A DNA stretch of 64,000 bases from Halieaceae bacterium (GTDB lineage Bacteria > Pseudomonadota > Gammaproteobacteria > Pseudomonadales > Halieaceae). The translations under genes and the position numbers were made by a program. The stretch's first letter is position 1, and every line of letters starts with the position of its first letter. The DNA lies in assembly GCA_902547755.1 (NCBI GenBank), contig CACCPA010000006.1:1-64000 (forward strand), in the 5' to 3' direction. Shown here piece after piece: positions 1-64,000 of this stretch. The notes under the pieces are model-generated. The model was not told the DNA's origin. It saw only the letters and a program-made list of their open reading frames with translations, and did not search any database.

Positions 1-1212
1 CATCAGCGAGCCTGATAGCCCACTGACTCCTGGAAAGGGCGTGTCTTCCCTTACGAAAATATCATCAAAATCTACCGCCACGCGCTGAATAGATTCGCCA
101 AACAGGGAACCACCAACACTTAGGGCATTAATGGTCCCTGAGATCGATGCGGCCGCCAGCGGCTCACTCACCGAGTCTGGAATCAGGCCCGCCTCTAGCA
201 GTAGCTGAGCGCTTGACGCCAAATCAAGGTCATTGATCAGAAGCTCCCAGTCAGTGGGCGTTAAACCCACGTTAATATCATTAAACTGGACTGGTCCTTG
301 CTCAAGTGTCACCGATGCCTGACCGATGTTGACCCAGGACTCATTGCTGTCCAGCGTCGCCGTACCGTTTACCGAGAAGGCCATACTGGGCAGTCGTGCG
401 TCCGACCCAGGGAACAGAGCGTCGCCCGTGACTTCAAAGACAGTGCTTGCCTGTCCCGCTGACGCTTCGGTCCAAAAAAGAAGATCGCTCGTTCCCGACA
501 TGTCTGTGCCGAAAAACTCCGATATCGACCCCATATCGTCGGATAACACACGCCCGCGCAGGGACCCGGCAAATCGAGACAAGTCCAATGGATTGCCTAT
601 CCCCGCACCGACGATACTGACCGTTAAGCCACCATCACCTGTCGCCGATAACTGAAGTTTTCGGTCACTGCCCTCTCGCCTCAAGTCAAGATCGACCACA
701 AGCTCCAAGGCTCGCTCGGTGTTAGACAGCTCGCGGAGCAGAGACACCCGCATAGTTTCGAGCGCCAAACGTTCGATCTCGGTCGCAAAGACGCTCGGAT
801 CGATGGGTACAACAATACCGGTAGCTTCATTGGTTAATCTCGCGGGAATAGCGACATCACTTGCGCGCATCTCGGCGAGGATAAGCTGACCCTGTAACAG
901 CGAACGCCATGGGTTGAGCGTGACCTGAAGACGCCCGGCAGAAAATACACTGGTCGCGGTCTTCCTATTGCGGATATCCAGATCCTCAAGGGCCAGTCTG
1001 GGTCGAAAACCCTCCATTTCCGCGGTAATTCCAGCAACCTGTGCATCAAAACCAGTGCGAGACTCAATCTCCGCAACAAGTGAGGTTTTGACAGCAGGCA
1101 GCAACGGCACCAAGGCTGTGGCGAGGCTGACCACAACAGCAATCAAGACAAGAAGCGCAATGGCGGTGCGCCAAATCAAGCTTCCTAACGCCCGATAGGC
1201 GCGCTCAAACAC
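1..1212 (-). CDS. yhdP: YhdP/AsmA-like envelope protein, N-terminal part (cut by window edge)
   Basis: This reading frame is open from a GTG at 1212 to the left edge: 404 residues with no stop, so the C-terminal part is missing. The N-terminus has a short basic segment and one long membrane helix (about residues 10-40), then soluble beta-rich sequence, as in the AsmA-like YhdP/DUF3971 proteins. Members of this family are anchored in the inner membrane, span the periplasm and help move phospholipid towards the outer membrane in E. coli. The GTG overlaps the maf stop by 8 bases, which suggests translational coupling at the end of the mreBCD-maf operon. Family assignment rests on topology, sequence feel and position after maf. 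E. coli YhdP is over 1,200 residues, so roughly a third is seen. Confidence 0.8.
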   Translation of the reverse strand, partial: MFERAYRALGSLIWRTAIALLVLIAVVVSLATALVPLLPAVKTSLVAEIESRTGFDAQVAGITAEMEGFRPRLALEDLDIRNRKTATSVFSAGRLQVTLNPWRSLLQGQLILAEMRASDVAIPARLTNEATGIVVPIDPSVFATEIERLALETMRVSLLRELSNTERALELVVDLDLRREGSDRKLQLSATGDGGLTVSIVGAGIGNPLDLSRFAGSLRGRVLSDDMGSISEFFGTDMSGTSDLLFWTEASAGQASTVFEVTGDALFPGSDARLPSMAFSVNGTATLDSNESWVNIGQASVTLEQGPVQFNDINVGLTPTDWELLINDLDLASSAQLLLEAGLIPDSVSEPLAAASISGTINALSVGGSLFGESIQRVAVDFDDIFVREDTPFPGVSGLSGSLM

Positions 1213-1783
1213 GGGGATCTCCAAGGCTCGTCGCAATGCCGGCCGCCTCTAGTAAGGTGCGAGTCTCAGCCAAGGGCAAACCCACAACACCGGTATAGCT
1301 TCCCTCTATCCGCTTAACAAAACTCCCAGCCAAACCCTGAATGCCATAGGCCCCGGCCTTGTCCCAAGGCTCATCAGTCGACAGGTATTGTGCAATCAGC
1401 TCCGATGAGAGCTCAGCGAACTCAACGCGGGTAGTGATTAGCTCAGTTGTCACAACCACTTCTGACATAAGTGTCACCGATGTCATTACCTCATGCGTCA
1501 GACCACTTAATGAGCGCAACATTCCCTCAGCATCGGCAAAAGAATTGGGTTTGTGCAATACGCGGCCATGACATACGACCGTTGTATCGGCACCGAGTAC
1601 AACACTGCCGGGCGCCCAGACCCTAGCCGCTTTTTCAGATGCCATGCGACAGACGTAGTCAACAGGTAGCTCGTCTCGGAGCATTGCCTCTTCAATATCT
1701 GCGGCTTCACACTCGAAAGCAGGTACTAACATACGCAGAAGTTCGTACCGCCTAGGGCTGGCGCTGGCCAGAATGAGCCTCAT
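1205..1783 (-). CDS. maf: Maf-family nucleoside triphosphate pyrophosphatase (YhdE type)
   Basis: The 192-residue protein carries the Maf signatures: SASPRR near the N-terminus, LGADTTV with the catalytic-region aspartate, KPN, LSG-TH, and DKAGAYGIQG followed by EGSYTGVVGLPLAET. These match YhdE, the subfamily that hydrolyses dTTP, UTP and modified pyrimidine nucleotides to the monophosphate and pyrophosphate. It acts in the cytoplasm as a house-cleaning enzyme and has been linked to septum/division effects when overproduced. Its ATG overlaps the mreD stop by 4 bases (ATGA) and its own stop overlaps the yhdP start, so it sits inside one operon with the shape genes. Length and motifs are normal for the family. 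Confidence 0.95.
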   Translation of the reverse strand: MRLILASASPRRYELLRMLVPAFECEAADIEEAMLRDELPVDYVCRMASEKAARVWAPGSVVLGADTTVVCHGRVLHKPNSFADAEGMLRSLSGLTHEVMTSVTLMSEVVVTTELITTRVEFAELSSELIAQYLSTDEPWDKAGAYGIQGLAGSFVKRIEGSYTGVVGLPLAETRTLLEAAGIATSLGDPRV

Positions 1784-2268
1784 AGGAGCTGCCCAATCCG
1801 AAAACGTGCGGTGTCGATGAGCACGTTAAAAGGACGCCACAGCAAGGCTGAAATAACGACCGCAACCAAATACCCAAGCCCATCAGATGGCACGCCCACA
1901 GCGGCTAATACCACTCGTTGCAGTGCGATCGAAATGCCAAGTAGGAGAAAGATGACCACCGTTTGCGATATCCAATCAAGCTGTCGGATGGTGTATATGT
2001 TATGAAGTAAAACATAAGCCACTATCGACAGACCCATTGACGCGGCACCCGCAAACGAGCCTTCAATTAAGCTAATCAAAATACCCACTGAAAACGCGAA
2101 GATAATGCCTACTCGCGCGGGCGAGGACAAAACCCAGTAACAAACACAAAGCTCGAGCAATCGCGGCATGACTATCCGTAGCTCAATTGCATTCGCTGCT
2201 TGGAATAACAGGCCAGCCAGAATGACCGAGGCTATAACTGAAAAACCGATGTTGCTCTCGTCCCTCAC
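1780..2268 (-). CDS. mreD: Rod shape-determining membrane protein MreD
   Basis: This 162-residue protein is almost entirely hydrophobic, with about five or six predicted membrane helices, as expected for MreD. MreD is an inner-membrane part of the elongasome, working with MreC, MreB, RodA and PBP2 to direct lateral peptidoglycan synthesis. The start is a GTG preceded by a GAGGT ribosome-binding site. It begins 18 bases after the mreC stop and overlaps maf by 4 bases. Primary sequence conservation in MreD is low, so the call depends mainly on length, topology and position between mreC and maf. Confidence 0.9.
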   Translation of the reverse strand: MRDESNIGFSVIASVILAGLLFQAANAIELRIVMPRLLELCVCYWVLSSPARVGIIFAFSVGILISLIEGSFAGAASMGLSIVAYVLLHNIYTIRQLDWISQTVVIFLLLGISIALQRVVLAAVGVPSDGLGYLVAVVISALLWRPFNVLIDTARFRIGQLL

Positions 2269-2286
2269 GCCGCTACCTCATTGCGC

Positions 2287-3114
2287 CTATGGTGCGTCAG
2301 TGGATGTAACAATAAGCACGTGACTCTCGACATCCAAGGCGGCTGCAGTTTGAAGTGTCACCGACAAATAAGCAGCATCGCCAGAGGTCGTGGTCTCGCG
2401 GGTGAGGCCCACTGGATAGCCAGCAGGGAACCGCTCACCCAAACCGGACGTCACCCAGAGATCACCTGAACTCACGTCCGACGTGCTGGCAAGATTACGA
2501 ATCACAAGTTGATCCAAACGACCTACACCCTCCGCGATCGCTCGCTGCCCCGTGCGATTATTCAAGACCGGGATGCCGTGTTGCAGATCGGTGACCAACA
2601 GGGCTCGGCTGGCCCTCTGACCCACTTGAACAATCTGGCCCATGACGCCATCGGCATTCAAAACCGGATCGCCAACATCGACTCCTTCATCCCGTCCTCG
2701 GCCCAACGTTAGTAAATGACGATTCACGTCAGGCGACACAGCTACGATCCGAGCGACCGTCATGGTTGCATCCTCCGCAACCGGCGAGTTAAGTAGCGCG
2801 CGGTATCGCATATTCTCAGCAGTGAGCGCCTCCATGCGCTGGGCGCGCGCGCTCAGTATGAGATTTCTGTCCTCCAGTGCCTGAATTTGCTCACGCATGG
2901 ACGCGCGACTTTCCAGATACTCTGCTAAGTTTTGAAAAAGACGCTTTGGTACGTCAAGGGTGTAGAAGGAGACCTCGGATAGATCTGCGCCCACACCTTC
3001 CACTTTTCCCATGATGGGAGAATCGCGAACAAACGCAACCAGCGCCCCAGCAATGCCCAGCGCGACAAGGAGACGGATCGTAAGGAAACGTGGCTTGGAG
3101 AAAAGGTTGCTGAT
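2287..3114 (-). CDS. mreC: Rod shape-determining protein MreC, probable non-canonical ATC start
   Basis: MreC is a periplasmic scaffold of the elongasome: a short cytoplasmic tail, one membrane helix, a coiled coil and a beta-barrel domain. All parts are visible: a helix encoded just upstream of the first ATG, a coiled coil (SRASMREQIQALEDRN and following), then the barrel. The first ATG in frame (3012) would remove the membrane anchor. The open frame continues upstream to a TAG near 3132 but has no ATG, GTG or TTG. A GAGGAA ribosome-binding site (3121-3126) stands 6 bases before an ATC codon at 3114, with another ATC at 3117. I therefore place the start at ATC 3114 (275 aa), tentatively. A base error converting ATG to ATC is the alternative. 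Confidence 0.8.
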   Translation of the reverse strand: MSNLFSKPRFLTIRLLVALGIAGALVAFVRDSPIMGKVEGVGADLSEVSFYTLDVPKRLFQNLAEYLESRASMREQIQALEDRNLILSARAQRMEALTAENMRYRALLNSPVAEDATMTVARIVAVSPDVNRHLLTLGRGRDEGVDVGDPVLNADGVMGQIVQVGQRASRALLVTDLQHGIPVLNNRTGQRAIAEGVGRLDQLVIRNLASTSDVSSGDLWVTSGLGERFPAGYPVGLTRETTTSGDAAYLSVTLQTAAALDVESHVLIVTSTDAP

Positions 3115-3148
3115 GATCTGTTCCTCGTTCTAAATCGAACCTAGAAAC

Positions 3149-4192
3149 TTACTCAGTCGACATAAGATCCAATGAGTAATTGTCCATCAACTCTAGCGCC
3201 ATACCGCCTCCTCTCACAACGCAGGTTAGCGGATCCTCAGCGATGAGTACTGGCAGGCCTGTCTCTTCCGCAATTCGAGCATCCAAATCACGCAATAGAG
3301 CACCGCCCCCCGTGAGAACAATGCCGGTCTCGGCGATATCTGCGGCAAGTTCAGGCGGTGACTGTTCCAAAGCCATTCGAACCGCGCGGATAATGGCATC
3401 GACGGGCTCCTCGAGCGCTGTCATTACATCAGTACTGTTAAGCGTAAAGGTACGCGGCACACCTTCGGCAAGGTGTCTGCCACGAACGTCAATTTCTCTC
3501 TGCTCACTACCGACCCAGACACAGCCAACTTCTTGCTTAATTCGCTCGGCGGTAGAGTCACCTATCAGACAACCGAAGCGACGACGAACATGAGCCACAA
3601 TCGCTTCGTCGAAGCGGTCGCCACCGACTCGGATAGAGTCACGATAGACCACCCCACTAAGCGATATAAGCGCGATCTCGGTCGTACCACCGCCAATATC
3701 AACAACCATACAGCCGACCGCTTCTTCGACCTTCATACCAGCGCCGATCGCCGCTGCCATAGGCTCTTCGATCAGTCGAACATCCCGCGCTCCTGCGCCT
3801 TCCGCCGATCGTCTAATGGCCTCACGCTCTACTTGTGTTGATAAGCAGGGCACACAAATAAGCACGCGCGGACTTGGGCGCAGCCATGATGAGTGGGTGT
3901 CATGCACTTTCAGGATGAAGTGCTGAAGCATTTTCTCCGTCACTTGGAAGTCAGCAATAACGCCATCTTTTAAGGGGCGAATCGCCGTGATGTTACCCGG
4001 TGTTCTGCCCAGCATACGCTTGGCCTCTGTACCAACGGCCTCTATGGACTTCTGACCATTGTGAACTCTGATAGCAACAACTGAGGGCTCATCAAGGATG
4101 ATGCCGCGATCTCTGACATAGATCAGTGTGTTGGCCGTGCCGAGGTCGATCGACAGATCGGTTGAGAACATACCCCGTAAACGCTTTAACAT
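3149..4192 (-). CDS. mreB: Actin-like rod shape protein MreB
   Basis: The 347-residue protein equals E. coli MreB in length. It has the actin-fold phosphate and nucleotide-binding motifs: [10 protein letters not shown] at the N-terminus, [12 protein letters not shown] in the middle and TGGGALL near the C-terminus. MreB polymerises on the inner face of the membrane and positions cell-wall synthesis in rod-shaped cells. It is the first gene of the mreBCD-maf-yhdP operon and is divergent from gatC. The ATG start is preceded only by an A-rich stretch, not a strong Shine-Dalgarno, but the N-terminal alignment ([20 protein letters not shown]) fits the family. Confidence 0.98.
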
Positions 4193-4395
4193 GTCTTTTT
4201 AGCCTGTGGACAAATACACCTTTGCCACCGTTAAGAGCGAGCCCTCCTCGCTTCAAAACCCCAGGCTAGACCTAGGATGTCCTCGTATCGTTGGACCGGT
4301 GCGGTTAGTTGTTGAAATGTAACAATGCGATAGTTTTTGAGCAAGCTGGAAGTGTGTTAGTTTGCGCTCTCCAAACCACCTGTTAGGAATTTATC
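4193..4395. promoter_or_regulatory. Divergent mreB/gatC promoter region
   Basis: This 203-base gap separates two operons read outward, so it must hold both promoters. A small inverted repeat (AGCGAG 4236-4241, CTCGCT 4247-4252) lies in the mreB leader. A TAGGAA ribosome-binding site (4384-4389) precedes the gatC GTG. I could not assign convincing -35/-10 pairs by eye. Confidence 0.5.
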
Positions 4396-4680
4396 GTGAC
4401 TGATGCAGCAACCGTCAGAGATGTCGCGGCGTTAGCACGTCTTGCGATCTCGGACCAAGACATGGAAAACACGACAGCGGAATTCAATCAGACGCTTGCG
4501 CTGTTTGATGCACTCAGCTCGGCTGAAACGACCAATGTCGCGCCCATGATCAACCCACTCGATAGTGCGCAGCGTCTGAGAATAGATCGTATCGAAACCT
4601 TGGTCGACAGAGCGGGTTTGATGCAAAACGCGCCTGCCAGCGAAGAAGACTACTTTCTTGTCCCGAGAGTGCTCGATTGA
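4396..4680 (+). CDS. gatC: Asp/Glu-tRNA amidotransferase subunit C
   Basis: GatC is the small subunit that wraps around and stabilises GatA/GatB in the amidotransferase converting Asp-tRNA(Asn) or Glu-tRNA(Gln) to Asn- or Gln-tRNA. The 94-residue length and sequence ([17 protein letters not shown], then a run ending in YFLVPRVLD) are typical. The GTG start has a TAGGAA ribosome-binding site. Its stop shares a base with the gatA ATG, so the three subunits form one coupled operon read away from mreB, the same arrangement as in Pseudomonas. Confidence 0.95.
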
Positions 4681-6149
4681 TGACCGGACCGTTCGAGACG
4701 ATTTGCTCGCTGGCAAAGGAGTTGGATGCCGGACGTATCTCTTCGCGGGAACTAGTGGAAGATGCGATTGCCCGAACTGAAACGTTAAACCCTGATCTTA
4801 ACGCCGTTATTGCCATGAATAAGCCGGGCGCTCTCGCGGCGGCAGATCAAGCCGACAAGGCTCGGGCGGATGGCGCAAACTCCCCGTTACTCGGTGTGCC
4901 CCTGCTCCACAAAGACATTTTCTGCACGCGCGGCGTACGAACATCTTGCGCTTCAAAAATGCTTACGGATTTTGTACCACCCTACGACGCCACGGTGGTG
5001 AAAAAGCTTCATGACGCAGGCATGGTCAGTTTTGGCAAATGCAATATGGATGAGTTCGCCATGGGCTCATCCAACGAAACCAGTTTTTTCGGGGCAGTAA
5101 AGAATCCATGGGATCTTAATCGGGTCCCCGGTGGATCTTCTGGCGGTTCAGCCGCGGCCGTTGCTGCAGGTCTGGCACCATTGGCAACGGGTACAGATAC
5201 GGGCGGCTCGATTCGTCAGCCTGCAGCGCTCTGTGGCATTACAGGCCTAAAGCCCACCTATGGACGGGTTTCTCGCTACGGCATGATTGCTTTCGCTTCC
5301 TCAATGGACCAAGCAGGCCCTATGGCAAGGACTGCCGAGGATTGCGCGTTAGTCCTGAATGCGATGGCCGGTCACGACCCGCTTGATTCAACCTGTGCCG
5401 ATATTTCAGTGCCTGACTACTCGGCAGGTCTCGAGCAAAGCATCGAGGGGCTGCGTGTCGGCATTCCAAAAGAGTTTTTCTCAAGTCACCTCAATGATGG
5501 TGTTGCTGCAACGGTTTCCGCTGCCATCAAAGAGCTGGAAGCCGCGGGTGCGGTGATTGTCGATGTCTCGCTACCTTCCACGGATCTGGGCGTTTCCACC
5601 TACTACGTCATTGCCCCGGCCGAGGCCTCCGCAAATCTGTCTCGATACGACGGCGTGAGATACGGTTATCGTTGCGATAGTCCGTCTGATCTCCAAGATC
5701 TGTATTTGCGATCGCGCACTGAGGGCTTTGGTGAAGAGGTCAAACGACGAATTCTGATCGGGACCTTTACCTTGTCCGCCGCATCGTATGACCAATACTT
5801 CATGAAGGCACAACAGGTCCGTCGCCTCATTGCTGAGGAATATCAATCCGTCCTCAAGGACGTCGATGTCATTGTCGGGCCGTCTGCACCCAATACTGCG
5901 TTCGTTCTCAACGATGGCTCTAAGTCGATAACAGACATGTACATGGAAGACCTCTTCACCATTGGCGCCAATCTCGCGGGATTACCCGCCATAAGCGTCC
6001 CCGCGGGGTTAGTCGACGGACTGCCCGTAGGTATGCAACTCATTGGTTCGCGGTTTGGTGAAGCACAACTATTGAACATTGCTCATCAATTCCAGATACG
6101 AACCGATTGGCACTCGCTCACACCGGATCTCGAGGACCTGACAGGATGA
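4680..6149 (+). CDS. gatA: Asp/Glu-tRNA amidotransferase subunit A
   Basis: GatA is the amidase subunit that releases ammonia from glutamine for GatB. It belongs to the amidase-signature family, with a Ser-cisSer-Lys triad. The lysine in LLHKDIFC, the glycine/serine loop [14 protein letters not shown] and the nucleophile motif [11 protein letters not shown] are all present. The protein is 489 residues from the ATG at 4680, a normal length. The open frame begins one codon earlier at a TTG, but ATG overlapping the gatC TGA is the more natural start. It ends in an ATGA overlap with gatB. Confidence 0.97.
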
Positions 6150-7588
6150 AGTGGGAAAAGGTAATGGGCTTAGAGGTGCATCTGCAGCTCTCAACACACT
6201 CCAAGATTTTTTCATCATCGGCCACGGCCTTCGGTGCTGATGCCAATACCCAGACCAATCCTTTAGATATGGCGCTACCGGGAACCCTTCCAGTCCTGAA
6301 TCATGCTGCCGTGAGTCAGGCGGTCGTTTTTGGCCTCGGTGTGGGTGCTGAAATCGGCAAGGTGTCGCGGTTCGACCGAAAAAATTACTTCTACCCCGAT
6401 CTGCCAAAAGGCTATCAGATATCGCAATTTTTCGAGCCAATCGTTAAAGAAGGTGTCTTTGAGGTACCACTTGAAGATGGGTCAATTTTCCCCGTCAGAA
6501 TTCTCCGCGCTCACCTCGAAGAGGATGCGGGAAAGTCGGTACACGATGCCATTCCCGGGCACACCGGCATTGACTTGAATCGCGCCGGAACACCGTTACT
6601 TGAGGTGGTTACGGAACCCGATTTTCGAACGGCAGAGCAGGTTGTGGCCTATCTGAAGGCACTCCATGCGCTCGTCACCTACCTTGGTATTTCCGATGGC
6701 AACATGTCGGAGGGATCGATGCGCTGCGATGTCAATTTATCGCTGCGTTTGGAAGGGGAAACAGAATATGGCACCCGAACAGAGTTAAAGAACATCAACT
6801 CGTTCCGATTTATCGAGCGCGCCATTCATGTTGAAGCCGAGCGACAACAAGATCTTTTGGAGAGTGGCCAAGGTGTGGTCCAAGAGACCCGATTATTCGA
6901 CCCAGACAATGACGAGACTCGGTCCATGCGATCGAAGGAAGTGGCCAATGACTATCGCTATTTCCCGGACCCGGATTTACTACCTATTGTCATCGACGAT
7001 GAAACCATTGAGCGTATTCGCGACGCCTTGCCCGAGTTACCTGCCGTTAAACGCGGTCGTTACACCACCGAGCTGGGTTTGAGTCAGTACGATGCCAATC
7101 TGCTCACCCAAGATCGTGCCACGGCTGAGTTCTTTGAGGCCTGCTGTGCCGCCTCGAATAATCCCAAGGCCACAGCAAACTGGATGCTAGGCGATTTAAG
7201 CGCAGCAGTGAATAAAGAGGGTTTGGCAATCGGTGGGGGCAAGGTCACACCCGAGGGTCTCGGTTCGCTGATAAGCCGAATCGATGATGGAACGCTCTCC
7301 AGCAAAATGGCGAAGACCGTTTTCGAAGGCCTGTGGGCTGGCGAACCCGATGTCGACCGCATCATTGAAGACAGGGGCTTGAAGCAAGTCAGCGACAGTG
7401 GTGCACTGGAAACCATCGTAGACGAGCTCATCGCTAATAACCCAGCGCAAGTTGATCAATATCGCGCAGCCGATGACGGCAAGCAGAAGAAACTGATTGG
7501 CTTTTTCGTGGGGCAGGCAATGAAGGCCTCAAAAGGTCAGGCGAACCCTCAGAGGCTAAACCAGCTACTGAAACAGAAGTTGGGCTAA
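6146..7588 (+). CDS. gatB: Asp/Glu-tRNA amidotransferase subunit B
   Basis: GatB binds the misacylated tRNA, phosphorylates the side-chain carboxylate with ATP and completes amidation with ammonia from GatA. The 480-residue protein starts at the ATG overlapping the gatA stop ([15 protein letters not shown]), and contains the family's GLEVH motif, the glycine-rich [11 protein letters not shown] region, [11 protein letters not shown], and a C-terminal YqeY-like tail domain ending in [14 protein letters not shown]. The open frame extends 13 codons upstream inside gatA, but that extension does not align with the family. The AGG just before the start serves as ribosome-binding site. Confidence 0.97.
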
Positions 7589-7599
7589 ACAAGCTCGCC

Positions 7600-8187
7600 T
7601 TAGACGTCCTGAACTCGGCCCTTCATGAAGCGTTCTCGGTTTTCACGCTTCTTGTCCTCGCTCTTGCGCAACAGCACATAGACAGAGCCCGTGCCACCAT
7701 GCTGTGGTTGTGCCGAATGAAAAGCTTGAACGTCTTCAATATCCGTCAGCCAGCGATTGACGTAGCCTTTCAGTACACCTGAGCCTGACTTTTCCTTATT
7801 GCCGAAGCCTTTACCGTGGGTAATCAGCAGGGTTCGCAACCCCAATCGCCGCGCCTCTTTGAAAAATGACCAAATTTCGGTTCGGGCCTCTGCCACCGTA
7901 AAACGGTGTAAATCGAGGCGGGCCTCAATATCGTAATGACCCAGCCTCAACTTGCGGTAAACACCGTTTTGAATGCCGGGCCGCTTAAACTGCAGTACAT
8001 ACCAGGCGTCTAGCGGCGGTATACCATCATCCGACAGATGATTATCGCTGCGCGCACCCGACTGAGTGGCTGCCTGCCTTCGTTGACTGACATCGACCGC
8101 CTCAGTTTTTACAAGTCGCTCACGTGGCTCACGCTTTAGTGGTGTTACGCCACTCATTTCGCTCGCAAATAGGTCATCGTCTTGCAT
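7600..8187 (-). CDS. Smr-domain protein (SmrA/SmrB-like)
   Basis: Smr domains act as nicking or RNA-cleaving endonuclease modules; E. coli SmrB cleaves mRNA at collided ribosomes. The 195-residue protein has a charged N-terminal half and a C-terminal Smr domain with the LDLH motif (ARLDLHRFTVAEAR) and the HGKG motif (LLITHGKGFGNKEKSG). The start at 8187 (MQDDDLFASEMSGVTPLK) is chosen because it has a GGAA site upstream and matches the usual N-terminus; the frame runs further to 8256. It is convergent with gatB, 11 bases apart, and divergent from cysZ. Which Smr paralogue this is cannot be settled by eye. Confidence 0.85.
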   Translation of the reverse strand: MQDDDLFASEMSGVTPLKREPRERLVKTEAVDVSQRRQAATQSGARSDNHLSDDGIPPLDAWYVLQFKRPGIQNGVYRKLRLGHYDIEARLDLHRFTVAEARTEIWSFFKEARRLGLRTLLITHGKGFGNKEKSGSGVLKGYVNRWLTDIEDVQAFHSAQPQHGGTGSVYVLLRKSEDKKRENRERFMKGRVQDV

Positions 8188-8279
8188 GTTCGTGTTTCCG
8201 ACATCAGCTGCCATAGTATAGTCACAGGTCTGACGTTTTGTTGTCAGTCGTAGCAAGTAACGAGGTGGAATAACAAGTC

Positions 8280-9014
8280 ATGTCCGGATTACTCAAGGGA
8301 GTCGGTTATTTTTTTCGCGGCATGACCATGCTGATCCAGCCGGGGCTGCGGCGATTCGCCATCATCCCATTGCTCGCAAATATCGCTGTGTTTGCCTTGA
8401 TCGCCGGCAGCCTTTACCAGCTGATGTCAGGTTTTTATACCGACATTACCGGCGAAATTACGGAGACTTTGAGCTTTATCACCTGGATCGTCACTCCGAT
8501 CATTTGGTTGGTGGGGACGTTACTCTCAGGTTACCTATCTATTTTCATCGTGTTGTTTTTGACCTCTCCTTTTCACGGGCTACTCGCGGAAAAAGTGGAA
8601 GAACAGGTAACAGGTGAAGCCATCCAGAACGAAAGCTCAGTGGTTCAGGTCGCCCTATCAGTCCCCCGAGGGTTCCTGCGTGAATTACAAAAGCTGTTTC
8701 ACTACCTGCCTATGGCCTTACTGGTCGTCATCATTAGCGTCATACCGGGACTTAATTTCGCGGCGCCATTTCTCTGGATCATTCTTGGGGCGTGGATGAT
8801 GTCATTGCAATTTATCGACTACCCCATGGACAACCATCGACTCCCGTTCAGGGAAGTACGCGAGGCCTGCAGTGCGCGACGGGGAACGTCGATCGGGTTT
8901 GGTGCCATTGTTGCATTTGTATCGGGAATTCCGATACTCAACTTGGTACTCATTCCTGCAGCGGTAGCGGGTGCTACTTTGCTATGGTGCGATGAACTCC
9001 GTCATCTACGTTAA
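8280..9014 (+). CDS. cysZ: CysZ-like sulfate permease (EI24 family)
   Basis: The 244-residue protein has several long hydrophobic helices and the CysZ signatures: GVGYFFRGMTMLIQPGLRRFAIIPLL at the N-terminal end (first part shown only as GVGYFFRGM and PGLRRFAIIPLL for matching) and IDYPMDNHRLPF in the C-terminal half. CysZ imports sulfate for cysteine synthesis in E. coli and Pseudomonas. The gene stands alone, divergent from the Smr gene and convergent with a helicase; no other sulfur-assimilation gene is adjacent. A GAGG ribosome-binding site lies upstream of the ATG. Confidence 0.9.
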   Translation: MSGLLKGVGYFFRGMTMLIQPGLRRFAIIPLLANIAVFALIAGSLYQLMSGFYTDITGEITETLSFITWIVTPIIWLVGTLLSGYLSIFIVLFLTSPFHGLLAEKVEEQVTGEAIQNESSVVQVALSVPRGFLRELQKLFHYLPMALLVVIISVIPGLNFAAPFLWIILGAWMMSLQFIDYPMDNHRLPFREVREACSARRGTSIGFGAIVAFVSGIPILNLVLIPAAVAGATLLWCDELRHLR

Positions 9015-9071
9015 AAAAACGCTGGCCACTCAGCAGTCAATCGATAAGGAAAGAGGACCCTCTGCTGACGA

Positions 9072-10322
9072 TTAGTCAGCCAGGATTTCCTCTGGAACCT
9101 GGGTGCATTTTAGCGACTCACCCAACAAGGCTTCGATTTCCGGCAATAAGAAAGCGTCGTCTTCACTGGCAAAACTAATAGAGACGCCCTTTTCACCCGC
9201 TCTGCCCGTTCGTCCAATACGGTGCACATAGTCTTCGGGGTCTTCGGGTAGGTCGTAGTTGACCACGTGGCTCACGCCATCGACATGAATACCTCTCCCC
9301 GCCACATCGGTCGCAATCAACACGCGCAGCTTGCCCGACTTGAATCGCTCCAAGGTCTTAGTGCGTTTTACCTGGGCAATCTCACCTGACAAGATGCCGC
9401 AGTCGAGACCCTGTTTCTGCAAACGCTCATGGACCTTTCGGACGACATCTCTTCGATTGGCAAAGACAATGACTGAGGTCGCCTCGGGCGTTGCAAGAAT
9501 GCGCTTTAGTACATTTAGGCGGTCGCGACTCTCGAGAAGATAGACGCGCTGATCGACATTTTCAGTCGCCACCCGCTCCGGCTCGATCTCCACCGTGATG
9601 GGATCGAACGTCCACTGTTGTGCCAAATTCATGATGTCCTGACTAAAGGTCGCCGAGAACAGGAGCGTCTGTCGGTCTTCCTTGCGCGGAGTCGATCGAA
9701 CGATGCGTTTCACCTGAGGGATGAATCCCATATCGAGCATTCGATCTGCCTCATCGAGGACCAGTGACTCGACGCGATCAAGATACATATCGCCGCGCTG
9801 GATGAAGTCAATCAGCCTTCCCGGTGTCGCGACCACAATATCGGTGACCCGATCATTCACGTTCACCAGTTGCTTCGCGTAATCCGCGCCACCTATAAGC
9901 GTGACCGTCGACAAACCAGTGTACTTCCCAAGTTGTCGCGCGTCATCAGCAATCTGCATAACCAGCTCGCGCGTCGGCGCTAAAATGACGGCGCGAGGCT
10001 CAGCCAGATAGCGCTCTCCCTCAATGGGGTTGTTTAGCAGGTCATTGAACAGCGTTATCAAAAAAGCAGCCGTTTTTCCCGTACCCGTCTGCGCCTTACC
10101 AATCGCGTCGTGCCCTTCCAATGTATGGGGCAAAATCTGAGCCTGAATGGGCGAGCATTTCTCGAAGCCCAAGTCCTCAATTCCGCGCATGAGCGAGGGA
10201 GCGAGGCCGAGACTGCCAAACGATATATCGGGTAAGTGAGCAACTGAATTTTCAGTTGCTCCAACGGCTTGTTCACTCAAGGGTTCATGAGTCCTTTCGT
10301 CAGAGGTGCGCGAGCATAGCAC
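9072..10322 (-). CDS. DEAD-box RNA helicase, RhlB-like
   Basis: All helicase motifs are visible: the Q motif ([10 protein letters not shown]), AQTGTGKT (I), PTRELVMQ (Ia), [19 protein letters not shown] (II), LFSATF (III), IVFANRR (IV), [11 protein letters not shown] (V) and [12 protein letters not shown] (VI). The C-terminus is short, with no RNA-binding extension, which resembles RhlB, the degradosome helicase, though RhlE or another DEAD-box member cannot be excluded. The frame begins at a GTG (10322, 416 aa). A TTG at 10280 with AAAGGA upstream is an alternative start. It is convergent with cysZ and divergent from the MATE exporter. Confidence 0.9.
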
Positions 10323-10413
10323 ACTGAACTGGAGGTGCCCGCGTTATTCGCATGACGGGATGCGGCAACCGTTGGAGCACGTGATACAGTGCGGTCCTAA
10401 CTGCGAGACAAAC

Positions 10414-11799
10414 ATGAATCATCCAACCCCCACACTGCGAGCGGAGCTAAGCCAGTTTTGGCGAATCGGCTGGCCACTGCTGATTGCGCAAACAGCACAG
10501 ATGGGCACCGGCGTTGTGGATACCATCATGGCTGCCCGATTCGGCGACAAAGACCTCGCCGCAATTGCCATCGGGTTTAACATCTGGCTCCCGCTCTATC
10601 TCGTGGTGTTGGGCGTCATCTTTGCCTCCTCCACCATCATTGCGCAGGATTTTGGCGCGGGTCGAATACAACGCATTCGGGACCATCTACCGCAGACCTT
10701 ATGGGTGTCTGTATTTCTCAGTTTGATCGTCGCTCCCCTATGCTATTACAGCCACCTCGGGTTACCCTGGCTCGGCATCGATGAGTTAACGGCGGGAAAA
10801 TCCAGCGAATACATCAAAATGGTGGCGTTTGGCTTCCCGGCGATCGGGATATTCATGGCCCTCCGTTATCACATGCAAGGGGTGGGAATCACATCGCCAT
10901 TTGCTGTGGCATCGGTCATCGGTTTCATCGCCAACATACCGCTGAACTTCATGTTCATCTTCGGTTTTGGGGACATCCCAGCCATGGGTGCTCAAGGCTG
11001 TGGCATCGCAACGGCCATTTCAATGTGGCTGTCCGCACTTATCATCACTCTCTATGTACTGACTAAAAAGTCGCTGCAGCAGTTCATGCCACCGCTACGG
11101 CCGGTAGCGCCTGACCCAACCACCATTAAAGAGATACTCACCATTGGTGCTCCGGTGGGTGCTACGTTCTTCCTTGAGACTGCGGTCTTCGCCGGTATTG
11201 CGCTCCTAGTCTCGTCGCTGGGTGATGTTGCAATTGGCGCACACCAGATCGCATTCAACGTCTGGGACATGTTTTACATTCCAATGCTCGCCATCGGGTC
11301 TTCAATGGCAACCCGAATGGGGCACGCATTGGGAGCTCAGGATCAGCAGGGTGTCTTCATGGCCTTGAAGGCGGGCATTCTGTGTTCTGGCGTCATCAGC
11401 GTCACGACCATGATTATCTTACTGTCGTTCCCTACCGCCATTGTCGGCATTTACTCCGACTCTCGGGATATCTCGTTATTGGCAGTTCGACTGCTTAGTT
11501 TTGCCGCGCTATTCGTGATCATTGACGCAGTCCAAATCGTGGGGTCTTTCTCTATGCGAGCCTACAAGAAAACACGGTTTCCCTTTATCGCAAGTATGGT
11601 CGCCTACTGGCTGATAGCACTTCCGCTCGGCTATTACCTTGGCGTTATGAATGCAGACAACGCTTTCGATGGCGCCGCTGGTTTTTGGGTAGGGATTATC
11701 GTTGGAGTCGCAGTGGCATCGGTCATGATCGCCGCGCGTCTAGTGTTGTTACTTCGTCAGCCGATTCCCACCGGATTCACGCCCAACTACGAGATGTGA
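10414..11799 (+). CDS. MATE-family multidrug/sodium antiporter (NorM-like)
   Basis: This 461-residue protein has twelve predicted membrane helices in two homologous halves and the MATE hallmarks: an N-terminal RIGWPLLIAQTAQMGTGVVD, where proteins of this family bind substrate, MGAQGCGIATAIS, and GAPVGATFFLET at the start of the second half. MATE proteins expel cationic drugs and metabolites in exchange for sodium or protons. The ATG at 10414 is preferred; the frame extends upstream to 10306 but that part is not hydrophobic and overlaps the helicase promoter. Its 3' end overlaps moeB convergently by 13 bases. Confidence 0.93.
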   Translation: MNHPTPTLRAELSQFWRIGWPLLIAQTAQMGTGVVDTIMAARFGDKDLAAIAIGFNIWLPLYLVVLGVIFASSTIIAQDFGAGRIQRIRDHLPQTLWVSVFLSLIVAPLCYYSHLGLPWLGIDELTAGKSSEYIKMVAFGFPAIGIFMALRYHMQGVGITSPFAVASVIGFIANIPLNFMFIFGFGDIPAMGAQGCGIATAISMWLSALIITLYVLTKKSLQQFMPPLRPVAPDPTTIKEILTIGAPVGATFFLETAVFAGIALLVSSLGDVAIGAHQIAFNVWDMFYIPMLAIGSSMATRMGHALGAQDQQGVFMALKAGILCSGVISVTTMIILLSFPTAIVGIYSDSRDISLLAVRLLSFAALFVIIDAVQIVGSFSMRAYKKTRFPFIASMVAYWLIALPLGYYLGVMNADNAFDGAAGFWVGIIVGVAVASVMIAARLVLLLRQPIPTGFTPNYEM

Positions 11800-12530
11800 C
11801 ACCCGTCTCCTGGCGTAATCGCGAGCCGGTCGATTCGCTGCTGCGTAGCATCGTAGATGCGCAAGACGCCCCACTCAAGGGGTTGGCCTGATAAAAACAT
11901 CAGCGCATCCTGTGCCTGCCAAGCGGCGATAACCCCAATGACCGGACCTAGAATGCCCTCGTTACGGCAATCAAAACCTCCACTGTCGTCCTCGCTTGGC
12001 GCTAAACACTGGTAACAGCCCTCTTTTCTCGACTGACTAAAGGCGGCAATCTGCCCGTGAAGCCGCGTGGCCGCCCCCATAATCCAGGGCTTTTGTGCAT
12101 CGCGAGTCAAATGCTCGATGGCATGACGTGAAGCAAGGTTGTCGGTCGCATCGATCACAATATCGACATCACTGAGTACCTCAGCATCGGACTTGGCATC
12201 GTCACCAAAGCGCCGAAGAGCGCTAGTCACTGTGATCTCTGAATTGAGCGACAAAAGCTGATTTTTGAGAGCCTGCGCTTTTGGTTGATTAATATCGCTC
12301 TCGCGAAAGGCCAGCTGACGATGAAGATTGCTCAGCTCAACGCTGTCCGCATCGACCAAGGTCAACCTACCGACGCCGGCACCCGCTAGGAACAGTGCTA
12401 CCATCGATCCCAGACCGCCGCAGCCAACGACTAGCACTGAGGCTTGCCGAATGTTTTCCTGACCCACCAGATCAATTTCTGGCAACAGAATTTGGCGCGA
12501 GTAGCGCTCCAGTAACTCGTCATTCAACAT
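11787..12530 (-). CDS. moeB: Molybdopterin-synthase adenylyltransferase MoeB / ThiF family
   Basis: This E1-like enzyme adenylates the C-terminus of MoaD (or ThiS) before sulfur transfer. It has the ATP-binding GCGGLGSMVALFLAGAGVG loop, NLHRQ, and DATDNLASR. The start at 12530 has AGGAGG upstream and overlaps the prmC stop. Zinc ligands C172, C175 and C244 align with E. coli MoeB, but position 247, the last residue, is Ser (CHIS then stop) where the fourth zinc cysteine is expected. A cysteine at 188 matches the region of the catalytic one. Position after prmC is the usual gammaproteobacterial order. A molybdoenzyme is encoded at 30.5 kb. Substrate (MoaD or ThiS) is undecided. Confidence 0.9.
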   Translation of the reverse strand: MLNDELLERYSRQILLPEIDLVGQENIRQASVLVVGCGGLGSMVALFLAGAGVGRLTLVDADSVELSNLHRQLAFRESDINQPKAQALKNQLLSLNSEITVTSALRRFGDDAKSDAEVLSDVDIVIDATDNLASRHAIEHLTRDAQKPWIMGAATRLHGQIAAFSQSRKEGCYQCLAPSEDDSGGFDCRNEGILGPVIGVIAAWQAQDALMFLSGQPLEWGVLRIYDATQQRIDRLAITPGDGCHIS

Positions 12531-13339
12531 TGCCAACACCCTCCTGTTACTCGAGGCCGGCCGGCGAGATCATGCCGAAGGCTCACCTTTGAAAACCCAT
12601 TCAGTTCGAGGATCGACCGGACATCCGCCGCCTGATCATAACCGTGCTCGATCAAAAGCCAACCGCCGGCTTCCAAGTGGTCAGGCGCGTTGGACGCTAT
12701 CTCCCGAATCGACGACAGCCCATCCCTTCCATCGGTCAGGGCTGTGTTGGGTTCAAATCGCAAGTCCCCTTCCTGTAAATGAGCATCATCAGCCGCGACA
12801 TAAGGAGGGTTTGATGCGATGAGAGCCCAGCGTCTCTGCGCTAAGGCACAAAACCAACTCGATTCAACAAACTCAACAGGCAACCCTAGATCCTGCGCAT
12901 TCTCTCGAGCAACGCGCAATGCCAATTCACTGACATCGCTGGCCGTTACCGACAGATGCGGCAAGTCGTGCTGGACCGCAAGCGCGATAGCACCGCTTCC
13001 GGTGCCCAGATCGAGCATTGAATCGAGGTCATAATAGGATGCAAGTTCCACAGCCCACTCCACGAGCAACTCAGTCTCGGGTCGAGGAATAAGCACATCG
13101 CGCGTTACTTTAAACTTCAGCGACCAAAACTCTCGATGACCCACTAGATAGGCCAAGGGCACTCCTTTAAGCCGTTCCTCGGACATTGATGAAAATGAGT
13201 CGATCACATCTCTCGGTAGCTCATCGTGGTCGTGAGCAATCAACCAACTTCGCTCAACCTTCCCGAGACAGTGCAAGAGCAACAACTCCGCATCGCGGTA
13301 GTCGGTTCCGAAGGCGCGCAGTGCTTCTTTCACTTTCAT
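12524..13339 (-). CDS. prmC: Release-factor glutamine methyltransferase PrmC (HemK)
   Basis: PrmC methylates the glutamine of the GGQ motif in RF1 and RF2 using S-adenosylmethionine. The 271-residue protein has the N-terminal helical release-factor-binding domain, the IPRPETELLVEW motif, the SAM-binding LDLGTGSGAIALA loop and the catalytic NPPYV. It sits directly downstream of its substrate gene prfA. The start at ATG 13339 (MKVKEALRAFG) fits the family; a GTG at 13363 is the only upstream alternative before a stop. Neither has a strong ribosome-binding site. The 111 bases between prfA and prmC contain no gene. Confidence 0.95.
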   Translation of the reverse strand: MKVKEALRAFGTDYRDAELLLLHCLGKVERSWLIAHDHDELPRDVIDSFSSMSEERLKGVPLAYLVGHREFWSLKFKVTRDVLIPRPETELLVEWAVELASYYDLDSMLDLGTGSGAIALAVQHDLPHLSVTASDVSELALRVARENAQDLGLPVEFVESSWFCALAQRRWALIASNPPYVAADDAHLQEGDLRFEPNTALTDGRDGLSSIREIASNAPDHLEAGGWLLIEHGYDQAADVRSILELNGFSKVSLRHDLAGRPRVTGGCWQC

Positions 13340-13450
13340 TGGATGAGCTTCACTGCCTGGCACCGCTTGGTTTGATCTTCACAAAAGCCGTCGCTAGTGA
13401 ACTTACTGTAGTCCTCGCCATGGCTTTCACCACAGACCTCGCCACAGTCT

Positions 13451-14536
13451 TCACTCTTCGCGAAGGGCGGCGAGCAAGTCTGCCTGATGTTCCTGACGCA
13501 ACGGTTGGATCACGGCATCCAGATCACCCTCAACCAATTCATCGAGTTTGTATAAGGTGAGGTTAATCCGATGATCGGTAACGCGCCCCTGGGGGTAGTT
13601 ATAGGTTCGGATACGGTCCGAGCGATCGCCCGTGCCCACAAGGTTTCGTCGCTCCTCCGCCTGCTCAGCCGCAAGCTGCTGCTCACTTGCCGAGGCAAGT
13701 TTAGCCTGCAACAGCGACATCGCCCGAGCTCGGTTTTTGTGTTGTGAGCGCTCATCTTGACACTCAACCACGATGCCCGTGGGGATGTGCGTCAGACGAA
13801 CTGCTGAGTCCGTTGTATTGACGTGCTGACCGCCCGCGCCAGAAGACCGGTAGGTATCGACCCGCAAATCCTCTTTGCGAATTTCTTCCTCCTCTACTTC
13901 GTCAGGTTCCGCCATCACAGCGACCGTGCATGCAGACGTGTGAATCCGACCCTGGGACTCTGTCTCGGGTACACGTTGCACTCGGTGAGCGCCGGATTCG
14001 AACTTGAGGTGCGCGTAAACAGCCTCGCCTGCAACCCGTGTGATTAATTCCTTATAGCCACCGTGTTCGCCGGGACGCTCTGAGATAACTTCAACCGACC
14101 AACGCTTACTCTCCGCATAGCGGCTATACATGCGAAACAAGTCACCGGAAAAAATGGCGGCCTCGTCGCCGCCGGCGCCCGCACGAATCTCCAGAAACAC
14201 GTTACTTTTGTCTTTGGGATCCTTAGGCAGCATTAATACTTGCAGCTCGGCTTCAGCAGAGCTCATGAGGCTCTCAGCCGCACCAATTTCCTCTTCGGCC
14301 ATCTCTCGCACATCGGGATCACTGTCTTCGAGCATCACCTGTGCTTCAGCCAGGTCATCTTTTGCGCGGCGGTACCCATCGTAGACCTTTACCACGTCAT
14401 CGAGTTGCGCATACTCCTGTGACAAAGTGCGGAACTTATTGGGGTCTGATGCAGTTCCGGCGTCCGCAAGTAAAGCGGCGACCTCTTCATGACGATCACA
14501 TAACGATTCGAGCTTGGTAACAAGCGACATCTTCAC
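13451..14536 (-). CDS. prfA: Peptide chain release factor 1
   Basis: RF1 ends translation at UAA and UAG. The 361-residue protein aligns end to end with E. coli RF1 (360 aa). It has the tripeptide anticodon PET in [16 protein letters not shown], the hydrolysis motif GAGGQHVN, and the usual N-terminal helical domain. The start [12 protein letters not shown] matches the family N-terminus. It lies 20 bases downstream of hemA, forming the hemA-prfA-prmC-moeB series. Confidence 0.98.
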
Positions 14537-14556
14537 AATAAGCTGCCCTTATCGAA

Positions 14557-15864
14557 CTACTGTAGGGTCGACGAGCCGTCTGATGGGATGGATGCAGACA
14601 CGCCGAGTAACTCTGCTGCACGCGAGACATTAACACGATCACCTTCTTTTGCGATCTGCTTGAGACCCGCTGTCGGCGCGTGGATAAGTTTATTGGTGAG
14701 GTCGCGCGACAATCGGGTCATCACCTCTTCCGGCGATTTACCGCTCTCCAGTGCCTTCAACGCACGCTCAAGTTCTGCCTGCTGAATGGCCATTGCAGAT
14801 TCGCGATAATTCCTCACGACATCTGCCGAGGCACGCTGCAACCAAGTAGCTTCAACCTCGACCACGCCCTCTTCGACGATTTTGTCGGCTTTGTTGGCCT
14901 CATGGCTTCGCAATCGAACGTTCTCTTCGACGACGTCCCGCAAATCATCAACCGTGTACAGATAAACATCGGACAGAGAGGCAACCTGCGGTTCGATGTC
15001 TCGGGGTACGGCCAGATCGATCAATAAAGCCGGACGATAGCGCCGCGCCTTAATCGCCTCCTCGACTGCGCCCTTGCCCAGAATGGGGAGCTGGCTTGCG
15101 GTCGAGCTGATCACAATATCGGCGCTGGGGAGCCGCTCGGTGACGTCAGCGAGAAGAATCGCCTCAGCGCTGAACTGATCTGCCAGCGTTTCTGCTCGTT
15201 TGAGCGTCCGGTTGGCCACAATCAACTTGCCCAAGCCCGCCTCATTCAGATGCCGAGCCACTAGCTCGATGGTTTCGCCCGCACCGAGCAATAATGCTGT
15301 GCGATTTGAGAGATCTGAAAATATTCGACCAGCAAGATCCACAGCTGCATAAGCCACTGACACCGGGTTCTCCCCTATCGCCGTATCGGTCCGTACGCGC
15401 TTCGCGAGTCGGAAGGCCTCGGGGAATAGCTTGCTCAAAGAGTCGCCAATACCACCGCTCTCCTGCGATACCGCAAACGCCGACTTAATTTGACCAAAAA
15501 TTTGTGGTTCACCCAGGACCATCGAATTAAGTCCTGCGGCAACTCGAACAAGGTGAGTAAGCCCTGCGACGCCGTGACTTCGGTAAGTACAGGTAGCCAG
15601 TTCGTCCAATGCAATCGCGTGATACTTGGATAACCAGGCGATGACTTCATCACCCGCCAGCGCCGCTTCACCGTCAGTACCAAACCAGCCGTAGATTTCT
15701 GTGCGATTGCAGGTACTCAGGATGACACCCTCACTCAGGCGAGTCTCCGCCATAAGTTCAGAAATAGCTTCAGGCACACACTCAGGCGCAAAGGCGACAC
15801 GCTCTCGCACCGCTACGGACGCAGAGTCGTGATTTACCCCTATGACAACCAAGTTTGACGGCAT
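14557..15864 (-). CDS. hemA: Glutamyl-tRNA reductase (heme synthesis, C5 pathway)
   Basis: HemA reduces glutamyl-tRNA to glutamate-1-semialdehyde, the committed step to 5-aminolevulinate and heme. The 435-residue protein shows the start VVIGVNHDSASVAVRER, the catalytic cysteine C52 in STCNRTEIYG, MVLGEPQIFGQ, the NADPH-binding LLGAGETIELVA region and a C-terminal dimerisation helix bundle. The ATG at 15864 is preferred over a TTG three codons upstream because it matches the family N-terminus. The gene is divergent from the TPR lipoprotein with about 99 bases between starts, the same pairing as in Pseudomonas. Confidence 0.97.
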   Translation of the reverse strand: MPSNLVVIGVNHDSASVAVRERVAFAPECVPEAISELMAETRLSEGVILSTCNRTEIYGWFGTDGEAALAGDEVIAWLSKYHAIALDELATCTYRSHGVAGLTHLVRVAAGLNSMVLGEPQIFGQIKSAFAVSQESGGIGDSLSKLFPEAFRLAKRVRTDTAIGENPVSVAYAAVDLAGRIFSDLSNRTALLLGAGETIELVARHLNEAGLGKLIVANRTLKRAETLADQFSAEAILLADVTERLPSADIVISSTASQLPILGKGAVEEAIKARRYRPALLIDLAVPRDIEPQVASLSDVYLYTVDDLRDVVEENVRLRSHEANKADKIVEEGVVEVEATWLQRASADVVRNYRESAMAIQQAELERALKALESGKSPEEVMTRLSRDLTNKLIHAPTAGLKQIAKEGDRVNVSRAAELLGVSASIPSDGSSTLQ

Positions 15865-15963
15865 AACTGTCAATCGCTATCTACACGTCTACGAATCATA
15901 CCAGAGAAATAGGGGCTCGAGAGGATGTGTGCCGATTTCGTCGGGTGTGTCATCATACGCGCC

Positions 15964-17688
15964 ATGCGATGGCTTCATTACATCATTGGACTCTTGGCAA
16001 TAACGCTCTCTAGTTGCGCGAGCGTGGATCTTGCCGAAAGTCCATCTGGGACTAGACAAGCTGTACCGACAGTGGCCAAGGCAGAGCCCAGCCACCCTTA
16101 CGCTGATATACCCGGTCAACATCTATCGACACTGCTTCATGCAGAGTTCGCCATCAGAGAACGCAATCTGGATGCCGGGCTGATGCACCTTATGGCCGCG
16201 AGTCAGGCGATCCCTGATCCGGCGATTGCTCGACGCGCGCTTCAACTCGCGCAATACATTCGCAATCTGGATGCAACGCTGGAAATGGCTGTTCGTGTAT
16301 CCGACCTGGATCCCAGTGATGGAAGCGCGTCCACACTTGTCGCCGCCGTATTTATAGAGCGCGGTGATATCGCCCGTGCATTAACTTACTCGAGACGTGC
16401 ATTCGACGCTGGATCCGATATCAACCCAGCTGCACTGCTAAATAACTATGGAGGTCAAACTCCGGAGACTAAGGCTGCGACGCGTAACCTGCTAGAAGCG
16501 CTTCAATCAGACTATCCCGAAGATGCTCGAAGTTTATTTGCCATCGCATTGTTAGAGTGGCGCCAGGGAAATAGCGATGTTGCAGTGACGAAGCTGGATA
16601 AGCTTTTCACCATCGAGGCATTTCACGAGCGAGGGACACTGCTGCTGACGGAAATTCTCTCGCAGGCTGATGTTCCCGATGCTTTTAATCCCTTAGTAGA
16701 GGCCATTGAAGCAACCAAAAGCAGTTTACTTCGCTACCAATATGCGCGCTATTTGCTGGGCAAACAGAAACTGACAGAGGCCAAAGAGCAATTTGATGTG
16801 TTGGTCGCAGATCCAGCGGCAACCGTCGATCATCTGATAGGCGCGGCAGTACTGGATATCGAGTTATCCGATTCCGCGTCAGCCCTGCTTCACCTTGATA
16901 GGGCACTTTCTTACGGCCAACGCGAGTATGACGCACAGTTCTTTAAAGCACTGGCACTGATTCAGCTTAACGATGTGTCGGGTGCTCTAAAGGCGCTTGG
17001 CGCAGTTGGACCCTCGACAAATTACGCAAGAGCACTTCAAGAAGCTGCGGCTATTTTGGTATCACGCGGTGATATTGGAGCGGCCAACGCCTTTTTTGAA
17101 CAGCACCGGCAAGTTCACGCTGACGGCGCTGAGCTCAATTTTGCATTGCATGCCGAAACGCTGCAGACCTTGGGATCGATTGAGGCTGAGTCGGTGCTCA
17201 GCCGGGGTATCAGTGCCTTCCCGGCCTCGACCCGCCTTCTCGTCGCGAGAGCCAATTTTCGAGAGCGCGCAGGCTTCTTTGATCTGGCCGAAGCCGATTA
17301 CCGACAAATACTGAACCTCAATCCGGGAGATGCTAATGCGCTGAATGCGCTGGGCTATGCGCTAACGAACAATACTGATCGCTTTCAAGAGGCAGCGGGA
17401 TTGCTAGAGGAGGCCATTTCCAAAGATCCGCGCAATCCGGCCATCATCGACAGTCTTGGATGGGTTTACTTCAAACTGGGTAAGGACCGCCAAGCGGAAC
17501 TCTTGCTCAAGGAAGCTTACAAGCAATACCCAGATCCTGAGGTGGCAGCGCATTTGATTGAACTCTTGTGGACGCAGGGACGAGAGGTCGAAGCGAGGGA
17601 TCTCATCGCGAACCAATGGCGCGCCTCGCCCAACAATGAACATCTCCGTGAAACAGCGAGTCGACTCGCTATTCCCCTGCCTGAGTGA
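15964..17688 (+). CDS. TPR-repeat outer-membrane lipoprotein
   Basis: The 574-residue protein has a lipoprotein signal peptide with lipobox LSSC (lipid-modified cysteine at residue 18), then many tetratricopeptide-like helical repeats. The clearest are near the C-terminus: LDLAEADYRQILNLNPGDANALNALGYAL-type units (AEADYRQILNLNPGDANALN) followed by a PRNPAIIDSLGWVYFKLG unit. The start at 15964 places the basic residue and hydrophobic core correctly; the frame extends 13 codons upstream. It overlaps the lolB start region and is the first gene of the lolB-ispE operon, the conserved Pseudomonas-like order. Its precise role is not known; TPR lipoproteins usually scaffold envelope complexes. Confidence 0.9.
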   Translation: MRWLHYIIGLLAITLSSCASVDLAESPSGTRQAVPTVAKAEPSHPYADIPGQHLSTLLHAEFAIRERNLDAGLMHLMAASQAIPDPAIARRALQLAQYIRNLDATLEMAVRVSDLDPSDGSASTLVAAVFIERGDIARALTYSRRAFDAGSDINPAALLNNYGGQTPETKAATRNLLEALQSDYPEDARSLFAIALLEWRQGNSDVAVTKLDKLFTIEAFHERGTLLLTEILSQADVPDAFNPLVEAIEATKSSLLRYQYARYLLGKQKLTEAKEQFDVLVADPAATVDHLIGAAVLDIELSDSASALLHLDRALSYGQREYDAQFFKALALIQLNDVSGALKALGAVGPSTNYARALQEAAAILVSRGDIGAANAFFEQHRQVHADGAELNFALHAETLQTLGSIEAESVLSRGISAFPASTRLLVARANFRERAGFFDLAEADYRQILNLNPGDANALNALGYALTNNTDRFQEAAGLLEEAISKDPRNPAIIDSLGWVYFKLGKDRQAELLLKEAYKQYPDPEVAAHLIELLWTQGREVEARDLIANQWRASPNNEHLRETASRLAIPLPE

Positions 17689-17690
17689 TC

Positions 17691-18224
17691 ATGCTGTTCA
17701 GATCACTCGTCTACAGCCTGCTCGCCACCCTTCTTTCTGGTTGCCTTCAAACTACCGTAGAACGACCCGCAGATGACTTGAAGCCATTGGTTGATACAAA
17801 CCCATGGCAAGCACGCGGAAAAATGCTGGTATCCAGCGAGAACGAGCGGCAAACGCTCAGATTTATTTGGTCTCACCTGTCGGAACAGCAAGACCGTGTC
17901 GAGCTCAGTGACAGCTTGGGACTTCGGTCAATCATCTTGGTCAGGGACTCCGACGAATACTATCAAGAAAACACCCAAGGACAGCGAATCCTCCTATCCG
18001 CCAGCACCCTAGAAGAACGGCTCGCTAATGTATTAACTAGCCTACCAAACGATATTGCGCGACTGATGACCGGTGCGAAGTCTTCAAACAATCGCGTTCG
18101 CAGCGAAGTAATACGTTGGTCCACCTCCGCACAGTTCGCAACGCCAGAGGTGTTGCGTGTTCGTTTTGGCGATTACGGCCTTAAGATCATGATTAACCAA
18201 TGGGATGTAGGCAGTAGTGAGTAA
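17691..18224 (+). CDS. lolB: Outer-membrane lipoprotein receptor LolB
   Basis: LolB takes lipoproteins from the periplasmic carrier LolA and inserts them in the outer membrane; it is itself a lipoprotein. The 177-residue protein has the lipobox LSGC (cysteine 18), then a short spacer and a beta-rich domain including WQARGKMLV, which is the typical start of the LolB fold. The ATG at 17691 is used; a GTG two codons earlier overlaps the TPR gene stop. Its stop overlaps the ispE GTG start by 8 bases. Conservation of LolB is low, so position helps the call. Confidence 0.92.
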   Translation: MLFRSLVYSLLATLLSGCLQTTVERPADDLKPLVDTNPWQARGKMLVSSENERQTLRFIWSHLSEQQDRVELSDSLGLRSIILVRDSDEYYQENTQGQRILLSASTLEERLANVLTSLPNDIARLMTGAKSSNNRVRSEVIRWSTSAQFATPEVLRVRFGDYGLKIMINQWDVGSSE

Positions 18225-19041
18225 GCAAGTGATTGAAGCGCTCAGTCCGGCAAAGCTGAACCTCTTCCTCCATGTGACTGGCCAAAGAGACAATGGTTAT
18301 CACGAGCTTCAAACAGCGTTTCAGTTACTGGATTGGGGTGATCGGATGCGCTTTGAGATAACCGAAACGCCCGGCATTGCGGTACATCCACCCGTGGCGG
18401 GTGTGCCGAACGAGGACAATCTCATTTTCCGTGCGGCGGCGTCATTAGGGCTACCCGAGGACCGTGGTGTAGCCATTAGTATCGAGAAGGTCATTCCGAT
18501 GGGTGGCGGCCTTGGTGGCGGTAGTTCCAACGCTGCAGTCACGCTCTTGGCGCTGAACGACCTATTTGATCTAGGCTACGGTGTTGACGAACTTGCCCTG
18601 AAAGGCGCCGCGCTAGGCGCTGACGTTCCCGTTTTTGTTAGGGGCACGTCAGCATGGGCGGAGGGTATTGGCGATGAACTGACGCCACTTGAGCTCCCGG
18701 CATGCTGGTTTGTGATTATTTACCCTGATTGTCATGTCTCAACACACGAAATCTTCGGTGCTCCAGAATTGACACGCAATACTCCGCCAATTACAGTGTC
18801 GGCCTTTTTTGAAGGGCCGGTCCGCAACGATCTGCAGCCTGTAGTGGAAAGCAGATACGAGCAGGTGAATACAGCCATAAACTGGTTGTCTAACCACGGT
18901 TCGGCAATGATGACAGGGAGCGGCGCGTGTGTATTTGCCAGCTTCCAATCGCAAGCAGAAGCTCAGCGCGTAGCTGAGGCTGCGAAAGGCGAGTTTAGTG
19001 TTTTCGTTGCCAAGGGAATTAATCGCTTCACAGTGGTGTAG
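18217..19041 (+). CDS. ispE: 4-diphosphocytidyl-2-C-methyl-D-erythritol kinase
   Basis: IspE phosphorylates CDP-methylerythritol in the MEP pathway for isoprenoid precursors. The 274-residue GHMP kinase has SPAKLNLFLHVTGQRDNGYH at the N-terminus, the ATP-binding MGGGLGGGSSNAA loop and the C-terminal MTGSGACVFA motif. It starts at a GTG overlapping lolB. It is followed after 13 bases by tRNA-Gln. Confidence 0.97.
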   Translation: MSKQVIEALSPAKLNLFLHVTGQRDNGYHELQTAFQLLDWGDRMRFEITETPGIAVHPPVAGVPNEDNLIFRAAASLGLPEDRGVAISIEKVIPMGGGLGGGSSNAAVTLLALNDLFDLGYGVDELALKGAALGADVPVFVRGTSAWAEGIGDELTPLELPACWFVIIYPDCHVSTHEIFGAPELTRNTPPITVSAFFEGPVRNDLQPVVESRYEQVNTAINWLSNHGSAMMTGSGACVFASFQSQAEAQRVAEAAKGEFSVFVAKGINRFTVV

Positions 19042-19054
19042 CACAAATAATTAT

Positions 19055-19129
19055 TGGGGCGTCGCCAAGCGGCAAGGCAGCGGGTTTTGATCCCGCCATT
19101 CGGAGGTTCGAATCCTCCCGCCCCAGCCA
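19055..19129 (+). tRNA. tRNA-Gln (anticodon TTG)
   Basis: The sequence folds as a complete cloverleaf: acceptor TGGGGCG pairs with CGCCCCA, the anticodon stem GCGGG/CCCGC carries the loop TTTTGAT with anticodon TTG, and the T-arm has GGTTCGAATCC. The discriminator is G and CCA is encoded. It closely resembles E. coli tRNA-Gln. It lies between ispE and prs, the conserved location in Pseudomonas-type genomes. Confidence 0.97.
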
Positions 19130-19153
19130 TTTTCTACTCGCAGGACGCCACGC

Positions 19154-20104
19154 ATGTCTTCGAAAATGATGGTTTTTACCGGCAACTCGAACCGTAATCT
19201 CGCTAAGAAGGTTGCGAGTCGACTGTACCTTGAATTAGGTAGTGCGAAGGTCGATAAGTTTTCTGATGGCGAAGTGACTGTTGAGCTTAATGAGAACGTT
19301 CGTGGTAAAGACGTATTCGTGCTGCAAAGTACCTGTGAGCCGACAAACGATAATTTGATGGAGCTACTGCTCATCATTGATGCACTCCGGCGCGCATCGG
19401 CAAGTCGAATCACAGCGGTTGTGCCCTACTTTGGTTATGCACGCCAGGATCGTCGCGTGCGCTCTGCCCGAGTACCTATTTCATCAAAAGTCGTTGCGGA
19501 CATGATGGTCAGTGTGGGCGTAGATCGTGTCCTCACGGTCGACCTGCATGCCGAACAGATTCAGGGCTTCTTTACCTGCCCGGTGGATAACGTTTATGGC
19601 TCGCCAATTTTGAATGACGACATCGTCGCCTGTAACTTCAAGGACGTGGTTGTGGTGTCCCCCGACATCGGTGGTGTTGTTCGTGCGCGAGCAATCGCAA
19701 AACAACTAGATGATGCCGATCTGGCCATCATCGATAAACGCCGTCCGAGAGCGAACGAGTCTGAAGTCATGAACCTAATCGGTGATGTCGACGGCCGCAC
19801 CGCGATTATGGTTGATGACATGGTCGATACAGCAGGGACACTTTGCTCCGCAGCCAACGCCCTCAAAGAGCGTGGCGCGACGAAAGTCGTCGCTTACTGC
19901 ACACACGCCGTATTATCTGGTAAGGCGCTCGACAATGTACGCAATTCCGAGCTGGACGAATTAGTCGTAACAGACACCATTCCGCTGAGCGACGAGGCCA
20001 AAAGCGTAAAGAAAATTCGCCAGTTAACGATTGCTGACCTACTCGCGGAATCTATCCGGCGCGTCAGTAACGAAGAATCCATTAGCGCGCTGTTCGATTC
20101 GTAG
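19154..20104 (+). CDS. prs: Ribose-phosphate pyrophosphokinase
   Basis: Prs makes PRPP from ribose-5-phosphate and ATP for nucleotide, histidine and tryptophan synthesis. The 316-residue protein matches the E. coli enzyme (315 aa) almost throughout: [15 protein letters not shown], the flexible-loop [10 protein letters not shown], the PRPP-binding [10 protein letters not shown], and the C-terminal [13 protein letters not shown]. It starts 24 bases after the tRNA-Gln gene, so its mRNA probably begins at or through the tRNA. A hairpin with a T run follows before rplY. Confidence 0.98.
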
Positions 20105-20120
20105 GCAGCGTAAACCCACC

Positions 20121-20156
20121 CACCTTTGAACCGGTCGCAAGTTCACAGGTGTTTTT
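20121..20156 (+). terminator. Hairpin plus T run between prs and rplY (terminator or attenuator)
   Basis: CACCTTTGAA (20121-20130) pairs with TTCACAGGTG (20142-20151) with one mismatch across an 11-base loop, and TTTTTC follows. That is the form of a weak intrinsic terminator. It ends only about 5 bases before the rplY ribosome-binding site AAAGGAG, so it may attenuate read-through from prs into rplY rather than end the operon. Confidence 0.55.
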
Positions 20157-20171
20157 CAAAGGAGACAGACC

Positions 20172-20846
20172 ATGTCTGACACTTTTGTAGTCGAAGCCGA
20201 GCTTCGTAGCGATGAAGGGAAAGGTGCGAGCCGCCGCCTTCGCCGACTCGAAGCAAAAGTACCCGCCATCATTTATGGGGGTGACAGTGCCCCGGTAAGC
20301 CTATCGCTGATCCGCAAGGATTTCGAAAAGCACCTCGAGAAAGAGGCGTTTTACTCAGCGATTATCGAAGTGGCTTACGATGGCAAAAAAGAGAAAGCGA
20401 TTTTGAAAGCGCTTCAGCGCCACCCTGCAAAGGACTTCCCGATGCACGCTGATTTCTTCCGGGTCGAAGCGAACAAGGCCATTAAAGTCTCTGTTCCTCT
20501 GCACTTCATCAACGAAGAGACCTGCGTGGGTGTGAAGTTGGGTGGTGGTCGAATCCAGCACACAGTCAACGAGGTTGAAGTACTCGCTCTCCCCGCTGAT
20601 CTTCCTGAATACATCGAAGTCGACATGGCAGACCTCCAGGTGGGCGATATTGTTCACCTGTCCGATCTCACGCTACCCGAGGGCGTGACCTCAACGGCAC
20701 TTGCCCTTGGTGATGACCGTGACATGGGCGTAGCCAGTGTACTGGCGCCACGAGGTGGCAAAGGAGCATCTGGTGCAGCTGATGAGGATGCGGGAGAAGA
20801 GTCCGCTGACGACGCAGCAAGCGAAGACGCCGGCGACGAGAGCTAA
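20172..20846 (+). CDS. rplY: Ribosomal protein bL25 (long Ctc form)
   Basis: bL25 binds 5S rRNA in the large subunit; the long form carries an added C-terminal domain, called TL5 or Ctc. The 224-residue protein shows the L25 domain (AELRSDEGKGASRRLRR, VPAIIYGG, ALQRHPAKDFPMHADFFRV) up to about residue 95, then the Ctc domain, then an acidic low-complexity tail rich in Gly, Ala, Asp and Glu (about the last 28 residues). A strong AAAGGAG ribosome-binding site precedes the ATG. Pth follows after 5 bases. Confidence 0.97.
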   Translation: MSDTFVVEAELRSDEGKGASRRLRRLEAKVPAIIYGGDSAPVSLSLIRKDFEKHLEKEAFYSAIIEVAYDGKKEKAILKALQRHPAKDFPMHADFFRVEANKAIKVSVPLHFINEETCVGVKLGGGRIQHTVNEVEVLALPADLPEYIEVDMADLQVGDIVHLSDLTLPEGVTSTALALGDDRDMGVASVLAPRGGKGASGAADEDAGEESADDAASEDAGDES

Positions 20847-20851
20847 TCGCC

Positions 20852-21451
20852 ATGCCCAGCATTCGACTGATTGTCGGTCTGGGTAATCCTGGCGAAAAAT
20901 ATATCGGCACCCGCCACAATGCGGGTGCCGATTTCGTTTCAGCACTCGCAAAACAAAACGGTATCGAGCTCAAGTCCGAGAAAAAACTAGCTGGACGACT
21001 GGGCAGAGGTACTGTGGCGGGACACGATCTGCGTCTGATGATTCCTGACACGTACATGAACCACAGCGGGAAAGCCGTGGGCTTGGCGGCCAAGTATTTT
21101 CAGATAGCACCTGGGCAGATCCTCATTGCACATGACGAGCTCGACATGCCACCCGGTGCTAGCCGTTTCAAGTTCGACGGTGGTCACGGGGGCCATAACG
21201 GTCTTCGGGACGTCATTCCAGCCATTGGGGGGTCAAAGGCCTTCTGGCGACTGAGGGTGGGCGTCGGGCACCCGGGGCACGCGAGCAAGGTCTCAGGCTG
21301 GGTATTAAGCAAAGCCTCCAAAATTGAACAGGGACTGATTGATCTTTCAATTGATGAGTCACTAAGCGCTTTACCACTGCTTCTCGACGGTGAGGATGTG
21401 AAAGCGATGACGCGGCTTCACAGCAGTGACAAGACGAAAGAAGATTTGTAA
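20852..21451 (+). CDS. pth: Peptidyl-tRNA hydrolase
   Basis: Pth recycles peptidyl-tRNAs that drop off ribosomes. The 199-residue protein contains the family motifs [20 protein letters not shown] with the catalytic histidine, [12 protein letters not shown] with the substrate-binding asparagine, HDELDMPPG and [11 protein letters not shown]. It lies in the prs-rplY-pth-ychF series found across gammaproteobacteria, with short gaps on both sides. Confidence 0.98.
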
Positions 21452-21462
21452 GGAGCCTCAAT

Positions 21463-22557
21463 ATGGGTATCAAGTGCGGCATTGTCGGTTTACCTAATGT
21501 CGGAAAATCGACCCTATTTAATGCGCTGACAAAGGCAGGTATCGATGCAGAGAATTTCCCGTTCTGCACCATCGAACCTAATGCGGGCGTTGTGTCGGTG
21601 CCCGACCCTCGGCAAGAAGCCATTGAGGGACTCGTTAAACCTGAGCGCTCTATTCCCGCAACAATGGAATTCGTTGATATCGCTGGACTGGTTGCGGGCG
21701 CCTCAAAAGGTGAAGGACTGGGCAATCAGTTCCTCGCCAATATTCGAGAGACTGACGCGATCGCACACGTTGTACGTTGCTTTGAGGATCCGAACGTCAT
21801 TCATGTCGCTAACCAGATCGATCCGCTGGCCGATATTGAAACGATTAACACCGAACTTGCGCTCGCTGATCTCGAAAGCTGTGAAAAGCAACTGCAGCGC
21901 GTTGTGCGGACAGCCAAAAGTGGCGATAAAGTCGCTGTGGCAACCAAATCACTATTGGAACACAAATTGCTGCCACACCTCAACGAGGCGCTACCGGTGC
22001 GAGCTTTAGAGCTCGATGACAATGAACAGGCCCTCGTAAAAACCATGCATCTTTTGACCACGAAGCCGACGATGTACATCGCCAATGTGGCGGAGGATGG
22101 ATTTGAAGATAACCCCCACCTCGATGCTGTCAGCGACTATGCAGCGAGTGAAGGAGCAGGGGTAGTCGCTATCTGCAACAAGCTGGAGTCAGAGATTTCT
22201 GAGCTCGAAGATGACGAGAAACTCGAGTTCCTCGCTGATATGGGGATGGAAGAGTCAGGTCTCGATCGGACGATTCGCGCAGGCTATTCATTGCTGAATC
22301 TTCAGACCTACTTTACGGCAGGTCCAAAGGAGGTACGCGCTTGGACGATCAAAGTGGGAGCGACAGCGCCAGAAGCCGCAGGCGTTATCCACACAGACTT
22401 TCAAAAAGGGTTCATTCGTGCCGAGGTAGTCGCTTACGACGATTTCATTACCTACCAGGGTGAGTCCGGCGCTAAAGAGGCCGGTAAATGGCGCCTCGAA
22501 GGCAAGGAATACGCCGTGGCAGATGGCGATGTAATTCACTTCCGATTCAACGTCTGA
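21463..22557 (+). CDS. ychF: Ribosome-binding ATPase YchF (OBG-like, Ola1 family)
   Basis: YchF is an OBG-family P-loop NTPase that prefers ATP and binds ribosomes; it is linked to stress responses. The 364-residue protein has the P-loop [31 protein letters not shown] (G3), a coiled-coil middle, and a C-terminal TGS domain ([16 protein letters not shown] through [15 protein letters not shown]). The start has AAGGAG upstream. It ends the prs-to-ychF series about 112 bases before tRNA-Met. Confidence 0.98.
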
Positions 22558-22669
22558 CCCGAATGCGGATACCTGAAAGTAGCGACACTCAGAGAAGAGA
22601 AAAAGTGGTGAAATGGGGCCTTAGGGAATTGACCTATGCACCATTTATCGACACACTACGCGCCCTCGT

Positions 22670-22746
22670 GGCTACGTAGCTCAGCTGGTTAGAGCACAGC
22701 ATTCATAATGCTGGGGTCGGTGGTTCAAGTCCACCCGTAGCTACCA
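22670..22746 (+). tRNA. tRNA-Met (elongator, anticodon CAT)
   Basis: A full cloverleaf is present. Acceptor GGCTACG pairs with CGTAGCT, with a G-T pair at position 1. The D-arm has AGCTCAGCTGGTTAGAGC, the anticodon stem CAGCA/TGCTG carries TTCATAA (anticodon CAT), and the T-arm GGTTCAAGTCC is followed by discriminator A and CCA. The pairing at 1-72 and its resemblance to elongator tRNA-Met argue against an initiator. Confidence 0.95.
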
Positions 22747-22755
22747 TATCTTTCG

Positions 22756-22786
22756 AAAAGCAGTGGCTCGTGCCCCTGCTTTTTTT
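22756..22786 (+). terminator. Intrinsic terminator after tRNA-Met
   Basis: AAAAGCAG (22756-22763) pairs with CTGCTTTT (22776-22783); an inner GGC/GCC pair closes a TCGT loop. A run of seven T follows. This is a clear rho-independent terminator for the tRNA-Met transcript. It lies between it and the convergent accessory cluster. Confidence 0.85.
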
Positions 22787-22820
22787 ATGCCCGCAAACAA
22801 CCCTTATTTGCTCCAGTTCG

Positions 22821-23768
22821 TTAACGCTTACTAGCTTGCTCAAGGCAGTGCCGAGCCATCATTAGATCGAGATGAGCCCCACCACCGTTCTTGAAGAGGG
22901 TGATTTCGTCATCACAACGTTGCTGGCTATCAGCTATGACAAGATCGTAAAGATCGCCTTTAACGTCAGCAGGCGAAATGATCCTCTTTGCGATAGGAAT
23001 ACGAAGTTCACCAATATGCTTGAGCACCGTTTCGCGTGAATCTACAAATAGCGACGCGTGTGAGATGAGCGCATCATCTCCCTCTCGCATATCGGGGCCG
23101 TGGGCACCAACGAGGTCAATATGTGCACCCGGCTTAACCCAATCTCCCTTAATGACTGGCGAACTGGATGCCGTGGCGCTGGTCACAATATCGGCGCCTC
23201 GAACGGCATCTTCGGCCGAATTACAGACGACCAAAGGGAACGTCATTTCATCAGCGATCGCTTGAGCCCGTGCCCGCGTTCTCCCCCAAATACGGATATC
23301 TGTTAAGTCAGGGAATAGCGTGACATAACCCTCCAAAAGTCCTTTTGCGATGGGTCCTGTGCCGATGACCGCCAGAGATCTAGCATCCTTGTGCGCTAAA
23401 TAACTCGCCCCCAATAACGAATCTGCCACGGTCTTCCAGAACGTCAGTAGCGCACCGTCAATAAGGCCTACTGGATGACCGCGGTCTTCGTCGAAGAGTG
23501 TGAAAAGTCCCTGCACACTGGGTGCTGGTGGTGAGAGTGCCCGGTTATTGGGACGTATCGTTACGGATTTGGTTCCGGCACCAAGCCCGGGAATGGCTGC
23601 GGAGCGTGTCAGCAACTCGCCCTCCGCCATCGGCATCAACATGTCGCTAATAGCCGCTCGCGGAAACATATGCCCCTTACGAAGCGCTTCGACAGCGTCA
23701 GTCCAATTCAAGTGATCGGTTAACTCAGGACCTAACACCAGCAGTGGACTTAAAGCGGTGTCACTCAA
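22821..23768 (-). CDS. Ornithine cyclodeaminase / mu-crystallin family reductase
   Basis: The 315-residue protein has a Rossmann NAD(P) motif (AVIGTGPIAKGLLEGY) preceded by an N-terminal substrate domain, as in the family that includes ornithine cyclodeaminase, alanine dehydrogenase and delta1-pyrroline-2-carboxylate reductase. It starts at a TTG with AAGGAAG about 10 bases upstream. The neighbour is a proline-racemase-family gene on the same strand. That pairing is known for trans-3-hydroxy-L-proline breakdown, where the dehydratase makes delta1-pyrroline-2-carboxylate and the reductase makes L-proline. I infer that role from context. Other amino-acid or imine substrates remain possible. Confidence 0.8.
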   Translation of the reverse strand: MSDTALSPLLVLGPELTDHLNWTDAVEALRKGHMFPRAAISDMLMPMAEGELLTRSAAIPGLGAGTKSVTIRPNNRALSPPAPSVQGLFTLFDEDRGHPVGLIDGALLTFWKTVADSLLGASYLAHKDARSLAVIGTGPIAKGLLEGYVTLFPDLTDIRIWGRTRARAQAIADEMTFPLVVCNSAEDAVRGADIVTSATASSSPVIKGDWVKPGAHIDLVGAHGPDMREGDDALISHASLFVDSRETVLKHIGELRIPIAKRIISPADVKGDLYDLVIADSQQRCDDEITLFKNGGGAHLDLMMARHCLEQASKR

Positions 23769-23847
23769 AACTAAAACTCACTTCCTTTTCACTCACTGTT
23801 CACTCCATGTCCTGTGCACCGTTCTATACCTCCTTGTGAAGACCGCC

Positions 23848-24864
23848 CTATGCACCGGGCCAGGTATCTGCCACGCGGTAGCCTTGTGGCCAGGGATCAT
23901 CCGGCGCGAGTATCAGTTCCGATCGACCGTAAATCCATGCCCTGCCCGTCAAGGAGGGCACAATCGCTGGCACATTACCCACCTGAGTTAACTCCCCGAT
24001 ACGCCCAGTAAATTCAGAGTCGATAATCGAACGCGCCGTCAGTGTTGCACCAACATCAGCTTCTCCGCGCGCCTGCAGTAAAGCGAGGTGGGCCGATACC
24101 CCGGTACCCGTTGGCGAGCGATCAATCTTCCCAGGGCGAATCGCAACCGCATGACGCGTCTCACCCGCAACCACAGGGCTACGAAATAGACAGAAAGAGA
24201 TATGACGCCAATCGGGATTCGTTGGATGGTGAAACCCTAACTGCGCCGTCGCCGCATCTGAGATTTTCACTCCCAGATCAGCAAGATCCTTGGCCTCGTC
24301 AGGTGTGAGACTGAACCCCAACGCGGGCGCGTCGACCACTGCAAAACTATCCCCGCCGTAGGCTGTATCGACACTTATGCTCCCAACACCTTCAACCTCG
24401 ATGACAGCATCTAGATGGCCTGCGAAACTGGGGTGATTGGTCACCGTTACCGATTCAACTCGGCCGGCTCTGCAGTTTGCAGTGACACGAGCAAGACCTC
24501 CGGGCGCTTCCAAGACGAGGGTGTTCGTCCCCTCGTGCATGGGCACTCGCCCGGTCTCGAGAAGTACCGTCGCGACACACATAGAGTTGGAACCCGACAT
24601 AGGAGGCGTATCAGCAGGTTCCATAATAATAAAGCCCGCATCAGCCTCGGGATGCTTGGGTGGCACCAATAAATTCACATGCTTATGCACGCCGCCGCGT
24701 GGCTCGTTAAGCACAAAGTTACGCAAGGTCTCGTCGCGCGCGATCCACCGCGACTGCTCCCACAATGTGTCACCGGGAGGTGTCGCTACACCATCGACAA
24801 TGACATCACCCACTTCGCCGCAGGCGTGACATTGCACAATATGGATAGGATCAGCCTGCTGCAT
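23848..24864 (-). CDS. Proline racemase family protein (hydroxyproline epimerase/dehydratase-like)
   Basis: The 338-residue protein aligns with the proline racemase superfamily. The two catalytic positions, usually Cys in MCGH and Cys in DRSPCGTG, are Ser90 (PPMSGSNS) and Thr252 (DRSPTGTG). Thr at the second site is typical of trans-3-hydroxy-L-proline dehydratase, so racemase activity is unlikely; Ser at the first is less usual. Next to an ornithine-cyclodeaminase-family reductase and peptide-processing genes, dehydration of 3-hydroxyproline is the best guess. The start at 24864 has GGAG seven bases upstream; a TTG at 24885 is the alternative. Confidence 0.82.
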   Translation of the reverse strand: MQQADPIHIVQCHACGEVGDVIVDGVATPPGDTLWEQSRWIARDETLRNFVLNEPRGGVHKHVNLLVPPKHPEADAGFIIMEPADTPPMSGSNSMCVATVLLETGRVPMHEGTNTLVLEAPGGLARVTANCRAGRVESVTVTNHPSFAGHLDAVIEVEGVGSISVDTAYGGDSFAVVDAPALGFSLTPDEAKDLADLGVKISDAATAQLGFHHPTNPDWRHISFCLFRSPVVAGETRHAVAIRPGKIDRSPTGTGVSAHLALLQARGEADVGATLTARSIIDSEFTGRIGELTQVGNVPAIVPSLTGRAWIYGRSELILAPDDPWPQGYRVADTWPGA

Positions 24865-24937
24865 TGCGTGACTCCGATCGAGCAACTCTCGCGCTACTCA
24901 TGTTATGACAGTGACAAAGGCTCATCGACGGGTCCAC

Positions 24938-26746
24938 TTAATGATCGGCGAGCGGCTTCGTTGCCATCTCAAGCCACGCAATAACGCCATCATCGCCCAA
25001 CAAAGGGCTTACCCGTTCTCGGACCTGCCGGTGATAGTCGTCAATCCACGCTTTTTCGGGCATCGTCAGCATAGCGACATCGATCAACTGACGGTTAAAG
25101 GGAACAAACGCCATGCTTTCAAGCCCCAACCATCCATCACTGCGCGATACCACCTCACATAGATTCTCGTGTCGAATACCCAGCTCGTCAGGCCGGTAAA
25201 AACCGGGCTCAACGGTAAGGGTCATACCTACCTCAAGTCCCACACCTGTACCCGACTTCTGCATACGCTGTGGAAATTCATGAACACTGAGATAGTGCCC
25301 TACTCCATGCCCCGTGCCGTGATCGTAATCTAGCTTCGCCTGCCACATCGGCTGTCGTGCGGCACTATCTAGCGCATGCCCAAATGTCCCCTTAGGAAAA
25401 ACTTGTTGCGCCACTGCGATGTGCGCTTTCAACACACTGGTGGCCAGACGACGACGTTCAGTGGTTGGAGGCTCAAAGCACCACGTCCGGGTGGTATCGG
25501 TCGTGCCTCCTCGGCTGAACTGCCCACCCGAATCCAGTAAGAACAAAGTTGAAGGACGCAAGCATGCGCCTCCATCTTCTGGTGCCGAATAGTGGGCTAA
25601 CGACGCGTTACCATCCGCCGCGGAAATTGTTCTGAAACTGGGCGCCGTGTAGTCATCAACCGCTGTCCTCAATTCATGAATACGCGTCTCCACCGCTAGC
25701 TCGGTAATGGCTTCCCGATGAACGGCGGACTCCAGCCAGTGCAGCAGGCGCGCCCAGACTGCACTGTCCGCCAAACAGGCGCTGCGAAGTGCGCTCAACT
25801 CGGTTTCGTTTTTTATGGCCTTCAAATCCGTAATAGGGCTGCGCTTAAGCAATACATCGCCACCCCGAGCCTCGACCGCATCACGACCACATTGGGGTCC
25901 CTGTACCGGATCGACCCAAAGCCGCTCTGCGGTCTGAATTCTCTCGTTGAGGATAGCCACAAATTGATCGCGATCATGGCATTGAATTGAGAGCTCAGCT
26001 TTAACAAGGCTCTCAACGTCACTTGTTATGAAGTTGCCAAATAAATGGACTTCTCCCTCCAAGCCAATGAGTAACCGTGCACGCACCACCGGACAATAGG
26101 GTAAGTCGTGTCCCCGAATGTTGAGCAACCAGTTCACATTGTCGGGTTGCGTCTCGATGAGCCAATCGACCTCGGATAATCGCATCTGCTCGCGAACCCG
26201 CCCTAGCTTGCTGGCATCGGACTCACCCGCCCACTCGCTGGAAAACTGTGTCATTTTTGAGGGGGTGGTAACGGGCCGATCAAGCCAACATTGCTCAAAC
26301 AGGTCTCCTGAAGTCGGTTGCATCACTGCACCTTTTTGCTCGCCCGCGGCGATAAGACGGTCATACAAATCCGGCGTCATCACCTCGCTGTCAAAACCAA
26401 CACGCCAACTCGTCTGCGCGTGTTGCTTGAGCCATTCCTCAGGGGGTTGTTCATAGAGGTGCTGAAGTGTCACCCACTGGGCACTCGTTTCTCGTGCCGC
26501 TTGCTCTGGGTAGCGACCATCAATAAACAGAATCACATCATTGTGGGTAAGTACCGCTAACCCCCAACTACCCGTGAAACCGGTTAGCCACGCCAGTCGC
26601 TCATTGGCCACAGAAACGTACTCAAACTGCTGCTCATCCCATCGAGGTACCACGAGCGCATCGAGCGCCATCGCTGACATGGCTTGACGGAGTGACGTCA
26701 CACGATCCGGTTGCCAAGCCGCAGCAATCGTTTTCACATTTATCAT
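24938..26746 (-). CDS. Aminopeptidase P (M24B metallopeptidase, long form)
   Basis: The 602-residue protein has two creatinase-like N-terminal domains and a C-terminal pita-bread peptidase domain. This is the long cytosolic aminopeptidase P architecture, which removes an N-terminal residue preceding proline. Metal ligands are visible: two aspartates in LLDSGGQFSRGGTTDTTRTW, histidine in GTGHGVGHYL, and glutamates in TVEPGFYR and GIRHENLCEV. Its ATG overlaps the stop of the upstream POT transporter gene by 4 bases, so import and cleavage of proline peptides appear coupled. It is followed by the proline-racemase-family gene on the same strand. Confidence 0.92.
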   Translation of the reverse strand: MINVKTIAAAWQPDRVTSLRQAMSAMALDALVVPRWDEQQFEYVSVANERLAWLTGFTGSWGLAVLTHNDVILFIDGRYPEQAARETSAQWVTLQHLYEQPPEEWLKQHAQTSWRVGFDSEVMTPDLYDRLIAAGEQKGAVMQPTSGDLFEQCWLDRPVTTPSKMTQFSSEWAGESDASKLGRVREQMRLSEVDWLIETQPDNVNWLLNIRGHDLPYCPVVRARLLIGLEGEVHLFGNFITSDVESLVKAELSIQCHDRDQFVAILNERIQTAERLWVDPVQGPQCGRDAVEARGGDVLLKRSPITDLKAIKNETELSALRSACLADSAVWARLLHWLESAVHREAITELAVETRIHELRTAVDDYTAPSFRTISAADGNASLAHYSAPEDGGACLRPSTLFLLDSGGQFSRGGTTDTTRTWCFEPPTTERRRLATSVLKAHIAVAQQVFPKGTFGHALDSAARQPMWQAKLDYDHGTGHGVGHYLSVHEFPQRMQKSGTGVGLEVGMTLTVEPGFYRPDELGIRHENLCEVVSRSDGWLGLESMAFVPFNRQLIDVAMLTMPEKAWIDDYHRQVRERVSPLLGDDGVIAWLEMATKPLADH

Positions 26747-28464
26747 GGTGTCTCAGCTCCTAAGCCCGAACCGGTGGCCATTGCAGGCGCCAAATGGCGG
26801 TTAAATAAGGCAAGCGCACCCATAGCAACCATGGCCAACGCGGCAAACCCAGCCCACATCAAAAACGGTTTATCCGCTTTTACTGCTATCTCACCATAAG
26901 CCCATCCCGACATGATGCCAGCGAATAGGTAACCAATAGCAATCGATACAAAATAGTAGCCCTGGAACAGGGCCGCTTGTGCTGCGGGCGTTACCGAGGC
27001 CACGTATTCCTGACTTTTCGGAGAGGCGAACATCTCACCGAAGGCAAAGACCACAACGCTAGCAATGGCGAGCAGGCCACCAAATGACACCATATGTGCC
27101 GTACCGCCCAGCAAAAAGGATAGCCCGATCATGCCTGTACCGAGAATCAGGATGCCAAAGGGTGCTCGGTGCTCACCCCAACGACTGATGAAGTACTGAA
27201 ACAAGACAATCGATAGAAAATCGAAAGAAATGATGTATTCCGGACTTATCTGGCGATACCGATTGGCCCATTCTGACGCGAGTGCGTCAGCGATAGTATC
27301 GCCCGACCTCAGTGACTGCATACCAGACAACCAGGCCTCCTCAGGCACCCTTATCTGGAATTGCGCCAATTGGCGAAGACCGTCTGAAACGTCAGGCTTA
27401 TCAGCGGCCATTGCGCCCAGCTCGACTGCAATTTTCGATGGGTCGACCGGCGCAAGGTAATGAGCAAAATTCGGAGATAGGGCGTCCACGAAGAGGACGA
27501 TATCGGACGTATCCACGAAATCCTGAACGTATAAGGGGAGTGTTAGAAAAATCTGGTTATAGACAGCCCAGAACAGGGAAAGCACAAGCAAATAGACCAG
27601 GAAGGGAGCGTTACCTACGCGCAAAGGTTGGCGATACCACAGCTCTGATCCCGGATTCGACATTCGATCCCAGAGGTACTGAATGCCCGCCCACAACAAC
27701 AAAAACAATCCGTAATGTTGCCAGCTTATCCATCCACCACCTGCTACCATCAAGCCTAGAATGACCGGTACAAGCATCACCGCAAAGCGGCCATTACCCA
27801 GCACCTGACCTGCGTCCCTGAGTGCGGTTGAAGTCGCCTTGATAGTCGACTCGCGTGGTGTGTCGTCCTCAAGCAATACGAGCGCAATCAGTAGATTAAT
27901 GCCAATCGCTATAGCAGAGAGTAAAAACACATTTTCCCAACTGATAGCCCTGACATAGCCGGCGATTACGGGACCAAGAAAGCCTCCCACGTTGACCATC
28001 ATGTAAAAAATGCCAAAGGCCCTGCCACGATTATGCTCGTTAGCGGTGCGAGCTACGGTGCCAACAACCAGCGGCTTGAAGATTGCCGCGCCGAGCGCAA
28101 CTAACATGTAAACGAGAAAGAAGGGCCAGAATTGATGCACCTGTCCCAATAAAAAATAGCTCGGAGTCAAAATAGCGAAGGCAATGAGAAACATCCGTCG
28201 GTAGCCCAGACGGTCACCTAATGCACCAGTGACGACAGGAAGCACATACACAAAGAAAGGGATGATGCCTTGTAAGACACCGCGCTCAGTGTCACTGAAC
28301 CCCAGCCCACCCGCCTCCGGCGAGCTGCTCATATACAGGGACGATACCGTGAAGAATCCGTACCAAGCGATTCGCTCGAAAATCTCAAGCAGGTTGGCGA
28401 TATAAAACGTTCGCGAAAAAGAATCTGTTCTAGGCGTGTTATTCAAGTTGCGCCACCTCCGCAT
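26743..28464 (-). CDS. POT/PTR2-family proton-dependent peptide transporter with loop insertion
   Basis: This 573-residue membrane protein carries the POT signature region ExxER (EIFERIAWYGFF) in helix 1, the GALGDRLGYRR loop 2-3 motif and FYMMVNVGGFLGP in helix 5. POT proteins take up di- and tripeptides with protons. Between the helix containing FWAVYNQIFLTLPLY and the next helix (ISPEYIISFDFLSIVLFQ) there are roughly 100 hydrophilic residues, where bacterial members normally have about 20. The start at 28464 (MRRWRNLNN) is chosen because upstream sequence overlaps the divergent promoter. It is the first gene of the leftward cluster. Confidence 0.88.
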   Translation of the reverse strand: MRRWRNLNNTPRTDSFSRTFYIANLLEIFERIAWYGFFTVSSLYMSSSPEAGGLGFSDTERGVLQGIIPFFVYVLPVVTGALGDRLGYRRMFLIAFAILTPSYFLLGQVHQFWPFFLVYMLVALGAAIFKPLVVGTVARTANEHNRGRAFGIFYMMVNVGGFLGPVIAGYVRAISWENVFLLSAIAIGINLLIALVLLEDDTPRESTIKATSTALRDAGQVLGNGRFAVMLVPVILGLMVAGGGWISWQHYGLFLLLWAGIQYLWDRMSNPGSELWYRQPLRVGNAPFLVYLLVLSLFWAVYNQIFLTLPLYVQDFVDTSDIVLFVDALSPNFAHYLAPVDPSKIAVELGAMAADKPDVSDGLRQLAQFQIRVPEEAWLSGMQSLRSGDTIADALASEWANRYRQISPEYIISFDFLSIVLFQYFISRWGEHRAPFGILILGTGMIGLSFLLGGTAHMVSFGGLLAIASVVVFAFGEMFASPKSQEYVASVTPAAQAALFQGYYFVSIAIGYLFAGIMSGWAYGEIAVKADKPFLMWAGFAALAMVAMGALALFNRHLAPAMATGSGLGAETP

Positions 28465-28484
28465 GCGCGCAAATATAGCACGCT

Positions 28485-28505
28485 CCTCGGAGTACAATAC
28501 CGAGG
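28485..28505. promoter_or_regulatory. Inverted repeat in divergent POT / M24 peptidase promoter
   Basis: CCTCGG (28485-28490) and CCGAGG (28500-28505) form a perfect 6-base inverted repeat around a 9-base spacer containing TACAAT, a possible -10 element. It lies in the 91 bases between the two divergent starts. It is a candidate operator or promoter for coordinated control. No regulator gene is adjacent, so the binding factor is unknown. Confidence 0.4.
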
Positions 28506-28555
28506 CAAGACAGGCGCGGCGAAGCGCGAGAGGAAAACACAGGACAGCACTTTTT

Positions 28556-29701
28556 ATGTCAATGACAGAGACTATAAAACCCATCACTGCAGAAGAGCGG
28601 CAAGGCCGTTTGGCACGATTGCAAGCGAGCATGGCCTCACATCAGCTTGACGCAGTTATCGTCACGCCAGGCGCCAACATGCGTTATTTCTTCGGGCTGA
28701 CATGGCGCGAAACCGAGCGCTTGGTCTGTGCTGTCATATCAGAAAGTGCCGTTGTATTTGTTTGCCCTAAGTTTGAGGATATGGCATTGCTAGCAGCCCT
28801 CTCCTCACCCGTTGACTGTGTTTGGTGGGAGGAACATGAGGACCCGAGACTGGCCGTTACACATGTTTTAGCCGAGGGCTCATTTTCGAGGGTCGGTGTC
28901 GATCCAAACTGCTCGTTCGGGCAGGTCCATGCGCTTACAAAGGCAACACGGTCAGTATTGACGTCGGCCGGCGACCTATTCCAATCGCTAAGAGGCCAAA
29001 AGTCCACAACAGAACTCGCGCTACTCAAGGCCGCTAAGTCCCTCACCCTGCAGGTACATCAGCAGACCTTCGAATGGATACGCCCTGGGCTCCGAATGAG
29101 CGAGGTCATCGCTAAAATAGACCATCTTCATCGAGCGGGAGGCGCCGATAACGGTAGCTTTTTCTGTGCCGTGCAATTTGGCGAGGGTACGTCATACCCG
29201 CACGGTGTCCCGGGCGATCCGGTCCTGCAAAAAGGCGAACTCATATTGATCGATACCGGGTGTACCGTGGGTGGGTACCACTCGGACATTACCCGGACCT
29301 ATGCGTTGGATAAGCAAGATTCAAAGGTTGAGGCTCTGTGGGACCTTGAGAAAGAAGCGCAGGCAGCGGCGTTAGATGCAGCACAACTGGGGAGTCCTTG
29401 CGGCGCGGTCGACACGGCTGCGAGGTCAGTACTCGAGCGTCACGGTTTGGGCCCCGACTATCAACTGCCGGGCTTACCTCACAGAACAGGACACGGGATT
29501 GGCCTCGATATTCATGAGGGGCCCTACCTTGTTCGAGGCGACGACACGCCGCTCGCCGAGGGCATGTGTTTCTCGAATGAACCCATGATTGTGATTCCCG
29601 GTCAGTTTGGCATTCGACTGGAAGACCACTTTTACATGACCGATCAGGGGCCTAAGTGGTTCACAGAACCCCAACAAAGCCTCTACCGGCCGTTCAGCTA
29701 A
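28556..29701 (+). CDS. M24-family Xaa-Pro peptidase (short form)
   Basis: The 381-residue protein has a creatinase-like N-terminal domain and an M24 catalytic domain. Metal ligands are visible: aspartates in LIDTGCTVGGYHSDITRT, histidine in RTGHGIGLDIHEG, and glutamates in SNEPMIV and IRLEDHF. It probably cleaves Xaa-Pro dipeptides or removes residues before proline; ectoine hydrolase DoeA has the same fold and cannot be excluded by eye. The ATG at 28556 is chosen over upstream codons that overlap the divergent transporter. An AGGA lies about 12 bases upstream. It is divergent from the POT/aminopeptidase P operon, complementing its long-form relative. Confidence 0.88.
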   Translation: MSMTETIKPITAEERQGRLARLQASMASHQLDAVIVTPGANMRYFFGLTWRETERLVCAVISESAVVFVCPKFEDMALLAALSSPVDCVWWEEHEDPRLAVTHVLAEGSFSRVGVDPNCSFGQVHALTKATRSVLTSAGDLFQSLRGQKSTTELALLKAAKSLTLQVHQQTFEWIRPGLRMSEVIAKIDHLHRAGGADNGSFFCAVQFGEGTSYPHGVPGDPVLQKGELILIDTGCTVGGYHSDITRTYALDKQDSKVEALWDLEKEAQAAALDAAQLGSPCGAVDTAARSVLERHGLGPDYQLPGLPHRTGHGIGLDIHEGPYLVRGDDTPLAEGMCFSNEPMIVIPGQFGIRLEDHFYMTDQGPKWFTEPQQSLYRPFS

Positions 29702-29741
29702 GTGCTGCTCCATTGTTAGAGCAGAGCAACGCTCGTTGCAG

Positions 29742-30330
29742 CTAAGCGCCTTTCGTTCCTAACTCATGAACCGTTTTGACCCAGTGCTCTCGCTTTTCTT
29801 GCGTCGAGCCTTTTGCGGGTGCGAGCTGCGTCACCTTCACCGGTTTTACGCCACAAAACTCAAGCGTTGTTTTCTTTAGCTGATTGACACTGGGCGCAGT
29901 ATAAAGCAGCCGATACAGGATTTTAGGCGTATCCATGGTCGCAATAATGCGGGCCGTCTTTCCCTCGAGATTGCCATCCCAGCCTATGCTACCCGGTTTT
30001 GCCTCGTTATAATCGAACATGATCGACGGAAGGAATATTCTGTCGACAAAACCTTTCAGCAAGGCGGGTAAGCCCCCCCCACCATACGGGGTGAACCCAG
30101 ACCATGTGATCACACGCCTCTATTGCATCAATGGCTGCAAGCAAATCGGGTTCGAGCTCAAGGCGCTGCTTATAATCAAACCTCAGATTGGGCTCGAAAG
30201 CGAGGCCACAAATAACGATTTGTGAGACCTGATAACCGGCCTCCTCAGCACCGCTCCTGTAAGCCGATATCAATGCACTTGTGAGTCTCGTCTCATCCGG
30301 GTGCCCATCGATTAACAGAATCTTTTTCAA
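29742..30330 (-). pseudogene. NAD(P)H:quinone oxidoreductase, flavodoxin fold, frameshifted
   Basis: Two overlapping frames give one protein. The upstream frame (30330 to 30007) starts MKKILLIDGHPDETRL and reads to MVWVHPVWWGG, then goes out of register. The downstream frame (from about 30073 to 29742) continues GLPALLKGFVDRIFLP and the rest to the stop. Joined, they give about 195 residues with the KefF/MdaB-type motif HPVWWGGLPALLKG. Such FMN/FAD enzymes reduce quinones by two electrons. The break is in a run of eight G (complement of C8 at 30073-30080); seven would restore the frame. Sequencing error, a recent mutation, or a phase-variable tract are all possible. Confidence 0.85.
30073..30080 (-). 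other. G8 homopolymer at the quinone-reductase frameshift
   Basis: Eight consecutive C on the plus strand (G on the coding strand) coincide exactly with the point where the reading frame is lost, between the codons for VWWGG and LPALLKG. Homopolymers of this length slip readily in replication and in sequencing. Confidence 0.9.
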
Positions 30331-30507
30331 AAGTGACCCCTACAGGTTTTTACCTCGGCTTCACAATATCCTGTCATCACACTGACACCCCATAAAAAGA
30401 GTAGACATCCACAAAGCGTGCTCAACTCATGTACTCTAACGAAGCAACAAAATAATTAAGGCTCGCCGAGCGGCGTGGCGACAGTCATATCTCGAGGGTA
30501 CATCACC

Positions 30508-32628
30508 GTGACTATTGCATCGACTCAAACTCACCATCGTGTCTGCCATCTTTGTGAGGCCATGTGTGGCTTAATAATAAAAACTGAAGCCGATAAGGTC
30601 ATCGATATAAGGGGTGACAAAGACGATCCATTGAGTCGAGGACATGTTTGCCCCAAAGCGGTCGCACTGCAGGATATTCAGGAAGATCCAGACCGATTGA
30701 GAAAACCACTCATGCGCATTCGGTCCGAAGCTGGCGTCTACGAACACGTGGAGATCGAGTGGGAGGAAGCCCTTGATCTTGCGGCCGATGCTTTGGCCTC
30801 AACCATTCAAAAGCACGGCGTAGATGCGATTGGTGCCTATTTTGGAAACCCATCAGCGCACAACTACGGCATGATGACGCATCAGCGTAATCTCTTCCGC
30901 CACATACGGACACGCAACCGCTTCTCTGCAACGTCAGTGGATCAACTACCGCACCATCTGGTCTCTATGTGGCTGTACGGCCACATGCTGCTATTGCCGA
31001 TTCCTGATATCGATCGCACCGATTATTTTCTGATGCTCGGCGCCAATCCACTCGCCTCAAACGGCAGTATCTGGACGGTACCCGATGTCCGAAAACGGAT
31101 AAAAGATCTAACAGCGCGTGGCGGGAAGCTGGTGGTTATTGATCCACGCCGAACAGAGACAGCCGAGCTTGCTAGCGATCATCACTTCATACGACCCGGA
31201 ACAGATGCGGCGCTACTCCTCGCGCTGTTACACGTCATATTCCGAGACAAGCTAACGGCGCTGGGCGCCTTAGCGGAGTTCACGGATGGCCTCGAAGAGG
31301 TTCAAAGTGCTGTCGCCTCTCTGACCCCTGAGTGGGCTGCAAGCGTTACAGGTACTGAAGCTTCCGGCATTGAAAGCATTGCGCGAGATATGGCGACAGC
31401 TAAAGCGGCTATTTGTTATGGCCGAATGGGCGTCAGCACTCAGGCTTACGGGACACTTTGTCAGTGGGCTATTCAGGTCATTAACGTGGTCACAGGCAAC
31501 CTCGACAAGCCGGGAGGCAGTTTATTCACCCGCCCCGCCATGGACCAAGTGCTGAATAGCAGTCGCGGCGGCTTCGCTCGTTTCACGAGTCGAGGACGCG
31601 GACTACCGGAGTTCAATTACGAACTGCCAGCCGCGGCTCTCGCTGACGAGATTCGCACTCCCGGTGAAGGTCAAATCAAACTGATGTTCACCGGCGCAGG
31701 TAATCCGGTGCTCTCAACGCCGAATGGCCGCGCGGTGGATGACGCCTTCGAGGAGCTCGATTTCATGATCTCCCTCGATCCGGCACTCAATGAAACCACC
31801 CGTCACGCCGATGTGATCTTGCCACCCACTTCCCCTCTTGAGCACGACAATTACGATTTTGCTTTTCATAATCTCGCCATACGAAACACGGCGCGCTACA
31901 CGCCAGCGGTCTTTGACAAGCCAGAGGGCGCACTCCATGACTGGGAAATCTTTGCCGAGCTTGGTGACCGATTGGCCGAGCGACTCGGAGTTGAGTCGAT
32001 GCCTCGAGTACCACCCCATAAAGTGGTGGATGCGGCGCTTCAAGCCGGGCCCTACGGCAAGGAGTCAGAGTGGAACCTCAGCATCGAGAACCTCAAATCA
32101 CATCCATCTGGCATCGACTTTGGTCCGCTAAAGCCCTCCTGCCCTGAGCGCTTACAAACTCATGATAAACGTATTCCACTGGCAATTCCTGAGGTACTAG
32201 CCGATATCGAACGTCTGCAATCAGACATGAACGAGGATGTGGCCGGTTATCGCCTCATCGGGCGTCGCAATGTGCGAGACAACAACTCCTGGATGCACAA
32301 TCATCGTCGCCTAGTTAAAGGAAAGGATCGCTGCCAGCTGCTCATGCACCCAGATGACGTTGCAAAAGAGGGCTGGAATGAAGGAATGCACGTGACCATT
32401 ACCAGTCGCGCAGGGAGCATTTCAGCTGAATTAATGCCCTCAACCGAAGTCATGCCAGGGGTGATCAGCCTCCCGCACGGTTATGGCCATGGATTAGACG
32501 GCACTCGATCAAAAGTGGCCAATTCGCACGCTGGGGTCAGCTGTAATGACGTAACCGATGATCAGTTCCTCGATCAGCTATCGGGTAATGCTGCAGTGAA
32601 TGGTGTTCCGGTTCAGCTAAGCGCCTGA
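30508..32628 (+). CDS. Molybdopterin oxidoreductase, DMSO-reductase family, cytoplasmic
   Basis: The 706-residue protein begins with a [4Fe-4S] motif (C13, C16, C20, C48 in CHLCEAMC and GHVCPKA) and continues as a bis-MGD catalytic subunit, with FLMLGANPLASNGS, DPRRTETA and a C-terminal MGD-binding domain (RLIGRRNVRDNNSWMHN, LPHGYGHG). There is no Tat signal, so it should act in the cytoplasm. The metal-ligand region reads SATSVDQL; which residue binds Mo is unclear. No iron-sulfur or membrane subunit adjoins it. Substrate is unknown; formate-dehydrogenase-like and BisC-like roles are both open. Start: GTG 30508 with GAGGG upstream, or GTG 30475. Confidence 0.85.
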   Translation: MTIASTQTHHRVCHLCEAMCGLIIKTEADKVIDIRGDKDDPLSRGHVCPKAVALQDIQEDPDRLRKPLMRIRSEAGVYEHVEIEWEEALDLAADALASTIQKHGVDAIGAYFGNPSAHNYGMMTHQRNLFRHIRTRNRFSATSVDQLPHHLVSMWLYGHMLLLPIPDIDRTDYFLMLGANPLASNGSIWTVPDVRKRIKDLTARGGKLVVIDPRRTETAELASDHHFIRPGTDAALLLALLHVIFRDKLTALGALAEFTDGLEEVQSAVASLTPEWAASVTGTEASGIESIARDMATAKAAICYGRMGVSTQAYGTLCQWAIQVINVVTGNLDKPGGSLFTRPAMDQVLNSSRGGFARFTSRGRGLPEFNYELPAAALADEIRTPGEGQIKLMFTGAGNPVLSTPNGRAVDDAFEELDFMISLDPALNETTRHADVILPPTSPLEHDNYDFAFHNLAIRNTARYTPAVFDKPEGALHDWEIFAELGDRLAERLGVESMPRVPPHKVVDAALQAGPYGKESEWNLSIENLKSHPSGIDFGPLKPSCPERLQTHDKRIPLAIPEVLADIERLQSDMNEDVAGYRLIGRRNVRDNNSWMHNHRRLVKGKDRCQLLMHPDDVAKEGWNEGMHVTITSRAGSISAELMPSTEVMPGVISLPHGYGHGLDGTRSKVANSHAGVSCNDVTDDQFLDQLSGNAAVNGVPVQLSA

Positions 32629-32790
32629 ACACCTGAGCCGGACCACGAGTCAGTTGTGAGATGGGGTACTGCTCAAAAAGGGCACCCCTGCAAAAGCGTA
32701 GTGGTGAGCTCGAGGAATCAATGAGCGCTCGACAAGGCTAGGTGACCTTGAGTAGCCTTTAGCCAAACATCAAAGTAAGGATTTCACCTC

Positions 32791-33168
32791 ATGTTCAGCC
32801 ACATCATGTTAGGCGCTTCAGATATCGAAGCATCACGTAAATTCTATGACGCGACCTTGGGTGCACTGGGCTACAGACCCGGCGTCATGGACCCCAAAGG
32901 CCGCGTGTTCTACATCACGGATAGCGGAATTTTTGCGATCTCAACACCCATCGATGGCAACCCCGCGACCGCAGCCAATGGTGGCACTATTGGATTCGCA
33001 TCGCCGAGTGTTGAAGCGTCAGAGGCCTGGCATGAAGCCGGCTTGGCCAATGGTGGAACGGATTGTGAAGACCCACCCGGTGTTCGCGATGGCGACATGG
33101 GATCGATCCACCTTGCTTATCTTCGGGACCCCTCTGGCAACAAGATCTGCACGTTACTTCGAGTCTAA
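32791..33168 (+). CDS. VOC-superfamily protein (glyoxalase/dioxygenase fold)
   Basis: The 125-residue protein matches small vicinal-oxygen-chelate proteins: FSHIMLGASDIEASRKFYDATLGALGY at the front (only FSHIMLGASDIEASRKFYD is diagnostic) and HLAYLRDPSGNKICTL at the end, giving two beta-alpha-beta-beta-beta modules. Such proteins may be glyoxalase-like lyases, dioxygenases or antibiotic-binding proteins; nothing here fixes the substrate. AAGG lies upstream of the ATG. The next gene, a secreted cytochrome/propeller protein, starts 2 bases after the stop, so they are co-transcribed. Confidence 0.85.
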   Translation: MFSHIMLGASDIEASRKFYDATLGALGYRPGVMDPKGRVFYITDSGIFAISTPIDGNPATAANGGTIGFASPSVEASEAWHEAGLANGGTDCEDPPGVRDGDMGSIHLAYLRDPSGNKICTLLRV

Positions 33169-33170
33169 TC

Positions 33171-34361
33171 ATGCGGCCACTAGCTGCACTTCCGTTGCTT
33201 TGGGTGGGTCTGGTGCATGCTGAGACCACTTCGCTTGGCTCAAACTTTGACGTAAAAGCAGACGTGGCAGAGACCTGCGCCGCCTGTCATGGCTTGCGTT
33301 ATCTCGATTTAGCCCAGGGCTATGACACGCCCGCGGAGTGGTCTCATTTGATCGCCAGTATGGTCAAGCTACCGCCAGAGCGCGACCGGGCAATAAGCCA
33401 GTACCTCGCCGCGAACTATCCGCACAAGCCGGAAAAAGCGCCGGTACTGGTAAAAGGCGACACGGACATCACTATCGAGGAGTGGGTTACACCCACCCTA
33501 GGTCAGCGCACGCGAGATCCGGTGGAGTCACGCGACGGAGCTATCTGGTGGACCGGTATGTGGGCCTCAGTCGTTGGGCGACTCGATCCAAATACAGGCG
33601 CCATGCAGGAGTATCAGCTACCGAGCTCAGCGCGTCCGCATTCTATTGTTCCCGACGCAGACGGCTTCATCTGGTACACGGGGAACAGTAACGGTACCAT
33701 TGGCCGACTCAATCCCGCCGACGGATCCATAAAGGAATACCCGACCCGCGCCCGTGACCCTCATACCGCTGTGTTTCATCCCAATGGGAATCTGTATTTC
33801 ACGAGTCAACATTCCAATATGTTGGGTAGGCTCAATCCAAAGACTGGCGAACTGCGAGAAATCGAGACGCGCAAAAAGCCCTATGGCATCAAGGTAGGTA
33901 AATCGGGTGATCTCTTCATCGCCTACAACGGCACCAACGCTATTGGCCGAATGCATCCGGACAGCCTTTCGGTTCGTTATTACGAGATCCCAGACACAGC
34001 CACGCGGATTCGACGCCTCGACATCGACAGTGATCAGAACGTGTGGTTCGTCAACTCAAGTCTAGGGAAAGTTGGAAAGCTGGATGTGGATACGGGAAAG
34101 GTCACACAGTGGAATTCACCCAGTGGACCCACCTCTCATCCCTATTCAATGACGGTTATTAACGACATTGTCTGGTACAACGAGAGCGGTATGCGGCCCG
34201 ATGCCCTGGTACGTTTCGATCCCGCCACAGAGCAATTTCAAAGCTGGGCAGTACCCTCCGGTATCGGCATTATTCGCCACACTTGGGAGACACAAGGCGG
34301 CGACCTCTTGATACACCAGAGCAGCTCGAATCGGGTTGGAAGAGTTCGCATTGCCGACTGA
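33171..34361 (+). CDS. Secreted cytochrome c / Vgb-like beta-propeller fusion
   Basis: A signal peptide (residues 1-17, cleavage after VHA) precedes a single CxxCH heme site (C36, C39, H40 in ETCAACHG) and a short helical cytochrome-like domain to about residue 90. The rest is a propeller with repeating units of the type RPHSIVPDADGFIWYT, PHTAVFHPNGNLYFT and HPYSMTVINDIVWYNE, as in virginiamycin B lyase (Vgb). The protein (396 aa) should be periplasmic. Known Vgb lyase linearises streptogramins, but with a heme domain attached a redox or dehydrogenase role is equally likely. The ATL gene starts inside its 3' end. Confidence 0.85.
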   Translation: MRPLAALPLLWVGLVHAETTSLGSNFDVKADVAETCAACHGLRYLDLAQGYDTPAEWSHLIASMVKLPPERDRAISQYLAANYPHKPEKAPVLVKGDTDITIEEWVTPTLGQRTRDPVESRDGAIWWTGMWASVVGRLDPNTGAMQEYQLPSSARPHSIVPDADGFIWYTGNSNGTIGRLNPADGSIKEYPTRARDPHTAVFHPNGNLYFTSQHSNMLGRLNPKTGELREIETRKKPYGIKVGKSGDLFIAYNGTNAIGRMHPDSLSVRYYEIPDTATRIRRLDIDSDQNVWFVNSSLGKVGKLDVDTGKVTQWNSPSGPTSHPYSMTVINDIVWYNESGMRPDALVRFDPATEQFQSWAVPSGIGIIRHTWETQGGDLLIHQSSSNRVGRVRIAD

Positions 34362-34659
34362 TTCTGATCAGCAGGCCCGCGAACGACTGCTACTCACGGT
34401 CAACAGTATTCCACTAGGGCGAGTCTCGTCGTTTGGGAGAATTGCTGCGGCCGCGGGCTTCCCTAGAAGGGCTCGCTGGGTGGGGCAAGTGCTCTCACAA
34501 CTACCTGCCGATACATCCATACCTTGGCATCGTGTGCTGGGACACAATGGCGAGATCACCTGTCCGCGCAACGATATCGCCAGTGATCGCCTCACCGAAG
34601 AAGGTATTGCTGTTAACCATCGCAAGGTCGATATGCGGAAGTACGTATGGCCCGATTGA
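34351..34659 (+). CDS. Alkyltransferase-like protein (ATL, inactive MGMT fold)
   Basis: The 102-residue protein is the C-terminal DNA-binding domain of O6-alkylguanine-DNA alkyltransferase with the catalytic Cys of PCHR replaced by Trp (PWHRV, W59). It also has VSSFGRIAAAAGFPRRARWVGQ with the arginine-finger helix. ATL proteins flip and bind O6-alkylguanine without repairing it and pass the lesion to nucleotide excision repair. A TTG at 34351 is preferred because GGAAGAG lies 6 bases upstream; another TTG at 34336 is possible. It overlaps the propeller gene by 11 bases. Confidence 0.9.
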   Translation: MPTDSDQQARERLLLTVNSIPLGRVSSFGRIAAAAGFPRRARWVGQVLSQLPADTSIPWHRVLGHNGEITCPRNDIASDRLTEEGIAVNHRKVDMRKYVWPD

Positions 34660-34707
34660 AGATACTAAACATTCGGCGAAGCAAATCTAAAGGCCCAGTT
34701 AGCACTG

Positions 34708-35688
34708 CTAGCGGTCAGGACAAATAACCAGCTTCCCAATAACCTCTCGCTGTTGAAGCATCCGAAACCCCTCGACCGATTGGGAAAGGGGCAGTTCGGC
34801 GTGGACGTGAGGCCTCGTTTTCTCTTCACGGACCCAATCCCAAATGATTTGGAGATTTTCGGCGCCCTTCTCAGGGAACTGGCGACCGTATTCACCTGCC
34901 CTTACGCCCATTACAGAGAAGCCCTTGATCAGCGGAATATTGGTCGGTATTGAGGCAATGCGCCCGCTGGTAAATCCGATGATCAATAGCCGACCATCGA
35001 AGTTGATGCAGCGCGTACTTTCGTCAAAGATATCTCCGCCCACCGGATCGTAGATCACATCGGCGCCCCGTCCACCCGTCAGCGCTTTGACCTGCTCGCG
35101 AAATCCGTGCTCCGTGTTGATGACGTGGTCCGCACCGTAAGCTTGAACACGCTGAAGTTTTGCATCACTTCCACCCGTCGCAATGACCGTGGCACCCAAT
35201 AACTTACCAATATCGACTGCGGCCATACCGACACCACCACTCGCGCCATGAACCAGCAGCGTCTCTCCCGCTTGCAAATTCCCCCGTCGCACTAAAGCCA
35301 CATAGGCCGTCAAATAAGCCACTTGATAGGCGGCAGCCTCGGCAAAACTAAGGTGACTTGGCTTTTTTTGAAGACCTTCCGTGCTAACAACTGCAAACTC
35401 CGCAAAGCCGCCAAAGCGCATGCCTCCGACAACCGCCTCCCCAACCGCAAAATCTTCAACGCCCTTACCGACAGCATCAATCTCACCCGCGATATCCATA
35501 CCCGGCGTGAACGGCGGTTCAAGTTTGAGCTGATATTTACCTTGGCATAGCAAAATATCGGGAAAATTGAGGCTGGTGGCACGAATCCGGATGCGAACCT
35601 CGCCATAGCCAGGTTCTGGTAAATCCACGTCCTCCACACGGATATCAGCAAAATCATCAGTTATCGAGGAGCAAACCAGTGCTTTCAT
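34708..35688 (-). CDS. Zinc-free NADPH:quinone oxidoreductase (MDR family)
   Basis: The 326-residue medium-chain dehydrogenase/reductase starts MKALVCSSITDDFADIRVED, has the GMDIAGEIDAVGKGV motif, an NADPH-binding HGASGGVGMAAVDIGKLLGA loop and a V-x-DPVGG segment. It lacks the zinc-binding cysteines of alcohol dehydrogenases, so a QOR-type quinone or enoyl reductase is expected. It is convergent with the ATL gene and about 60 bases downstream of the small Fis-type gene on the same strand. The physiological acceptor is unknown. Confidence 0.88.
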   Translation of the reverse strand: MKALVCSSITDDFADIRVEDVDLPEPGYGEVRIRIRATSLNFPDILLCQGKYQLKLEPPFTPGMDIAGEIDAVGKGVEDFAVGEAVVGGMRFGGFAEFAVVSTEGLQKKPSHLSFAEAAAYQVAYLTAYVALVRRGNLQAGETLLVHGASGGVGMAAVDIGKLLGATVIATGGSDAKLQRVQAYGADHVINTEHGFREQVKALTGGRGADVIYDPVGGDIFDESTRCINFDGRLLIIGFTSGRIASIPTNIPLIKGFSVMGVRAGEYGRQFPEKGAENLQIIWDWVREEKTRPHVHAELPLSQSVEGFRMLQQREVIGKLVICPDR

Positions 35689-35749
35689 GAGTTAAGCACT
35701 GGGTAGACAATTGATGCGGGAGCAGCAACAAGTCTCGATGACGAGGGAA

Positions 35750-36163
35750 CTAAGCATCTTCCCAAGACCGTAGCTTGCGGTATAACGTTGACGGCGCAAC
35801 CTCCAGCAACACAGCGGCCCTTGTGATACTGCCTCCACTTGCAGCGATTGCGGACTGTATTGCTTCGCGCTCCGCTAGCCAGAGAGGCTTCACCTTCGAG
35901 CGATGTCGACTTGTCAGCTCCTCGATTTCCCCCTCATCGTGGTTTCCAGACCTGCTTGGCTGGACCGCCTCATAATTATCTATCCATTCATGTGCTCGAT
36001 CTTCCAGCATTCCAAAAATCAAAGAAAAGCTTTCTCGAATCCGATCAATAGCAAGCTCCGCGTCTCTGATAGCGCGAATCACCTCTGATTGAGACTCCTT
36101 TTGGTCCCGCTTATTCAATTCTTCTTCCGCCATTGCGACTGCACCACATTTTCCTTCAAACAT
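35750..36163 (-). CDS. Small Fis-type helix-turn-helix protein
   Basis: The 137-residue protein has a hydrophilic, helical N-terminal part with no recognised domain and a C-terminal Fis/HTH_8 motif: EREAIQSAIAASGGSITRAA followed by LLEVAPSTLYRKLRSW. This is the DNA-binding end seen in NtrC-type activators, here without receiver or AAA+ domains. It could be a stand-alone DNA-binding regulator. ATG 36163 is used, with GAG 6 bases upstream; ATG 36133 is an alternative. It sits between the quinone reductase and heme A synthase genes, and its targets are unknown. Confidence 0.7.
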   Translation of the reverse strand: MFEGKCGAVAMAEEELNKRDQKESQSEVIRAIRDAELAIDRIRESFSLIFGMLEDRAHEWIDNYEAVQPSRSGNHDEGEIEELTSRHRSKVKPLWLAEREAIQSAIAASGGSITRAAVLLEVAPSTLYRKLRSWEDA

Positions 36164-36224
36164 GTTAACTCAGGCGATCAGCAAAACAGACTCTTTAGCT
36201 CAGGATTGAGCGAACAAAGTGATT

Positions 36225-37253
36225 TTAATCGGCGCTCTGTGTTAGGTAGACATGCCCCCAAAAAAGAACCGCGGTCAGGAGCACCACTGCGCCGCTCTGA
36301 TGGCCCGCCGCAATCGTGATATCGACGTGCGTCAACACCGTGGATATGCCCAATACAATTTGAAAGCACACCGCGGTGAGCATCAGAACACTGGCCAGCT
36401 TCAGCCGCCGATCGGTCGTTGTCAGCAAGCCGCGTACTGCCGCAGTGATCAGCACAGCCCCGGTGAGGTAGGCCAACATACGGTGGTTAAAGTGGATAGT
36501 GGTAACCTGCTCGAACGCCGAGGTTACTCCGTCTCGGTATAGCGCCGGCGGTACAAAACTATCGCCCATCAATGGCCAGGTCGGAAACGACAACCCGGCA
36601 TTGGTTCCAGCGACGAAGCCGCCACTGAGAATCATTAGATAAACGAGCCCAATAATGCCAAAGACGCTGTTAAGCGCCCCATCTCTTTGTTGTCTCTCGG
36701 GCGAGAACAAGCCAATAATCAACCAGACAATGTAGGCGTAGATTGCGATCGCGAGACCTAAATGAGCTGTTAGCCTATACTGGGACACATCCGGACGATC
36801 GACTAAACCACTTTGAACCATGTACCAACCCATCAACCCCTGGCATCCGCCAAGGAAGAGCAGTGCGAACATGTGGGGCTTGAGTGACGCTCGCACCTTG
36901 CCCATCCACAGAAACACCACGAGGGGAACGAAGAACATTAGACCGATCAATCGACCCAGCATGCGATGCAGATATTCGAACCAAAAGATCTTCTTGAACT
37001 CCGGCAGCGTCATGCCCTGATTGACTAGCTGATATTCGGGATACAGTTTGTATTGATCAAAGAGGTAGACCCAATCCTCAGTGGATAAGGGCGGCATCGC
37101 TCCCATGATGGGACGCCAATCGACCATGGAGAGACCCGACTCCGTAAGGCGGGTAACGCCCCCGAGTAAAATCATTCCGAAAATGGTCACGGCACAAACC
37201 GTCAGCCATCGGCCGATCAGTTTGTCATGGTGGTTGTGAACTGCTGTTGTCAT
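36225..37253 (-). CDS. ctaA: Heme A synthase (CtaA/COX15)
   Basis: The 342-residue protein has eight predicted membrane helices in two related halves and COX15 features: GGVTRLTESGLSMVDWRPI, the heme-ligand region FWFEYLHRMLGR, QGLMGWYMVQSGL, the second histidine pairs at RLTAHLG and HFNHRMLAY, and HQSGAVVLL at the end. It oxidises heme O to heme A for aa3-type oxidases. The sequence resembles the alphaproteobacterial/mitochondrial class more than the short Bacillus class. No cytochrome oxidase genes are nearby, so it is separated from a cta/cox operon. The heme-O synthase gene is not in the window. Confidence 0.93.
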   Translation of the reverse strand: MTTAVHNHHDKLIGRWLTVCAVTIFGMILLGGVTRLTESGLSMVDWRPIMGAMPPLSTEDWVYLFDQYKLYPEYQLVNQGMTLPEFKKIFWFEYLHRMLGRLIGLMFFVPLVVFLWMGKVRASLKPHMFALLFLGGCQGLMGWYMVQSGLVDRPDVSQYRLTAHLGLAIAIYAYIVWLIIGLFSPERQQRDGALNSVFGIIGLVYLMILSGGFVAGTNAGLSFPTWPLMGDSFVPPALYRDGVTSAFEQVTTIHFNHRMLAYLTGAVLITAAVRGLLTTTDRRLKLASVLMLTAVCFQIVLGISTVLTHVDITIAAGHQSGAVVLLTAVLFWGHVYLTQSAD

Positions 37254-37346
37254 TTTGCCCCCCTAAACGACGGCACTAGTTTAACAAAATCGACAGGCAA
37301 ATCGGGTACTGAAGTACACTTTCGTTTATGTAAAGGAGTACCCATT

Positions 37347-39245
37347 ATGACGCTCTTGCGTTTGAGTCATGCCGAGCTGCATTTCGGCACGCAAGTCATC
37401 CTCGACAACCTTGATCTTTCTATCGCAAAGGGAGAGCGTCTGGGGTTGCTGGGCCGAAATGGCGTTGGAAAAACAACCTTGTTTCGGGTGCTAACGGGCG
37501 AACAGCAGCTAGATGACGGAGAGCGGTGGCTGGATCCCACGGTGAAGCTAGCCCGTTTAGAGCAAGAGCTACCGATAGAGGGCGATGCGACAGTTTTCGA
37601 TTGGGTGGCTGGCGGCCTCGATGAGGTCGGGGAGCTACTCGTGGCTTATGCGGAGCTGCTAGGCGCAGAGGCGGAAGCCGACTTAGCTCGGATGGCGCGG
37701 ATTCAGCAGGCACTGGATACGCATGACGGCTGGTCGCTTCAAAACAGAGTAGAGACGACATTGTCTCAACTGGGTCTGGACGGCCGGGCCAAATTGCAGG
37801 ACCTATCAGGCGGGTGGCGTCGACGCGTTGCCCTGGCTCGGGCCTTGGTCTCGGAACCTGACGTCTTACTCCTGGATGAGCCGACAAACCACTTAGACAT
37901 CCCGACCATCATCTGGCTGGAGCAGCAGCTTCAAAATTTTAATGGGGCCATCGTGCTTATCACGCACGATCGTCGATTCCTGCAGGCGATTGCCAATAGG
38001 ATCGGGGAGTTAGATCGAGGTCTGCTGACGCTATGGGAAGGCAGTTACCGGGACTTTTTGAAGCATCGAGCAGAGCAGTTGGCTGCGGAGGCCACGGCGA
38101 ACGCACTGTTTGATAAAAAGCTGGCTCAAGAGGAAGCGTGGATTCGTCAAGGCATCAAAGCACGAAGAACGCGTAATGAGGGGCGCGTTCGCCGCCTAAA
38201 AGCCATGCGCGAGGATAGCGCGGCTCGCCGAAGCCAAGTAGGTAAAGCAAGCATTTCGCTGGAGAACGCCACACTCTCCGGAAAATTAGTCGCTGAAGTC
38301 AAAGATGCCTCGGTCGCCTTCGATAAGCGACCGGTCATTACCGGGGTTAATACCATCATCCAACGCGGCGATCGCGTCGGCATTGTCGGTAGAAACGGCG
38401 TGGGAAAAACAACGCTTATCAAGATGTTACTCGGTGACATTGAGCCATCCGCAGGGCAGGTGAAGACAGGTACAAAGCTACAGGTCGCCTACTCTGATCA
38501 GTTACGGGGCCACTTGGATCCCAATGGAACGCTGATCGATAATATTTGTGGCGGTCAGGAATTCATCGAAATTGACGGCAAGAAGCGTCACGCAATCAGC
38601 TATCTGGGCGACTTCCTATTTTCACCAGACCGCGTGAGAGCACCAACAAAAGTACTCTCCGGCGGAGAGCGGAACAGAGCTATTTTGGCCAAGCTCTTTA
38701 CTCAGCCCGCCAACTTGCTGGTGCTGGATGAGCCCACAAACGACCTCGATATTGAGACGCTTGAACTGCTAGAAGAGGTACTCCTCGAGTTTTCTGGGAC
38801 AGTCGTTCTCGTAAGTCACGACCGGGACTTTATGGATCGCGTTGTGACAAGTCTTCTAGTCATTGACGAGCATGGCAGTGTTGAGGAGCAAGCAGGCAGT
38901 TTTTCTGACTGGGAGGCACGGGGGGGCACCCTGCTCAGTACCGTTGATGAAGCCCGAAGCGCCACGAAAGCTGCGAAGCAGGGCCATCAGTCAAAAGAAC
39001 AGCACGCAACAAAGCCGGCGCCAAAAAAACGCAAGCTCAGTTATAAAGAACAGCGCGAACTCGATGAGCTTCCTGAACTGATTGCGTCGTTGGAGGAGCA
39101 GCAAGCTGAGCTCGAGGGCAAAACCGGTAGCGCCAACTTTTTTAATGGCGACCCCACCGAGGTCGGTAAAACCCTCGAACAACTCACGCAAGTTGGTGAG
39201 TCGCTTGATAACGCACTGGAGCGGTTAATCGAACTCGAGGGCTGA
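37347..39245 (+). CDS. uup: ABC-F ATPase Uup
   Basis: The 632-residue protein has two ABC ATPase domains without membrane segments. Each has a Walker A (GRNGVGKTTL), a signature (LSGGWRRRVALA; LSGGERNRAILA) and a Walker B followed by DEPTNHLD or DEPTNDLD. A linker joins them and the C-terminal extension is a coiled coil, EELPELIASLEEQ-like, typical of Uup. ABC-F proteins act on ribosomes or DNA branch structures; E. coli Uup affects transposon excision and ribosome function. The ATG at 37347 has AAGGAG upstream; the open frame runs 40 codons further up into the ctaA start region. Confidence 0.95.
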   Translation: MTLLRLSHAELHFGTQVILDNLDLSIAKGERLGLLGRNGVGKTTLFRVLTGEQQLDDGERWLDPTVKLARLEQELPIEGDATVFDWVAGGLDEVGELLVAYAELLGAEAEADLARMARIQQALDTHDGWSLQNRVETTLSQLGLDGRAKLQDLSGGWRRRVALARALVSEPDVLLLDEPTNHLDIPTIIWLEQQLQNFNGAIVLITHDRRFLQAIANRIGELDRGLLTLWEGSYRDFLKHRAEQLAAEATANALFDKKLAQEEAWIRQGIKARRTRNEGRVRRLKAMREDSAARRSQVGKASISLENATLSGKLVAEVKDASVAFDKRPVITGVNTIIQRGDRVGIVGRNGVGKTTLIKMLLGDIEPSAGQVKTGTKLQVAYSDQLRGHLDPNGTLIDNICGGQEFIEIDGKKRHAISYLGDFLFSPDRVRAPTKVLSGGERNRAILAKLFTQPANLLVLDEPTNDLDIETLELLEEVLLEFSGTVVLVSHDRDFMDRVVTSLLVIDEHGSVEEQAGSFSDWEARGGTLLSTVDEARSATKAAKQGHQSKEQHATKPAPKKRKLSYKEQRELDELPELIASLEEQQAELEGKTGSANFFNGDPTEVGKTLEQLTQVGESLDNALERLIELEG

Positions 39246-39247
39246 CG

Positions 39248-40432
39248 TCATAAAACGGACGCTACGGCGTCCACGACAATATCCATATTGCGATCATTCA
39301 ACGCGGCGACGTTAACCCGCGAAGAATCCAGCATATAAAGACCGCGATCTTTGCGCAGCCCCTGTGCTTGCTCAACCGATAAGCCGAGGAACGAGAACAT
39401 GCCGTTTTCCTTGGCAATAAATGAGAAGTCCCGATCGGTCTTCGCCGACAGCTTGTCGGACAACTGTGTCCGCAGTAAGATCATACGGCGGCAGATTTGA
39501 CTGAGCTCTGCTTCCCATGACGCGCGCAGTTCAGGCGTGCTTAACACGCGCCCGGCTACCAAGGCGCCATGCGCAGGTGGCATGGAGTACACCCGACGAG
39601 CCGCACCCAAACCATGGCTCTGAGTCGCCGCTGCTATTTGCGTATCTTTCCCATAAAACAGGGCAACCCCTGTTCTCTCGCGATAGAGTCCGAGATTCTT
39701 TGAGCACGACGCAGCAACAATCAACTCGCCCAATCGACTCGCTAACAATCGCAAGCCTGCCACATCTTCGGCCAGGCCTTGCCCCATCCCCTGATACGCC
39801 AGATCCACGAGTACAGTGAAGCCCTGAGCGATCGCCATATCAGCAATCACCGACCACTGCTCGAGCGTCAGATCAGCGCCAGACGGGTTGTGACAGCATC
39901 CGTGTAAAAGAACCACATCGCCCGCTTTGGCACCTTTCAGATCATCAACCATGCCCGAGAAAGCAACACCGTGCGAAGCCGGGTCGTAATAGCTGTATGT
40001 AGCGAACTTCAAGCCCACCGATCCCATGAGCGGAATATGAACGGGCCATGTGGGATTGCTGACCCAAACAGTAGCATCGGGCGATGCCGCAGCCAGCACC
40101 TCGGATGCAATTCTGAGCGCACCGCAACCGCCAGGGGTCTGGACCGCCGTGATGCGCGACCCGTCACCCGCAAGGTCATCACCGAAGACCAGCGACTTCA
40201 TTCCTGTCAGATAAGCCTCATCACCAGCGGCGGGGAGATAGGCCTTTGTGACCTCCTCCGCCACGAGCGCAGCCTGTGCTTTTTTTACCGCCTCAAATAC
40301 CGGGCAAATACCGTCCTCGTCCATGTACACACCGACCGTCAAATCGATTTTGTCTGGATTTGGGTCGGCACGGCAGGCAGCGGCGAGTCCAAGAATCGGA
40401 TCAGGCGGTAGTACGGAGAGTTGCTCTAACAT
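39248..40432 (-). CDS. Aromatic amino acid / aspartate aminotransferase (TyrB/AspC type)
   Basis: The 394-residue fold-type I PLP enzyme has the lysine motif ASCSKNLGLYRERTG, the GCCHNPSG loop, the substrate arginine regions RRVYSMPPAHGA and SSRVNVAAL, and the N-terminal PPDPILGLAAACRADPNPDK of the Ia subfamily. It exchanges amino groups between aromatic amino acids or aspartate and 2-oxoglutarate. TyrB and AspC cannot be told apart by eye. The start at 40432 gives a normal length; the frame runs 43 codons upstream into the cmoA region. It is convergent with uup, only 2 bases apart. Confidence 0.92.
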   Translation of the reverse strand: MLEQLSVLPPDPILGLAAACRADPNPDKIDLTVGVYMDEDGICPVFEAVKKAQAALVAEEVTKAYLPAAGDEAYLTGMKSLVFGDDLAGDGSRITAVQTPGGCGALRIASEVLAAASPDATVWVSNPTWPVHIPLMGSVGLKFATYSYYDPASHGVAFSGMVDDLKGAKAGDVVLLHGCCHNPSGADLTLEQWSVIADMAIAQGFTVLVDLAYQGMGQGLAEDVAGLRLLASRLGELIVAASCSKNLGLYRERTGVALFYGKDTQIAAATQSHGLGAARRVYSMPPAHGALVAGRVLSTPELRASWEAELSQICRRMILLRTQLSDKLSAKTDRDFSFIAKENGMFSFLGLSVEQAQGLRKDRGLYMLDSSRVNVAALNDRNMDIVVDAVASVL

Positions 40433-40534
40433 CGGTGACTCTTTCAGTAAAAAAATGAGACCGGAGTATACGGCAAGGCCGAACTCCCTTAAATGCCTGA
40501 TATTATTCGTCTTAAGCTCAATGACCGAGCACTT

Positions 40535-41263
40535 ATGACAGACAACGCAACCCCCAATCATCGAGATACGCTGTTCGCTGAACTGGTGGCGGAGCCCTCC
40601 ACCTTTAGCTTCAATGACGCGGTTGTCGATGTCTTTCCGGACATGATTCAGCGATCCGTACCGGGCTACGGTACCGTGGTTCGAATGAGTGGGATCCTAA
40701 GTGAACAATATGCTCAGGAAGGGACTCATATTTATGACTTAGGGTGTTCCCTGGGCGAGTCCATTCGCGCTGTTGAGGGTGCACTCAATGGCCGCGACTG
40801 TCGACTTGTCGGTGTCGATAACTCGCCGGCAATGATCAGCAAAGCGCAAGAGATTGAGTCGGATATTACATGGCATCTCGCGGATGTAACGACGCTACCG
40901 CTCGAGCGGAGTAGCGTGGTTATCATGAACTTCACACTCCAGTTCATCCCGATAGAAAAGCGATTGCCGTTGCTCACAAAAATACGCAAGGCGATGGTGC
41001 CGGGTGGACTCCTAATACTGTCCGAAAAGTTGACGCTACCCGACCCTGACATGGATGCGCTGATGATCGATCTGCATCACGACTTCAAACGATCTCAGGG
41101 GTATACCGACCTCGAGATTGCTCAGAAGCGCGATGCCATTGAAAACGTACTGATTCCGGAAACGGCTGAGACACACGCACAGCGGCTAACTGAGGCCGGG
41201 TACTCACGCTCTAGCATTTGGTTCCAGTGCCTGAATTTCGCCTCTTTTATCGCCATCGCCTAA
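40535..41263 (+). CDS. cmoA: Carboxy-SAM synthase CmoA
   Basis: CmoA makes carboxy-S-adenosylmethionine from SAM and prephenate; CmoB then uses it to modify wobble uridine 34. The 242-residue protein contains FPDMIQRSVPGYGTVV and the SAM-binding YDLGCSLGESI, both diagnostic. The start at ATG 40535 (MTDNATPNHRDTLFAEL) fits E. coli CmoA; the frame extends 14 codons upstream. It is divergent from the aminotransferase and 15 bases upstream of cmoB. Confidence 0.97.
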   Translation: MTDNATPNHRDTLFAELVAEPSTFSFNDAVVDVFPDMIQRSVPGYGTVVRMSGILSEQYAQEGTHIYDLGCSLGESIRAVEGALNGRDCRLVGVDNSPAMISKAQEIESDITWHLADVTTLPLERSSVVIMNFTLQFIPIEKRLPLLTKIRKAMVPGGLLILSEKLTLPDPDMDALMIDLHHDFKRSQGYTDLEIAQKRDAIENVLIPETAETHAQRLTEAGYSRSSIWFQCLNFASFIAIA

Positions 41264-41278
41264 ACGGCACTGCCTGAA

Positions 41279-42271
41279 ATGTTTGAGACACCGCCAGAAC
41301 TCATTGCTGATATCGAAGCATTCGACCGTCGATGGGAGGAGATGAGCCTTCGTCACTGGCTATGGGATATGCCAGACCAGTTCTCTCAAGGCATGTCAGA
41401 AAAACGGTTCGGTGACCTACCGCGCTGGCGAGCAGCTGTCGCCGATCTGCCGTCACTTAAAGCAGAGGTCATTAATCTCGATGCCAGTGCCATCACTGCA
41501 TCCGGCACGGTGAATGCAGAGACGCTCATGGAACTCGAAACAGCGCTGCGCGGCTTGCACCCCTGGCGCAAAGGGCCTTATTCACTCTTTGGTGTGAATA
41601 TCGATACCGAATGGCGATCAGACTTCAAATGGGATCGACTCGCACACGCCATAGATTCCCTGAAGGGCCGGCGCGTATTGGACGTCGGTTGCGGGAGCGG
41701 TTATCACTGCTGGAGGATGAAAGGTGCCGGAGCTGCGGAGGTTATTGGCATTGATCCAACACCATTGTTCGTACTGCAATTCAAAGCGATGCAGTGTTAC
41801 CTGAATATCGATACCGTTCATGTGCTGCCGCTTGCGTTAGAACAATTACCGCCGAAACTAAAAGCCTTTGATACCACCTTCTCCATGGGCGTGCTTTACC
41901 ATCGCCGGTCGCCGATTGACCACCTGACGGATCTGCGCGACACCTTGGTCTCGGGCGGTCAGCTGGTTTTGGAGACATTGGTCGTAGAGGGTGGCGAGGA
42001 CACCGTTTTTGTGCCCCCGGATCGCTATGCTCGCATGGGTAACGTATGGTTTTTGCCGAGCCCGGCGGCGCTAATGAAGTGGATGAGCAAGGCTGGATTT
42101 GTTGATGTGACGCTGATTGATGTAAATCAGACCACAGTAGCCGAACAGCGCTCGACCGACTGGATGACGTTTTATTCTCTGTCAAACTTTCTCGACAGCG
42201 CTGATAACAACAGGACGGTCGAAGGCCATCCGGCGCCCATGCGTGCCATTGTCACCGCACGCTTACCGTAG
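41279..42271 (+). CDS. cmoB: tRNA U34 carboxymethyltransferase CmoB
   Basis: CmoB transfers the carboxymethyl group of carboxy-SAM to 5-hydroxyuridine 34, giving cmo5U in tRNAs that read four-fold codon boxes. The 330-residue protein has LHPWRKGPYSLFGVNIDTEW and the SAM-binding LDVGCGSGYHCWRM, with FSMGVLYHRRSPIDHL, all family hallmarks. It follows cmoA in the usual two-gene operon. Its stop lies 2 bases from the convergent DUF1820 gene. Confidence 0.97.
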   Translation: MFETPPELIADIEAFDRRWEEMSLRHWLWDMPDQFSQGMSEKRFGDLPRWRAAVADLPSLKAEVINLDASAITASGTVNAETLMELETALRGLHPWRKGPYSLFGVNIDTEWRSDFKWDRLAHAIDSLKGRRVLDVGCGSGYHCWRMKGAGAAEVIGIDPTPLFVLQFKAMQCYLNIDTVHVLPLALEQLPPKLKAFDTTFSMGVLYHRRSPIDHLTDLRDTLVSGGQLVLETLVVEGGEDTVFVPPDRYARMGNVWFLPSPAALMKWMSKAGFVDVTLIDVNQTTVAEQRSTDWMTFYSLSNFLDSADNNRTVEGHPAPMRAIVTARLP

Positions 42272-42273
42272 CC

Positions 42274-42624
42274 TTATTCCTCTGATGATACGCTTGACGA
42301 CATATTGGGCGTCAGTGGGAAGTTCGCAATTTTGCCCGAGTCCCCGCCTTCACTGACCTTGACAGCACCCTGCTTTTCTACTTCATCAATGCGGATGATC
42401 GATTGCATTGGGATGTAACTTCGCTTCACGCCTGAAAACTCGGACTTGAGCTTCTCTGCGCCCGGATCAACCAAAATCGCCGAGCGTTCGCCAAACAGCA
42501 TCTCCTCAATTTCCACAAAACCCCACATATCGCTCTGATAGATGTGTTTGGCGTAGACCTCGAAGATCTGTTTACCGTTGTGAAAAATGATTTTGTAGAC
42601 CGGTTGGTTCGACATAGTGCTCAT
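42274..42624 (-). CDS. DUF1820 protein
   Basis: The 116-residue protein matches DUF1820, a small conserved gammaproteobacterial family of unknown function, with QPVYKIIFHNGKQIFEVYAK at the front and MWGFVEIEEMLFG in the middle. The C-terminus is an acidic, serine-rich tail. ATG 42624 has GGAA 6 bases upstream; ATG 42615 would give a start even closer to the family consensus. It is divergent from miaB, the same adjacency as in Pseudomonas. The role is unknown. Confidence 0.88.
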   Translation of the reverse strand: MSTMSNQPVYKIIFHNGKQIFEVYAKHIYQSDMWGFVEIEEMLFGERSAILVDPGAEKLKSEFSGVKRSYIPMQSIIRIDEVEKQGAVKVSEGGDSGKIANFPLTPNMSSSVSSEE

Positions 42625-42709
42625 GTTGTTCCGATGCGGGCGCGCTATGCTACCACTTTTGCCAAAATTCGAAAGGTTTTTGGGGAGGCCAAATCCCTGT
42701 GTACGTCGG

Positions 42710-42715
42710 TATAAT
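42710..42715 (+). promoter_or_regulatory. Candidate -10 element of the miaB promoter
   Basis: A perfect TATAAT lies 31 bases upstream of the miaB TTG in the divergent gap. I saw no good -35 element at the proper spacing, so this is tentative. Confidence 0.35.
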
Positions 42716-42746
42716 AGCGCGCTACTGATCTTTCGAGCACACGCAA

Positions 42747-44087
42747 TTGAGCACAAAAACGCCGTCTAAAGTCTTTATCCAAACACATGGCTGCCAGATG
42801 AATGAGTACGACTCTGCGCGCATGGGCGACCTTCTCAAGGAAAGCCATGGTATGAAGCGAACCGACAACGCCGAGGAAGCCGATGTGCTTCTCCTGAACA
42901 CGTGCTCTATTCGGGAAAAGGCGCAGGAAAAAGTCTTTCATCAGTTGGGACGCTGGAAAGCGATAAAAGCCGAGCGCCCAGAGGTGGTGATCGGCGTGGG
43001 TGGCTGCGTTGCCAGCCAAGAGGGCGAGGCCATTAGCGACCGCGCACCCTACGTAGACCTTATTTTTGGCCCGCAAACACTCCATCGATTGCCTGAGATG
43101 CTCGAAACGCGAAGCGAGTGCGACAGCGCAGTCGTTGATATCTCGTTTCCCGAGATTGAGAAGTTCGATCGTCTGCCGCAACCGACCAGTGACAGCGCGA
43201 CAGCCTTCGTCTCCATCATGGAAGGCTGCAGCAAGTACTGCACCTTTTGCGTGGTTCCCTACACTCGCGGTGAAGAGGTCTCACGACCTGTCGATGACGT
43301 CATTGCCGAAATCGCTCACCTGGTAAACGAGGGTGTCAAAGAGGTCAATCTGCTTGGGCAGAATGTGAATGCCTACCGAGGCGAGAACCATTTGGGGGAT
43401 ATTGTCGATTTCGCCGAGCTATTGGGTTTGGTCAATTTAGTACCCGGCATCGAGCGCATTCGATACACCACATCGCACCCCGTCGAGTTCAGCGATGCGC
43501 TCATCGAGTGCTATCGTGACATCCCAGCGTTAGTGGACCACCTCCACCTACCGGTGCAAAGTGGCTCTGATCGAATTTTGATGGCCATGAAGCGCGGCCA
43601 CACGGCGATTGAATACAAAGCGAAGATCCGAGCCTTGCGAGCTATTCGCCCGAACATATCGCTTTCTTCTGACTTTATAATTGGATTCCCCGGTGAGAGC
43701 GAGCAGGACTTCCTTGCGACGATGAAGCTGATCGAAGAGGTCGGTTTCGATACGTCCTTTAGCTTTATTTACTCGGCTCGTCCGGGTACTCCGGCATCGG
43801 ACCTTGCCGATGACACGCCCGAGGATGTTAAGAAAAAGCGCTTGCAGCTGCTTCAGATACGTATCAATCAACAGGCCATGGCGATTAGTCGTCGCATGGT
43901 GGGGACGACACAGCGAATCCTGGTTACAGGCGTTTCCAAGAAAGATCCCGGGCAATTGGCAGGTCGGACCGAGAACAACCGCGTTGTTAATTTCTCGTGC
44001 TTAGATCATGACCTTATCGGCGAGTTCGCAACAGTTGAGATCCTCGAGGCACTGCCTAATTCGCTCAGAGGAGCGCTTCCGAGTTGA
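42747..44087 (+). CDS. miaB: tRNA-2-methylthio-N6-isopentenyladenosine synthase MiaB
   Basis: MiaB is a radical-SAM methylthiotransferase modifying A37 of tRNAs reading UNN codons. The 446-residue protein has the three-Cys UPF0004 N-terminal domain ([33 protein letters not shown]), the radical-SAM motif CSKYCTFC, and a C-terminal TRAM domain. It begins at TTG 42747, with no upstream ATG or GTG that keeps the conserved N-terminus. It heads the run miaB-phoH-ybeY-corC-lnt-leuS-lptE-holA. Confidence 0.96.
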
Positions 44088-44147
44088 CATGGGCGGAAAG
44101 ATGAGTATCTTCACCTGCCCACAACTATATGAGCGGCCAAACAGTCC

Positions 44148-45182
44148 TTGGACATTGACCCGGCACCTCCCGAGCCTGACAGTCGGGAGGACATCACATC
44201 CTCTTCATTTTGCCTAGAACCTGAAGACGCGAAGCATGTTGCACTGCTTTGCGGGCATTTGAACGCCCATTTCAAGCTGATTGAGGACCGATTGCGGGTA
44301 TCGATCAGTAATAGAGGCAACAAAATCCGAGTATCTGGCCCCGATGCGGCGCGAGAGTCGAGTGAGCGGCTGCTCAAAAAGCTTTACCGCGACGTAACGC
44401 AGGGGATCCGATTGAGTCCAGAGACCATTCACCTGCAACTTCAGCAAGCGGACCTTGAGCTTCTGAAGTCAGCACCGACTACCTCGGACGCCCCGATTGT
44501 CAAGGGTATTAAAACTAAGCGCGGCACCATCAAGCCTCGCGGTCACAGCCAGATCAACTACGTGAAAGATATTCAGCGTCACGACCTCAATTTTGGAATA
44601 GGTCCTGCAGGTACCGGAAAAACCTACCTCGCCGTGGCTTGTGCCGTTCAAGCGCTGCTTGAAGAAGACGTTAAGCGTATCCTCTTAGTACGCCCAGCGG
44701 TCGAGGCGGGTGAGCGGCTGGGCTTCCTACCGGGGGATTTGACACAAAAAGTGGACCCCTATTTGAGACCCCTGTATGACGCACTTTACGAGATGCTGGG
44801 ATTCGAAACGGTCGCAAAATATATTGAGCGCAATGTCATTGAGGTGGCACCACTGGCGTTCATGCGCGGTCGCACGCTTAACAATGCCTTCATTATTCTC
44901 GATGAAGCGCAGAATACGACCCGCGAGCAGATGAAGATGTTCCTCACTCGCTTGGGCTTTGGATCGACTGCCGTCATAACCGGTGATGCCACGCAAATTG
45001 ACCTCCCACGAGGCCAGCCCTCAGGGCTTGTGCACGCAACCCAGGTCCTTGAGGGTGTCGACGGGGTGTCTTTCACCTGGTTCGGAAAAAAAGATGTGGT
45101 TCGCCACCCGTTAGTCCAACGCGTGGTTAATGCGTACGAGGAGCATGACGCGATCATGGCAAACTCGGAGGAGCGGCGATAA
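44148..45182 (+). CDS. ybeZ: PhoH-family ATPase (YbeZ)
   Basis: YbeZ is a PhoH-type P-loop ATPase that partners YbeY in rRNA processing. The 344-residue protein has an N-terminal KH-like region, then GIGPAGTGKTYLAVA (Walker A), LLVRPAVEAGERLGFLPGDL, FIILDEAQNTT (Walker B) and AVITGDATQIDLP. The start is TTG 44148; a stop codon lies 6 codons upstream, so no ATG or GTG is available. The stop overlaps the ybeY start by one base. Confidence 0.95.
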   Translation: MDIDPAPPEPDSREDITSSSFCLEPEDAKHVALLCGHLNAHFKLIEDRLRVSISNRGNKIRVSGPDAARESSERLLKKLYRDVTQGIRLSPETIHLQLQQADLELLKSAPTTSDAPIVKGIKTKRGTIKPRGHSQINYVKDIQRHDLNFGIGPAGTGKTYLAVACAVQALLEEDVKRILLVRPAVEAGERLGFLPGDLTQKVDPYLRPLYDALYEMLGFETVAKYIERNVIEVAPLAFMRGRTLNNAFIILDEAQNTTREQMKMFLTRLGFGSTAVITGDATQIDLPRGQPSGLVHATQVLEGVDGVSFTWFGKKDVVRHPLVQRVVNAYEEHDAIMANSEERR

Positions 45183-45646
45183 TGGATGTAACCGTTCATG
45201 TCGATCGCAACCAGGCGGATGCGCCTGATGACGAGAGTTTCCGGATCTGGGTGATGTCTGCGCTCAGCGGGGATCACTCAAACAGGCCCATCGGTGACAG
45301 CGCGGAGCTGAGTATTCAGCTGGTCAACAGTGACCAAATGACCGACTTCAACACGCGTTATCGCGATAAATACGCCGATACCAACGTGCTCTCATTCCCA
45401 GTCGATGCTGATCTGCAACATCGCACGGGTCTATTAGGCGATCTAATTCTCTGTGATGAAGTCATTAACCGAGAGGCAGCCGAACAAGCAAAGCCGAGAG
45501 AACATCACTGGGCGCACATCACGATTCATGGCGTGCTTCATCTATTGGGTTACAACCACATTGATGAGAGCGACGCCGAGATCATGGAAGCACTTGAAAT
45601 ACAAAAACTGGATGGTTTAGCCATTCCCAATCCCTACAACGCTTGA
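45182..45646 (+). CDS. ybeY: Endoribonuclease YbeY
   Basis: YbeY is a single-strand RNase needed for 16S rRNA 3'-end maturation and ribosome quality control. The 154-residue protein has the zinc-binding motif HGVLHLLGYNH and the upstream NVLSFP segment. Its ATG shares a base with the ybeZ stop. It is a normal-length member of the ybeZ-ybeY-corC-lnt operon. Confidence 0.97.
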   Translation: MDVTVHVDRNQADAPDDESFRIWVMSALSGDHSNRPIGDSAELSIQLVNSDQMTDFNTRYRDKYADTNVLSFPVDADLQHRTGLLGDLILCDEVINREAAEQAKPREHHWAHITIHGVLHLLGYNHIDESDAEIMEALEIQKLDGLAIPNPYNA

Positions 45647-45661
45647 GACACTCAACATCAA

Positions 45662-46510
45662 ATGAACACTCACGACTCAAGAAGTAACGATACCGACGAC
45701 CGCTCTTGGCTTGACCGTCTCACTCAGATGGTAACTGGTACACCCTACACGCGTGCTGATCTTGAGGGCCTCCTCGAGCTCGCAGCCGAAAACGAGGTCA
45801 TCGATGAAGATGCCAAAACCATTATGGAAGGCGCGCTGACCGTTGGAGAAATGCAAGCCCGAGACGTGATGATCCCTCGCGCTCAAATGGTCGTCATTCG
45901 CGTTGGCGCAACACTGGAAGAAGTATTACCCCAAATCATTCACACGGGACACTCGCGGTACCCCGTGGTTGCCGAAAGCACCGATGACGTACTCGGTATC
46001 CTGCTGGCCAAAGACCTACTGCCCTTCGTCCTCAATCCGGATGCAAACTTCGATATCTCGGCGCTTTTGCGCTCTGCGGTTATCGTCCCGGAGAGTAAAC
46101 GTCTCAATGTGCTTTTGAGAGAGTTCCGGCAGGCACGCAATCACATGGCCATTGTCATTGACGAGTACGGTGGTGTTGCAGGCCTGGTCACGATTGAAGA
46201 CGTTCTGGAAGAAATCGTCGGTGAAATCGAAGACGAGACCGATACCGATCAAGAAATCCACATCCGTAAGCTGACCGAGGACAGTTACTTTGTCCAAGCA
46301 CTTACGCCGGTCGAGGACTTCAATGAAGCATTCGACGTGGATTTCAGTGACGAGGAGTTCGACACCATTGGCGGCTTAGTCTTGCAGGCCTTTGGTCGAC
46401 TACCCACACGCAACGAAACGATCGACTTCGATGGATTCGAGTTCCGAGTGATTAATTCGGATCAACGCAAACTCAACAGTCTGCGTGTCACGGTCCTGCC
46501 AAAAGGCTGA
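45662..46510 (+). CDS. corC: CorC/YbeX magnesium/cobalt efflux-associated CBS protein
   Basis: The 282-residue soluble protein has paired CBS domains (RDVMIPRAQMVVI with VLGILLAKDLLPFV, and MAIVIDEYGGVAGLVTIED) and a C-terminal CorC_HlyC domain (DTIGGLVLQAFGRLP). CorC was linked to magnesium and cobalt efflux with CorA; in the ybeZ-ybeY-ybeX-lnt operon it is also tied to ribosome maintenance. It lacks the membrane DUF21 domain of longer relatives, which is normal for YbeX. Its ATG follows ybeY by 15 bases. Confidence 0.95.
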   Translation: MNTHDSRSNDTDDRSWLDRLTQMVTGTPYTRADLEGLLELAAENEVIDEDAKTIMEGALTVGEMQARDVMIPRAQMVVIRVGATLEEVLPQIIHTGHSRYPVVAESTDDVLGILLAKDLLPFVLNPDANFDISALLRSAVIVPESKRLNVLLREFRQARNHMAIVIDEYGGVAGLVTIEDVLEEIVGEIEDETDTDQEIHIRKLTEDSYFVQALTPVEDFNEAFDVDFSDEEFDTIGGLVLQAFGRLPTRNETIDFDGFEFRVINSDQRKLNSLRVTVLPKG

Positions 46511-46513
46511 GTC

Positions 46514-48010
46514 ATGATCATACAGAGTCTTGCTGGTCGCGCACTACTCTGTCTTCTGGCGGGTTCGATCTTCACTCTGGGGCTGGCGCCGTTCGATCTG
46601 AAGCTCTTGTGCCTCGTCAGCATGGCCCTCTTTGCCCTTGCGCTGACAGGTCAATCTTGGCGTCCTAGCCTGCTGCTAGGATGGTGCTTCGGTCTGGGTT
46701 TCTTTGGGGCCGGCGTCTCGTGGGTATATGTCAGCATCAACGTCTATGGTCACGCACCACTCGTCTTAGCGCTGACGTTAACGACGTTATTTTGCGCCGG
46801 ACTGGCACTTCTATTCGCCCTCCAAGCGGCCGTGTTCGCGCTACTTAGACCCGCTCAACTCGGGTTACGCATCATCTTTTTTGCATGCCTCTGGGTGGCT
46901 TTCGAATGGCTTCGAACCTGGCTACTCACAGGCTTTCCCTGGCTATTTGCTGGCTATGTTGCGCTGGATACCGTGATGGCGGGATGGGCGCCGGTGATTG
47001 GTGTGCTTGGGGTGTCATGGCTTATTGCGGTCACGGCGTCAGCAGTGGCAGAAATCGTGATTGATCGGCGTGCCTCACGCGGTATCACGCTGGCGTCGTG
47101 GATTGTGTCGATCGCCGGAGCGGGCTACTTGCTCAGTTCCGTTCAGTGGACAGAGCCAAGAGGTGAAGCTCGCAAGGTCGCGATCTACCAGCCCAACATT
47201 GCACTAGAGGACACCTGGGAGAGGAACAATGCCCCGATCCTCCTCAATGATTTCCTTCAACATGCCAAGGCTTATTCGCCCTCGTCTGATCTTGTGGTCT
47301 GGCCGGAGGGCGCCCTGCCTTTTTACTTCGATCAGGCCCCCGGTTACATGTCTGAACTGCGACGCATTGCGAGTTCCAATGAAGGTACCATCGTTACCGG
47401 CATGCCCACTCGCGTAGGTAATCGGCGCTTTAACAGTATTGTTTCGGTTGGCCAGTCTTCCCAGACATACAATAAACAGAAATTGGTACCCTTCGGGGAG
47501 TTTGTGCCACTTGAAGAGAGTCTGAGAGGCGTCATCGACTTCTTCGATCTACCCATGTCCAATTTCTCAAAAGGAAACCCGTCACAACTCCCACTTTCCA
47601 GCAGTATGGGATCGCTAGCACCGTTTATTTGCTACGAGATTGTTTACCCTGACTTCGTTGCCAAGGGCTCGCGTTCATCCGACCTGTTAATCACCATTTC
47701 GAACGATGCATGGTTCGGCTCTAGTCACGGACCACACCAGCACTTTCAAATGGCTCGCTATCGCGCACTGGAACTTCAAAAGCCGTTGATACGCGGCGCG
47801 AATAACGGCATCACCGCAATCATCGATGAGCAGGGCGGCATTGTCGCTAAGCTCCCACAATTCGAACGAGCAACGCTCGAAAATGAAGTGACACCACGAG
47901 GGGGATTCACACCCTTTGCTCGGTTCGGAAGCGCACCCATTTTATTGATCAGTCTAATTTTTCCTTTATTTATCGGCATAAAAGCAAGGCGCCAGCAGGG
48001 CTGTTACTGA
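46514..48010 (+). CDS. lnt: Apolipoprotein N-acyltransferase
   Basis: Lnt adds the third acyl chain to the N-terminal cysteine of lipoproteins at the inner membrane, which allows Lol sorting. The 498-residue protein has an N-terminal bundle of about six membrane helices, a periplasmic nitrilase domain and a C-terminal helix. The catalytic triad regions are visible: glutamate in VWPEGALPFY, lysine in YNKQKLVPFGEF and cysteine in PFICYEIVYPDF. It starts 3 bases after the corC stop. Its products feed the Lol system, including LolB encoded at 17.7 kb. Confidence 0.96.
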   Translation: MIIQSLAGRALLCLLAGSIFTLGLAPFDLKLLCLVSMALFALALTGQSWRPSLLLGWCFGLGFFGAGVSWVYVSINVYGHAPLVLALTLTTLFCAGLALLFALQAAVFALLRPAQLGLRIIFFACLWVAFEWLRTWLLTGFPWLFAGYVALDTVMAGWAPVIGVLGVSWLIAVTASAVAEIVIDRRASRGITLASWIVSIAGAGYLLSSVQWTEPRGEARKVAIYQPNIALEDTWERNNAPILLNDFLQHAKAYSPSSDLVVWPEGALPFYFDQAPGYMSELRRIASSNEGTIVTGMPTRVGNRRFNSIVSVGQSSQTYNKQKLVPFGEFVPLEESLRGVIDFFDLPMSNFSKGNPSQLPLSSSMGSLAPFICYEIVYPDFVAKGSRSSDLLITISNDAWFGSSHGPHQHFQMARYRALELQKPLIRGANNGITAIIDEQGGIVAKLPQFERATLENEVTPRGGFTPFARFGSAPILLISLIFPLFIGIKARRQQGCY

Positions 48011-48054
48011 TAAACTGTTTGATGTTTTATTTCACAGCCTAGACGTCGTAAACA

Positions 48055-50514
48055 ATGAGCTCAGCCGAATACCATCCAGAGACCCTCGAAACGGAGATCC
48101 AGTCGTCGTGGCTCTCGAATAAGACATTTTCGGTTCAGGCTGATACTACACAGGAGAAGTTTTACTGCCTGGCGATGTTCCCCTACCCAAGCGGTAAGCT
48201 GCATATGGGACACGTTCGCAACTACACCATCGCGGACGTCATCGCGCGCTATCAGCGAATGCTTGGTAAGAATGTTCTTCAACCCATGGGCTGGGATGCC
48301 TTCGGTTTGCCTGCAGAGAACGCTGCCATCCAGCAGAAAGCGGCACCCGCTACGTGGACAAAAGGCAACATAGCGGAGATGCGAAAGCAACTACAGCGCT
48401 TGGGGTTTGCCTACGACTGGGACCGTGAGCTAGCGACTTGCTCTCCAGACTACTATCAATGGGAACAATGGTTTTTTACCCGGCTCTATGAAAAAGGGCT
48501 GGTCTACAAAAAAATGGCAACCGTTAACTGGGACCCTATAGATCAAACAGTGCTCGCCAATGAACAGGTCATCGATGGGCGAGGCTGGCGTTCCGGAGCG
48601 GAAGTAGAGCGTCGTGAGATACCGCAGTGGTTCATTCGCATCACCGAATACGCCGATGAACTTCTCGACGACCTAGATAAGCTCTCGGGCTGGCCTGAGC
48701 CTGTAAAACTGATGCAGCGGAATTGGATAGGTAAAAGCTACGGCCTTGAATTGAGTTTTGAGCTCCCCGCCCCCATCGCTGAACGCGACAAAATTGAGGT
48801 ATACACAACACGCCCGGATACACTCTACGGCGTTACGTATATCAGTCTCGCCGCCGAGCACCCGATAAGCCTTGCCCTAGCAGACGAAAATCGGGATCTC
48901 GCTGAATTTATCGATCGCTGCAGAAAATCTTCAGTCTCTGCGGCCGATATGGCACGCGCTGAGAAACTTGGGATGGATACAGGGTTACGCGCTGTTCACC
49001 CGTTGACGGGCGACATGGTGCCCGTGTGGGTAGCTAACTATGTCTTGATGGATTACGGATCAGGCGCAGTCATGGCCGTACCGGCGCATGATGAACGCGA
49101 TTGGGAGTTCGCCCATCAATATGAGCTGCCCATCGTCACTGTTATCAATAACTCAGCTGGTCAGCCCGCCGATGTGTCAACCGCTGCCTATACCGAACAT
49201 GGAACGCTCGTAAATTCAGATACCTATGATGGCTTAGGATTCCAAGAAGCCTTTAATCAGATTGCTGCTTCTCTCGAGGAGAAAGGTCTCGGCAAGGTAA
49301 CAACGCAATACCGACTTAGGGACTGGGGCGTCTCGCGACAGCGTTATTGGGGTACACCGATACCCATGCTGAATCTTACCGATGGGGGGGAGCTCCCTAT
49401 TCCGGCCGATCGACTTCCGTCGTTACTGCCAGAAGATGTTGTTATGGAAGGTGTGGCATCGCCCATTAAGACAGATCCGGATTGGCGGAAGTTCAGTCAT
49501 AACGGGGAAGATTGCGAACGGGAGACCGACACCTTCGATACCTTTATACAATCGTCCTGGTACTACGCTCGATTTACTTGCCCTGACTATGACAAAGGCA
49601 TGCTCGATTCAGAAGTTGCTAACTACTGGCTTCCGGTCGACCAATATGTGGGCGGTATCGAACATGCCATCCTGCACTTGCTATACGCTCGCTTTTTCCA
49701 CAAGTTGATGCGTGACGAGGGGCTGGTCGACTCGGATGAGCCGTTTGAACGCCTATTGACTCAGGGCATGGTGCTCAAAGATGGCGCCAAAATGTCAAAG
49801 TCCAAAGGCAATACGGTAGATCCTCAGGAGCTGATTGACCGCTATGGCGCGGACACCGTGCGTTTGTTCAGTATGTTTGCTGCGCCCCCAGAGCAATCAT
49901 TGGAGTGGTCAGACGCCGGTGTAGAGGGATCGCACCGATTTTTGAAGCGCCTGTGGCGACTGGTTCAAGATCGTGCCGTACACGAAGACTCTGTTGATGT
50001 GAAAACAGCGAACCTCAGTAAACCCCAAAAAGACCTTCGCCGAAAAACGCATGAGACCATTGCCAAAGTCAGTGATGACTGCGGTCGGCGGCAGACATTC
50101 AACACGGCAGTCGCAGCGGTTATGGAGCTTTGCAATGACGTGAGCCGTCACAGCGGCGAATCGGCAGAGGACGCGGCTGTGGTTGACGAGGCGTTAACGA
50201 CAGCCGTTTCGCTACTGAACCCCATCGTGCCTCATATCAGTGAAACGCTGTTCGGCCAGCTTACAGGTGGCGACATCCTTCAGGCGCCATGGCCCGAGCT
50301 CGATGAAGGCGCGCTCGCCCGAGACGAAATCGACATTGTCGTTCAAGTGAATGGGAAGGTACGAGCCAAGATCTCGGTGGCCGCCGATGCCTCGAAAGAA
50401 GCGATAGAGCAAACAGCACTCACACACGATAACGTCCAACGCTTCACGTACGGCGTGACGGTGCGCAAAATCATCGTCGTTCCCGGAAAACTGGTCAATG
50501 TGGTTGCCAATTAA
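48055..50514 (+). CDS. leuS: Leucyl-tRNA synthetase
   Basis: LeuRS charges tRNA-Leu and edits mis-charged products. The 819-residue class I synthetase has the HIGH-type motif HMGH in [14 protein letters not shown], the editing CP1 domain ([12 protein letters not shown]), the KMSKS motif in [11 protein letters not shown], and a C-terminal domain ending [15 protein letters not shown]. The length is slightly short for the bacterial type (about 860). It starts with ATG after a 44-base gap from lnt and overlaps lptE by 17 bases. Confidence 0.97.
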
Positions 50515-51037
50515 TCAATGGCAGCGATTGCTACGCCGCGCCGCACTGATGTTGCTGGCTAGCACGCTTGTCAGTTGTGGGTTTGAGCTGAGAGGTCAGA
50601 GTGACCGGGCGGCCACGCTGGGGCGTTATCCAATCGCCGTTGTCAGTCAGGCTCCCAGCAGTGAGTTCGCGGCTCAATTGCGCGGTGAACTCCAGCGCCA
50701 AGGGGCAGCCTTACTCCCCCTGATCGAGGCTGAATTAGTCCTCTACGTCGATATTGAAGCGTTTGAGCAGCGCAGCCTTTCCCTAACCGCACGTGCGCGC
50801 GCAGCTGAACTCGAGCTGCAGGCCAGTGTGAACTTCTCGGTAAAGCTCAACGGGGAATGGCTCATCGACAACGAACGCATTGCTGTTGTCGATCAAATGC
50901 TCAATGACCCATTAAACGTTGTCGGCAAAACGGAAGAAATGCGACTGCTGCAAGAGGAGTTACGCACTGCCCTTGTGGAAGCGCTCACCCGCCGACTGGA
51001 TTACGGCATTGCCGCGTACCATGCAAGTCAAACCTGA
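50498..51037 (+). CDS. lptE: LPS-assembly lipoprotein LptE
   Basis: LptE plugs the LptD barrel and helps insert lipopolysaccharide in the outer membrane. The 179-residue protein has a lipoprotein signal ([17 protein letters not shown], lipid cysteine at residue 27), then GFELRG, the typical start of mature LptE. It lies inside the conserved leuS-lptE-holA series. The start is inside the leuS end and no nearer start preserves the signal peptide. Conservation is low apart from the first part, so position matters. Confidence 0.93.
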
Positions 51038-52052
51038 GCAGCTAGAGCAACATCTAAAACAGGGCATGCGGCCCTGCTACCTGGTCACCGGTGCCGAACT
51101 GTTGATTGTTCAGGAATGTGCCGATGCGATCCGGCGCGCTGCTCGTGCTGCCGGTTGTATTGATCGAGAGCGCTTTGATTCGTCGGACAAAGAGAGTTGG
51201 CAGAACCTCGTTCAAAGTGCCAGCGCCATGTCGCTTTTTGCCGACAGGAAATTGATCGAGATACAGGTTGAGAACGGTAAGCCGGGCGCAGAAGGCAGCA
51301 AGGCACTGCAGGAGTACCTGTCGATAGACAGTGAGGACATACTGCTGATTGTGGCGGGCAAGATTGACAAGCAGTCGCAGCGCGCCAAGTGGTTCACAGC
51401 GCTGGATCAGAGCGGGACCGTTGTGACCGTCTGGCCGATTCATCCACGTGACCTCCCCTCCTGGATTCAGCAGCGAGTAAACCGGCGAGGCATGAAGTGT
51501 GATCGCGAGGCGATTTCCATGCTCGCCGAGCGCGTGGAGGGCAACCTCCTCGCTGCCGCACAGGAGATTGAGAAACTCTCCCTGCTGGCCAACGACACAC
51601 ATATCACAACTGAGATCGTGTCCCAGTCGGTTGGTAACAGCGCCCGCTACAACGCCTTTAATATGGTGGATACCGCACTTGCCGGCGATGCTCGTGGTGC
51701 TCTGCGCGCGCTGCGGGGACTCAAAGCCGAGGGCAGCGCGGCACCCGCCATTCTCTGGCCAATATCAAAAGAGCTCAGACTCCTAATCGACGCCTCGTCT
51801 GCTGTAAAGAAAGGTACACCGGCAGGCGCTGCACTCGATCGATTAGGCGTTTGGCGCAGCCGACTGAATTTGATGCAGCAGGCACTGGGTAGACACACGC
51901 CGGAGAGTCTTGATCACTGCCTGCACCTCAACTTTGCCGCAGATGGCAGTGCCAAAGGCTTGATGCCCAGAGACTGCTGGGACTATCTCGAGTCACTTGT
52001 TGTCGCGATCGCCTCGGGCGCGAAATCTGAAACAACCCGCCGGCGCGCGTAA
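51021..52052 (+). CDS. holA: DNA polymerase III delta subunit
   Basis: HolA opens the beta clamp in the clamp-loader complex. The 343-residue protein (the same length as E. coli HolA) starts [20 protein letters not shown] and contains YLVTGAELLIVQE, with an AAA+-like but nucleotide-free fold. The frame opens 34 codons further upstream within lptE, but that part does not align. Its 3' end overlaps the convergent MFS gene by 70 bases. Confidence 0.95.
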   Translation: MQVKPEQLEQHLKQGMRPCYLVTGAELLIVQECADAIRRAARAAGCIDRERFDSSDKESWQNLVQSASAMSLFADRKLIEIQVENGKPGAEGSKALQEYLSIDSEDILLIVAGKIDKQSQRAKWFTALDQSGTVVTVWPIHPRDLPSWIQQRVNRRGMKCDREAISMLAERVEGNLLAAAQEIEKLSLLANDTHITTEIVSQSVGNSARYNAFNMVDTALAGDARGALRALRGLKAEGSAAPAILWPISKELRLLIDASSAVKKGTPAGAALDRLGVWRSRLNLMQQALGRHTPESLDHCLHLNFAADGSAKGLMPRDCWDYLESLVVAIASGAKSETTRRRA

Positions 52053-53242
52053 AGCGCCAGTACCGCTAACACCCCCAGCGCTGACGCTACAGCGAAGGTC
52101 GTAACGAACCCTGCCCACTCTGCAAGGGCACCATTGGTGGCGGCCCCCAGTGCAGGAGATGCCATCATTGTCATCGACCACAGACTCATGACGCGTCCGT
52201 GGTAATTCGGGTCGATGACTAGCTGGGTCAGTGCCTGACATCCAGTACCTGCGATCGTCGTCGTAAAGGTAATAAGGCCCACCACAGCAGCGAGGCTTAT
52301 CAGCGCATCCAACCAGTTCAGAGTGGCAAGCAGTAACGTTGCCCCCAAAAGCGCCACTAAAATCAGGCGATACAGACCGATGACATCAGCGGACTGCCGG
52401 CTCATTAACAAGCCACCGAGAACTGCACCGGTGCCTGCGGTAGCGGTCAGCCAAGCCAATTCGCTCGCCCCACCCATCAGCAGCCGACCTGATACGGCGG
52501 GCAGTAATTCAATAAAGCTGCGGCCCAGGAGACCGTTAACCAAGGTCGACAAAAGAATCAGAATGATCACAGGGGTGTTGCGCACGTAGTTCAACCCCTC
52601 AATAAATTCGCTGTTGACGCTTTTGTCAGAGCGGCTTTCCCGTGCACCGACCCCGCGAAGCGTTGTCAAAATCACGCCTGAGGTTCCGAAAATGCAGACA
52701 GCAACGAGCCAAGCCCAGCCAACACCCCATTGGGCAATGATTGCGGCGCACATTGCGGGGCCCAAGATGCGGGCAATATTGAAGGACATGGCGACAAGCC
52801 CAATAGCACTCGGCAGCGCACTTCGAGGAACCAGAAGCGGAACGAGCGCCAAGCGCATGGGATTATGCAACGCCGATGCAGACCCCAGCGCTGCCGCGAG
52901 CAACAGTAGCGTCAGCTCATCGAAGGCACCAAGAAAGGTCGTAATGGCGCCAGTAAGACCGATGGATGAGTGGAACACCATTGAAAAAATTAGGCCGTGC
53001 CGAGGGTTAACCCGATCTGACTGCACACCAAAATAAGGTGACAAAACAAGTGCCGGAGCCAACATCAACGCGCCCACAATGCCGACCCATAGGGGTGATG
53101 CTGTCAGCTCCCAGGCACTCCAGCCCAGGATGAAGCGCAATATCCAGCTCCCGAGACCAGAGAACCAACTCGCCGGGTAGTAACGCCGAAATCGAGGCTC
53201 TCTTAATGCGGAATGAGCAACCTGTCGCTTTTCACGACACAC
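51983..53242 (-). CDS. MFS exporter (EntS/MFS_3-like)
   Basis: The 419-residue protein has about twelve hydrophobic helices and resembles the MFS_3/EntS exporters, with FRRYYPASWFSGLGSWI at the first helix and a DR-type loop motif (GVQSDRVNPRHG). Substrate cannot be inferred. It starts at a GTG without a clear ribosome-binding site and is divergent from imuA; a LexA box lies 40-55 bases upstream of its start. The last 24 codons overlap the end of holA on the other strand. Confidence 0.8.
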   Translation of the reverse strand: MCREKRQVAHSALREPRFRRYYPASWFSGLGSWILRFILGWSAWELTASPLWVGIVGALMLAPALVLSPYFGVQSDRVNPRHGLIFSMVFHSSIGLTGAITTFLGAFDELTLLLLAAALGSASALHNPMRLALVPLLVPRSALPSAIGLVAMSFNIARILGPAMCAAIIAQWGVGWAWLVAVCIFGTSGVILTTLRGVGARESRSDKSVNSEFIEGLNYVRNTPVIILILLSTLVNGLLGRSFIELLPAVSGRLLMGGASELAWLTATAGTGAVLGGLLMSRQSADVIGLYRLILVALLGATLLLATLNWLDALISLAAVVGLITFTTTIAGTGCQALTQLVIDPNYHGRVMSLWSMTMMASPALGAATNGALAEWAGFVTTFAVASALGVLAVLALYARRRVVSDFAPEAIATTSDSR

Positions 53243-53281
53243 AAATATCGCCTCTCTTGCTTTTCAATCACAATGGAACTA

Positions 53282-53297
53282 CTGTTTATTTATACAG
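53282..53297. promoter_or_regulatory. LexA box upstream of imuA
   Basis: CTGTTTATTTATACAG is a perfect CTGT-N8-ACAG palindrome, extended as TA on both sides (53280-53299), matching the gammaproteobacterial SOS box. It lies 53 bases before the imuA ATG and 39 bases before the divergent MFS GTG, so it may control either or both. Confidence 0.93.
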
Positions 53298-53350
53298 TAT
53301 TTTTACTAATGCCTTTTCAGCACGCATTAGTCTTATTTTCGGAGCACATC

Positions 53351-54091
53351 ATGAGCTACTCCATAGAGCAAATCATCAATCGTCCAGACACCTGGCAGGG
53401 CAGTGAAGGACGCAGTAATTCACGCGTCATTCTAACCACTAAGTCAGCCAATGCGGACTGGCATAACAAACAAAGTATCCCCACTGGCTTTGAGAGCCTC
53501 GATAAAGAGCTTCACCTCAATGGTTGGCCAACCCACGGCGCAGTCGAAGTCCTGAGCGATCAGGATGGTGCTGAGTGTATGGGACTCTTTCTACCCACAA
53601 TGCAAAAACTGGCAAGCGAGAAGCGCTGGCAAGCTTTCATTAACGCACCACACACACCCTATGCCCCATTATTACGCGCCCATCATATCCCCACTGAGCA
53701 AGTACTTATGGTTCATCCGAAACACCGTGATGAAACGTTATGGGCTACCGAGCAAGCAGTTCGCAGTACAACCTGCAGCACAGTATTTACCTGGTTAGGG
53801 AGCACTCACTTCCGTTATGCAGAGATTCGCAAACTGCAGTTAGCCGCCGCCAGTACGGACACACTACTCTTCTTGTTCAGATCGAGCGATGCGCTATCTG
53901 ACTCAACACCTGTATCGCTACGTCTACACATTAATGCCTACCGTGAAGTCACCGTCGTCAAACAGCGTGGCGGTAAACGCGAAGTCGATGTGCGGTTACC
54001 CACGAACCCTATTCTGGAAACTCATGACATTACACACCGCAGTAAGGCGCTTGCTACTAAGACAGGTACGTTCTTAACGCCCGTCGCATAG
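53351..54091 (+). CDS. imuA: SOS mutagenesis protein ImuA (RecA-like)
   Basis: ImuA is a RecA-fold accessory factor of the ImuA-ImuB-DnaE2 translesion mutasome. The 246-residue protein shows the family outline: IPTGFESLDKELHLNGWPTH near the front, then a degenerate P-loop region (AVEVLSDQDGAECMG, lacking GKT), and a C-terminal stretch with VKQRGGKREVDV. The ATG at 53351 has GGAG 6 bases upstream; the frame extends to 53213 but would place the LexA box inside the coding region. Elsewhere imuA is followed at once by imuB; here imuB lies 4.5 kb away. Confidence 0.87.
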   Translation: MSYSIEQIINRPDTWQGSEGRSNSRVILTTKSANADWHNKQSIPTGFESLDKELHLNGWPTHGAVEVLSDQDGAECMGLFLPTMQKLASEKRWQAFINAPHTPYAPLLRAHHIPTEQVLMVHPKHRDETLWATEQAVRSTTCSTVFTWLGSTHFRYAEIRKLQLAAASTDTLLFLFRSSDALSDSTPVSLRLHINAYREVTVVKQRGGKREVDVRLPTNPILETHDITHRSKALATKTGTFLTPVA

Positions 54092-54118
54092 CGCCCACTC
54101 TCCCTACGCTTCCCCACT

Positions 54119-54154
54119 ACCCCGGGACTCGGGCTCCCCTCCGAGTTTCGGGGT
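54119..54154 (+). terminator. Strong hairpin after imuA, no T run
   Basis: The arms 54119-54132 and 54141-54154 pair over 14 bases with two G-T pairs and an 8-base loop. It directly follows imuA by 27 bases. The absence of a T run makes rho-independent termination less sure; RNA stabilisation or a repetitive palindrome are alternatives. Confidence 0.55.
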
Positions 54155-54241
54155 CTCTCACTTATCTAACGTTATCGAAGATGCTCTAACCTTAGACCTG
54201 ACTGCGTTATGCTCTCGGCGTACCAACTAGCTCGATGTGAG

Positions 54242-54979
54242 ATGCCTGAACTACCCATCACAAGTGATATCTTTTTGTTACTGGTCACAACCAGCTTCAT
54301 CGCCTCAATGCTCACTGCATCAGTCGGTATTGGTGGTGGCACACTGGTGCTCGCGGTGCTTGTCGTAACCGTCCCTATCGCCGCTGTCGTACCACTGCAC
54401 AGCGTCGTTCAGCTTGGCTCCAATACCGGACGGGCTATCATGACGCGCCCCCATCTCTCGATGCGCTTGTTCTGGCCATTGGTCATCGGCGCTGTCATTG
54501 GCACCCTCGCAGCTGCTCCCTTTAGCGCTTTTTGGCTAAATGAGATACAGCTCACCCTGCTACTCGCGGGTTTTACGCTGCTGGTCACCTGGGTACCCAT
54601 CCCAGCCATAAAAACCCATCGAAGCAGTCACAGTCTGCTCTTTAGCATTGGCATCAGCTTCATTGGGGTATTTGTTAGCGCAACCGGTCCTTTGATTGCG
54701 GCCTACCTCAGACACCAAGCAGCAAGCCGGCAAGAGCTGGTCGCCACAATGGCTGCCAGCGTCTCGACAATGAACTTTCTTCGCATCGTGCTGTTTAGCG
54801 GGCTTGGCTTCGTGTGGTACGAGTGGCTTGTCCCGCTCGCGGCCATGATTACAGCTGGCTTTGGCGGGACACTCATTGGGCTGCAATTGCTAGGCCGCTT
54901 GCCCGAGAAATTATTTCAGACACTACTCAAACTGCTACTCACCACACTTGCATTTCTGATGATCATTAGAGTCATGTGA
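54242..54979 (+). CDS. TauE/SafE-family membrane permease
   Basis: The 245-residue protein has about eight hydrophobic helices and the TauE/SafE signature ASVGIGGGTLVLAVLV, with the second-half repeat VSATGPLIAAYL. Members export sulfite, sulfoacetate and other organosulfur anions, but the substrate here is unknown. ATG 54242 is used; ATG 54209 would add 11 residues. It is convergent with the DUF885 gene and sits between imuA and imuB without a LexA box of its own. Confidence 0.85.
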   Translation: MPELPITSDIFLLLVTTSFIASMLTASVGIGGGTLVLAVLVVTVPIAAVVPLHSVVQLGSNTGRAIMTRPHLSMRLFWPLVIGAVIGTLAAAPFSAFWLNEIQLTLLLAGFTLLVTWVPIPAIKTHRSSHSLLFSIGISFIGVFVSATGPLIAAYLRHQAASRQELVATMAASVSTMNFLRIVLFSGLGFVWYEWLVPLAAMITAGFGGTLIGLQLLGRLPEKLFQTLLKLLLTTLAFLMIIRVM

Positions 54980-54995
54980 TCAGGTTTCGCTGCTC

Positions 54996-56846
54996 TTATC
55001 CTTCTGAATCTTGTACTCGAACCATAGCATCGATGTTCTCTGCCAACTTGTTAAGCGGAACCGGGCCGCTGCCAAGCACCGTGTCGTGGAACAACCGGAT
55101 ATCAAACTTATCTCCCAAGGCTTCGCGCGCTTGCTCGCGAAGTTCAACAATGCGCAGTTTCCCAATCATGTAGGCAGTCGCCTGCCCGGGCATGGCGATG
55201 TAGCGCTCAATGGCTTTGATGCAGTCATACTCTGCATTGGGCGTATTGTTGACCAAATAGGCGATTGCCTCCTCACGACTCCAGCGCTTGCTGTGGATGC
55301 CAGTATCCACGACCAATCGCGCCGCTCGCCAGAGTTCCATTGCCAACTGCCCAAATCGCGAATATGGATACTCGTAAAATCCCATTTCGTAAGCCAGTTG
55401 CTCGGTATACAAGCCCCACCCCTCGGAGAATGCGGTAAAACTGAGGTAGCGCTGTAAATCGGGAACACCCTCCAACTCGGCTGTAATGGCGCGCTGAAGA
55501 TGGTGTCCGGGTAATCCCTCATGGAAAGCTAGGGCTTCCAAATCGGTCTTTGGCATCGCCGACATATCAAACAGGTTGGCGTAAAAAATACCGGGACGCG
55601 ATCCGTCAGGCGGTGGGCTCTGATAGAAAGCTTTACCCGCGCTCTGCTCTCGGAACGGCTCGACACGTTTAACGATTAATTCCGCTTTTGGGAGCACACC
55701 GAAATACTCGGGCAACTTTTCCTCCATGCGTGCTATAGCCGATCGCGCGTCCTCAAGGTACTGCTCCCTACCTTCATCGGTGTTGGGGTAACGCAGCTCC
55801 TGATTTTCCCGAACAAACACAAAAAACTCTTGGAGCGTTCCCGAAAAGCCGACCTGTCGCATGATCGATCGCATCTCGTCATGAATACGATCTATGTTGG
55901 TCAGGCCTAGCTGGTGAACCTCATCGGCCGTTAACTCAGTTGTCGTGAACCACTTCAGCAGGCGCTGGTAGTACTCCTCACCATCGGGAAACCGCCAAAC
56001 CCCATCATCGCCCGTTGCCGATTGCGCTAGGCGCTCGACAGTCGCCATAAAACGCGTGTACGCAGGCTTAAACTGGGACACCAAGGCATCGCGCCCAGCA
56101 TTGAGCAGGCGCGCCTCTTCGTCTTCTAGAAGCTCGAGCTTGGCGACTTTCGCCTGAAAGTCAGACCACACAGGCGAAAGGTTCTCTGAATCGTCAAAGG
56201 GCTGACCGCTAATGACATTACTCGAGGACTCCAAAATAGCTGGGTACATCCAGTCGACAAGATAAAACCCTTTATCAGCTCGCAGTATGAGCTGCTCCTC
56301 AACCTCCCCTAAATAGGTCTCAACATTCTTCAGCCGCCCTACATAAGCCTCAGCATCTACGACTGAGGTCACCCGGTGAATGTTGATGAGCGAGCTGGGG
56401 ATACTGGTATGAGCACCACGAAATTGGTGTAGCGCGTAAGCGTGGTGACGGAAGTCATCGAGCATGAGCGACCGCTCAAGCGACATGCGATAGAGATCAA
56501 GCGATAATTGCGCCGCCTCGGGTAGCGCTGAGCGATCGAACCCGTCGAGCTCAACCAATCCCGCTTCCATCCGAGCCCGTTCCTCATCCTGAAACGCTTC
56601 TGATTGCGGGTTCCACTCATCTTGGCGGTCTTTAATGCCAAGATAGCTTGCCGTAAAGGGCTGCCTAGCGAGGTTATCGGCGAACACTTGCGCCAAATAC
56701 GCGTTCAAACGTTCATGCTCAGACTGTGCAGCTGGCACGTTGCTAACCACCGGGGTATCACTGGACTGAATCTGTGAGTCGCCACATCCAGCTAGCAAGA
56801 GTGTGACGGCGCAGGTCGCGGCGAGGAAGGTATGTAGAATTTGCAT
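54996..56846 (-). CDS. DUF885 lipoprotein, putative metallopeptidase
   Basis: The 616-residue protein starts with a lipoprotein signal peptide (MQILHTFLAATCAVTLLLAG then lipid cysteine 21) and is a DUF885 member. The conserved motif AFHEGLPGHHLQ is an HE-x5-HH-like zinc site, so it is probably an envelope metallopeptidase. The open frame extends 86 codons upstream, but the true start is the ATG at 56846 with AGAG upstream. Substrate is unknown. It is read toward the TauE/SafE gene, opposite in direction to imuA and imuB. Confidence 0.87.
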   Translation of the reverse strand: MQILHTFLAATCAVTLLLAGCGDSQIQSSDTPVVSNVPAAQSEHERLNAYLAQVFADNLARQPFTASYLGIKDRQDEWNPQSEAFQDEERARMEAGLVELDGFDRSALPEAAQLSLDLYRMSLERSLMLDDFRHHAYALHQFRGAHTSIPSSLINIHRVTSVVDAEAYVGRLKNVETYLGEVEEQLILRADKGFYLVDWMYPAILESSSNVISGQPFDDSENLSPVWSDFQAKVAKLELLEDEEARLLNAGRDALVSQFKPAYTRFMATVERLAQSATGDDGVWRFPDGEEYYQRLLKWFTTTELTADEVHQLGLTNIDRIHDEMRSIMRQVGFSGTLQEFFVFVRENQELRYPNTDEGREQYLEDARSAIARMEEKLPEYFGVLPKAELIVKRVEPFREQSAGKAFYQSPPPDGSRPGIFYANLFDMSAMPKTDLEALAFHEGLPGHHLQRAITAELEGVPDLQRYLSFTAFSEGWGLYTEQLAYEMGFYEYPYSRFGQLAMELWRAARLVVDTGIHSKRWSREEAIAYLVNNTPNAEYDCIKAIERYIAMPGQATAYMIGKLRIVELREQAREALGDKFDIRLFHDTVLGSGPVPLNKLAENIDAMVRVQDSEG

Positions 56847-56980
56847 AAGTGTTTCTCTGATAACAACCGGTGAAGCGCCCATGGTAACCCAGCAATAAGC
56901 ACCGAGCCTCAGCTTTGGGAAAACTTGCCTGAGCAGGATATGAACCTTATGGTCTAGCAATTCGATCGCAGGAGCGAACT

Positions 56981-58507
56981 GTGTCAAAAGGACCGACTCA
57001 AATCGATGCCCAAGCGCATTTAGATCAGGTAACCGCCGATACCTCAGATGCGGTGCGGAAATCGGCGCGGGAGAAGCGTCACGCAAAAGGTTTTCGAACT
57101 GCACGTGAAAATTTGGCAGATCTGGTCGATGGCGACAGCTTCGTGGAATACGGGCAGTTGGCGGTAGCAGCCCAGCGCGGACGAAGAGATCCCGAGTCGA
57201 TGCGCATTGATACTGCGGCCGACGGTGTAATCACTGGTACAGCAACGATCAATAAAGACCTCATTGCAGGCGGGGGAAGCGATGTCGCCGTCGCGATCTA
57301 TGACTACAGTGTGCTAGCCGGTACACAAGGGTTCTTCCATCACCAAAAACTCGACCGAATTTTCGAGGTTGCAGAGCGAGAGCGCCTACCCTTTGTAATG
57401 TACACCGAGGGTGGTGGCGGTCGTCCGGGGGATACCGACGTTAAGGTGAATATTGCGGGGTTGAACAGTACCTCTTTCAGCCGCTGGGCGGGACTGACCG
57501 GCAAAGTGCCCCGTGTCACCGTGAATAATGGGTACTGCTTCGCGGGCAATGCCGCTCTTTTTGGCGCGGGCGATATTCGTATTGCAACCAAATCATCATC
57601 GATCGGCATGGCGGGCCCTGCCATGATCGAAGGCGGTGGTCTCGGTAGTTTTCATCCCAATGAAATCGGACCAGTCAATACATTGTGCAACGCAGGTGCA
57701 ATCGATCTGTTAGCTGAGGACGAAGCCCATGCCACCGCACTAGCGAAATGGGCTTTGAGTTACGGCCAAGGTACCGTTCAGCCAGACGCTGTTGCTGATC
57801 AGATGGCGCTAAGAACCATCCTGCCCGAGAATCGGCGTATGGCCTATGACGTTAGACGGGTCATAGACGTGTTATTCGATCAGCAGTCGGTACTCGAACT
57901 GCGTCCAGTCTATGGACGTGCCGTGGTTACAGCCTTAGCCCGCGTTGAAGGCCATCCCGTTGCGGTCATCGCGAGCGACTGTCGCCATTTGGGTGGCGCG
58001 GTGGATGTCGACGCTGCTAGAAAAGCCGGTGAAATGATGGAGCTGGCCAAGCGATGGCGATTACCCATCGTATCCCTTGTCGATACACCCGGATTTATGG
58101 TGGGACCCGATAGCGAAGCAATGGGTGCAGCGAAAGTGATGCCCGAGCTCTTCAATACGGCGGCCAGTGTCGATACGCCGTGGGTGGGTTTGTTCCTCAG
58201 ACGCGGGTACGGATTGGGTGCCATGGTGCTGGTAGGTGGCTCATTTGAGTTTCCGACCATCACCGCTAGTTGGCCGCAGGGCGAGTTTGGCGGTATGGGA
58301 CTTGAAGGTGCCGTCAGGCTAGGTTTCAAAAAAGAGCTGGAAGCGGTGCCCGAAGGCGATGCGCGTGATGCGCTCTACGGAAAATTGGTGGCAGACATGT
58401 ACGAGAAAGGTCGTGCGACCGAAGCCGCAGCCTACTTGGAAATTGACATGGTGATTGACCCCGCAGAAAGTCGAAAAGTCATCTTACGAGGCATCAGGCA
58501 GGGTTAA
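56981..58507 (+). CDS. Acyl-CoA carboxylase carboxyltransferase subunit
   Basis: The 508-residue protein has the crotonase-fold N- and C-terminal carboxyltransferase halves, including VMYTEGGGGRPGDTDV, GNAALFGAGDIRIATKSSSI and VDTPGFMVGPDSE, which form acyl-CoA and biotin sites. These subunits move CO2 from biotin to acetyl-, propionyl- or methylcrotonyl-CoA. A GTG start has GGAG 6 bases upstream. No biotin carboxylase or biotin carrier gene is nearby, so it must pair with a distant partner or be a stand-alone relative. It ends 69 bases before the imuB LexA box. Confidence 0.85.
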   Translation: MSKGPTQIDAQAHLDQVTADTSDAVRKSAREKRHAKGFRTARENLADLVDGDSFVEYGQLAVAAQRGRRDPESMRIDTAADGVITGTATINKDLIAGGGSDVAVAIYDYSVLAGTQGFFHHQKLDRIFEVAERERLPFVMYTEGGGGRPGDTDVKVNIAGLNSTSFSRWAGLTGKVPRVTVNNGYCFAGNAALFGAGDIRIATKSSSIGMAGPAMIEGGGLGSFHPNEIGPVNTLCNAGAIDLLAEDEAHATALAKWALSYGQGTVQPDAVADQMALRTILPENRRMAYDVRRVIDVLFDQQSVLELRPVYGRAVVTALARVEGHPVAVIASDCRHLGGAVDVDAARKAGEMMELAKRWRLPIVSLVDTPGFMVGPDSEAMGAAKVMPELFNTAASVDTPWVGLFLRRGYGLGAMVLVGGSFEFPTITASWPQGEFGGMGLEGAVRLGFKKELEAVPEGDARDALYGKLVADMYEKGRATEAAAYLEIDMVIDPAESRKVILRGIRQG

Positions 58508-58576
58508 TACGGTCAAAGATTGTGCAGGCTACTAGATCAAGAGGTTATCGCTTGTGAACTAGCCATCATCCATATA

Positions 58577-58592
58577 CTGTATAAATAAACAG
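58577..58592. promoter_or_regulatory. LexA box upstream of imuB
   Basis: CTGTATAAATAAACAG is a perfect CTGT-N8-ACAG palindrome with TATA extensions. It ends 16 bases before the imuB GTG and contains a possible -10 TATAAA (58580-58585), so LexA binding would cover the promoter core. Confidence 0.93.
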
Positions 58593-58608
58593 TATATGCG
58601 TTGAATCT

Positions 58609-60051
58609 GTGCTCTGGCTTTGCCTACATTTTCCTAAATTGCCTCTCGAGGCACTGATACCAAAACCGAGTTTTGGTGATGCCAGCTTGCGCGTCGTTAT
58701 TGAGGCAAGCCGAGTTGTAACCTGTGATGACGAAGTCGAGGCATTAGGCGTGACGACAGGCCTAAAGCAATCGACCGTCAGTGGTTTACTCAGCGGACAT
58801 CCCTTGCAATTACTCAGCCGAGATCGCGAGAAGGAACACCAGACACTCAAACGCCTAAGGCAATGGGCGTATTCCATTACACCGACATTGAGCTTGTGGC
58901 GAGGTGACTGCTTGCAGCTGGAAATCAGTCGCTGCCTCTTGGTTCATGGTGGGCTCGAAGCTCTGCTGAAAAAAGTCGCTATTGAATTCGATCAACGCGG
59001 ATTCAGTGTATTTGCAGGTGTTGGACCCAGTCGCGAATCAGCGTGGCTACTGAGCCAATTTAATCGCGCCTCTATCGCATCGATTGCTGACCAGGGACTG
59101 CCCTTGGGGTCTCAATTATCCCACATCCCTTTGTCTTATCTTGATGAATTCCCCAAAGACACAGCGGCGCTGGCTAAAGCCGGCATTCGTACCTTCAAGG
59201 AACTACTGTCACTACCCAGCACTTCCGTTAAGCAACGCTGCAGTCATGAATTTTTCTCATGGATTGACCGGCTCTTATGTCGGGTTGAAGTCGCTCTGGA
59301 GGATTTTCAACCCGACCCGGAATACAACGACATTGCCTGGCTCGGTTACGGATCAAAAAATAATCAGGAGCTGATTCCGGCAATGGAGGCTCTACTGGAA
59401 AAGCTCTCTTTATTCCTTCGGCATACACAACTTGAAACGCCGCAACTGCGATGGGTATTTATACCCACCCAAGGGCAACACACAGCCTTAGACATCCGCA
59501 GTAGTGAATGCCATAACAATCCTAAACGCTGGCTGGAGCAGTCGCAGCTTAAGCTCGATCAGATGACCTTCGAAGACCTGATTGAAGGCATACAGCTCGA
59601 GGCCTGTGAGCTGGCTCCAGCGCAACACCGGACCCAGGACCTCTTTTTAGAATCGAAACATCAGGAACCCTTATCGCAATTGATTGACCGTCTACGCAGC
59701 CGCCTGGGTTTTCAGGCGGTCACTCATATCTACGAACGCGCTGAACATTTGCCAGAGTTTTGTTCTTATGCCGACCCCAACCAACTGACAACAGAGGCCG
59801 ACGATGCTTCAACACGCAACCGTCCATTTTGGTTGCTAAACGCACCTCAGCCCATCAGCCAACGAGGCAATCAACTGTACTGGATGGATGCACTAAATAT
59901 TGTCAAAGGACCTGAGCGGCTAGAGGATTACTGGTGGAGTCAGCCCACCAGTCGCGACTATTACATTGCCAAAACAGACAGTGGGCAGCCTGTTTGGATC
60001 TTTCAAGATCGTCACAGCCGCTGTTGGTTTTTGCACGGTTTATTCGATTGA
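58609..60051 (+). CDS. imuB: Y-family polymerase homologue ImuB (non-catalytic)
   Basis: ImuB is a Y-family relative that lacks polymerase activity but links DnaE2 and ImuA to the beta clamp. The 480-residue protein opens LWLCLHFPKLPLEAL, where true polymerases have DxD-type metal ligands, and the second motif reads GDCLQLEISRCLLVHGG instead of SIDEAYLD. It lacks the catalytic acids. A candidate clamp-binding motif QDLFL is at 343-347. It starts at GTG 58609 with no visible ribosome-binding site, close to the LexA box. The lipocalin gene lies between it and dnaE2, on the other strand. Confidence 0.9.
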   Translation: MLWLCLHFPKLPLEALIPKPSFGDASLRVVIEASRVVTCDDEVEALGVTTGLKQSTVSGLLSGHPLQLLSRDREKEHQTLKRLRQWAYSITPTLSLWRGDCLQLEISRCLLVHGGLEALLKKVAIEFDQRGFSVFAGVGPSRESAWLLSQFNRASIASIADQGLPLGSQLSHIPLSYLDEFPKDTAALAKAGIRTFKELLSLPSTSVKQRCSHEFFSWIDRLLCRVEVALEDFQPDPEYNDIAWLGYGSKNNQELIPAMEALLEKLSLFLRHTQLETPQLRWVFIPTQGQHTALDIRSSECHNNPKRWLEQSQLKLDQMTFEDLIEGIQLEACELAPAQHRTQDLFLESKHQEPLSQLIDRLRSRLGFQAVTHIYERAEHLPEFCSYADPNQLTTEADDASTRNRPFWLLNAPQPISQRGNQLYWMDALNIVKGPERLEDYWWSQPTSRDYYIAKTDSGQPVWIFQDRHSRCWFLHGLFD

Positions 60052-60093
60052 TATGACGTAGTTCGGGGCGATATTCCCACTCCACTGACAGGT

Positions 60094-60609
60094 TTACTCG
60101 GTCACCACCCATATCAAATCGTCTGTTTCGAAACCAAGCGACTGGCTTTGTGCAATGAATCGCTCACGTACCTCCGGGCTTAATTGCGGTTCACGCGCTA
60201 GAAGCCATAAGTAGTCCGTATTGTACCCCGAGACAAAGGTATAGCTGTAGTCGTCCGCCAGCTCGAACACAGCATAGGTACCGTAGAAAGGACCAAAAAA
60301 AGAAACCTTGAGGTGTCCCACGTCCCGGGATCCCATCGGCTTAGCCACACCTTCAGCTTGGCGCCACTCCCCTTTCTGCGTGTTAAAACCCTTATTCAAC
60401 ACAGAAATTGAACCATCTTCATTGAGACCGTAGGTTGCCGTAACGCGCTCTAGGTTACGCTCAAAGCTGTGATCGAGACGGGCTATTTCATGCCATTTGC
60501 CGAGGTAACGCTCAGAATCAAAACCAACGACAGGCTCGACATCATCGGGCAGACCAGTACAACCCACGATCAATACAGCAATACAGGCAGTAACCATTCG
60601 TTTAAACAT
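60094..60609 (-). CDS. blc: Outer-membrane lipocalin Blc
   Basis: Blc is a bacterial lipocalin that binds lysophospholipids and fatty acids, anchored to the outer membrane. The 171-residue protein has a lipobox LIVGC (lipid cysteine 17), then GFDSERYLGKWHEIARLDH, the G-x-W lipocalin motif, and NTDYLWLLAREPQLS near the end, both typical. ATG 60609 is used, preceded by AAGGAAG. It is convergent with imuB, 42 bases from its end, and divergent from dnaE2. Confidence 0.93.
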   Translation of the reverse strand: MFKRMVTACIAVLIVGCTGLPDDVEPVVGFDSERYLGKWHEIARLDHSFERNLERVTATYGLNEDGSISVLNKGFNTQKGEWRQAEGVAKPMGSRDVGHLKVSFFGPFYGTYAVFELADDYSYTFVSGYNTDYLWLLAREPQLSPEVRERFIAQSQSLGFETDDLIWVVTE

Positions 60610-60695
60610 GGCGTGGACTTCCTTCACTTGAAGATTCAGTCGTCAGTATGACTGACAACTGAATCGATGTGGGGTTTATTGCCAAAGTCATTATA

Positions 60696-60711
60696 CTGTA
60701 TAAAAATACAG
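60696..60711. promoter_or_regulatory. LexA box upstream of dnaE2
   Basis: CTGTATAAAAATACAG is a perfect CTGT-N8-ACAG palindrome, TA-extended on both sides. It ends 9 bases before the dnaE2 ATG. It is 86 bases from the divergent lipocalin start, so lipocalin control is less likely. Confidence 0.94.
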
Positions 60712-60720
60712 TATTTTGAT

Positions 60721-63700
60721 ATGTCCTACGCCGAGCTTCACTGCCTCAGTAACTACAGCTTCCTCAGAGGCGCATCGCACCCATCCGAACTGGTGGAGCA
60801 AGCGGTACATCTGGGTTATTCCGCCTTGGCGATCACGGACGAATGCTCTCTTGCAGGTGTTGTCAAAGCACATGTCGTCGCAAAAGAGCTCGATTTCAAA
60901 CTCATCATTGGCAGTGAATTTAATGTCAGTGAAGGGTTAAAACTCGTCGCTATTGCACCATCACGGGCGGCCTACGGTGAATTATCGAATCTGATCAGTC
61001 GCTCGCGTCGACGTAGCGAAAAAGGGCAGTACCTGACCCACCTGCGCGATATTTATTTCCACCTCAAGCGCTGCTTCATCATTTGGTTACCAACACACAT
61101 TGACAAGGAAAAACACCACGCTGACATACTGTCACGCCGATTCGCTGACCGGTTCTGGATTGGAGTTACCCAGCTCCTACACCACGACGACACCGCACGC
61201 CTAGCCGAGTTACAGCAGATTGCCTCCGAACTAAAGGCGCCACTCATCGCCTGTGGCAGTGTGGAGATGCACTCTGTGAGCAGAAAGATGTTGCACGATG
61301 TCGTAACGGCCATACGCCACAACAGTTCAGTGCAGGAACTTGGGAAACGACGATCGAGTAATAGTCAGCAACATCTTAGACGCCTCGATAAGCTGCTCCC
61401 ACTCTACCCCTCTGAACTGATTGGCGAGACTTTGCGACTGGCACAGCAATGCCATTTCAGTCTGGATGAGCTTCGGTACGAATACCCGGAAGAAGTGGTT
61501 CCGAACGGCCACTCGGCCAACAGCTATTTGCGCGAGTGTGTTTCAGAAGGTGCGAATAAGCGCTGGCCCAACGGCGTCCCAAGTGACATACACAAACGTA
61601 TCGAGTACGAGCTTGAACTCATCACAGAACTCAACTACGAGTATTACTTCCTCACCGTTTATGACGTTGTCAATTTCGCACGCCGCAGGGGCATCTTGTG
61701 CCAGGGTCGAGGCTCGGCAGCTAACTCTGTTGTCTGTTACTGCCTGCACATTACTGAAGTGTCGCCCGAACACGTATCACTGCTATTCGAACGCTTCATA
61801 TCACGGGAGCGTGATGAACCACCTGATATCGATGTCGACTTTGAGCATGAGCGACGCGAAGAAGTCATTCAGTACATTTACGAAAAATATACCCGCCGGC
61901 GCGCTGCCCTCGCAGCAACAGTTATCACCTACCGTTCGCGCAGCGCCGTAAGAGATGTCGGCAAGGCTCTCGGAATGGACGCTGTCTTCGTAGAAGACCT
62001 GGCTAAATCACTCGCGTGGTGGAATCGAGAACGAGAGCTCACGGCCAAATTCAAGGAACAAGGCATTCAGGCGAGCAGTCAACAGGCCGATCTCTTCTTA
62101 AAAATGACACAGCAAATCCTCGGATTTCCACGACATTTATCTCAGCATGTCGGCGGCTTTGTCATTAGTCGTGGCCCTATTTCAAACTTGGTGCCTATCG
62201 AAAATGCCAGCATGCCAAACCGAACTGTCATTCAGTGGGATAAAGAAGACATCGAAGCGTTGGGTTTACTGAAAGTAGATATCCTGGCGCTGGGGATGCT
62301 CTCGGCTATTCGTAAAACACTGGCTCTGATTCAGCGAGATACGCCCGCCATTCGACGTATTCAGGACATCCCGAAAGACGATCAGGCCACTTTCCGCATG
62401 CTGCAAACTGGAGACTCTTTGGGTGTGTTTCAGATTGAATCCAGAGCGCAGATGTCGATGCTCCCGCGGTTAAAACCGAGCTGCTTTTATGACCTTGTCA
62501 TCGAAATTGCCATTGTTCGACCGGGACCTATCCAGGGCGACATGGTGCATCCCTACCTTAGGCGACGTACCGGATTAGAACCCATTACTTATCCAGATCC
62601 AGCGATTCAGTCCGTACTTGAAAGCACGCTTGGGGTACCGATTTTTCAGGAGCAAGTCATTCGACTCGCCATGGTGGCTGCTGGATTTAGTGGCGGAGAG
62701 GCTGACTCACTTAGGAGGGCTATCACCAACTGGGGGAAGAACAGCAAATTGCTGACATTCGAGAATAAGCTCAAAACAGGCATGTTAAATCGAGGGTATA
62801 GCGCAGAATTTGCGGACCAGCTCTTCAACCAAATTAAAGGCTTTGGTGGTTACGGGTTTCCAGAATCACACTCGGCTAGCTTCGCCTTGCTAGCATATGT
62901 ATCCGCGTGGTTTAAGCGCCATCATCCCGGCGCTTTCTATGTCGGCCTGCTCAACAGCCAACCCATGGGGTTTTATACGCCCTCACAGCTCATTCAAGAC
63001 GCAGAGCGACACGGTATTAACGCGCTACCTGTAGACGTCAACGCGAGCGACTGGGACCACCAGTTGCTGTCAACGCCACCGTCACAGCAGAACACCATTC
63101 GCTTAGGGCTGCGGTTGGTTAAAGGACTTAGCAAACGCGGCGCAGAGCAACTGATAGATGCACGACGCACACGGCTTTTCCAGTCGGTCATAGATCTTAA
63201 ACGACGTGCGAAGCTGGATAAGGACGATTTGGAAGCACTATCTGCTGCTGATACTTTGTCATCACTCTCGGGACATCGTCACAAGACACATTGGGCTGTC
63301 ATGGCTGTCAAAGAGGCTCAACCGTTACTGATTGATGAACACTCATCTGCCGAGGAGGGTGCTTTCGCCATTGCTCCTCCCTCAATGACGGAAAATGTTT
63401 TATTTGATTATCAAAGTACCGGTCTAACCCTGCGCGCGCATCCCCTGGCACTCTTACGACAACAATCGCCGTTCGATCAATGCCGTAAACAGTCGGAGCT
63501 CATCACGATGGGTAATCGCCGCTTTGTAAGAACAGCGGGACTTGTCACCTGCCGCCAGCGACCGGGAACTGCGTCAGGTGTAGTGTTCCTTACACTCGAA
63601 GATGAAACAGGAAACATCAATGTGGTGGTCTGGCCTGGCGTTCAAGAACAGTTCAGAGCCGCACTGATGACCGCGCAACTCCTACTGATCAAGGGCACCG

Positions 63701-63801
63701 TCGAGTCACGTGACGGCGTCACACACGTTATTGCCAGCGCCTTATACGACCACAGTCATGCACTGAGTCGTCTGGCAGTTAAGTCGAGGGACTTTCATTA
63801 A
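60721..63801 (+). CDS. dnaE2: Error-prone DNA polymerase DnaE2
   Basis: DnaE2 is the C-family polymerase that carries out SOS mutagenic synthesis with ImuA and ImuB. The 1026-residue protein has an N-terminal PHP domain (YAELHCLSNYSFLRGASHP), the polymerase catalytic aspartates in PDIDVDF (D371 and D373) and in LLKVDILALGML, a fingers region, a helix-hairpin-helix and a C-terminal OB fold (RTAGLVTCRQRPGTASGVVF). The ATG at 60721 is 9 bases after the LexA box, without a clear ribosome-binding site; the frame extends 18 codons upstream across the box. Tandem repeats begin in its last codons. Confidence 0.96.
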   Translation: MSYAELHCLSNYSFLRGASHPSELVEQAVHLGYSALAITDECSLAGVVKAHVVAKELDFKLIIGSEFNVSEGLKLVAIAPSRAAYGELSNLISRSRRRSEKGQYLTHLRDIYFHLKRCFIIWLPTHIDKEKHHADILSRRFADRFWIGVTQLLHHDDTARLAELQQIASELKAPLIACGSVEMHSVSRKMLHDVVTAIRHNSSVQELGKRRSSNSQQHLRRLDKLLPLYPSELIGETLRLAQQCHFSLDELRYEYPEEVVPNGHSANSYLRECVSEGANKRWPNGVPSDIHKRIEYELELITELNYEYYFLTVYDVVNFARRRGILCQGRGSAANSVVCYCLHITEVSPEHVSLLFERFISRERDEPPDIDVDFEHERREEVIQYIYEKYTRRRAALAATVITYRSRSAVRDVGKALGMDAVFVEDLAKSLAWWNRERELTAKFKEQGIQASSQQADLFLKMTQQILGFPRHLSQHVGGFVISRGPISNLVPIENASMPNRTVIQWDKEDIEALGLLKVDILALGMLSAIRKTLALIQRDTPAIRRIQDIPKDDQATFRMLQTGDSLGVFQIESRAQMSMLPRLKPSCFYDLVIEIAIVRPGPIQGDMVHPYLRRRTGLEPITYPDPAIQSVLESTLGVPIFQEQVIRLAMVAAGFSGGEADSLRRAITNWGKNSKLLTFENKLKTGMLNRGYSAEFADQLFNQIKGFGGYGFPESHSASFALLAYVSAWFKRHHPGAFYVGLLNSQPMGFYTPSQLIQDAERHGINALPVDVNASDWDHQLLSTPPSQQNTIRLGLRLVKGLSKRGAEQLIDARRTRLFQSVIDLKRRAKLDKDDLEALSAADTLSSLSGHRHKTHWAVMAVKEAQPLLIDEHSSAEEGAFAIAPPSMTENVLFDYQSTGLTLRAHPLALLRQQSPFDQCRKQSELITMGNRRFVRTAGLVTCRQRPGTASGVVFLTLEDETGNINVVVWPGVQEQFRAALMTAQLLLIKGTVESRDGVTHVIASALYDHSHALSRLAVKSRDFH

Positions 63802-63890
63802 AAGCTTTCATTAAAAGCTTTCATTAAAAAGCTTTCATTAAAGGGCGTTCATAAAAGAGTATTCATTGAGAGCTACATAAAAGCTGTACA
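63791..63890 (+). repeat. Decaying tandem repeat at the dnaE2 3' end (unit about 13 bases)
   Basis: A unit AAAAGCTTTCATT is repeated with increasing divergence. The first, partial copy supplies the last codons and stop of dnaE2; exact copies lie at 63800-63812 and 63813-63825, a 14-base copy at 63826-63839, then degenerate copies to about 63890. Units contain the AAAGCTTT palindrome. From about 63891 to the window end (110 bases) I see no gene, terminator or other feature. Confidence 0.8.
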
Positions 63891-64000
63891 GGCAGCCGAA
63901 TTAAAAGTCGGATGACACCCGTATCAAACGCGGAGCTTGCGGCACGAGCTGGGACTGAAGGATTAACGTCTTTTAAGGCGCTGTAGGGGTAATCGGTACC

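Follow-up and report, generated by a model that had tools for sequence, protein, structure and literature searches.

A predicted three-unit SOS mutasome in Luminiphilus (Halieaceae), with a LexA box at each of imuA, imuB and dnaE2

How could the genes of an SOS mutasome be controlled together when they do not form an operon, and when did they come apart? In Pseudomonas putida and Caulobacter crescentus, imuA, imuB and dnaE2 are described as a LexA-controlled cassette that is co-transcribed as one unit (PMC3901139, PMC9578287). The same three protein families and predicted LexA control occur in the window (the whole 64,000-nucleotide stretch of DNA that we analysed, from a 2.09-Mb draft genome that is 72% complete), whereas here the sequence predicts three units with three boxes. 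The features of the locus are as follows.

53282..53297, + strand: predicted LexA box of imuA, CTGTTTATTTATACAG, CTGT-N8-ACAG match; box at imuA in 35 genomes of the genus
53351..54091, + strand: imuA (NCBIfam NF033429, 196 bits, cut-off 150)
54119..54154, + strand: GC-rich 15-bp hairpin directly 3' of imuA (fold -28.7 kcal/mol, z -3.81)
54209..54979, + strand: TauE/SafE family permease (PF01925), an intervening gene in the window's subclade
54996..56856, - strand: DUF885 protein (PF05960, 591 bits); start approximate, longest ORF to 57104
56981..58507, + strand: acyl-CoA carboxyltransferase (PF01039)
58571..58598, no strand: inverted repeat enclosing the imuB LexA box, with 6 perfect pairs outside the box
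58577..58592, + strand: predicted LexA box of imuB, CTGTATAAATAAACAG, CTGT-N8-ACAG match; box at imuB in 33 genomes of the genus
58609..60051, + strand: imuB (Y-family profile match, family alignment)
60094..60627, - strand: Blc-like outer membrane lipocalin (PF08212; NF007786 211 bits, below the cut-off of 267)
60696..60711, + strand: predicted LexA box of dnaE2, CTGTATAAAAATACAG, CTGT-N8-ACAG match; box at dnaE2 in 33 genomes of the genus
60721..63801, + strand: dnaE2, also called imuC (NF004225, 1401 bits, cut-off 939)

The gene calls agree with the original prediction that four other genes, two of them on the opposite strand, lie between imuA, imuB and dnaE2. Because opposite-strand genes occupy both gaps, one ordinary transcript for the three genes is unlikely, as had been claimed, and the window does not hold the single-operon arrangement of three contiguous genes behind one box. 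The hairpin after imuA, which has no T run, is a possible transcript end; a terminator scan after imuA called no terminator.

By profile score, the imuA product is assigned to the ImuA family. The dnaE2 product appears to be a DnaE2-type C-family polymerase encoded beside a separate DnaE1, as a second DnaE-type copy (G000:C8) is 30% identical to DnaE2. Neither NCBIfam nor Pfam yielded a match for ImuB at E 0.001, and the ImuB family profile matches Y-family polymerases of known structure (Pol IV; 7yll, E 1.7e-21). In the alignment, the Asp-Glu pair of Pol IV, which we take to be catalytic, falls at a position that is variable across the ImuB family and reads Asp-Cys in the window. ImuB would then have a Y-family fold without the catalytic acids, the region of the first catalytic Asp lying outside the alignment. 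Residues 342-348 of ImuB read TQDLFLE, a candidate beta-clamp binding motif, of which the LF is invariant in 16 of 16 alignment rows.

A perfect CTGT-N8-ACAG box had been reported close upstream of each gene, and all three sites were recovered on the + strand, at 53 bases (imuA), 16 bases (imuB) and 9 bases (dnaE2) from the start codon. The loose CTGT-N8-ACAG pattern on its own is weak evidence: the window has 3 occurrences where 0.76 are expected, and 3 of 100 shuffles contain at least that many. When we searched with a palindromic consensus allowing ≤3 mismatches, the same three sites were the sole matches and none of 100 shuffles reached 3. The stricter CTGT-W8-ACAG has three sites in the whole draft genome, exactly at imuA, imuB and dnaE2, and a reversed control pattern has none there. 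These scans place a predicted LexA box at each of the three genes. A LexA regulon probably exists, since recA carries a one-mismatch LexA box and lexA is boxed in many relatives; among seven genomes from the wider subclade to which the window belongs, four have only a one-mismatch box at lexA and three have none by our scan. SOS control of imuA, imuB and dnaE2 is predicted from sequence.

The original prediction proposed a recently broken operon and took relatives with the same gene order and intervening genes as the mark of an old arrangement. The comparison gave the latter: the layout recurs throughout the genus, gene order is kept and the intervening genes are the same in the window's subclade. 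In Luminiphilus, every genome that carries imuA and imuB on a single contig has them separated (26 of 26), and wherever imuB and dnaE2 share a contig a blc-like gene stands between them (32 of 32). The complete set of three boxes was found in 31 Luminiphilus genomes (the genus count includes a dnaE2 box entered by hand for G013 and leaves an imuB fragment of G036 unmapped). The only boxless gene matches among the mapped genus loci are two fragments, whose first residues are 147 and 673. Across the compared genomes DnaE2 identity is as low as about 71%, and the persistence of the boxes throughout the genus is an argument for the importance of each. In other families of the order, imuA-imuB-dnaE2 is contiguous in 8 of 21 genomes, in which no box turned up in front of imuB or dnaE2, and another 3 of the 21 have imuAB with a distant boxed dnaE2. 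Fifteen named Halieaceae and near genomes comprise six with imuA and imuB apart and a box at imuB, three with the two genes adjacent and six without an assignable layout. On this comparison, the split of imuA, imuB and dnaE2 is old, not recent.

Our preferred reading, to which we assign a probability of roughly 0.8, is that the mutasome forms three separately controlled transcription units, which arose as an ancestral imuA-imuB-dnaE2 operon was dispersed step by step, in the Halieaceae or earlier, with LexA control kept or regained at each piece. LexA would sit on each of the three boxes and block each gene; upon DNA damage, RecA would make LexA cleave itself, and imuA, imuB and dnaE2 would be released in parallel, so that the complex could be assembled without an operon. 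Within this explanation, LexA binding, SOS induction and the order of events are what we infer from sequence. A LexA box kept or won back at each piece as the operon dispersed suggests that selection in the SOS mutasome keeps co-regulation, not co-transcription.

Related cases have been described. The mycobacterial mutasome is likewise reported as split, into imuA'-imuB and dnaE2 (PMC6511836); there imuA' and imuB stay together, whereas the window separates imuA from imuB too, with all three genes within 10.5 kb. For the Vibrionaceae uvrA/ssb and ruvC/ruvAB loci, the published account has insertions parting SOS genes and independent LexA sites surviving, ssb being an example; the genes are different there, and ruvC apparently lost control after the insertion (PMC3323433).

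In Luminiphilus, an inverted repeat has the imuB box at its apex, and the two arms vary between species yet covary. Many relatives have 8-13 perfect pairs outside the box, compared with 6 in the window. Arm covariation at imuB is 0.526 versus 0.173 when shuffled (0/500) and at most 0.170 when the stem is slid, a comparison favoured by the stem having been picked after viewing the same sequences. We found no arm covariation at the imuA box. Inverted-repeat runs are 0-3 at the lexA and recA boxes and 5-13 at all 7 imuB boxes compared from other Halieaceae and UBA4452, and those at dnaE2 and intI include both long and short ones (the gapped dnaE2 alignment A6 was excluded from the pair counts). 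Long arms also occur sporadically elsewhere (L208, L223).

Tentatively, and at somewhat less than even odds, the imuB repeat may act in RNA: in read-through transcripts a long hairpin would take in the start-codon region and prevent translation, while SOS transcripts starting inside the box would lack the left arm and be translated. The covariation, its absence at imuA, the short runs at lexA and recA and the long ones in the other Halieaceae and UBA4452 all speak for such a role, as do strong predicted hairpins adjoining the imuB start. However, the repeat is short in the window itself, the gene preceding imuB is often divergent, some long dnaE2 repeats of relatives sit 40-80 bases from the start, and a wobble test of the imuB arms found no clear excess of G-T pairs over A-C mismatches (13 vs 6, P 0.08). 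The repeat could instead be a by-product of mutation, with template switching at a palindromic seed repeatedly copying one arm onto the other. We consider this less likely than not, but a serious candidate: arm sequences change freely while complementarity is kept, the dnaE2 and intI runs are either long or short and the sporadic long arms fit as well, yet similar seeds at the imuA, lexA and recA boxes show no extension. The repeat makes a second layer of control at imuB testable.

Sister genera bear on the gap between imuB and dnaE2. Of their 34 integron integrase (IntI) copies over the cut-off, 23 are encoded immediately 5' of dnaE2 and the other 11 sit away from dnaE2; the intI-dnaE2 pairs are mostly one LexA-boxed unit. 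Decayed integrase pieces precede dnaE2 in 10 more genomes, a count that leaves out the ambiguous G096. The imuB-dnaE2 gap itself holds an integron integrase in UBA5044 and Seongchinamella (decayed in the latter), and we found none in the gap of HTCC2148. In the DnaE2 tree, Luminiphilus nests inside the sister-genus clade with intI-dnaE2. Among 57 Luminiphilus genomes, many of them drafts, none has an IntI over the cut-off, and a weak detector found no attC-like sites in positions 50001-64000 of the window. The attC script gave counts close to those from shuffled sequence for most stretches, so no site counts are taken from it; it found a few convincing sites, in L351 and L358, and none in L350, where a repeat finder shows repeats that we read as attC-like. 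Given these integrase and attC searches, we rejected integron remains in the window. The proposal that insertion broke the cassette is plausible for some relatives, through the gap integrases of UBA5044 and Seongchinamella, but no integron is left in the window.

As a less certain part of our explanation, a chromosomal integron at dnaE2 in the ancestry of the family may have separated imuB from dnaE2 and later been lost in Luminiphilus. Agreement between the IntI and DnaE2 trees is modest (Mantel r 0.32, a value reached in 27 of 2000 permutations; 0.28, reached in 12 of 2000, without the odd IntI copy L311), and the G128 IntI copy, on which the deep placement of the association partly rests, is a divergent one. 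Because of these two points and the 11 of 34 copies that are not at dnaE2, replacement or repeated arrival of the integron is possible. A fuller scenario is rather doubtful: an integron between imuB and dnaE2 in the Halieaceae ancestor would have made a LexA-controlled integrase and an error-prone polymerase one SOS unit, Luminiphilus would have lost the integron and kept the scattered mutasome as its scar, and imuB would have gained a new LexA operator in a self-complementary repeat doubling as a read-through guard. If an integron-bearing ancestor did exist, gene-cassette shuffling and mutagenesis would have been switched on by the same promoter, and many lineages still have the unit while others have a decayed integrase before dnaE2.

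SOS-controlled chromosomal integron integrases have been described with a LexA box before intI (Cambray 2011, PMC3108266), as in the sister genera, which differ in having dnaE2 directly behind intI. A word search of the main text of that article gave no words beginning dnaE, polymerase or operon, and our literature search found no earlier description of the intI-dnaE2 unit. If expressed, this unit puts two engines of evolvability, the recombination of cassettes and error-prone synthesis, behind a single promoter that responds to damage.

It is improbable that the boxes are real while just some of the genes are SOS-induced and the rest are expressed from housekeeping promoters or by read-through, for example from the carboxyltransferase gene into imuB. 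That gene is co-directional and ends ~70 bases before the imuB box, and a sigma-70-type promoter scan gave no match at imuA or imuB and a 9/12 match over the dnaE2 box, a level also reached by shuffles; against this, three boxes persist in 31 genomes although DnaE2 identity drops to about 71%.

The core of box 1 is the exact reverse complement of the core of box 2, as first noticed. The promoter duplication read from this relation was rejected after comparison of cores and flanks: the cores vary between clades, and the flanks are not alike beyond chance, the best 40-base comparison (17/40) being at the 99th percentile of random pairs with the TA neighbours of the LexA consensus falling inside the compared bases. 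A recent break in this one genome, in which insertion split an intact operon and the promoter was duplicated onto the pieces, would account for the inverted cores but is scarcely credible, being refuted by a layout common to the whole genus, by cores that change between clades and are identical or inverted in differing gene pairs, and by flank similarity within chance. Among the 31 three-box genomes, 17 have no such core identity, one has the same core at imuB and dnaE2, four have the same core at imuA and dnaE2, and nine, all of the window's subclade, have the reverse-complement relation of boxes 1 and 2.

The window, from a genome of Luminiphilus (Halieaceae), carries three SOS mutasome genes and three putative LexA boxes (CTGT-N8-ACAG), as originally predicted.

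Mutasome genes of the window, intervening genes and box-to-start-codon spacing
53351-54091, + strand: imuA, spacing 53 bases
Between imuA and imuB: TauE (+), DUF885 (-) and carboxyltransferase (+) genes
58609-60051, + strand: imuB, spacing 16 bases
Between imuB and dnaE2: Blc-like lipocalin gene (-)
60721-63801, + strand: dnaE2, spacing 9 bases

The ImuA and DnaE2 proteins pass curated cut-offs. The family profile of ImuB matches Y-family structures (7yll, E 1.7e-21); at the position of the Pol IV Asp-Glu pair the acids are not conserved in the ImuB family. A 15-bp hairpin lies directly 3' of imuA.

The loose CTGT-N8-ACAG pattern is unconvincing by itself because 3 of 100 shuffles also gave three sites. 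Using the AT-rich consensus with ≤3 mismatches, 0 of 100 shuffles gave three. Throughout the window's genome (a draft of 53 contigs, 72% complete), CTGT-W8-ACAG, where W8 is an AT-rich core, occurs at three sites, every one at imuA, imuB or dnaE2. Three relatives (G005, G030 and G016) each have three such sites genome-wide, the only ones found, all at these genes. In another genome, G015, both perfect sites lie at imuB and dnaE2, and the imuA box contains one C. The recA box CTGATTATATATACAG, present in the window's genome, G005, G030 and G016, has one mismatch. Clear lexA boxes occur in many relatives; in seven genomes of the window's wider subclade, four have a one-mismatch lexA box and none was found in the other three. 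The closest consensus matches found in these genomes are thus those at the mutasome genes.

The original prediction read the layout as a recently split operon and proposed comparison with related genomes. We searched 58 genomes, 37 of them Luminiphilus, and mapped fetched loci by tblastn. ImuB was matched in 34 of the 37 genus genomes and ImuA in 35. Wherever imuA and imuB share a contig, order and strand are constant (26 of 26 genus genomes) and the spacing is always at least about 0.9 kb; all 32 genus genomes with imuB and dnaE2 on one contig have an opposite-strand blc-like gene in between. Within the genus, 35 genomes have a box at imuA, 33 at imuB and 33 at dnaE2 (one entered by hand from the whole-genome site listing), and the only gene matches lacking a box in mapped genus loci are two fragments. 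The box lies about 11-18 bases from the imuB start, 8-17 from that of dnaE2, and 47-164 from the imuA start homologous to the window's, other in-frame starts being present. Gap genes depend on the clade. TauE, DUF885 and the carboxyltransferase belong to the window's subclade, within which tblastn mapping found no DUF885 in the gap of G027; of the 8 gaps read from other clades and other genera, 7 have an OsmC-like gene (145 residues) behind imuA (one call checked by Pfam, the others by eye). With this separated, boxed layout genus-wide and all three boxes in 31 genomes, the split is not recent: the window's mutasome is an old arrangement of separately boxed genes.

Promoter duplication had been proposed as well, since the window's imuA and imuB box cores are reverse complements. 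This relation holds in just 9 of the 31 genomes with all three boxes. The imuA and dnaE2 boxes are identical in 4 genomes and the imuB and dnaE2 boxes in 1, with no such identity in 17; core identity thus shifts between gene pairs. The 40-base flanks reach at most 17/40 identity, no better than the 99th percentile of random pairs (17). We therefore rejected duplication; the simpler explanation is that the boxes converged on a small set of good LexA cores.

In other families of the order, imuA-imuB-dnaE2 is contiguous in 8 of 21 genomes. The box before imuA in these operons is perfect in 6 and has one mismatch in 1; none was found in the remaining one, nor before imuB or dnaE2 in any of the 8. 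In three other outgroups imuAB is accompanied by a distant dnaE2 that carries its own box; one has imuAB and no close dnaE2 match, and 9 gave no imuB match. Contiguous and split layouts both recur among 80 named loci. The layout was readable in 9 of 15 Halieaceae or near genomes from these loci, with the genes apart and imuB boxed in 6 (including HTCC2148, Seongchinamella unica and UBA4452) and adjacent in 3. Between imuA and imuB, HTCC2148 (L354:2627-7776) has a phage-type integrase (PF00589) as well as OsmC-like and macro-domain-like genes, the latter two called by eye. At loci L406, L411 and L412, from family-assigned genomes G108, G171 and G169, DnaE2 groups with Cellvibrionaceae and its gene lies directly behind imuB, possibly a replacement by transfer. 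Two loci titled Klebsiella pneumoniae (L219) and Bordetella parapertussis (L253) have DnaE2 matches resembling other gammaproteobacterial drafts and are possibly mislabelled.

Published passages describe imuA'-imuB split from dnaE2 in mycobacteria (PMC6511836), variable cassette composition (PMC9578287) and the retention of LexA control by the cassette and by SOS genes that have become separated (PMC3323433). Among the titles listed and passages seen, we found no description of the Luminiphilus SOS layout or of an association between dnaE2 and an integron integrase gene (intI). The window itself is less surprising than two leads in relatives, intI before dnaE2 and a repeat at imuB.

An inverted repeat centred on the imuB box extends past the box, both in the window (within 58563-58606) and in genus imuB promoters (alignment A4), and its arms covary between species. 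We scored 12 flanking pairs in 33 genus sequences (32 distinct). Standard pairs make up 81% of the stem (60% shuffled), two-sided changes number 84 (32 shuffled, at most 31 slid) and the covariation score is 0.526 (0.173 shuffled, 0 of 500 as high; at most 0.170 slid); the shuffle control overstates covariation because it breaks relatedness, whereas the slid control preserves relatedness and is subject to the stem having been chosen on the very sequences scored. Ten pairs show any two-sided change, no more than in shuffles (mean 9.2; 193 of 500 got as high). Further pair types numbered 31 compared with 25.6, a count matched by 7 of 500 shuffles. In a control that swapped right arms between genomes (2000 swaps), the actual imuB mean was 6.34 of 8 pairs versus 3.88 for the swaps, the highest swap giving 4.78. 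The imuA box has no such repeat (covariation 0.114 versus 0.132; swap test 3.45 versus 3.56), and arms at lexA and recA boxes span 0-3 bases (28 and 17 sites). Genus dnaE2 boxes fall within swapped sets (mean 3.52; null mean 3.12, maximum 3.76), with arms of at least 11 at 4 of 29 distinct sites, and other Halieaceae are at the edge, both for dnaE2 boxes (3.71, the highest swapped set giving 3.64) and for intI boxes (4.0, with 4.0 the highest). All 7 imuB boxes examined in other Halieaceae and in UBA4452 carry arms 5-13 bases long. The window has a short version of the repeat, with 6 perfect pairs and a hairpin z of -2.9. Wobble counts favour neither the RNA nor the DNA level.

Some other Halieaceae carry intI (TIGR02249) 5' of dnaE2; the UBA5044 protein scores 428 bits (cut-off 265). 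IntI exceeded the cut-off in 33 of 140 family genomes (34 copies, one with internal stops) and in 0 of 57 genus genomes. Same-strand dnaE2 lies directly 3' of 23 of the 34 copies (seen at L226:9011-13120 and among L311-L339; one match is a 56-residue piece only). The LexA box is solely 5' of intI in 14 of these, with intI-dnaE2 gaps of about 2-27 bases, and solely between the genes in 7, with gaps of 50-76 bases (448 in one); one copy has boxes at both places and one lacks its 5' end. Outside the genus, 65 of 83 family genomes were examined for integrase. Pieces precede dnaE2 in ten more genomes (3 plus 7, the latter among 40 upstream stretches). No integrase was found in 29 of the 40 stretches, which reach about 1.9 kb at the longest and a few hundred bases in some cases, and these dnaE2 genes have their own box (28 perfect, 1 one-mismatch); 3 others lie directly behind imuB without a box and 1 is ambiguous. 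The order imuA, imuB, integrase, dnaE2 spans about 29 kb in Seongchinamella, where the integrase is decayed, and about 37 kb in UBA5044.

In a DnaE2 tree of 73 rows, built by a quick method with 15 rows less than half filled and an outgroup that does not form one clade, Luminiphilus forms one clade (99) nested in a clade (95) with intI-dnaE2 carriers on both sides. Loss of the integrase in Luminiphilus would be the economical reading; it falls short of firm because the IntI tree agrees only modestly with the DnaE2 tree and the G128 IntI copy, on the deep side of the tree, is divergent. An integron integrase (49% identical) likewise lies right before dnaE2 in a gammaproteobacterial draft (L236:9018-13078) whose DnaE2 falls among the outgroup rows.
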